From: Clostridia bacterium
GTDB lineage: Bacteria; Bacillota; Clostridia; RUG12999
DNA length: 37,061 bases
Reading direction: 5' to 3'
Assembly (NCBI GenBank): GCA_017396395.1
Contig: JAFQMF010000015.1
Location: 203,940 to 241,000 of the forward strand
The notes under the pieces were generated by a model. The model had not been told where the DNA came from, did no database searches, and saw nothing but the letters and a program-made list of their open reading frames with translations. Positions within the stretch are counted from its first letter, which is position 1. Every line of letters starts with the position of its first letter. Both the position numbers and the translations under genes were made by a program. Below, piece by piece: positions 1 through 37,061 of the stretch.

Positions 1-8853: not shown

Positions 8854-8991
8854 TATTTTGAATGTGTAGGAGTTATTGTAGAAAATGACCATATCTCACA
8901 ATTTACAAGGCAAAAAATAAATATTGTCCCAACTAATGTTAATTTTAAAATTACGGCGGTAAATCGCAAATCAGCGATTATACAAAAAAGG
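8854..8991 (+). pseudogene. Possible coding remnant without a start codon
   Basis: Between the small ORF and the eamA terminator the plus strand holds an open frame from just after a TAA at 8851 to a TAG at 8989-8991 (45 codons). It has no ATG, GTG or TTG with a ribosome binding site. The translation includes ENDHISQFTRQKINIV and looks protein-like. It may be a relic of a gene that once followed the small ORF, or chance. The family is not recognised. Otherwise this part of the gap holds only a short AATCGC/GCGATT hairpin (8962-8979). Confidence 0.2.
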
Positions 8992-9016
8992 TAGAAACAA
9001 ATTGTTTCCACCTTTT
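8984..9016 (-). terminator. Terminator of the eamA-like operon
   Basis: AAAAGGT-A-GAAACAA (8986-9000) pairs with TTGTTTC-C-ACCTTTT (9002-9016) with one mismatch. Read on the minus strand the hairpin is followed by TTTTTT (complement of 8984-8989), so it terminates the leftward PLP-enzyme/EamA transcript. Confidence 0.75.
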
Positions 9017-9059
9017 AAAATACTATTTATAATGACACTTGGCATATGTCAGTGAATTT

Positions 9060-10058
9060 TTACACATCCCCAGAAATACCCTCAAGTATGCCCAGAATTA
9101 TAATTCCTGTTATAACTAGGGCAATACAAAGGTAATGCTTTAGTGAAAGTTTCTCTTTTAAGAAAATTCTGCTCCAAAGTACTGATGCAACACAGTATGC
9201 GGAGATTACAGGAGCTGAGCCGATAGGATTAGCGGAAATTGCAAATACATATGTAAACTGACCTATTGTTTCGCAAAGACCGCCAAGTAATTTTGGAGTA
9301 TCCGCTTTAACTGTAGGTTTATCTCTTTTGATACCAAAAACATAAATTGCACAGATTATACCGATTAAAAGGAAGGTCAGCTCATATGCTGTATTGGCTG
9401 TTTCCTCGTTTAATCTTCCGTACATAAGAAGGCTTAAAAATCTGTTTCCTGTTTCGTTTGTTAAAAATCCACCTGTAAACTGTGAAACTGCAGTAGCTTC
9501 TGTATCTAAAATAATGCTATCTACAAATGTTCCTATGGAATCTAAAAGACAGTAGCATAAGGGAAGAGTAAGGGCAAGAAAGCTTTTTGTATATTTTCTG
9601 CCTGACTCGCTCTGGCGGAGCTGTCTTTTTTCATCATCCTCAGTATATTCGGTAACACCAAGCATAAACACGCCAATGCATATAATTACAACTGCAATAG
9701 TCTGAGGCATATCAAGTCTTTGTCTTAGTACAAAAAAGCAAAGAATTGCAGTGATTGCACCTGATGAGTTGCATATTGGAGAGGATACCGAAAGTTCAAT
9801 ATATTTAAGACCTATATATCCAATCAGCATTGATATTATGTACAATAATGATGCAGGAAGGTATGCAATAACCGCATCAAGTGAAATAGGCACTTTGCCG
9901 ATAAAAATACTATACATAGCGTGAAGTCCCATAATAAGACCAACGCTTGTTACTATTTTAAAATGACTGTATTTGTCATTTTCAGGTGAACCGATTTTAC
10001 TGAAAAGGTCTGAGCCACTCCAGAAAAGCAGTGTTATAAGTGCAAAAACTAACCACAT
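9060..10058 (-). CDS. EamA/DMT superfamily transporter
   Basis: A 332-residue, highly hydrophobic protein with about ten predicted membrane spans and the two-fold repeat of the drug/metabolite transporter superfamily. The N-terminus FALITLLFWSGSDLFSKIG corresponds to the first EamA helix; the last helices carry GSAPVISAYCVASVLWSRIFLKEKLS, which matches the conserved ending of the second EamA unit (an E-[KR] pair before the last two helices). A hydrophilic stretch EYTEDDEKRQLRQSESGRK divides the halves. Its start overlaps the stop of the upstream PLP-enzyme gene by one base (TAATG on the minus strand), so translation is coupled. The substrate is unknown; the coupling suggests a sulfur amino acid, a cystathionine-like compound or a toxic product of the enzyme, which is inference. 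Confidence 0.85.
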   Translation of the reverse strand: MWLVFALITLLFWSGSDLFSKIGSPENDKYSHFKIVTSVGLIMGLHAMYSIFIGKVPISLDAVIAYLPASLLYIISMLIGYIGLKYIELSVSSPICNSSGAITAILCFFVLRQRLDMPQTIAVVIICIGVFMLGVTEYTEDDEKRQLRQSESGRKYTKSFLALTLPLCYCLLDSIGTFVDSIILDTEATAVSQFTGGFLTNETGNRFLSLLMYGRLNEETANTAYELTFLLIGIICAIYVFGIKRDKPTVKADTPKLLGGLCETIGQFTYVFAISANPIGSAPVISAYCVASVLWSRIFLKEKLSLKHYLCIALVITGIIILGILEGISGDV

Positions 10059-11353
10059 TATTTGTTTCCTCCTTTTAAGTCAATAAGACCTTCTTGATGT
10101 AATTTTTCAAGTGACATAAGTATTCCAAGCTTTGCGTGGTACCAGGTAAGACCGCCCTGAAAATAAACTGCATAAGGTTCTCTCAATGGTCCGTCAGCAC
10201 TAAGCTCAATAGAAGACCCCTGAATAAACGCACCTGCAGCCATAATTACTTGACTGTCATATCCGGGCATATCCCAAGGCTCAGGAGTGACATAGCTGTC
10301 AACAGGTGCCGCCGCCTGAATACCTCTGCAAAAAGCAATAAGCCTTTGGGGACTTTTAAGCTCTACTGCCTGAATAATATCATGGCGGGATTCAGTGCTG
10401 TTTGGCACTACCTTAAAGCCTAATTTTTCATATATATTTGCTGCAAAGACAGCACCTTTAAGTGCCCCTGCCACAACTGTGGGTGCAAGGAAAAATCCTT
10501 CAAAAAGTGAAGTTAAAATGCCAAGATTTGCACCAACCTCACTGCCAAGACCGGGAGCAGTAAGACGATATCCGCAACGGTCAATTAAATCCTGTCTTCC
10601 GCAGATATATCCGCCGATAGGGGCAAGTCCGCCGCCTGGATTTTTAATAAGTGAGCCTACTGTCATATCAGCACCAACATCAGATGGCTCAATTGTTTCT
10701 ACAAACTCACCATAGCAGTTATCTACCATACAAATAACATCAGGCTTTATACCTTTAACGAAAGCTATAAGCTCACCGATTTGCTTTACGGAAAAAGAAG
10801 GCCGTGTCTGATACCCTTTTGAACGCTGAATAGTGATCACTTTTGTTTTTTCATTTATAGCTTTTTTAATATTTTCATAATCAAAACTGCCGTCAGCAAG
10901 TAAATCAACCTGACGATAGCTGACACCGTATTCTTTTAAAGAACAGACGGAGTTACGAATACCTATTACTTCTTCTAAAGTATCATAGGGAGCACCTACA
11001 GGAGATAAAAGCTCATCTCCCGGAAGAAGATTTGCTGAAAGTGCCAAAGAAAGTGCGTGAGTTCCGCAGGTAATCTGAGGACGCACTAACGCTGCCTCAC
11101 AGTGGAAGGTATCAGCATAAACTCTTTCTAAAACATCTCGTCCGTTATCGTTATATCCATAACCTGTACTTGCAGAAAAATGAGTAGCATTAACCTTGTT
11201 TTTCTGCATAGCTGAAATAACCTTACATTGATTGATTTCTGCTATTTTGTCAATATTATCAAATCTGTCTTTTAGTGATAATAATATTTCATTTCCAAAA
11301 TCATAAATCTTGGGAGAAATACCAAGTGACTGATAAATACTTTTGTTATCCAT
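10058..11353 (-). CDS. Methionine gamma-lyase / aluminium-resistance family PLP enzyme
   Basis: A 431-residue PLP-dependent enzyme of the group annotated as 'aluminum resistance protein' (Alum_res) or methionine gamma-lyase family, related to cystathionine beta/gamma-lyases. The early HFSASTGYGYNDNGRD segment, QITCGTHALSLAL, the Asp of MVDNCYGEF and the probable Schiff-base Lys237 in GSLIKNPGGG are all characteristic. Length is normal for the family. A consensus promoter precedes it and the EamA gene is coupled to its stop. In Firmicutes this family is widespread and its true reaction is rarely tested; cleavage of a sulfur amino acid is a family-based guess, and metal resistance is a historical label. 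Confidence 0.9.
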   Translation of the reverse strand: MDNKSIYQSLGISPKIYDFGNEILLSLKDRFDNIDKIAEINQCKVISAMQKNKVNATHFSASTGYGYNDNGRDVLERVYADTFHCEAALVRPQITCGTHALSLALSANLLPGDELLSPVGAPYDTLEEVIGIRNSVCSLKEYGVSYRQVDLLADGSFDYENIKKAINEKTKVITIQRSKGYQTRPSFSVKQIGELIAFVKGIKPDVICMVDNCYGEFVETIEPSDVGADMTVGSLIKNPGGGLAPIGGYICGRQDLIDRCGYRLTAPGLGSEVGANLGILTSLFEGFFLAPTVVAGALKGAVFAANIYEKLGFKVVPNSTESRHDIIQAVELKSPQRLIAFCRGIQAAAPVDSYVTPEPWDMPGYDSQVIMAAGAFIQGSSIELSADGPLREPYAVYFQGGLTWYHAKLGILMSLEKLHQEGLIDLKGGNK

Positions 11354-11385
11354 GTTTTTACTCCAAAACTTTTTATATTTTCATT

Positions 11386-11414
11386 ATTTTACCACATAGG
11401 ACAAATTATGTCAA
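11386..11414 (-). promoter_or_regulatory. Promoter of the PLP-enzyme/eamA operon
   Basis: On the minus strand: TTGACA (11414-11409), 17-bp spacer, TAAAAT (11391-11386), 33 bases before the ATG. The -35 overlaps the last codons of the DUF4830-like gene on the same strand. Confidence 0.8.
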
Positions 11415-11816
11415 GAGATTTAGAGGTATATGCTCATTTGGAGAAATCATAAACCCGTCTATGGCAGGAGTCATAATATCTGCTGCAATAATTTTCCCTT
11501 TATAGTATAATATATTTGCAAAAACAGGCGTTTTAGAAGGAATTTCTTTTAAGGAATATGTATATTTACGCACGGTTTTTCCAAGATAAGGAGTTATATC
11601 CAAACCGCTTTTTTTAAGAATTTTATTATAGTTTTCATATACATCAGTCATTTTATCATTCAGGGTCAGTCGTGTAATCTCTACAGGACTTTCTGAAAGA
11701 GTGTATCCATATGATTTATAATATTCTTTAATGGTTGTTTCGGGATTTTTTATAAAAAGTCTGCTGCACATTATTAGCATTACAGTAATAAATATAGGTA
11801 AAATAATTTTTTTCAC
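11406..11816 (-). CDS. DUF4830-like secreted or membrane-anchored protein
   Basis: A 136-residue protein with a single N-terminal hydrophobic segment (about residues 3-18, ILPIFITVMLIMCS), so probably exported or anchored. The body matches my memory of DUF4830: a VYENYNKILKKSGLDITPYLGKT stretch, then YTYSL, and finally ADIMTPAIDGFM. A Cys at about residue 17 is not in a convincing lipobox. The start is GTG at 11816, with AGGAGGGG upstream on the minus strand. It is divergent from the ABC exporter and followed on its strand by the PLP-enzyme promoter. The role is unknown; in Clostridia this family is a small conserved orphan. Confidence 0.7.
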   Translation of the reverse strand: MKKIILPIFITVMLIMCSRLFIKNPETTIKEYYKSYGYTLSESPVEITRLTLNDKMTDVYENYNKILKKSGLDITPYLGKTVRKYTYSLKEIPSKTPVFANILYYKGKIIAADIMTPAIDGFMISPNEHIPLNLLT

Positions 11817-11918
11817 AAAAACGACCCCTCCTTTTATAGACAGAATAGTAAATTATACGGGAAAATATCCTATAAAATGACTGTAATTAAAATGTAATGT
11901 ACTAAAAGTGAATAAAGG

Positions 11919-11947
11919 TTGACATCATTTTTTTATAGTGATATAAT
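11919..11947 (+). promoter_or_regulatory. Consensus promoter of the ABC exporter gene
   Basis: Perfect TTGACA (11919-11924), 17-bp spacer and perfect TATAAT (11942-11947), 29 bases before the start codon. Confidence 0.9.
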
Positions 11948-11976
11948 AACAAAAAATGCAAAGAGAGGAGTTTATT

Positions 11977-13806
11977 ATGGATAATTTTAAAAATAAACTA
12001 CCTGACTATGAAGAATTATTTGAAAGCATTAAAGATGAGAAAAAATTAGGCTTTCGTATTATTTGTAGTATTTTTAATCAAAACAAAAAAGATTTTATTT
12101 TGTCAATAATTTTACATTTTGCAAAAAATATTGCTGTGTGGGTAATCCCCATAGTGCTTGCAGGTGCAATTAATATTGCAACTGATAAAATAAGCGGAAA
12201 ACCAAGTGATGTAATTGATATATGGCGTTGGGCACTTCTTGGACTGATTGTACTTGTTTTGAATTTGCCTTTTAATGCTATGTTTGTGCATTATTCAAGC
12301 CGTGCTCTTAGAAATATCGGAGCAGGTATGAGAAATTCCCTTATAAAAAAACTTCAGCATCTTTCTATTACATACCACAAAGAAATGGAAAGCGGAAAAC
12401 TCCAGTCTAAATTTTTGCGTGATGTTGAGTCTATTGAATTTTTAAACAGGCAGATTATAATGTCTATGGTACCCTGTATAATTACGGCAGTTGTGTCCTT
12501 TGTTATTGTAATTTTTAAAAATCCGTTTATGGCTCTGCTGTTTCTTATGATAGTTCCTATAAATGTGTGTGTAATGAGGTTTTTCAGGAAAAAAATTATT
12601 AAAATAAACAGAGAATTCCGTCACCAGGTGGAAAATGTATCCTCGCAGGTTTCAGATATGATAGAAATGATTCCCGTAACAAAAGCTCACGGGTTGGAGG
12701 AGGAAGAAATACATAAGCTTAGCGGAAGCCTGTTAAACCTTAAAAATACTGGACTTAGCCTTGATAAGGTTTCAGGGTATTTTACTTCTATAAACTGGAT
12801 ACTGAATAATATATTTATAAATCTTTTTGTAATTGTTGCTGCGGTGCTTGCTTTTAACGGACATATCCGCGTAGGTGATATTGCAATGTATCAGATTTAT
12901 TTTAATTTAGTGCTTCATAATATTAACGCAATAATAACTCTTTATCAGGAAATTTCAAGAGGAATGGAAAGCCTGAAATCTGTTACTGAGGTTATGGCAT
13001 CTGATGATATTGAAGATAACCGAAACAAGCTGAAGGTTAAAGAGGTCACAGGAAAGGTACGGTTTAATAATGTAACCTTTGCATATTCGGGAACAGAAAA
13101 GCCTGCTGTTAAAAATCTTTCCTTTGAGATTAATAAAGGTGAGTGTATGGCTTTTGTGGGTGCTTCGGGCTGTGGCAAAACTACTGTAATGAATATGATT
13201 ATCGGTTTTTTAAAACCTGTAGAAGGCAATATTCAAATAGACGACAGAGATATTAACAGTATAAATCTTGAAAGCTACAGAAAACATATTGCAGTAGTTC
13301 CGCAAAACAGTATTTTATTTACTGGAACAATTCGTGAAAATATATTATATGGAATGAAGGATGTGTCTGAGAAAGATTTTCAGAAGGTGCTGGAAAAGGC
13401 TAATATAATAGAGTTTCTTGATAAACTTCCAAATGGTATTGATACCAGTATAGGAGAACACGGAGGCAAGCTTTCGGGAGGACAGAAACAAAGAATTTGT
13501 ATTGCAAGGGCGTTGATACGCGACCCTAAAATAATTATTCTTGACGAAGCTACAAGTGCACTTGATAATATATCAGAATATCAGGTTCAAAAGGCTATGA
13601 ATTCTCTTATTAAAGACAGAACAACTTTTATTGTGGCACACAGACTTTCCACTATACGAAACGCAAACAGAATTATTGTTATGAAAAATGGAGAAATGGT
13701 GGAAACAGGTACATATCAGGAGCTGATGGATAAAGAGGGAGAATTTTATAAGCTTAAGAATTTAAGTCAATATAATATGGAGAGTGAACAGCTGTATGAT
13801 TTGTAA
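11977..13806 (+). CDS. ABC exporter, fused membrane and ATPase domains
   Basis: A 609-residue half-size exporter with an N-terminal membrane domain of six helices (about residues 35-320) and a C-terminal ATPase. Motifs are Walker A GASGCGKT (395-402), signature LSGGQKQR (499-506), Walker B IIILDEAT (519-526) and H-loop VAHRLST. This is the MsbA/MdlB/multidrug type and would work as a homodimer, since no second half is encoded nearby. The ATG at 11977 follows AGAGAGGAG; the frame's earlier ATG at 11956 lies on that site. Its 3' end overlaps the radical SAM gene by 11 bases, so the two are co-expressed. Exporter plus radical SAM gene can indicate a modified peptide, but no precursor peptide is visible and the radical SAM family here is not a RiPP type. 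Confidence 0.93.
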   Translation: MDNFKNKLPDYEELFESIKDEKKLGFRIICSIFNQNKKDFILSIILHFAKNIAVWVIPIVLAGAINIATDKISGKPSDVIDIWRWALLGLIVLVLNLPFNAMFVHYSSRALRNIGAGMRNSLIKKLQHLSITYHKEMESGKLQSKFLRDVESIEFLNRQIIMSMVPCIITAVVSFVIVIFKNPFMALLFLMIVPINVCVMRFFRKKIIKINREFRHQVENVSSQVSDMIEMIPVTKAHGLEEEEIHKLSGSLLNLKNTGLSLDKVSGYFTSINWILNNIFINLFVIVAAVLAFNGHIRVGDIAMYQIYFNLVLHNINAIITLYQEISRGMESLKSVTEVMASDDIEDNRNKLKVKEVTGKVRFNNVTFAYSGTEKPAVKNLSFEINKGECMAFVGASGCGKTTVMNMIIGFLKPVEGNIQIDDRDINSINLESYRKHIAVVPQNSILFTGTIRENILYGMKDVSEKDFQKVLEKANIIEFLDKLPNGIDTSIGEHGGKLSGGQKQRICIARALIRDPKIIILDEATSALDNISEYQVQKAMNSLIKDRTTFIVAHRLSTIRNANRIIVMKNGEMVETGTYQELMDKEGEFYKLKNLSQYNMESEQLYDL

Positions 13807-14668
13807 TTGCTGTCCCAGAAAATGCGGAGCAATCCGTGAAGATACATATGGAAATGGCTTTTGCGGATGCGGAGAAAATTTAAAAATTGCAAAAACAATG
13901 CTACATAAGTGGGAAGAACCTTGCATAAGCGGCAGTAATGGCTCAGGGGCAATTTTCTTTAGTGGATGCAGTTTAAGATGTGCATATTGTCAAAACTATG
14001 AAATATCTTTCTTGGGAAAAGGGGAATATTATACATTTTTTGAATTAAGGGAGATTATTCTTGATTTAAAAAAGCAGGGTGCTCATAATATAAACCTTGT
14101 AAATCCTACGCATTTTACACGCGCTATCAGTAAAGCTTTAGCTGAGCCTGTAGGTATTCCTGTTGTTTATAACTGTGGAGGATATGAAAATATAGATGAG
14201 CTTAAAGCTCTGGAAGGTAAAATTGATATATATCTTGCAGATTTTAAATATTCTGATAATTCTCTTGGGAAAAAATATTCAAATGTAGAAGATTATCCTG
14301 AGATAGCCCTTAATGCTGTAAAGGAAATGTATCGTCAAGTGGGAGATTTTGAAATAGATGAAAATGGGTTAATGAAAAAAGGACTCATTATAAGACATTT
14401 AATTCTTCCCGGCTTGGGGGATAATACAAAAGGAGTTATAGACATTTTTTCAAAAGAGTTTGAAGGTAAAAAGGTTATGTTTAGCCTTATGGGACAGTAT
14501 GTGCCTATGGGAAAAGTGCTAAAAGAGGAAAAATATAGTGAGATTAATAAAAAAGTAAGCAATTCAATGTACAAAAAAATGTGCGATTATATGAATTGCT
14601 GTAATATAGAATATGGTTATACACAGGAATTGTCTTCAGCGGACAGCTGTTATACTCCGGAATTTTAA
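13796..14668 (+). CDS. Radical SAM protein, COG1313 (PflX / pyruvate formate-lyase activase-like)
   Basis: A 290-residue radical SAM enzyme. The cluster motif is C58-SLR-C62-AY-C65 in FFSGCSLRCAYCQN. The N-terminus carries extra cysteines (CNCCPRKCG and GFCGCG) and the HKWEEPCISG-x-GSG sequence, all hallmarks of the COG1313 group often called PflX. The substrate of this group is unknown; similarity to glycyl-radical activases is in the core only. The start is uncertain: a GTG at 13784 has GGAG almost touching it, and the ATG at 13796 gives MICNCCPRKCG, which matches the family. It overlaps the ABC exporter gene and is followed by a bidirectional terminator shared with ackA. Confidence 0.88.
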   Translation: MICNCCPRKCGAIREDTYGNGFCGCGENLKIAKTMLHKWEEPCISGSNGSGAIFFSGCSLRCAYCQNYEISFLGKGEYYTFFELREIILDLKKQGAHNINLVNPTHFTRAISKALAEPVGIPVVYNCGGYENIDELKALEGKIDIYLADFKYSDNSLGKKYSNVEDYPEIALNAVKEMYRQVGDFEIDENGLMKKGLIIRHLILPGLGDNTKGVIDIFSKEFEGKKVMFSLMGQYVPMGKVLKEEKYSEINKKVSNSMYKKMCDYMNCCNIEYGYTQELSSADSCYTPEF

Positions 14669-14672
14669 TAAT

Positions 14673-14703
14673 AAAACCCCCTTATTGCACATAAGGGGGT
14701 TTT
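14673..14703. terminator. Bidirectional terminator between the radical SAM gene and ackA
   Basis: A 13-bp perfect stem AAAACCCCCTTAT (14673-14685) with ATAAGGGGGTTTT (14691-14703) and a 5-base loop. A-rich and T-rich ends let it serve both convergent genes. Confidence 0.93.
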
Positions 14704-14712
14704 GTTATTGAA

Positions 14713-15906
14713 TTATTTTACTAAATCTTTTGTATCTTTAGCAATCATAAGTTCTTCATTTGTAGGAATAACAAGTACCTTTGTTTTAGATTCAGGAGCA
14801 GTAATATCAACAGTTCCGCGAACTTTGTTCTTTTCCTTATCCATTTTAATACCCATAAATTCCATACCTTCAATAGCACCTTCGCGTACATCAGGTGAGT
14901 TTTCTCCAACCCCTGCGGTAAATACTATTGCATCAACACCGCCCATAGCCGCTGCGTAAGAAGCAATATAGCTCTTTGTTTGATACATAAACATATCAAG
15001 TGCAAGCTGTGCTCTTGCATTTCCTTCGTCAGCTGCAGTTGCAAGGTCTCTGAAATCACTGCTTACGCCAGAGATACCATATACACCTGATTCTTTGTTC
15101 ATAATGTTGTTAATTTCTTTTGTTGACAAGTTATATTTGTCCATTAATATAGGAATAATTGCAGGGTCAACACAACCGCATCGTGTACCCATAAGCATAC
15201 CTGCAAGAGGTGTAAAGCCCATAGATGTATCAATGCATTTTCCGCCCTTTACAGCTGCAACAGAAGAACCGTTTCCAAGGTGTACAGTAATGATATTAAG
15301 TTCTTCAATTGGCTTACCAAGAAGCTTTGCAGCTTCAGCAGAAACAAATCTGTGAGAAGTGCCGTGAAATCCGTAACGACGGATTTTATCATTTTCATAA
15401 TATTTGTAGGGGATACCATACATAAATGCTTTTGCAGGCATTGTCTGATGAAATGCTGTATCAAATACGCCTACCTGGGGAATATCCTTGCCCATAGCCT
15501 CTTCGATTGCATTTATACCAATAAGGTTTGCAGGGTTATGAAGGGGAGCAAATTCAGAACATACCTCAAGTGCTTTTTTAACCTCTTCGGTAATAAGAGT
15601 TGATTTGCTGAACATTTCACCACCATGTACCACTCTGTGACCTACAGCAGTAATATCTGAAAGGGAAGAGATAACGCCGTGCTTTTCATCACAAAGAGCA
15701 TCAAGTACAAGCTTGATACCTGCAGTATGTGTAGGCATAGGACTTTCAACTACATATTCATCCTTGCCTGCAGGCTTGTGAGTAAGCTTTGAGCCTTCAA
15801 TTCCAATTCTTTCACATAAACCTTTTGCCATTACCTTTTCAGTATTCATATCAATAAGCTGATACTTTAAAGAAGAACTACCTGCGTTTATAACAAAAAT
15901 TTTCAT
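14713..15906 (-). CDS. ackA: Acetate kinase
   Basis: AckA converts acetyl phosphate and ADP to acetate and ATP, the substrate-level phosphorylation step of acetate fermentation. The 397-residue length is standard. The N-terminal NAGSSSLKY, the GHRVVHGG loop, [10 protein letters not shown] and the C-terminal FTAGVGENS are family signatures. It lies 19 bases behind pta on the minus strand with AGGAGGAG before its ATG, so pta-ackA form one operon. This places the organism among acetate-producing fermenters. Confidence 0.97.
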
Positions 15907-15925
15907 TATTAACTCCTCCTAAAAA

Positions 15926-16927
15926 TTACTTGTTAGCCTGTGCCTGTACGGCAGTAATAGCTACAACCCCAACAATATCGTCAGCAGAACAACCTCTTGA
16001 AAGGTCGTTTATAGGCATTGCAATACCCTGTGTTACAGGACCGTAAGCATCTGCCTTTGCAAGACGCTGAACAAGCTTATATCCGATATTACCCGCATCA
16101 AGATCAGGAAATACAAGTACATTTGCTTTTCCTGCTACAGGACTGCCTGGTGCTTTTGATTCGCCAACAGAGGGAACTATAGCAGCATCAAGCTGAAGCT
16201 CGCCGTCAACTAAAAGCTGTGGGTAATTTTCCTTAACAATTCTTGTTGCTTCAACAACCTTGTCAACATCGGCATGCTTTGCACTTCCCTTTGTAGAGTG
16301 GGAAAGCATTGCAACATAAGCCTTATCTTCTGCAAGAAGCTCGAAAGACTCAGCAGAGCAAGCAGCAATAGCAGCAAGCTTTTCAGGGTCAGGATTCTGT
16401 TCAAGACCGCTGTCTGCAAAAATAAATATACCGTTACTTCCGTACTGACAATCCGGTACTACCATAAGGAAAAATGCTGAAACAAGCTTTATTCCTGGCT
16501 TAGTTTTGATAATCTGTAAGCTTGGACGAAGTGTGTTTGCTGTTGAGTGACAAGCACCTGATACAACACCATCAGCGTCACCTGCTTTTACCATAAGACA
16601 AGCATAGTACATATAATCACCAAGTGCAGTTTCCTTTGCCTGTTCATATGTAAGACCCTTACTTTTTCTAAGCTCTACGAAAAGATTTAAATATTCTTCT
16701 GTTTTTTCGTATGTGAAGGGGTCGATTATAGTAGCTTTTGAAATATCAAGACCCTTGCTGTTTTCAGCTACTTCCTCAGGTGTGCCGATAATAATGATAT
16801 TCGCAATATCTTCTGCAAGCACCTTGGCAGCCGCTTCGAAAGTTCTTCTGTCCATTGATTCAGGCAGCACAATAGTTTTCTTGTCCTGCTTTGCTCTTTC
16901 TTTAATTCTGTCTAAAAAATTACTCAC
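15926..16927 (-). CDS. pta: Phosphate acetyltransferase
   Basis: Pta makes acetyl phosphate and CoA from acetyl-CoA and phosphate, feeding AckA. The 333-residue protein is the short Pta form without the N-terminal regulatory domains of the E. coli enzyme. Visible family segments include DADGVVSGACHSTANTLRP, the SHSTKGSA loop and, near the C-terminus, PVAGKANVLVFPDLDAGNIG and the GPVTQG motif. The start is GTG at 16927 with AGGAGGAAAAATAAA upstream. A promoter lies 56 bases before it and ackA follows at 19 bases. Confidence 0.97.
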   Translation of the reverse strand: MSNFLDRIKERAKQDKKTIVLPESMDRRTFEAAAKVLAEDIANIIIIGTPEEVAENSKGLDISKATIIDPFTYEKTEEYLNLFVELRKSKGLTYEQAKETALGDYMYYACLMVKAGDADGVVSGACHSTANTLRPSLQIIKTKPGIKLVSAFFLMVVPDCQYGSNGIFIFADSGLEQNPDPEKLAAIAACSAESFELLAEDKAYVAMLSHSTKGSAKHADVDKVVEATRIVKENYPQLLVDGELQLDAAIVPSVGESKAPGSPVAGKANVLVFPDLDAGNIGYKLVQRLAKADAYGPVTQGIAMPINDLSRGCSADDIVGVVAITAVQAQANK

Positions 16928-16982
16928 TTTATTTTTCCTCCTGTATATAATAAAATATAAATTAACAAAAATTTACTTATAT

Positions 16983-17011
16983 ATTATATAACAAAAATAT
17001 CTAATTTACAA
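16983..17011 (-). promoter_or_regulatory. Promoter of pta-ackA
   Basis: Minus strand: TTGTAA (17011-17006), 17-bp spacer, TATAAT (16988-16983). It lies in a very AT-rich gap of about 235 bases between the divergent pta and LOG genes, which shows no other clear element apart from the LOG promoter. Confidence 0.65.
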
Positions 17012-17111
17012 GAGGTTTTATAAAATTAGATGGTAAAAAATAAAAAAATTTAAATAAAAAAGTAATTATAGTTTTTAAATGTAAAATTGGTCATATAATA
17101 TTAAATATAAA

Positions 17112-17140
17112 TTGACATATAACGTTTACTATGCTAAAAT
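17112..17140 (+). promoter_or_regulatory. Promoter of the LOG-family gene
   Basis: TTGACA (17112-17117), 17-bp spacer, TAAAAT (17135-17140), 23 bases before the start codon. Confidence 0.8.
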
Positions 17141-17162
17141 ATATAGGAAAGGTTGTGACAAA

Positions 17163-17753
17163 ATGAATATATGTGTATATGGTGCATCAAGCAATATTAT
17201 AGATAATAAATATATCGTTGAAACTGAAAAGCTTGGCAGAGAAATGGCTAAAAGAGGTCATAATCTGATTTTTGGAGGCGGTTCAGGCGGTATGATGGGT
17301 GCTTCTGCAAGAGGAGTGCATCAAGGCGGAGGAAAGGTTATAGGGATTGTTCCTTCCTTTTTTGATGTAGATGGTATTATATATGATAAATGCGACGAGG
17401 TAATTTTTACTGAAACTATGCGTGAGCGTAAAAAAATACTGGAAGAACGTTCTCAGGCTTTTATAATTGCCCCCGGCGGAATAGGTACATTTGACGAATT
17501 TTTTGAAATTTACACCTTAAAACAACTTGGCAGGCACGGCAAAGCTATTGTTATTTACAATGTTGACGGATATTATGATAATTTGCTGAGAATTCTTGCA
17601 GATATGGCACTTCAGGGATTTATGTCCACTGAAAGCTTAAAACTGATTAAGTCTTTTGATGATATAAATGAGCTTCTTGATTTTGTTGAAGACTATAAAG
17701 AGGAAATAGCAGATTATACTGAAATGAAAAGTGTTCCTACAGATGAGGATTAA
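17163..17753 (+). CDS. LOG family (TIGR00730) Rossmann-fold nucleotide 5'-monophosphate phosphoribohydrolase-like protein
   Basis: A 196-residue cytosolic protein with the two LOG-family signatures: GGGSGGMMG in the first Rossmann loop and PGGIGTFDEFFE, which holds the catalytic Arg/Glu region. Plant and actinobacterial relatives release ribose phosphate from cytokinin nucleotides or AMP; bacterial members are mostly nucleotide hydrolases with unclear physiological substrates. I chose the ATG at 17163 because AGGAAAGG lies upstream and MNICVYGASSN is the usual opening; the frame's earlier TTG at 17112 is part of the -35 box. It is monocistronic, flanked by a promoter and a terminator. Confidence 0.92.
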   Translation: MNICVYGASSNIIDNKYIVETEKLGREMAKRGHNLIFGGGSGGMMGASARGVHQGGGKVIGIVPSFFDVDGIIYDKCDEVIFTETMRERKKILEERSQAFIIAPGGIGTFDEFFEIYTLKQLGRHGKAIVIYNVDGYYDNLLRILADMALQGFMSTESLKLIKSFDDINELLDFVEDYKEEIADYTEMKSVPTDED

Positions 17754-17790
17754 AAAAGTACCGTAATACGCAAGTATTACGGTACTTTTT
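17753..17790. terminator. Bidirectional terminator between the LOG gene and the membrane protein gene
   Basis: A 17-bp perfect stem with GCAA loop: AAAAAGTACCGTAATAC (17753-17769) with its complement (17774-17790), T-rich on both exits. It overlaps the last base of the LOG stop codon. Confidence 0.95.
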
Positions 17791-17806
17791 TAATCCCTTA
17801 CAGTAT

Positions 17807-18937
17807 TTATTTTTTAAATTTATTTAAGACTAACATTATGTATCCAAGTAATATTTGCACTCCTAAAGCTGTTAAAAAAACAGTAAGAGGATTATAAGAT
17901 AAATGACTGTATGTTCTAAGGTCAAAATAGGGTTTTAATACAAAATAGGTTGCGCCAAAATGTAAAACAGGTATTATCATCCACAAAAACGGGTCATATA
18001 GCTTGTAGGCTTTTTTTTCGTCATATATAAGACAATCTGCAAGTATTATAATCGGGCAAACTACGCATAAAAGCAGACAGGTGAGTCCGTTGCCGAAAAT
18101 TGACCCTGTATAAACACCGAAAAAAATGGTAACAAGCAGTGCGTTTGATGTAAGACATCCCTTAATACGCGGAAAGGGAGAAGAATTTTTCCGTGATTTT
18201 ATTAAACAGCTAAGCACTGTTATAACTATACATAACAGGCATAAAAAATTAATAAACAAAGAGTAATACTTAAATGAGTTTATAAACCTTGTAAGCTGAG
18301 AAGAGGATATATCCCATATGCAAAATATTTCAAGAAAAATAAATATAAGCCTGAGCAAGGTTGAATTAAAAAGCTGATTATTTTTTTTACTGCTTCCCAT
18401 CAAAGAATCTAATAAGTATAAAATAAGTGATAAACCAAGAAGTGAGAATATCAGCTTAAATAAATTATCGGATGTTTTTAAGAAATTTAATATATCTGAT
18501 AAAAAAGGAATATCCATAAAAAAGGAAAGTAAGATAATTCCCGCAAAAATACCCAGCCATATTATTAAATCTCTTGGCATAAAGCTTCCTTTTTTATCAA
18601 ACAACAGCCAGTCAAGTATAAGCATTATGGGAAGTAATATGCATAATATCCACTTGGAGTTTTCAAAAGCAAAAAACAGGTGTGAATACATTATAAGTAA
18701 AAATGATGAAAGAAGGGTAATTCCTCCTTTGATTTCAATTAAAAAAGCAGGAGAGGTATTTTTCAATGAAAGAATAAACACAGGTATTATGCATAAAAGA
18801 CATAATAAAATAACAGCGGGGGCAAAATGTGCAAGCTGAGAGAATATTGATGTAGTTTCATCGCAATATTCAATCAATCCCCATACAGCAAAAATTATAA
18901 AAGTAAGCCTATATAACAAAGATATATTTTTTTTCAT
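17807..18937 (-). CDS. Membrane protein with two tandem Pr6Pr-like halves
   Basis: A 376-residue integral membrane protein with about twelve hydrophobic segments. The two halves are related: IKGGITLLSSFLLIMY, LILDWLLFDKK and RDLIIWLGIF in the first half line up with IKGCLTSNALLVTIFF, IILADCLIYDEKK and YDPFLWMIIP in the second, and the openings (LLYRLTFIIF and LLRLIFIFLE) also match. The pattern LxDWLLFD followed by [RD]-D-x-x-x-WL is what I associate with the six-helix Pr6Pr (FAR-17a/AIG1-like) family, normally about 200 residues, so this looks like a fused duplication. Function unknown. It has its own promoter and GGGAGG before the ATG, is divergent from pgeF and shares a terminator with the LOG gene. 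Confidence 0.75.
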   Translation of the reverse strand: MKKNISLLYRLTFIIFAVWGLIEYCDETTSIFSQLAHFAPAVILLCLLCIIPVFILSLKNTSPAFLIEIKGGITLLSSFLLIMYSHLFFAFENSKWILCILLPIMLILDWLLFDKKGSFMPRDLIIWLGIFAGIILLSFFMDIPFLSDILNFLKTSDNLFKLIFSLLGLSLILYLLDSLMGSSKKNNQLFNSTLLRLIFIFLEIFCIWDISSSQLTRFINSFKYYSLFINFLCLLCIVITVLSCLIKSRKNSSPFPRIKGCLTSNALLVTIFFGVYTGSIFGNGLTCLLLCVVCPIIILADCLIYDEKKAYKLYDPFLWMIIPVLHFGATYFVLKPYFDLRTYSHLSYNPLTVFLTALGVQILLGYIMLVLNKFKK

Positions 18938-18973
18938 AACTACCTCCCTTAGGTATTTTTATTTCTCTATTAC

Positions 18974-19002
18974 ATTATAATATTTAAAGATATGAAAATC
19001 AA
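18974..19002 (-). promoter_or_regulatory. Promoter of the tandem Pr6Pr-like gene
   Basis: Minus strand: TTGATT (19002-18997), 17-bp spacer, TATAAT (18979-18974), 37 bases before the ATG. Back-to-back with the pgeF promoter. Confidence 0.75.
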
Positions 19003-19020
19003 GAAAAATATTATAATTTG

Positions 19021-19050
19021 TTGACTTTTAAAGGATTAGTATGATAAAAT
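19021..19050 (+). promoter_or_regulatory. Promoter of pgeF
   Basis: TTGACT (19021-19026), 18-bp spacer, TAAAAT (19045-19050), only 17 bases before the start codon. Confidence 0.7.
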
Positions 19051-19066
19051 TTACAGGGTGATTTAT

Positions 19067-19882
19067 ATGAATAAAATGTATTTTGAAGAAATAAACGGAT
19101 GTGTAATTGGCAAAACTACCGATGAAATTATAAATAATAATTTAAATTATGGTTTCTCCACCAGAATAGGAGGAGTAAGCATATACCACCTTTCCTCACT
19201 TAACCTTGGGGTGGGAAGAGGGGATGATATAGATAATGTAAAAGAAAATTATAGAATTTTCTGCTCTGCAATTGGTATAAAGGCTGACAGTGTAACTGTT
19301 CCCAAACAGATACATTCTGATATTATAGTTAAGGTTACACAAAAGGATAAAGGAAAAAGAATCTTTAGAAATACCGATTTGCCTGACTGCGACGGATTTA
19401 TAACTACTGATAAAAATGTGGCATTAGGAATTTTTTATGCTGATTGTACCCCTGTACTTTTGTATGATAACATTAAAAATGTACTGTGTGTTTTGCACTG
19501 CGGATGGCGTGGAACGGTGAGAGGTTTTGCCGAAACGGGAGTTATTACTATGATAAATGATTACGGATGCCGTCCCAAGAATATTCACGCAGTAATCGGT
19601 CCCTGCATAGGTCCCTGCCATTTTGAAGTGGGGGGAGAGGTTGCTTTGGAGTTTCGCAGAGCAAGTTTGGAAAAGTGCATTAAAAACGGAGAAAAAGCAG
19701 AAAAGTATTATATTGATTTAAAAAAAGCAAACAGGGAATATCTTCTTTTTGCAGGAATTGAAAAAGATAATATAACTGTGTCAGAAGAATGTACAGTCTG
19801 CAATACTCATAAATATTTTTCTCACAGAGGATGTGGAGAAAATACAGGCAGAATGGCTATGATTGCACAACTGAAGAAATAA
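19067..19882 (+). CDS. pgeF: Peptidoglycan editing factor / multicopper-oxidase-like purine nucleoside phosphorylase family (YfiH/DUF152)
   Basis: A 271-residue cytosolic protein of the laccase-domain (YfiH) family. The three zinc ligands are visible: H83 in PKQIHSD, C127 in YADCTPVLLYD and H144 in VLHCGWRG; IGPCIGPCHFEVG and the C-terminal EECTVCN...FSHR region also match. Family members have been shown to act as purine nucleoside phosphorylases/adenosine deaminases and, in E. coli, to keep wrong amino acids out of peptidoglycan. I prefer the ATG at 19067, with AGGG 8 bases upstream, over the GTG at 19058, which overlaps that site. It is monocistronic and convergent with htpG. Confidence 0.92.
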   Translation: MNKMYFEEINGCVIGKTTDEIINNNLNYGFSTRIGGVSIYHLSSLNLGVGRGDDIDNVKENYRIFCSAIGIKADSVTVPKQIHSDIIVKVTQKDKGKRIFRNTDLPDCDGFITTDKNVALGIFYADCTPVLLYDNIKNVLCVLHCGWRGTVRGFAETGVITMINDYGCRPKNIHAVIGPCIGPCHFEVGGEVALEFRRASLEKCIKNGEKAEKYYIDLKKANREYLLFAGIEKDNITVSEECTVCNTHKYFSHRGCGENTGRMAMIAQLKK

Positions 19883-19946
19883 TTAAATATAATAAAAACC
19901 CGAACAAAATTTAATTGATTTTGCAGGCAACAAAAGCTAATAAAAA

Positions 19947-19974
19947 TGCGTAGTACCCCCATGGGCACTACGCA
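19947..19974. terminator. Terminator between pgeF and htpG
   Basis: TGCGTAGT (19947-19954) pairs with ACTACGCA (19967-19974), with partial C/G pairing inside. On the minus strand it is followed by TTTTTATT, so it suits htpG best; it may also stop pgeF transcription. Confidence 0.75.
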
Positions 19975-19987
19975 AACTTATTTTATA

Positions 19988-21808
19988 TTATATTTTCTCA
20001 GCAATTTCGCCGGCACGTTTTAAAAAGTCGTTCATACGCTCTGCCGTCATAGCACCCTGAGCAATAGATGCAAGGTCATACACATAATTTACTACCAGTT
20101 CTCTGTTTTCTGTAGCTGTGAGAAGCTTTTTAATTACAGGAGAAGCAGTGTTTACAGTAAGTGTATATTCTTTTTTGAACTGAGGCATATCCATACCGCC
20201 GTTAAACATAGATGCCATTTCCTGCATTCTTCTTGACTGTTCAGAGAGTGTAAGCACAGCAGGGACATCGCTTGTTTTTAAAAGGCTTGCATCGATTTTT
20301 AAAGATTCGTCATTGATTATCTCTTTAAATATCTTTATAATTTCATCCTTTGAAGAATCTGGCGCATCATCCTTTACGGACATTATATTATCAACTGCAG
20401 AATCAATTCTTTCAAATTTTATTCCAGTATTTTTGTATTCAATATAAGAAATAAAGTGAGTGTCAATAGCGTAAGGAAGTTCTAATACACTAATATCCTG
20501 ACTTTTAAACATTTCAATAAAGCTGGTTTGAGTTTCGGGGTTGGAGGTATAATATAAAAGCTTTTCTTCTTTACCTTCAAGATACTCGTTTATAGTCACA
20601 TATTTACCTTCTGTTGTTTTGTAGATTATGCTGTCCTTTACTTTGTCATAAAAGCTTTCATCACGCATACAACCATATTTTATAAAGGGATTTATATCGT
20701 CCCAGTACCCTTCAAACAAAGTACGGTCATTACCAAATAATCCGTTAAGCTTATCGGCAACTTTTTTGGTGATGTGGGCAGAAACCTTCTTAACAAATCC
20801 ATCATTTTGCAAAAAGCTTCTGGAAACATTAAGAGGAATATCGGGACAATCAATACAACCCTTTAAAAGAAGAAGATATTCGGGAATAACCTCTTTCAGG
20901 TTATCTGCTACAAACACCTGATTATTATAAAGTTTTACCTGACCTTCGGCACCTTTAAGCTCGTGATCAATTTTTGGAAAATATAAAATTCCCTTTAAAT
21001 TAAAGGGGAAATCAATATTTAAATGAATCCAGAATAAAGGTTCGTTAAAATCATAAAATACTTTATGATAGAAGTCTTTATATTCCTGCTGGGTACACTG
21101 AGAGGGATTTTTCAGCCAAAGAGGTGCTGTGTCATTTACAGGGGATAAAGGAGTTTCATCTTTACCCTCCTCAGACTTTTTGTTTGCATCTATAACATAA
21201 ATGTTTGTAGGAAGAAAATAGCAGTATTTATTTACAATTTCCATAACCTTAGAATATTCTAAAAACTCTGCACTTTCTTCGTTTATGTTAAGTATAATAT
21301 CAGTACCTCGAGTTTTCTTAGTGCCTTTTTCAATGGAGTATTCAGTTCCGCCGTCACAGGTCCAGTGTACAGCTTCTGCATCCTCCTGATATGAAAGTGT
21401 TTCAATTTCAACGCTTTCTGATACCATAAATGCTGAGTAAAAACCAAGTCCGAAATGACCGATTATATTACCGCTTCCGTCCTCGTCTTTATATTTTTCC
21501 AAAAACTCCTGTGCTCCTGAAAAAGCAACCTGAGCAATATATTTTTCTACTTCCTCTGCTGTCATACCAATACCATTATCAGAGAAAACAAGTTGTTTTT
21601 TCTCTTTATCAACTGATAGAGTAACAGCAAAGCTTTCCTTTTCATCAAGATTTGCTTTGCCCATACCTTCCAGCTTTTTAAGCTTGGAAACAGCATCACA
21701 GCCATTTGAAATAAGCTCACGGATAAAAATATCCTTATCTGAGTAGAGCCATTTTTTTATTACCGGAAAAATATTTTCGGTATTTACTTGAATTTTTCCT
21801 GTTGCCAT
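19988..21808 (-). CDS. htpG: Molecular chaperone HtpG (bacterial Hsp90)
   Basis: A 606-residue Hsp90 homologue, an ATP-dependent cytosolic chaperone dimer. The GHKL ATPase domain shows SNGCDAVSK, DNGIGM and GHFGLGFYSAFM; the middle domain has the conserved SRSFLQND; and the C-terminal dimerisation region ends with AGEIAEKI. It is slightly shorter than E. coli HtpG (624 residues). I chose the ATG at 21808 (MATGKIQVNTE) because AGGAGATG precedes it and the consensus promoter lies upstream; the longer frame begins inside the promoter region of the neighbouring cls gene. No CIRCE-type inverted repeat is seen, so regulation by HrcA is not indicated. Confidence 0.96.
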   Translation of the reverse strand: MATGKIQVNTENIFPVIKKWLYSDKDIFIRELISNGCDAVSKLKKLEGMGKANLDEKESFAVTLSVDKEKKQLVFSDNGIGMTAEEVEKYIAQVAFSGAQEFLEKYKDEDGSGNIIGHFGLGFYSAFMVSESVEIETLSYQEDAEAVHWTCDGGTEYSIEKGTKKTRGTDIILNINEESAEFLEYSKVMEIVNKYCYFLPTNIYVIDANKKSEEGKDETPLSPVNDTAPLWLKNPSQCTQQEYKDFYHKVFYDFNEPLFWIHLNIDFPFNLKGILYFPKIDHELKGAEGQVKLYNNQVFVADNLKEVIPEYLLLLKGCIDCPDIPLNVSRSFLQNDGFVKKVSAHITKKVADKLNGLFGNDRTLFEGYWDDINPFIKYGCMRDESFYDKVKDSIIYKTTEGKYVTINEYLEGKEEKLLYYTSNPETQTSFIEMFKSQDISVLELPYAIDTHFISYIEYKNTGIKFERIDSAVDNIMSVKDDAPDSSKDEIIKIFKEIINDESLKIDASLLKTSDVPAVLTLSEQSRRMQEMASMFNGGMDMPQFKKEYTLTVNTASPVIKKLLTATENRELVVNYVYDLASIAQGAMTAERMNDFLKRAGEIAEKI

Positions 21809-21841
21809 TTTAATTACATCTCCTGTGTATTTTTTTAGAAT

Positions 21842-21870
21842 ATTATACATCAAAGGAAGTAAAATGTCAA
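21842..21870 (-). promoter_or_regulatory. Consensus promoter of htpG
   Basis: Minus strand: TTGACA (21870-21865), 17-bp spacer, TATAAT (21847-21842), 33 bases before the ATG. Confidence 0.9.
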
Positions 21871-21881
21871 ATGCCCATAAG

Positions 21882-21910
21882 TTGACAAAAACAGGGTAAG
21901 GTAGTATAAT
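21882..21910 (+). promoter_or_regulatory. Consensus promoter of the cardiolipin synthase gene
   Basis: TTGACA (21882-21887), 17-bp spacer, TATAAT (21905-21910). Its -35 lies 12 bases from the divergent htpG -35. Confidence 0.9.
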
Positions 21911-21945
21911 TTCTTTACATAAATTCTGAAAAAGGAGGCAGTAAA

Positions 21946-23472
21946 ATGAGAAAATTTTTCTCCACACAGACATTTAAACTTGGATTATTGATATTTATAC
22001 AGATAGTGGCAGTTTTACTGCTGATTTTCAATGCACTTAGTTTCCAGGGAGTGATATATAATACTGCAGTTATTTTTGGCGGACTTATCGGTATATCAAT
22101 ATTTGGAAAAGATGACTTAAACCCTGTATATAAGCTTTTGTGGATATGTATAATTGCTGTTCTTCCTTTTTTGGGTGCTGTTATTTATCTTTTGTGGGGG
22201 GATAGGAAAATTGCAAAAAAGAAAGCAGGAGAAATAAATAAAGCAGTTACGGCTTGTAAAGAGGCAAGAGAAAAATATAAACATACAGTAAGCCCTGATA
22301 TTTTAGAAGGGGGAGAAAAAGCAAGTGCAAAATATCTCCTTTATACGGCTGATTCTCCTGTCTATGAAAATACTCTCACTGAGTATTATTCTTGTGGTGA
22401 GGACTTTTTTAAAAGTTTAACCTGTGAACTTGAAAAAGCTGAAAAGTTTATTTTTATGGAATATTTTATTATAAAAAATGGTTATATGTGGGATAAAATA
22501 TATAATATTTTAGAGAAAAAAGCAAAGGCAGGAGTAGATATAAGGATTGTTTATGATTCCTTTGGCAGTGTAATTGATTTCCCTGAGAATTTTCGTAAAA
22601 ATATGCAAGACTTAGGTATAAAATGTTATGTATTTAACCCAATGAAATTTTCCTGGAAAATTACTGATTATACCTTTTTAAACCACAGGGACCACAGAAA
22701 AATTTGTGTTATTGACGGAAATGTAGGCTTTACCGGCGGTATAAATATTTCAGATGAATATATAAACAAAATAAATCTTCACGGGCATTGGAAGGATACA
22801 GCTGTTATGCTGAAGGGAGAAGGGGTATATTCATTTACCACAACCTTCCTTAAAATGTGGGAATTTGTTACTAAGACGAATGAAAATTATTTAAAGTATA
22901 TACCAACAAAAAAATATCAGGGTGACGGGTATGTTCAGGCATATGACGATTCTCCTCTTGATGTGGAAAATGTGTCTGAAAACAGTTATTTTAATGTGAT
23001 TTATCATGCAAGGAAATACGTTTATATTGCAACCCCTTACCTTGTAATTGATAACGAAATGGTAACAACGCTTTCTCTTGCTGCAAAAAGTGGAGTAGAT
23101 GTGCGTATTATTACTCCGGGTATCCCTGATAAAAAGTATGTATATTATTTAACCCAAAGCTTTTACCCTGAACTTATCAGGGCAGGAGTAAGAATTTTTG
23201 AATATACACCAGGTTTTATTCATGCAAAAATGTTTATCCGAGATGATGAGCAGGCAATAGTGGGAAGTGCAAATCTTGATTATAGAAGCTTGTATCTGCA
23301 TTTCGAAAATTGCTGTGCCTTATATGGAGGCAAAATAATATGTGATATAAAGAAAGATTTTGATAACATCTTTAAAGATTGTCATGAAATAACACACGAG
23401 GATATAAAAAAAGTACCAAGATGGAAAAGGATAATCCAGTTGTTTTTAAAGTTTTTAGCACCTGTTATGTAA
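21946..23472 (+). CDS. cls: Cardiolipin synthase (phospholipase D family)
   Basis: A 508-residue membrane enzyme that condenses two phosphatidylglycerols into cardiolipin and glycerol. Two N-terminal membrane spans (about residues 12-35 and 62-85, the PLDc_N region, with VYKLLWICIIAVLPFLGAV) precede two PLD catalytic motifs: H250-x-K252-x4-D257 in DHRKICVIDG and H426-x-K428-x4-D433 in HAKMFIRDD, each followed by a GG or GS-x-N element. Length and layout are typical of Firmicutes Cls. AAAAAGGAGG sits before the ATG. It is monocistronic, with a terminator shared with the convergent portal-like gene. Confidence 0.95.
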   Translation: MRKFFSTQTFKLGLLIFIQIVAVLLLIFNALSFQGVIYNTAVIFGGLIGISIFGKDDLNPVYKLLWICIIAVLPFLGAVIYLLWGDRKIAKKKAGEINKAVTACKEAREKYKHTVSPDILEGGEKASAKYLLYTADSPVYENTLTEYYSCGEDFFKSLTCELEKAEKFIFMEYFIIKNGYMWDKIYNILEKKAKAGVDIRIVYDSFGSVIDFPENFRKNMQDLGIKCYVFNPMKFSWKITDYTFLNHRDHRKICVIDGNVGFTGGINISDEYINKINLHGHWKDTAVMLKGEGVYSFTTTFLKMWEFVTKTNENYLKYIPTKKYQGDGYVQAYDDSPLDVENVSENSYFNVIYHARKYVYIATPYLVIDNEMVTTLSLAAKSGVDVRIITPGIPDKKYVYYLTQSFYPELIRAGVRIFEYTPGFIHAKMFIRDDEQAIVGSANLDYRSLYLHFENCCALYGGKIICDIKKDFDNIFKDCHEITHEDIKKVPRWKRIIQLFLKFLAPVM

Positions 23473-23504
23473 AAAGCTGAAGAAATTTTTCTTCAGCTTT
23501 TTTT
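23471..23504. terminator. Bidirectional terminator between cls and the portal-like gene
   Basis: AAAAAGCTGAAGAA (23471-23484) pairs with TTCTTCAGCTTTTT (23489-23502), with T-runs on both exits. Confidence 0.92.
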
Positions 23505-23511
23505 GTTTTTA

Positions 23512-25125
23512 TTACTGAACTGAAGCAGTGGCTGCCTTTGCTTCAAATTCTTCCTTTTGTTTTTTTATCTCACATATAAGCTTGTCTTTTCCTTCAAAGC
23601 TCATCATTTCAAGTGCCATTATTGCCTGAGAGGAATTTTCAGGATTAAACATTCCCATTTTATAAAAATCAAGTGCAGTTTGATTTTGGCTGACTCTTGA
23701 AAACGGGTTGGTTTTTTCAGGCTGTACCCGTACATCAAATACAGGTGCAAATTTTTGATTTTTCAAGGAAATATTTTTATTTGAATATTTTACATATTTA
23801 ATATTTCCGCCTGTACCTGTAATACGGAACTTTCTTTCATTGTCAAAAAACTGACGTATAAGCTCTATACACATATAAATAATCTTAGAATATGTTTCAT
23901 ATCCGTCATTTATAATATCTCGTGTAAGCTTACTGCCCGCTTCCTGTAGAGCAACAATAGCACCATATGCGGTTACACCGCCATAAGTACTGCCTTGATT
24001 GAAATCTCTGTTTCCCAGCACCTCTTTAAGCTCGGCAATTTTATTGTTACGATGTGCAATAATGTAACTGTCCAGAGGATGAGCCTGGAATTCCTTAACA
24101 TTATCCTCCCTTATGCTTCCTGCACAGTGAATAACATCCTTTGAAAGGTCAAGTAGTTCATTTTCATTGACACCTCCGCCGTCCCTTACCATCCATCTGA
24201 TTTTACCTGATATTAAAGCATTTTTTGAAATAATATAGTCCAGCTTGTCAATGTAGCTTTGAGAATTTTTTGCAATATCAATAAGGCCAAAACCGCAGGG
24301 TGTTGATTCTATGGGATAAAGAGAATCAAATATTACAGGATACATTCCATGGTCATATAGACCTCTTGTTGCGGTAGATTGTCTGTCCTCACTGCTGTCA
24401 AGAATAGTATCTCCTGCAAATTTTGTCATATGAAGAATAGTTTTTCCATCAGGTGATTTAACTTTATAGTAGCAATCAACAACCATAGTTTTTTCTGAAT
24501 TATCCACAGAATTATCCCGTAAGCGGAGAGTAATCATTCCGCTGTGACTTACAGAATTTTTAATAAAGGGATAGGTCTGCTCAAGCTGTCTGTTTGATAC
24601 CATATTTACTATAAACAGATATTCTGAGTCCTGAATATCTTCAATTCCCGGTTCCCAGAACAAATTTAAAATATCCAGCTTACGAATATCAATATCTCCG
24701 TTGCCGTTATTTAAATCAGGGTTATAAAAAACGCCGTAAACTGCAGTTCCGTTTTTCAGCTTATTCCATATAACACTGCTGTAGGTTTTTCTGAAATTTG
24801 TTTTTTCAAGCTGAAAAGGAAGTATTTTTGAAAGCATTTCTGCTTCAGCCTCGTCATTTTCTTCTCTTGCAAGAATATTAGGAAAAGGAAAACTATCCAT
24901 AATTTCTGCATGCTTTGTAGCAATAGCGTTGAAAAGAAAAGCTGTAACAGGCTCGTTTATATCCTGTTGCTCCGGAGTGGAAATAAGCTTCCAATGTTCC
25001 GATTTGTACCATTTCTCGTTTTCTGTAATGCGGGTATCAAGCTCGCTTTTATATGCCATATAGTCGCTTAATTTTTCCTGCATAACCTTTAGTCTGTCGG
25101 TAGTAATTTTAGTTGCCTTATTCAT
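23512..25125 (-). CDS. Phage portal-like protein (orphan)
   Basis: A 537-residue soluble protein resembling the P22-like phage portal group, the ring through which DNA enters a capsid. Recognisable features are an acidic helical N-terminus (NEKWYKSEHWKL), AVYGVFYNPDLNNGNGDIDI, NLFWEPGIEDIQDSEYLF, DHGMYPVIFDSLYPIE followed by GFGLIDIAKNSQSYID, and TAYGAIVALQEAGSKL. These are patterns I associate with clostridial portal annotations rather than a family match I can compute. The ATG at 25125 has AAAGGAGGAAGA upstream; the longer frame from 25161 does not. No terminase, protease, capsid or tail gene is nearby, and it sits between cls and spoIVA with normal host signals, so it is not part of a visible prophage. 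Confidence 0.7.
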   Translation of the reverse strand: MNKATKITTDRLKVMQEKLSDYMAYKSELDTRITENEKWYKSEHWKLISTPEQQDINEPVTAFLFNAIATKHAEIMDSFPFPNILAREENDEAEAEMLSKILPFQLEKTNFRKTYSSVIWNKLKNGTAVYGVFYNPDLNNGNGDIDIRKLDILNLFWEPGIEDIQDSEYLFIVNMVSNRQLEQTYPFIKNSVSHSGMITLRLRDNSVDNSEKTMVVDCYYKVKSPDGKTILHMTKFAGDTILDSSEDRQSTATRGLYDHGMYPVIFDSLYPIESTPCGFGLIDIAKNSQSYIDKLDYIISKNALISGKIRWMVRDGGGVNENELLDLSKDVIHCAGSIREDNVKEFQAHPLDSYIIAHRNNKIAELKEVLGNRDFNQGSTYGGVTAYGAIVALQEAGSKLTRDIINDGYETYSKIIYMCIELIRQFFDNERKFRITGTGGNIKYVKYSNKNISLKNQKFAPVFDVRVQPEKTNPFSRVSQNQTALDFYKMGMFNPENSSQAIMALEMMSFEGKDKLICEIKKQKEEFEAKAATASVQ

Positions 25126-25166
25126 TCTTCCTCCTTTTTTCGGGATTTTTGTGTTTCGCAAAGCAT

Positions 25167-25194
25167 TTTATAACACTGATATATCATTTTTCAA
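25167..25194 (-). promoter_or_regulatory. Likely promoter of the portal-like gene
   Basis: Minus strand: TTGAAA (25194-25189), 16-bp spacer, TATAAA (25172-25167), 41 bases before the start codon. Confidence 0.55.
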
Positions 25195-25303
25195 GGGGGG
25201 GTTTAAAAAATCCACATTTTATAAAAAATTTAAACTTTCAAAAATTGGAATTTTCAGCAATTTTAATAAAGTTATCTAAAAATTACGACAAAATATTCCA
25301 TTG

Positions 25304-25333
25304 GAATAATTTACAATATGTCCGCATATAGAT
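25304..25333 (+). promoter_or_regulatory. Candidate SigE-type promoter of spoIVA
   Basis: GAATAAT (25304-25310), 14-bp spacer, then CATATAGAT (25325-25333), 30 bases before the ATG. This resembles the mother-cell sigma-E pattern (AT-rich -35, 14-15 bp, CATA-type -10) that controls spoIVA in Bacillus. No convincing SigA promoter is present. Confidence 0.45.
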
Positions 25334-25363
25334 TTACAAACTTAAATTACGGGAGGAGATTTT

Positions 25364-26593
25364 ATGAATATCTATAGTGATATTGCAGAAAGAACTCAAG
25401 GGGATATATACATTGGCGTAGTAGGTCCTGTAAGAACAGGAAAATCAACCTTTATAAAGAAATTTATGGACACGATGGTTATCCCGAATATTGATAACGC
25501 ATTTAAGAAAGAAAGGGCAACTGACGAGCTTCCTCAAAGTGCCGCAGGAAAAACAATTATGACCACTGAGCCAAAATTTGTTCCAAATGAAGCGGTTAAT
25601 ATAAAATTTGGGGACGCTAACTGCAATATCCGTCTTATCGATTGTGTTGGGTATATGGTGGAAGGTGCAATCGGAGGGGTAGAGGAGGATATGCCCAGAA
25701 TGGTTCAGACGCCTTGGCATAATGAACCTATTCCTTTTAATGAAGCCGCTGAAACTGGTACAAGAAAGGTTATATGCGAACATTCAACAATTGGACTTGT
25801 TATTACAACAGACGGAAGTATTACAGAGCTTCCCAGAGAAGAGTATGAAAAGGCTGAAGAAAGAGTAATAAATGAGCTTAAAGAAATTAATAAGCCGTTT
25901 GTTCTTATTTTAAATACCGTTACTCCAAACAGCGAAAAGACTCTTAACCTAAAAGAGGATATGGAAAAAAAGTATGGTGTTCCTGTAGTTGTTTTGTCCT
26001 GTGCCGATATGACAGAAAAGGATTTTTCAAAAGTGCTAGAAAAGGTACTGTACGAATTTCCACTTACAGAAATCGGCATAGATTTTCCTTCATGGTTAGA
26101 GGTTCTTCCAACAGAGGATGAGCTTAAAAGGGGAATATATGACAGCATTATTGAAAGTCTTCGCTGTGTGCGTAAAATACGGGAGGCAATTGAGGCTTCC
26201 AAAAAAATTGAACAGTATGATTTTGCTAAGCAGGTTAATATTACAGGGGCGGATTTGGGCACAGGAAAAGTAAGAATATCTATAATTCCTCCAAGTGAGC
26301 TGTTTTATAATGTAATTTGCAGAGAAACAGGATTTAAAATTGATAATGAAGAAAAACTTTTGTCCCTTCTTATTGAATTAAAGGATGTAAAAAAACAGTT
26401 TGATAAATTTGAATACGCTTTAAAAGAGGTTGATGCAAAAGGCTACGGAATTGTTGCACCGACTATTGATGAGCTGTCCTTAGAAGAACCTGAAATAGTA
26501 AAACAGGGCAATCGTTTTGGGGTAAGACTTAAAGCGTCTGCACCTTCCATACATATAATGTGTAACAAACCCAAGTTCTTAAAAACCGCATAA
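25364..26593 (+). CDS. spoIVA: Stage IV sporulation protein A, C-terminally truncated
   Basis: SpoIVA is the ATP-hydrolysing cytoskeletal protein that coats the forespore and anchors the spore coat. The opening (DIAERTQGDIYIGVVGPVRTGKSTF) has Walker A GPVRTGKS at residues 21-28; DELPQSAAGKTIMTTEPKFVPN, LIDCVGY, GTRKVI-x-EHSTIG and EPEIVKQGNRFGVRLKASAPSIHIM all match the family closely. GGGAGGAG precedes the ATG. The protein stops at 409 residues. Homologues of about 490 residues continue after SAPSIH with a region ending in a Gly-rich, hydrophobic tail; here 12 unrelated residues (ending FLKTA) and a stop replace it. The missing part is needed in Bacillus for attachment to the forespore surface, so function is doubtful. 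The loss lies where accessory DNA begins. Confidence 0.9.
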   Translation: MNIYSDIAERTQGDIYIGVVGPVRTGKSTFIKKFMDTMVIPNIDNAFKKERATDELPQSAAGKTIMTTEPKFVPNEAVNIKFGDANCNIRLIDCVGYMVEGAIGGVEEDMPRMVQTPWHNEPIPFNEAAETGTRKVICEHSTIGLVITTDGSITELPREEYEKAEERVINELKEINKPFVLILNTVTPNSEKTLNLKEDMEKKYGVPVVVLSCADMTEKDFSKVLEKVLYEFPLTEIGIDFPSWLEVLPTEDELKRGIYDSIIESLRCVRKIREAIEASKKIEQYDFAKQVNITGADLGTGKVRISIIPPSELFYNVICRETGFKIDNEEKLLSLLIELKDVKKQFDKFEYALKEVDAKGYGIVAPTIDELSLEEPEIVKQGNRFGVRLKASAPSIHIMCNKPKFLKTA

Positions 26594-26606
26594 AATGGGC
26601 ATTTTA

Positions 26607-26639
26607 AAAAATCACAGACTGGTTAGGTCTGTGATTTTT
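26607..26639. terminator. Bidirectional terminator after truncated spoIVA
   Basis: A 13-bp stem AAAAATCACAGAC (26607-26619) with GTCTGTGATTTTT (26627-26639) and a 7-base loop. Its core AATCACAGAC/GTCTGTGATT is identical to the terminator at 27893-27930. Confidence 0.9.
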
Positions 26640-26734
26640 GCCATATTGTATACAAATTTCCACTAAAAAGAGTTTTACTCATTTAAGAAAAAACTATCGT
26701 AATTACAAAACTGTTTCTAATACGTTTTCATTCA

Positions 26735-26774
26735 TAGAATAGAAAAATGCATCTAGATGCATTTTTCTATTCTA
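26735..26774. repeat. Perfect 40-bp palindrome
   Basis: Bases 26735-26754 are the exact reverse complement of 26755-26774, with no spacer; the centre is ATGCATCTAGATGCAT. It lies between the spoIVA terminator and the 3' end of the nuclease-like gene, so it would be in that gene's 3' untranslated RNA. A 16-base stretch (AAAAATGCATCTAGAT) recurs exactly at 27427-27442 inside the nuclease-like gene. The rest of the gap 26640-26858 is AT-rich with no other feature seen. Confidence 0.9.
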
Positions 26775-26858
26775 GATAACTGAATCAACTATTTTTTAAT
26801 TTTTAATATTATATCTGTCTTTCTAAAACAGTCTATGATTTTTGTGTTTATTGGTCTT

Positions 26859-27812
26859 CTATTTGTCAAATGTATATCTTTTTAAATAGTTTAGTTCATT
26901 ATCAGTTTTTTTGAGTAATGAAAGAAAATCATTGAAAGTATAAAACTTAATATCAAAGTCTACATTTAAATCAGAAAATAAAGTTTTTACAGGCTGCATA
27001 ACATTCATAAACTCATTAAACTCTGTGTGTTCGCAATTTTCTTCTCTGATATATCTAGCATAGGCATTAGGTGAAAGTCTGTCAGGAACAGGTAATGTCC
27101 ATACACAATTAATCAATGTGAGCTTCTTTATTGAACGCGATTCTTCACCTGCACAAGCAGAATAGCATGCCACAGTATGTTTAAACATTTGAAACGCATC
27201 ATATCTCGTCATTCTGCAAGGATACTCTTCTTTAACATCATCCGGATCGTCATAATCATTATAAAGAATCAATTCCTTAGCAATAGGTATAAATATCTCT
27301 GCACATTTCTTGTCGATATAGTTCTCAGGACACATATATTTGTACCTCAGATTACTTGGCTTGTTGAAAATCCATTCCATCATTTTCATTTCGCAAGCAA
27401 TTGCCTCTTCACTTTCTTCACAATACAAAAATGCATCTAGATTTGCCGGATTACCAGGAACAGTAGGCTTTAAAGTGTGATATTGTTTTTCAAATTCAAC
27501 TGAATAAACACCGTTTCCGATTCTTAGGTCTCCTGAATTGTTTCTGATGTATGCTGGTTTATTACCAAATAGATTATATGTAAGTGCGGACGAAGAACGC
27601 AAAGCATTCATTTTTCCGGAAGCAATTTCATTGCCTGAACCTTGACCATAAGCTATAAGAGCGTTATCGCCCATAGGTTCACATATATTATCTACCAAAT
27701 CAACCAAATAAAAAGAACGAGCATCGCTGGTGTTCTGAAAAATTTTATCTCCAATAACATCTTTGAAATTTTCCTTAATAAGAGTCATTATTTCTTTTGT
27801 ATATTTATCCAT
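26859..27812 (-). CDS. Putative PD-(D/E)XK nuclease (restriction-endonuclease-like)
   Basis: A 317-residue soluble protein without signal or membrane segments. The middle carries a plausible PD-(D/E)XK active site: D126 in NLDAFLYC, then E141-x-K143 in ACEMKMMEW, 14 residues later, with E108 upstream as a possible helix residue. A motif MNALRSSSALTYNLFGN (about residues 68-84) recalls the PGN_0703-type putative restriction endonucleases, which are about this size. No methyltransferase lies beside it. AGGAGA precedes the ATG on the minus strand, and the stop is followed by the palindrome and a terminator shared with spoIVA. It may be a defence nuclease or a solitary effector. Fold and role are inference from motifs. 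Confidence 0.55.
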   Translation of the reverse strand: MDKYTKEIMTLIKENFKDVIGDKIFQNTSDARSFYLVDLVDNICEPMGDNALIAYGQGSGNEIASGKMNALRSSSALTYNLFGNKPAYIRNNSGDLRIGNGVYSVEFEKQYHTLKPTVPGNPANLDAFLYCEESEEAIACEMKMMEWIFNKPSNLRYKYMCPENYIDKKCAEIFIPIAKELILYNDYDDPDDVKEEYPCRMTRYDAFQMFKHTVACYSACAGEESRSIKKLTLINCVWTLPVPDRLSPNAYARYIREENCEHTEFNEFMNVMQPVKTLFSDLNVDFDIKFYTFNDFLSLLKKTDNELNYLKRYTFDK

Positions 27813-27892
27813 AAAAACATCTCCTAATATTTATTCTTGTGAATAATAAACATTAACCAGTGCTAATCGTTATAAAGACAATAATCTTCTAT

Positions 27893-27930
27893 AAAATAAT
27901 CACAGACAAATAAGTGTCTGTGATTATTTT
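27893..27930. terminator. Terminator downstream of the small Cys-rich protein gene
   Basis: A 16-bp perfect stem AAAATAATCACAGACA (27893-27908) with its complement (27915-27930) and a 6-base loop; T-rich on the minus-strand exit. It lies 6 bases after the stop of the 86-residue protein gene and shares its stem core with the terminator at 26607-26639. Confidence 0.88.
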
Positions 27931-27936
27931 ATGTGT

Positions 27937-28197
27937 TTATTTCTCTTCACTGCAATTTCCGTATAACAAATAACAACTTCTGTTTTGTATTGCTCTATTG
28001 AAAACTTCTTCATTTTTATAAAAATCTTTAAGTATATTAGCTACATCGTTTTCGTCATTTACAGCAGCCCAATATGACATTTCACTTTTTCTTCCACAAA
28101 TATCGCACACTGATGTTATACGGTGGCAAAATTCAAGAGTTTTGTTATATTTTATACATTCATCGCACAACGATAAAGTAACAGGAAAATCTCCCAT
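27937..28197 (-). CDS. Small Cys-rich protein, probable zinc-binding (86 aa)
   Basis: The product starts MGDFPVTLSLCDECIKY and has a pair of CxxC motifs, C11-x2-C14 and C31-x2-C34, with C24-H25 between, which could form a zinc ribbon or knuckle. The C-terminal half is polar and ends in NCSEEK. AGGTGAT lies upstream of the ATG at 28197; the longer frame starting at 28251 overlaps the promoter and is unlikely. It has its own promoter, divergent from the defence-like operon, and the two promoters flank a long inverted repeat. The family is not recognised; a small regulator or antitoxin-like partner is possible but not shown. Confidence 0.55.
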   Translation of the reverse strand: MGDFPVTLSLCDECIKYNKTLEFCHRITSVCDICGRKSEMSYWAAVNDENDVANILKDFYKNEEVFNRAIQNRSCYLLYGNCSEEK

Positions 28198-28233
28198 ACA
28201 ATCACCTACAACTAAAATATTACTATATCTTAT

Positions 28234-28262
28234 ATGATAATACAAAGACACAAAAATGTCAA
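28234..28262 (-). promoter_or_regulatory. Leftward promoter for the Cys-rich protein
   Basis: Minus strand: TTGACA (28262-28257), 17-bp spacer, TATCAT (28239-28234), 37 bases before the ATG. Confidence 0.75.
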
Positions 28263-28266
28263 TGAT

Positions 28267-28309
28267 TTTTGCTATAAAAAGTGAAATTATTTCACTTTTT
28301 ATAGCAAAA
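28267..28309. promoter_or_regulatory. 43-bp inverted repeat between divergent promoters (putative operator)
   Basis: TTTTGCTATAAAAAGTGAAA (28267-28286) and its exact reverse complement (28290-28309) are separated by TTA. The repeat ends 4 bp from the leftward -35 and 3 bp from the rightward -35, an almost symmetrical layout typical of an operator controlling both directions. The XRE protein at 28939 is the natural candidate ligand. It could alternatively act as a hairpin if transcribed, but neither promoter would transcribe it. Confidence 0.65.
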
Positions 28310-28312
28310 CTG

Positions 28313-28341
28313 TTGATTTATTATAAAAAATGTAGTATAAT
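28313..28341 (+). promoter_or_regulatory. Rightward promoter of the lipoprotein/XRE/HipA-like/helicase/kinase operon
   Basis: TTGATT (28313-28318), 17-bp spacer, TATAAT (28336-28341). No other convincing promoter or terminator is seen before the helicase gene. Confidence 0.75.
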
Positions 28342-28345
28342 AAAA

Positions 28346-28364
28346 ACATTATATTCTATAATGT
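28346..28364. promoter_or_regulatory. Second inverted repeat at the rightward transcription start
   Basis: ACATTATA-TTC-TATAATGT, perfect 8-bp arms with a 3-bp spacer, 4 bp after the -10 box and so overlapping +1. A repressor bound here would block the rightward promoter. The bases from 28365 to 28439 hold a 5' leader with no clear structure. Confidence 0.5.
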
Positions 28365-28439
28365 AGAAACTTATAGCTAATAATCAAAGAAGAATTTAAA
28401 CAAGTAAATCGACACCGTATTATTACATGAGGTGAAAAG

Positions 28440-28880
28440 ATGAATATCTATCTAAAAAGAATATTTTTAACAATATTTGTACTCTTGGTAATGGGCATAG
28501 CTTTTAGCGGTTGTAATTTCTCGATACCCGAAGTGGATGATAGTGAAGAAAGAACCTATGAGGACACAGTTTATGAGGTTGCGTATTCAGCAAGCAAAAA
28601 AGATGGGCTAAGAGCAAAAGTATACTATCGTTTTTTATTTGATGAAACTGATAAAAAAGTTTTGAGGTGTATACATTTAACAGCAGGCAATGGACGAACG
28701 ACAATTTTAAAAGGAACATATGAAGGAGATTTGAGTGAACAAATTAAAATAAAGTTCGATTCAGGTGTCGAAGAAATATACAAATTCGAAAATGAACATA
28801 TGGTAAGTGAAGACGGAAATGAAAGTTATTCAAAAACAAGTGTTCCGTCTGCAATAAATGATATTGTTCTTTGGGATTAA
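28440..28880 (+). CDS. Small lipoprotein of unknown function
   Basis: A 146-residue protein with a signal sequence: KR near the N-terminus, hydrophobic residues 8-22, and a lipobox AFSGC with Cys at about residue 25, so it should be lipid-anchored outside the membrane. The mature part is acidic and beta-rich, with no recognised domain. GAGGTGAAAAG precedes the ATG. It is the first gene after the rightward promoter and lies 58 bases before the XRE gene without a terminator, so it is likely co-transcribed with the defence-like genes. Whether it belongs to that system or was captured by it is unknown. Confidence 0.7.
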   Translation: MNIYLKRIFLTIFVLLVMGIAFSGCNFSIPEVDDSEERTYEDTVYEVAYSASKKDGLRAKVYYRFLFDETDKKVLRCIHLTAGNGRTTILKGTYEGDLSEQIKIKFDSGVEEIYKFENEHMVSEDGNESYSKTSVPSAINDIVLWD

Positions 28881-28938
28881 AACCATAAAATATTTTTGTA
28901 TGAATTGAAAACAGGATCTAATTTTGGAGGAATAAAAT

Positions 28939-29229
28939 ATGTGTGAATCAATCAACGAAAACAAACGTGCAGAGTTAATCTCTATATTAGTTGAAAACTT
29001 GCCAGTATTCCGCGCAAAACTCGGAGCAACGCAAGATACATTTGCTCAACGCGTTGGCTTGACAAAAACTACACTCAATCACATAGAAAATTATAAAAAG
29101 GAACTTACTTGGAGTAATTTTATAACCATCATTCTTCTCCTTATGCAGAATGAAGATACAAAGCCATTAGTTGAAGTGATGGGGCTCTACCCCGAAGATT
29201 TGAAAAGTTTCTTGATGTTTCAGGAATAA
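28939..29229 (+). CDS. XRE-family helix-turn-helix regulator (HipB-like position)
   Basis: A 96-residue protein with a Cro/CI-type HTH (about residues 22-60): VFRAKLGATQDTFAQRVGLT, then the recognition helix KTTLNHIENYKK. The C-terminal tail includes GLYPEDLKSFLMFQE. GGAGG precedes the ATG. The HipA-like kinase starts 14 bases after its stop, the hipBA arrangement in which the HTH protein is antitoxin and operon repressor. It could bind the inverted repeats at 28267-28364, although no matching repeat lies directly before its own gene. The tail is longer than the HTH and could contact the kinase. Confidence 0.8.
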   Translation: MCESINENKRAELISILVENLPVFRAKLGATQDTFAQRVGLTKTTLNHIENYKKELTWSNFITIILLLMQNEDTKPLVEVMGLYPEDLKSFLMFQE

Positions 29230-29243
29230 GGAGGTGCTCTGTG

Positions 29244-30281
29244 ATGAATTTTTATATAATGTCAAAAGATGTTGCAGTTGCAAGATGGCAGAACAATAAT
29301 CTTGAAGTAATAAATGAAAAGATGTTACCTTTGTATCTGAAAAATACAGGTAATGTAGAGAAATGGTTAGAAACAAGAGCAATAGATTGCCACAGAGCAA
29401 ATTCCAGATTGTTAAAGAAAGCACTTCGCTTAACGGAAAAAGATGATACATCGACTGTTTTAGCAGTTAATGCTGCAACTATTACGGATAACTATTGGAT
29501 AAAACCGGTAGATTCAGATTTAAGCTATGAAGATGTTAGATTTGACAATGACTACTTCGCAAATCTTGCACTGACAGGAAACTACGACAGCTTCAACAGA
29601 GTTGCTAACAGCAAGAGTTCCAAGACTCCTGAGCTCACTAATATCGGAAGTTTTGAAAAGTGTTGGAAACTGAGAAAAGGTCAATGGTGGATGCACAAGA
29701 AAGCGAACCATGATGAAATGTTTTCAGAGTTGTTTATATATAAACTCGGAAGCGAACTTGGTTTCAAAATGGCTGAATATGAGCGTGGAAATGGCGTTAT
29801 TAAAACAAAGGATTTTACGAGCAATGCACTTGTTAATTTCGAACCTGCATTTAACATCTTAGGTGATGATGAAGATTATATCAAAACAGTTGAAATGCTT
29901 AAAGCTATTTGCCCAGATGCAGTTAGCGATTATGTAAAGATGTTATTCTTAGATACAATCTGTGCAAATCCTGATAGACACACTTTTAACTTCGGTGTTT
30001 TAAGAGATGCAGATACCGGCGAAATCTTAGGTTTAGCACCCAACTTTGATAACAATATGGCACTTATATCAAGAGGCTATCCAAAAAACATTACACGCAA
30101 GAATGACTTGCTGATTAAACTTTTCAACGAATTGATACAGTATGATGAAAGTCTTAAAAAGTACATTCCTACTCTTTCAGAAGATTTGATTAAAGAAGTA
30201 ATCAAATCTGTGGGAATGCGTGTAAAATCAAAAGAGATTACTCAGTTCATTATGAACGGATATATCCTCATAGAAAAGTAA
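29244..30281 (+). CDS. Compact HipA-like Ser/Thr kinase
   Basis: A 345-residue protein with the kinase core of the HipA superfamily. The conserved lysine region is MHKKAN (K152 or K153). The catalytic element is PDRH (D244) followed by TFNFG (N249), which mirrors HipA DRHxxNF, and the metal-binding Asp is D269 in NFDNNMA. It is shorter than E. coli HipA (440 residues), and I do not recognise a HipA N-terminal subdomain. AAGGAGG lies 9 bases before the ATG at 29244; a GTG at 29241 is an alternative. HipA kinases phosphorylate proteins such as glutamyl-tRNA synthetase; the target here is unknown. It sits between an XRE gene and the helicase gene, suggesting a toxin arm or regulator of the whole operon. 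Confidence 0.8.
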   Translation: MNFYIMSKDVAVARWQNNNLEVINEKMLPLYLKNTGNVEKWLETRAIDCHRANSRLLKKALRLTEKDDTSTVLAVNAATITDNYWIKPVDSDLSYEDVRFDNDYFANLALTGNYDSFNRVANSKSSKTPELTNIGSFEKCWKLRKGQWWMHKKANHDEMFSELFIYKLGSELGFKMAEYERGNGVIKTKDFTSNALVNFEPAFNILGDDEDYIKTVEMLKAICPDAVSDYVKMLFLDTICANPDRHTFNFGVLRDADTGEILGLAPNFDNNMALISRGYPKNITRKNDLLIKLFNELIQYDESLKKYIPTLSEDLIKEVIKSVGMRVKSKEITQFIMNGYILIEK

Positions 30282-30332
30282 TAAATACACTAGTTAATTA
30301 ATCTCATTACAAAAGCAAATTGAGGTGGCAAC

Positions 30333-33300
30333 ATGAACCCTATTGAAAATAAAAAAATAGAATATTGGAAAAGCCAACTTTTAGATACAGGCAAAAGAAA
30401 TAAGATGATTAATTACAGGGAAACATCCAGGGCAACATTGAAAATTATTGAGCCTGGATTAAATGAACTGTATGAAAATTATGTTCAAAATGAAAATGAG
30501 CTTACTTTTCAGTATCCAATAGATAAGGATTCTGATATACGCACATACTCTGTTTTGAAACTGCTTGACAAACTTTCATGCCCTATTCCTGTATTGCTTG
30601 GCGATATTAAAGTTGCTACATCTTTTCAAGAGAGCAAAAAGACTCTTAAAAATTTACGCAACAAATCTAGACTTGCCCAAGAGGAACAAGGTACGAACAT
30701 CCTTTATTTGTCTTTGGGGTTTATAGAATGGCAGGAGAATCATGGTTCTCATCATTCTTGGGTTAAATCACCGCTTATATTAGTACCGGTATCATTGACA
30801 GTAGAATCTCTTAATGCTCCTTATAAATTAGTAAGGTATGACGATGATGTTGTGGTCAATCCTACTTTGCAACATCTTTTATCCGCGGATTACGGCGTTG
30901 AATTGCCTCCTTTTGATTCGGATAAAGATACAATTGAGGATTATCTGAAATCACTTGAAGATATTGCCGATGAAAAAGGTTGGAGAATAATTCGAGAAGC
31001 AAGTATTGGATTATTATCTTTCCTAAAAATAAATATGTATAAAGACCTTGAACACAACATTGAAAACATTACGAACAATGTTGTGTTAAAAGCAATGCTC
31101 GGAGATACTTCTGAAATTACCAATATCCCCGAAGAATTAAAATCTTACAATCATGATGCATTAATACCCAAGGAATGTTTCCAGGTATTGAGTGCGGATT
31201 CAAGCCAACAAGATGCCATCGAGTTGTCAAAAAGAGGCGTCAGCTTTGTTATGCAAGGACCTCCTGGAACCGGCAAAAGTCAGACAATAACCAACATCAT
31301 AGCAGAAGCATTAGCATCTGATAAAAAGGTTTTATTTGTTTCAGAGAAAATGGCTGCTTTACAAGTGGTATATAAAAGATTATCAGACTTGGGACTGGCT
31401 GAGTTCTGTTTGGCTTTACATAGCCATAAAGCAAACAAAAAGCAAATTCTTGATGATATTCAGAACACGCTATCTTTAAAGAAAACTCGTGTAAAACAAG
31501 AAGCAATTGAAGAATTAGACAGACTTAATTTTGAAAGAACGGAATTGAACAAATATGCTACCGAATTGCATGAAGAAGTTGCTCCGTTAAATATTAGTTG
31601 TTATGATGCCTATGGTATTTTGGATAACCTTAAAAATGCATCAGACTCCCTCTTCTCCTTGGAAAATGTGGATGCTATTACACGAGAAACATTGAATGAG
31701 ATGATTTACAATCTGGAAAATCTCTCTAATTACATAAATAATTCAAATTTTGACATTGAAAATAATCCGTGGCTTGGAGTGGTAATAAATTCACTATCTC
31801 TTGATGACAAACAGGTAATTGATAATAATATTACTTTATCTGTTCAGTATTTAAAAGCTCTAACATCAAATCTTGGAGATTTAACGACTGAATATAATAT
31901 AGACACTCTTAATACACTTCAATCAATTAAAGGTTTGGTTGATTTTATAAAGACACTGTTACAAATATCTGTTACTCCTGAGATAATCTTTGATAACGAT
32001 AACATTAAAGATTTAGAAGAATTCACTCAAAAAGCTGCAGAACGCATATGTTCTTTGATAAAAGACCGAGAAATTGTAGATTCTTGGTTTTATTCTGATG
32101 TCTATAATGTTGATTTATCAAAAATCAAATCTGAAATCAATTCAAAAGTAGAGCAACTCAAAGAAGTACTAGACTCGTCAATTACAGACAATGTTGCAGA
32201 GAATATTGATAATTATTATGCTGATATATCTGATATTCTAAACAATATGACAAATGTCGTAAATCTTGCAAATAGCGACATGTCTTTGTTGTGCCTTAAT
32301 ATGCCTCTTACATTGACAAATTTAAGTGTTTTGCACGACCTTATTGTAGAATTAAAAACACAACCGTCTTGCCAAAAACAATGGTTTGATGCAAAGATTT
32401 TAGGCAGTGCTATCTTTAACATATCTAAATATAAAGAATTGTCATTTAAAATTAACTCCCTTAATAATGAAATATTGAGCAATTGGGAAAAAGAAATTTT
32501 TGATATTGAATATACAGAAATTCTTAATAGATTTAAAACCGATTATAAGAGCATTTTTAAAATCTTCAATTCTAATTATCGTGCAGATAAAAAAGCGGTT
32601 ATACGCAACTGTAAAGACCCTCTTGCCAAGATTAGTGACCAACAGATTGTAACTACACTTTTAAAAATCAAAGAGTTGAACGAATTAACAACCGAGCTTG
32701 CAAACAACAAATCCGCTATTGATGAAATGTATGGCAGTGCATTCTCTGGTACGAATACAGATTGGGAAGCTGTTTCATTAGATCTTTCTTCTCTTCAAAA
32801 AATACTTGCTTTATATCCTGATGCAAGTACGCAAAGTGAATTCAAAAACATCTTGATTAATAATGAATACGATAAATTATCAAGAATATTTGCAACCTTT
32901 GATGAATTATCATCTGAGAGAATTCAGTCGATATGTTCAACTTTCAATCGCTTATTCTTGAATAAGTTAAACTCTAATGAAGATTTAACTGATGTTATTT
33001 CTAAGATAAAATCCGCATTAGAAACTGTTGGTGAATTACAATCTCAGATTAAAGAATTAAAGGGAATTTATAAAGATACCGATTCTCATGTGGGTATATT
33101 TGTAAAACTTGAAAAAGCGATAGAATTACGTTCATCAGAAGATGTTTTAAAGAATGAGGAGCAGTTGTTCAAATCATATTATGCTGATTTATACAATTAC
33201 ACTTCAACAGATTGGAATGAAATTAAAAAGCATATTGATAACAAGAAGGAATTTGATCGTTTAGTCTCCACAAGCAATATTCCCAAACATTTCTTACGAA

Positions 33301-35846
33301 CTATTGCTACACATTCCGACAAACGAATTTACATAACAACTAAAACAGAAAATATAGAAAAAACTCTTCTTGATGTTAACAGATTGCAACCATTTTTCGA
33401 GAAGATTTTTGGAGAAACTGTATCCTCTCTATCTATTGATACACTTCAAGAAAAATATAGTAAATGTTCTGGAAAAGTTGAACTTCTTGAAAAATATCTC
33501 GAATATAAAACTTTCAGAGATAAATGTATAAGCTGTGGTCTGGAAGAATTCATTTTGCTAGTTGAAAAAGATGGCATTAAAGATGTTGTTGATAGTTTCA
33601 AAAAGCGTTTCTATATGCTTTGGTTAAGCAAAGTCTTGGATACAAAGCCATCAATTGCAAATTTCAAAGGTGTAACACATGATAAAACAGTAAGTGATTT
33701 CTGTATGCACGATGAACACCAGCTTTCAATTGCACGAATGAGAATCCGCGAAAAATTGATAAACAATTTACCTAGCAAAGATCGTCTTCTTTCAGCACAT
33801 GATGAAATGAGTATACTAACAAGGGAATTAGGCAAAAAACGCCGTATTATGCCAATTAGAAAATTGTTTAAAAGCATCCCTAATCTACTCATGAAAATCA
33901 AACCTTGCTTTATGATGTCGCCGTTATCGGTTTCGTATTTCTTAGAAGCACAAACATATGATTTTGATATGGTAATTTTTGACGAGGCATCACAGATATT
34001 CCCTGAGGATGCTATTGGAGCTATTTTAAGAAGTAAGCAGGTTATTATCGCAGGAGATACAAAACAATTGCCTCCTACCAACTTCTTTGCTTCAAGTGCA
34101 AATAATTTGGACGGACAATTTGATTCATCTGAGGACGAATATGAAGAGGAAATCTTTGATTCAATTCTTGAAGAAACTGCAAGTATATTGCCAAACAGAA
34201 CACTCCTTTGGCATTACAGAAGCAGACATGAAGATTTGATTGCATTTTCAAACAGCCACATATACAAAAATGAGCTTATCACATTCCCTGGAAGTGCGAT
34301 ATCAAAGAAAGATACTGGTGTAGAATACTACAAAGTTGCAGATGGTGTTTATGAAGACAGATGTAATATTTCGGAGGCAAAGAAATGTGTAGATTTAATT
34401 ATTGAACACATTAACAATTATCCGGATTTGTCTCTCGGTATTATTGCATTTAGTGAAAAACAACAATCCACCATCGAACAAGTTCTATATGAATACAGAG
34501 AGCAACATCCTCAGTATGAATGGTTCTTTGATGAAAATAAGGACGAGCCTTTCTTTATCAAAAACCTTGAAAATGTTCAAGGTGACGAAAGAGATACTAT
34601 CATTTTCAGTATATGTTATGCTAAAAACAGTCGTGGAACAATGCTAATGAACTTTGGTCCTCTTGGCAAGCAAGGTGGCGAAAGAAGATTAAATGTTGCG
34701 GTCACAAGAGCAAAGACCAACATCAAGCTCGTAGGTTCAATAGAACCAACAGACATTGACCTTGACAGAGCAAAAAGTGATGGTGCAAGGCTGCTTCGCT
34801 CATATATTGAATTTGCAATGAATGGTCCTTCTACTCTTCCTGCAAAACAGGAAGAAGCCATTGAAAACAGAGATGATTTCTGTGATTGCATTTATGATTT
34901 CTTAACATCAAATGGATTTAAGGTAGCCAGAAACATAGGATGCTCCGATTATAAAATAGATTTAGCGGTTGAACATCCTAAAAACAATGGTACTTTTGTT
35001 GCCGGAATCGAATGTGATGGCGAAAGTTATTCCTCAGCAAGAACAGCTCGTGAAAGAGACCATCTCCGCCCACAGATATTAAAAAATATGGGTTGGAACA
35101 TGTATCGTATTTGGTCAACTGCATGGATTAAAAACACCAACGATGAACAAGAAAGACTTTTAAACTTCATCAATGATTGTTTAAAACAAAATCCTCAACA
35201 GATGACACTAGAAGCAAATGAAACATATGATGTTCCGGTAGAAACTGTTGTAGAAGATAAATCAAAATCTTTTGCGCGTAATAATACTACAAATCCATAT
35301 GGATTCGGATATTATGTTGAAGCAAAATGGTGGGATGCTCCTCAAAATTATAGTTCGAGTAACGAGCAACGAGTAGCAGATGTAATCAACTATGTATTGG
35401 AGATTGAACAGCCTATTCATATAGATTTGCTTTATCAACGTTTAGCAGGATTGTTTGGCAGAGAAAAAGCAACATCTTATGTTCGTGAGCAGGTAGATTA
35501 TGTTCTTAATAGAACTCTTCGCAACTCTGTAAAAATAGAAGATGGTTTTGCTTCAAGAACTGATATGTCAGAAATCAAAGTCAGAGTAAGCAAAATCATT
35601 ACGGATGAGGCTCGAAAGGTTGAACATATATCACTTCCTGAAATCGGAAAAGCAATGATGATAATAGCTGAATACGCATTAGGAATTAATGAATCTGATT
35701 TAAAAGTTGAAACTGCAAGAATCTTTGGTTTTGAGCGAATGGGACCGAAGGTTACAAAAGCAATGAACGATGCATTTGTTAAACTTTTAAAATCCGGAAA
35801 GATAAAACTTATCGATGAAAAAGTACATATTGTGGAGGAATTATAA
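30333..35846 (+). CDS. DUF4011 - SF1 helicase - Vsr-like nuclease - DUF3320-like protein
   Basis: A 1837-residue cytosolic protein. The N-terminus (about 5-260) matches DUF4011: IEYWKSQLLDTGKRNKMINY. A superfamily 1 helicase follows: Walker A GPPGTGKS (309-316), motif II DEAS (1217-1220), motif III GDTKQLPP (1241-1248), motif V VQGDERD (1415-1421) and motif VI VAVTRAK (1455-1461). About 870 residues of acidic, helical sequence separate motifs I and II. Next is a Vsr/MTES_1575-type endonuclease region with D1543, E1560-C-D1562 and MGWNMYRIWSTAW (about 1587-1599). The end (about 1690-1825) resembles DUF3320, including LPEIGKAMMIIAEYALGI and ARIFGFERMG. This layout is known in antiphage proteins (Hhe type, from memory). 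GAGGTGG precedes the ATG; the stop overlaps the kinase start. All key motifs are intact. Confidence 0.88.
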   Translation: MNPIENKKIEYWKSQLLDTGKRNKMINYRETSRATLKIIEPGLNELYENYVQNENELTFQYPIDKDSDIRTYSVLKLLDKLSCPIPVLLGDIKVATSFQESKKTLKNLRNKSRLAQEEQGTNILYLSLGFIEWQENHGSHHSWVKSPLILVPVSLTVESLNAPYKLVRYDDDVVVNPTLQHLLSADYGVELPPFDSDKDTIEDYLKSLEDIADEKGWRIIREASIGLLSFLKINMYKDLEHNIENITNNVVLKAMLGDTSEITNIPEELKSYNHDALIPKECFQVLSADSSQQDAIELSKRGVSFVMQGPPGTGKSQTITNIIAEALASDKKVLFVSEKMAALQVVYKRLSDLGLAEFCLALHSHKANKKQILDDIQNTLSLKKTRVKQEAIEELDRLNFERTELNKYATELHEEVAPLNISCYDAYGILDNLKNASDSLFSLENVDAITRETLNEMIYNLENLSNYINNSNFDIENNPWLGVVINSLSLDDKQVIDNNITLSVQYLKALTSNLGDLTTEYNIDTLNTLQSIKGLVDFIKTLLQISVTPEIIFDNDNIKDLEEFTQKAAERICSLIKDREIVDSWFYSDVYNVDLSKIKSEINSKVEQLKEVLDSSITDNVAENIDNYYADISDILNNMTNVVNLANSDMSLLCLNMPLTLTNLSVLHDLIVELKTQPSCQKQWFDAKILGSAIFNISKYKELSFKINSLNNEILSNWEKEIFDIEYTEILNRFKTDYKSIFKIFNSNYRADKKAVIRNCKDPLAKISDQQIVTTLLKIKELNELTTELANNKSAIDEMYGSAFSGTNTDWEAVSLDLSSLQKILALYPDASTQSEFKNILINNEYDKLSRIFATFDELSSERIQSICSTFNRLFLNKLNSNEDLTDVISKIKSALETVGELQSQIKELKGIYKDTDSHVGIFVKLEKAIELRSSEDVLKNEEQLFKSYYADLYNYTSTDWNEIKKHIDNKKEFDRLVSTSNIPKHFLRTIATHSDKRIYITTKTENIEKTLLDVNRLQPFFEKIFGETVSSLSIDTLQEKYSKCSGKVELLEKYLEYKTFRDKCISCGLEEFILLVEKDGIKDVVDSFKKRFYMLWLSKVLDTKPSIANFKGVTHDKTVSDFCMHDEHQLSIARMRIREKLINNLPSKDRLLSAHDEMSILTRELGKKRRIMPIRKLFKSIPNLLMKIKPCFMMSPLSVSYFLEAQTYDFDMVIFDEASQIFPEDAIGAILRSKQVIIAGDTKQLPPTNFFASSANNLDGQFDSSEDEYEEEIFDSILEETASILPNRTLLWHYRSRHEDLIAFSNSHIYKNELITFPGSAISKKDTGVEYYKVADGVYEDRCNISEAKKCVDLIIEHINNYPDLSLGIIAFSEKQQSTIEQVLYEYREQHPQYEWFFDENKDEPFFIKNLENVQGDERDTIIFSICYAKNSRGTMLMNFGPLGKQGGERRLNVAVTRAKTNIKLVGSIEPTDIDLDRAKSDGARLLRSYIEFAMNGPSTLPAKQEEAIENRDDFCDCIYDFLTSNGFKVARNIGCSDYKIDLAVEHPKNNGTFVAGIECDGESYSSARTARERDHLRPQILKNMGWNMYRIWSTAWIKNTNDEQERLLNFINDCLKQNPQQMTLEANETYDVPVETVVEDKSKSFARNNTTNPYGFGYYVEAKWWDAPQNYSSSNEQRVADVINYVLEIEQPIHIDLLYQRLAGLFGREKATSYVREQVDYVLNRTLRNSVKIEDGFASRTDMSEIKVRVSKIITDEARKVEHISLPEIGKAMMIIAEYALGINESDLKVETARIFGFERMGPKVTKAMNDAFVKLLKSGKIKLIDEKVHIVEEL

Positions 35847-37061
35847 TGAGTAACGAAACAATGATAAACCCTATTAACAATTCAAGCAGTACTGTGATAA
35901 ATTCTGAATTGCAGTCAAATAATGCAACTGTAATCAATACAGAGATTAGCAATTTAAGTAATATTGCAGAGGGAACTACCCTTTGTGACAAATATACAGT
36001 TGTAAGCAAGCTCGACATCAACACCGGCGAGGCTGATTTGTATGTTTGTGATTACAACAGTGAAAAGTTTATTGCCAAAATTTACAGAAGAAAATTTGCA
36101 ATAAAACCGGAAGTAACAAATATCTTAAAACAAATTGATTCTCCATATATTGCGAAACTTTATGAAACCGGAACAATCAATGGAATGCCTTTTGAAATAT
36201 TACCTTACTACAAAAATGGCAGTATTCAGGGAAGAAAATTTACTTATGAGGAATTAAAAAACAACATCATTCCTTGCATCAATGCAGGTCTTAAAGCTTT
36301 GCACGATAAGGAAATCATACATAAGGACTTAAAACCTTCTAACATTATGCTTTGCGATAATGGTAAAGATGTTGCAATTATTGACTTTGGTATCAGTTCT
36401 GTTCGTGAAGCCGGCAATACCGTTGTAATGACACGCACAGGTATGACACCTGAATATTCTGCACCCGAAACATTCAGAAATCTGTTCTTAACCGAATCAG
36501 ACTATTATTCCTTTGGTGTAACTGTATTTGAATTGTTCTGTGGTTTTACTCCGTATGCTCATATGTCACCTGATGAAATCGAAAAATATACATCAGTACA
36601 AAGAATCCCTGTGCCAAAAGATATGCCAACAGAGCTTGCAGACTTTATCAATGCTCTCACATATTATGATATAACAAACCGTAAGAACAAAGATAACCCC
36701 AACAGAAGATGGACTTATGAAGAGGTTAGAAACTGGTGCGCAGGCAAAAAGCAAACGATTCCCGGCGAAAGTATTGGTAATGGACGTGTAGATATGAAAC
36801 CGTATAACTTCAAGGGGAAGGATTTCACAGATACACACGGTCTTGTTGTTGAACTTGCTACGTACTGGAATGATGGTAAAAAAGAACTGTTCAGAGGTTA
36901 TCTCGCTCCGCACTTTGCAAACAGTTCAAATCAAAAGTGCGCAAGAGTGTGTGATGATGCCGAGGAAGAAGCAAGAAAAGGTACAAAGAGTGATGATTTG
37001 ATTTTCTGGTCAACAATATACAGACTTGCTCCTGAACTCAAAACATTCTATTGGAAAGGCA
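35846..37061 (+). CDS. Hanks-type Ser/Thr protein kinase with C-terminal extension (3' end outside window)
   Basis: At least 405 residues. After an Asn/Ser/Thr-rich, probably disordered N-terminus (about 1-45, with TVIN twice) comes a full kinase domain: Gly-loop region LDINTGEADLY, ATP-binding K78 in FIAKIY, catalytic HKDLKPSN (159-166), DFG (180-182) and APE (206-208). The catalytic HRD is HKD, which is functional in many kinases. The domain ends near residue 285. A further region with ELATYWNDGKKELFRGYLAPHF and a CDDAEEEARKG stretch belongs to no family I can name; the frame is still open at the last base. No membrane span precedes it, so the protein is probably cytosolic. Its ATG overlaps the helicase stop by one base, so the two proteins are made together. 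Confidence 0.88.
   Translation, partial: MSNETMINPINNSSSTVINSELQSNNATVINTEISNLSNIAEGTTLCDKYTVVSKLDINTGEADLYVCDYNSEKFIAKIYRRKFAIKPEVTNILKQIDSPYIAKLYETGTINGMPFEILPYYKNGSIQGRKFTYEELKNNIIPCINAGLKALHDKEIIHKDLKPSNIMLCDNGKDVAIIDFGISSVREAGNTVVMTRTGMTPEYSAPETFRNLFLTESDYYSFGVTVFELFCGFTPYAHMSPDEIEKYTSVQRIPVPKDMPTELADFINALTYYDITNRKNKDNPNRRWTYEEVRNWCAGKKQTIPGESIGNGRVDMKPYNFKGKDFTDTHGLVVELATYWNDGKKELFRGYLAPHFANSSNQKCARVCDDAEEEARKGTKSDDLIFWSTIYRLAPELKTFYWKG

Follow-up and report, generated by a model that had tools for sequence, protein, structure and literature searches.

The spoIVA gene of a Clostridia bacterium is split by an island that is very probably an intervening element of the skin/gin type

Has a spoIVA gene that ends early, exactly where accessory DNA begins, been destroyed by the insertion, or is it interrupted in a way that sporulating cells can undo? 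The question is raised by the stretch of DNA analyzed here (the window; 37,061 nucleotides, the last 37 kb of contig C12 of genome G000, with C12 ending at window position 37061). The window genome amounts to 1.28 Mb in 19 contigs and is 92.6% complete. SpoIVA is a mother-cell protein that is produced under sigma-E and that C. sporogenes requires to form resistant spores, and its C-terminal domain has been implicated in SpoVM binding (PMC11076785). Of ten coat proteins of the basement layer, it is reported to be the only one present in all bacilli and clostridia (PMC3533761). In the window, the gene and the left end of the island comprise the following features.

25364-26593, + strand: spoIVA open reading frame including the foreign tail, 409 aa
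25364..26554, + strand: host-derived 5' part of spoIVA, encoding the ATPase and middle domains up to SAPSIH (TIGR02836, PF09547, PF20438)
26555..26593, + strand: element-derived tail IMCNKPKFLKTA (12 residues) and stop codon TAA, part of attL; the tail is the same or similar in nine genomes
26607..26641, + strand: hairpin followed by a T run, resembling a terminator, at the element's left boundary; a similar inverted repeat is found in other left ends

In profile searches, residues 2-399 of the window SpoIVA matched positions 5-403 of the 492 positions of TIGR02836 (spore_IV_A), with the Pfam domains SpoIVA_ATPase and SpoIVA_middle present and SpoIVA_C absent, and the hairpin region (26590-26650) has a predicted fold of -21.9 kcal/mol. 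The profiles and the fold confirm what had been read from the window sequence alone, namely, a SpoIVA match that holds up to SAPSIH and then gives way to 12 foreign residues ending in a stop, with a terminator behind it. The same sequence-only reading put the loss at 70-80 residues, which is too low: compared with the 488-aa SpoIVA of the same genus, 91 residues are missing. The possibility that a short SpoIVA is the normal state of the relatives was considered and rejected; the protein is full-length in the island-free same-genus genomes G001-G003 and in others. The IMCNKPKFLKTA tail is no more than the element's side of the attachment site; conservation of this DNA site accounts for the conserved tail of the closest elements, and the tail differs in the others. 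Just upstream of spoIVA and outside the element, the window encodes a protein similar to P22-like portals (PF16510; 23512-25161, - strand). Because its homologues adjoin spoIVA in three same-genus genomes (69-73% identity), this protein is a long-standing neighbor of spoIVA rather than part of the island.

The missing 3' fragment, expected elsewhere in the genome if accessory DNA had been inserted into spoIVA, was indeed found there, intact and beside the island's recombinase: a SpoIVA_C search of the window genome gave a single match, at the start of contig C8. First on this contig is the end of a large serine recombinase (LSR) gene, encoding the C-terminal 131 aa (L033:1-396, 75% identical to the LSR of G358); a spacer and then the spoIVA C-part follow. 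The right junction on C8 reads ...ACTTGGGTTTGTAGCGAGTAATACAT ATGATTAAAGCC..., which is the spoIVA C-part and runs to the normal stop. Only one N-part and one C-part of spoIVA are present in the window genome, and a genome-wide search detected no second intact copy. Joined at ATACAT, the two halves read ...SAPSIH-MIKAQIETEVSPIVG..., with 91 residues as in the 488-aa same-genus protein. We infer that one element starts on C12 and finishes on C8, a link made across a gap between contigs that do not overlap. The contig break in G000 falls inside the LSR gene, and the N-terminal part of this LSR was not found in the window assembly.

The sequences indicate that islands of this kind split spoIVA, always at the same codon, in 12 genomes at least and probably in 16. 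Both halves were detected in 12 (G000, G026, G358, G361, G391, G395, G307, G140, G202, G241, G365 and G066), and one end in four more: the left end in G392, G393 and G394, in whose assemblies no spoIVA C-part was found, and the right end in G533, where the examination covered that end. The whole interrupted gene resides on one contig in seven genomes (G026, G307, G140, G202, G241, G365 and G066), with inserts of 5.9-39.4 kb, and in G358, the arrangement is on one contig up to the contig end inside the C-part. G026, which belongs to another family of the same class, has the same truncated tail; its C-part follows on that contig at a distance of 21.9 kb and is directly preceded by a complete 550-aa LSR. 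In G533, a member of another class from the phylum sample (L145), the LSR gene overlaps the spoIVA C-part in another frame.

Searching 391 genomes of the class with the left-junction pattern also retrieved G358 and G361, together with two matches (G220 and G115) that lie outside spoIVA and hence are due to chance. The degenerate form of the pattern, for which fewer than one chance match was estimated in the GTDB genome set, identified eight loci there, each of them where a truncated SpoIVA ends; the records describe MAGs of Oscillospiraceae, Clostridia or Ruminococcus, of which three come from the gut of goat, sheep and roe deer. An LSR search of the class sample yielded G307 and five genomes of one genus, g28, which we take to be Ruminiclostridium (G140, with a dockerin-bearing GH53-type enzyme in its element, presumably is R. 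cellulolyticum H10); spoIVA is split in five of the seven g28 genomes sampled and intact in two.

With the window contig ending inside the island and the C-part located on another contig, the split could be attributed to faulty assembly or binning, that is, to a false join or to a C8 that comes from another organism. However, eight public assemblies, made independently, have this same junction, which excludes an assembly join there, a doubt attached to the sequence-only reading. The whole arrangement is also present in the single-contig genomes G140 and G202, and the C-part on C8 is closest to the same genus, with 2-6 nonsynonymous differences. We therefore assign an artefact a negligible probability.

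The boundaries of the element define its attachment sites, represented in the window by three features.

26549..26554, + strand: recombination core ATACAT, common to attL and attR
26552-26553, + strand: predicted crossover dinucleotide CA, the center of the attP dyad in 12/12 elements
26565..26576, + strand: attP left arm ACAAACCCAAGT, matched in inverse form by ACTTGGGTTTGT in the right end (L033, about 549-560)

The ATACAT core is common to both halves in all 12 pairs, and the halves, joined there, restore SpoIVA in frame and to the length of the family, which speaks against the earlier expectation of either damage or a fused but working end. Outside the core, the left junction of G392-G394 reads ATTCAT, and the right junction of G358 continues with CTT after the core. 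Because the host-derived bases differ on the outer sides of the core, the crossover is predicted to fall within CAT. The rebuilt attP is an imperfect inverted repeat centered on CA in 12/12 elements, with 17-22 of 26 positions matching compared with 15 or fewer for other centers. The arms of attP co-vary, being ACTTGGGTTTG/CAAACCCAAGT in one group and ACTTCTGTTTG/CAAACAGAAGT in the g28 group, with a mixed pair in G358. An inverted-repeat site with a central dinucleotide is the structure described for serine integrases (PMC5595907). Insertion into spoIVA by site-specific recombination is close to certain.

An LSR was found in 11 genomes, in a search that covered G392-G394 in part, with the C-terminal fragment at the right end of the window element. 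The two LSRs that were scanned, those of G358 (576 aa) and G026, consist of PF00239 (Resolvase) followed by PF07508 (Recombinase), and the full-length LSRs of the spoIVA elements are 49-96% identical to each other. The distribution of this LSR type points to a partnership with the split gene: it was detected in 9 of the 391 class genomes and 1 of the 398 phylum genomes, two surveys that overlap in part, and spoIVA is split in all ten, whereas the LSRs of same-genus relatives whose spoIVA is intact are all distant ones (38% identity or less). The LSR is not always beside attR, given that in G361 it is on a separate contig and that none of this type was found in G395. In G361 (L057, C52; L143, C144) and in G395 (L075), the gene at attR is another cargo gene instead, so that right ends, too, are exchanged.

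Upstream of the LSR, nine elements contain an ORF of 48-61 aa that resembles E.K..(I/V)N..L(F/Y)...(I/V)(T/S)E.MY..AK and that, because of its position and conservation, is a candidate recombination directionality factor. When the regions before spoIVA, the LSR and the small ORF were footprinted, conserved blocks appeared, with no clear sigma-E/K consensus. Three g28 genomes have a sigma-A-like promoter before the LSR; that sequence is missing in G140.

Taken together, these features make it very probable that the island is a spoIVA-intervening element of the skin/gin type, that is, an LSR-inserted island whose excision in the mother cell rebuilds spoIVA. Such an island would enter spoIVA by means of its own LSR, at the codons for Ile-His in SAPSIH(M/L)I, a highly conserved motif, and as long as it stays in place, the cell could make only a truncated SpoIVA that lacks the C-terminal domain. 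In the sporulating mother cell, the LSR, probably helped by the adjacent protein of about 50 aa, would recombine attL and attR at CA, the island would leave as a circle, and full-length spoIVA would be restored. Because the DNA of the mother cell is not inherited, excision confined to this cell would restore SpoIVA while the spore keeps the element. We favor a removable element over damage because the halves rejoin in frame and because, in related genes, the detached half is under purifying selection.

The evidence of selection comes from the g28 elements. Among the four closest split g28 species, which differ at up to half of their synonymous sites, the C-part has accumulated 0-1 nonsynonymous vs 11-29 synonymous changes (dN/dS of 0.01 or less), and the N-part 5-22 nonsynonymous vs 40-101 synonymous changes; dN/dS in these elements is about 0.05-0.09 for the LSR and about 0.12-0.23 for the AgrB cargo. 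Because of its very low dN/dS, the C-part must be needed and still used in these related elements. This result bears directly on the possibility that the insertion broke spoIVA permanently, leaving two relics and a bacterium that makes no normal spores. A SpoIVA without its SpoVM-binding C-terminal domain should fail, the gene being essential in C. sporogenes (PMC11076785), the window genome is small, and recent insertions, such as that in the window, are too young for selection after the insertion to be measured. However, apart from the very strong purifying selection on the detached half, which also contradicts the damage suggested from the window alone, the halves rejoin exactly in every one of the 12 genomes, neither has decayed, and sigF, sigE, sigG and sigK are retained in the window genome. 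A permanently broken gene is, accordingly, improbable.

Another conceivable arrangement is that SpoIVA works as two polypeptides, with a C-terminal fragment of 91-97 aa translated separately from the truncated N-part. The C-part does open as an ORF with an alternative start, and in g28, it overlaps the LSR stop, so that translational coupling is conceivable. Yet none of the 12 genomes has a ribosome-binding site before the C-part, where matches do not exceed three of six positions, the level of random sequence, whereas N-parts with a readable start have a ribosome-binding site with 5-6 of 6 matches; for this reason, translation of the C-part on its own is unlikely. In G358, furthermore, the first codon past the junction is CTT, not ATG, and two separate polypeptides would leave the retention of the core, the symmetry of attP and the LSR unexplained. 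We consider this arrangement highly improbable, and rejoining by excision remains the preferred reading.

The cargo of the window element consists of the following genes.

26859..27812, - strand: REase-ARP-like protein (PF22558, E 1.4e-06)
28440..28880, + strand: small protein with a lipoprotein-like N-terminus and no family match
28939..29229, + strand: HipB-like regulator (HTH_3, weak HipB matches), with close homologues in other spoIVA elements
29241..30281, + strand: HipA-like protein (PF07804 below the cut-off), 87% nucleotide identity with the G361 copy
30333..35846, + strand: ProA/PDC-S37-like helicase-nuclease, candidate anti-phage protein (NF058533, 1296 bits with a cut-off of 1500; PDC-S37, 1401 bits)
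35846..37061, + strand: protein kinase, cut by the contig end (PADLOC matches to mad6 and PD-T4-6)

Several spoIVA elements in different hosts (L053, L062, L065) also have a HipB-like/HipA-like pair close to their left end, perhaps an addiction or defense module. Other elements carry other genes: a polysaccharide-synthesis cluster in G026 (L039-L040) and G307 (L139-L140), which represent two different families; methyltransferase-like and restriction-like genes, judged by eye, in G358; agrB, a GHKL-type sensor kinase and the dockerin-bearing galactanase-like (GH53-type) enzyme in the elements of about 6 kb of G140, G202, G241 and G365 (L132-L135); and mixed genes in the 39-kb element of G066. 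No phage structural or replication genes were recognized in the gene lists of G000 (by profiles), G026, G358, G307, G140 and G066. A phage origin was considered and rejected: among viral contigs, the attL pattern occurs in two unrelated ones, and the best phage match to the LSR is 45% identical over part of the protein.

Over its first 60 nucleotides, the window element matches the G392 element exactly and the G361 element at 93% identity, while the host spoIVA genes in this comparison are only about 50% identical in ungapped alignment, which gives lower bounds where indels differ, in G391 especially. Together with the variation in cargo, this similarity is a clear sign of horizontal spread. 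The four g28 elements, by comparison, are best explained by vertical descent because they share the same cargo order and have diverged about as far as the host gene has.

Spreading horizontally with varied cargo is what an ordinary mobile island would do, with spoIVA as a mere integration site, random excision for transfer, and sporulation achieved by the few cells that had lost the island. The lack of a recognized developmental promoter and the sigma-A-like sequence before three g28 LSRs agree with this interpretation. In contrast, the vertical descent in four g28 species and the strong selection on the C-part do not, and in C. difficile, constitutive expression of an LSR is compatible with developmental excision through a directionality factor (PMC5025042). 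All considered, an island of this ordinary kind seems unlikely, and we retain the developmentally excised element as the explanation.

A broader proposal, for which we see the case as evenly balanced, is that islands have long and widely used spoIVA for docking: through a single LSR family, SpoIVA, an essential coat morphogen, would have come to depend on programmed DNA excision at the sigma-E stage in many Clostridia and in one or more genomes of another class. The platform would swap defense, capsule and quorum-sensing cargo, and in the cellulosomal Ruminiclostridium-like species, the element would have been reduced to a vertically kept developmental switch of about 6 kb. If spoIVA is split and rebuilt by excision, gene surgery in sporulation reaches an essential, early step, and any annotation or sporulation predictor that counts the spoIVA of such a genome as missing or truncated is wrong. 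This would apply to the spoIVA annotation gap of C. cellulolyticum H10, probably our G140. A further outcome is a recombinase family whose attB and attP sites, located in a conserved gene, are defined.

The reported targets of intervening elements include sigK, spsM, spoVFB, gerE and yabG. We found no published spoIVA-intervening element in the openly licensed literature, and an older description in a subscription journal is possible. Galperin et al. 2012 list spoIVA among the genes omitted from the annotation of C. cellulolyticum H10, in passages that mention no insertion (PMC3533761). SPbeta in spsM (PMC4191935), vfbin in spoVFB and yin in yabG (PMC10747680) resemble the spoIVA elements in that a sporulation gene is interrupted and is rebuilt, or proposed to be rebuilt, by site-specific excision, but these are prophages or prophage-like, have other target genes, and none has been reported in spoIVA.

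The skin elements in sigK (recombinases SpoIVCA in B. subtilis and CD1231 in C. difficile) are likewise LSR-carrying and interrupt a mother-cell sporulation gene that is rejoined by excision (PMC5025042), the LSRs of skin and of the spoIVA elements being likened here by description, not by sequence. The separate small directionality factor of the C. difficile skin, CD1234 (PMC5025042), has a possible counterpart in the candidate ORF of the spoIVA elements, which differs in being next to the LSR and about 50 aa long. Furthermore, skin is prophage-like and resides in a sigma-factor gene, whereas the spoIVA elements have no recognized phage genes.

Also similar is gin in gerE of Bacillus cereus ATCC10987: like the spoIVA elements, it is a non-phage island that splits a sporulation gene rejoined in frame, employs serine recombination with a short core and an inverted-repeat att site centered on a dinucleotide, and carries restriction-modification cargo (PMC5595907). 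The two differ in that gin targets a late gene of the sigma-K stage, whereas spoIVA belongs to the sigma-E stage, and in that gin has three recombinases, compared with one typical LSR and the conserved ORF of about 50 aa in the spoIVA elements (PMC5595907). Excision of gin has been demonstrated by experiment (PMC5595907), and that of the spoIVA elements, inferred from the paired attachment sites and halves, would add an essential early gene to those rebuilt in this way.
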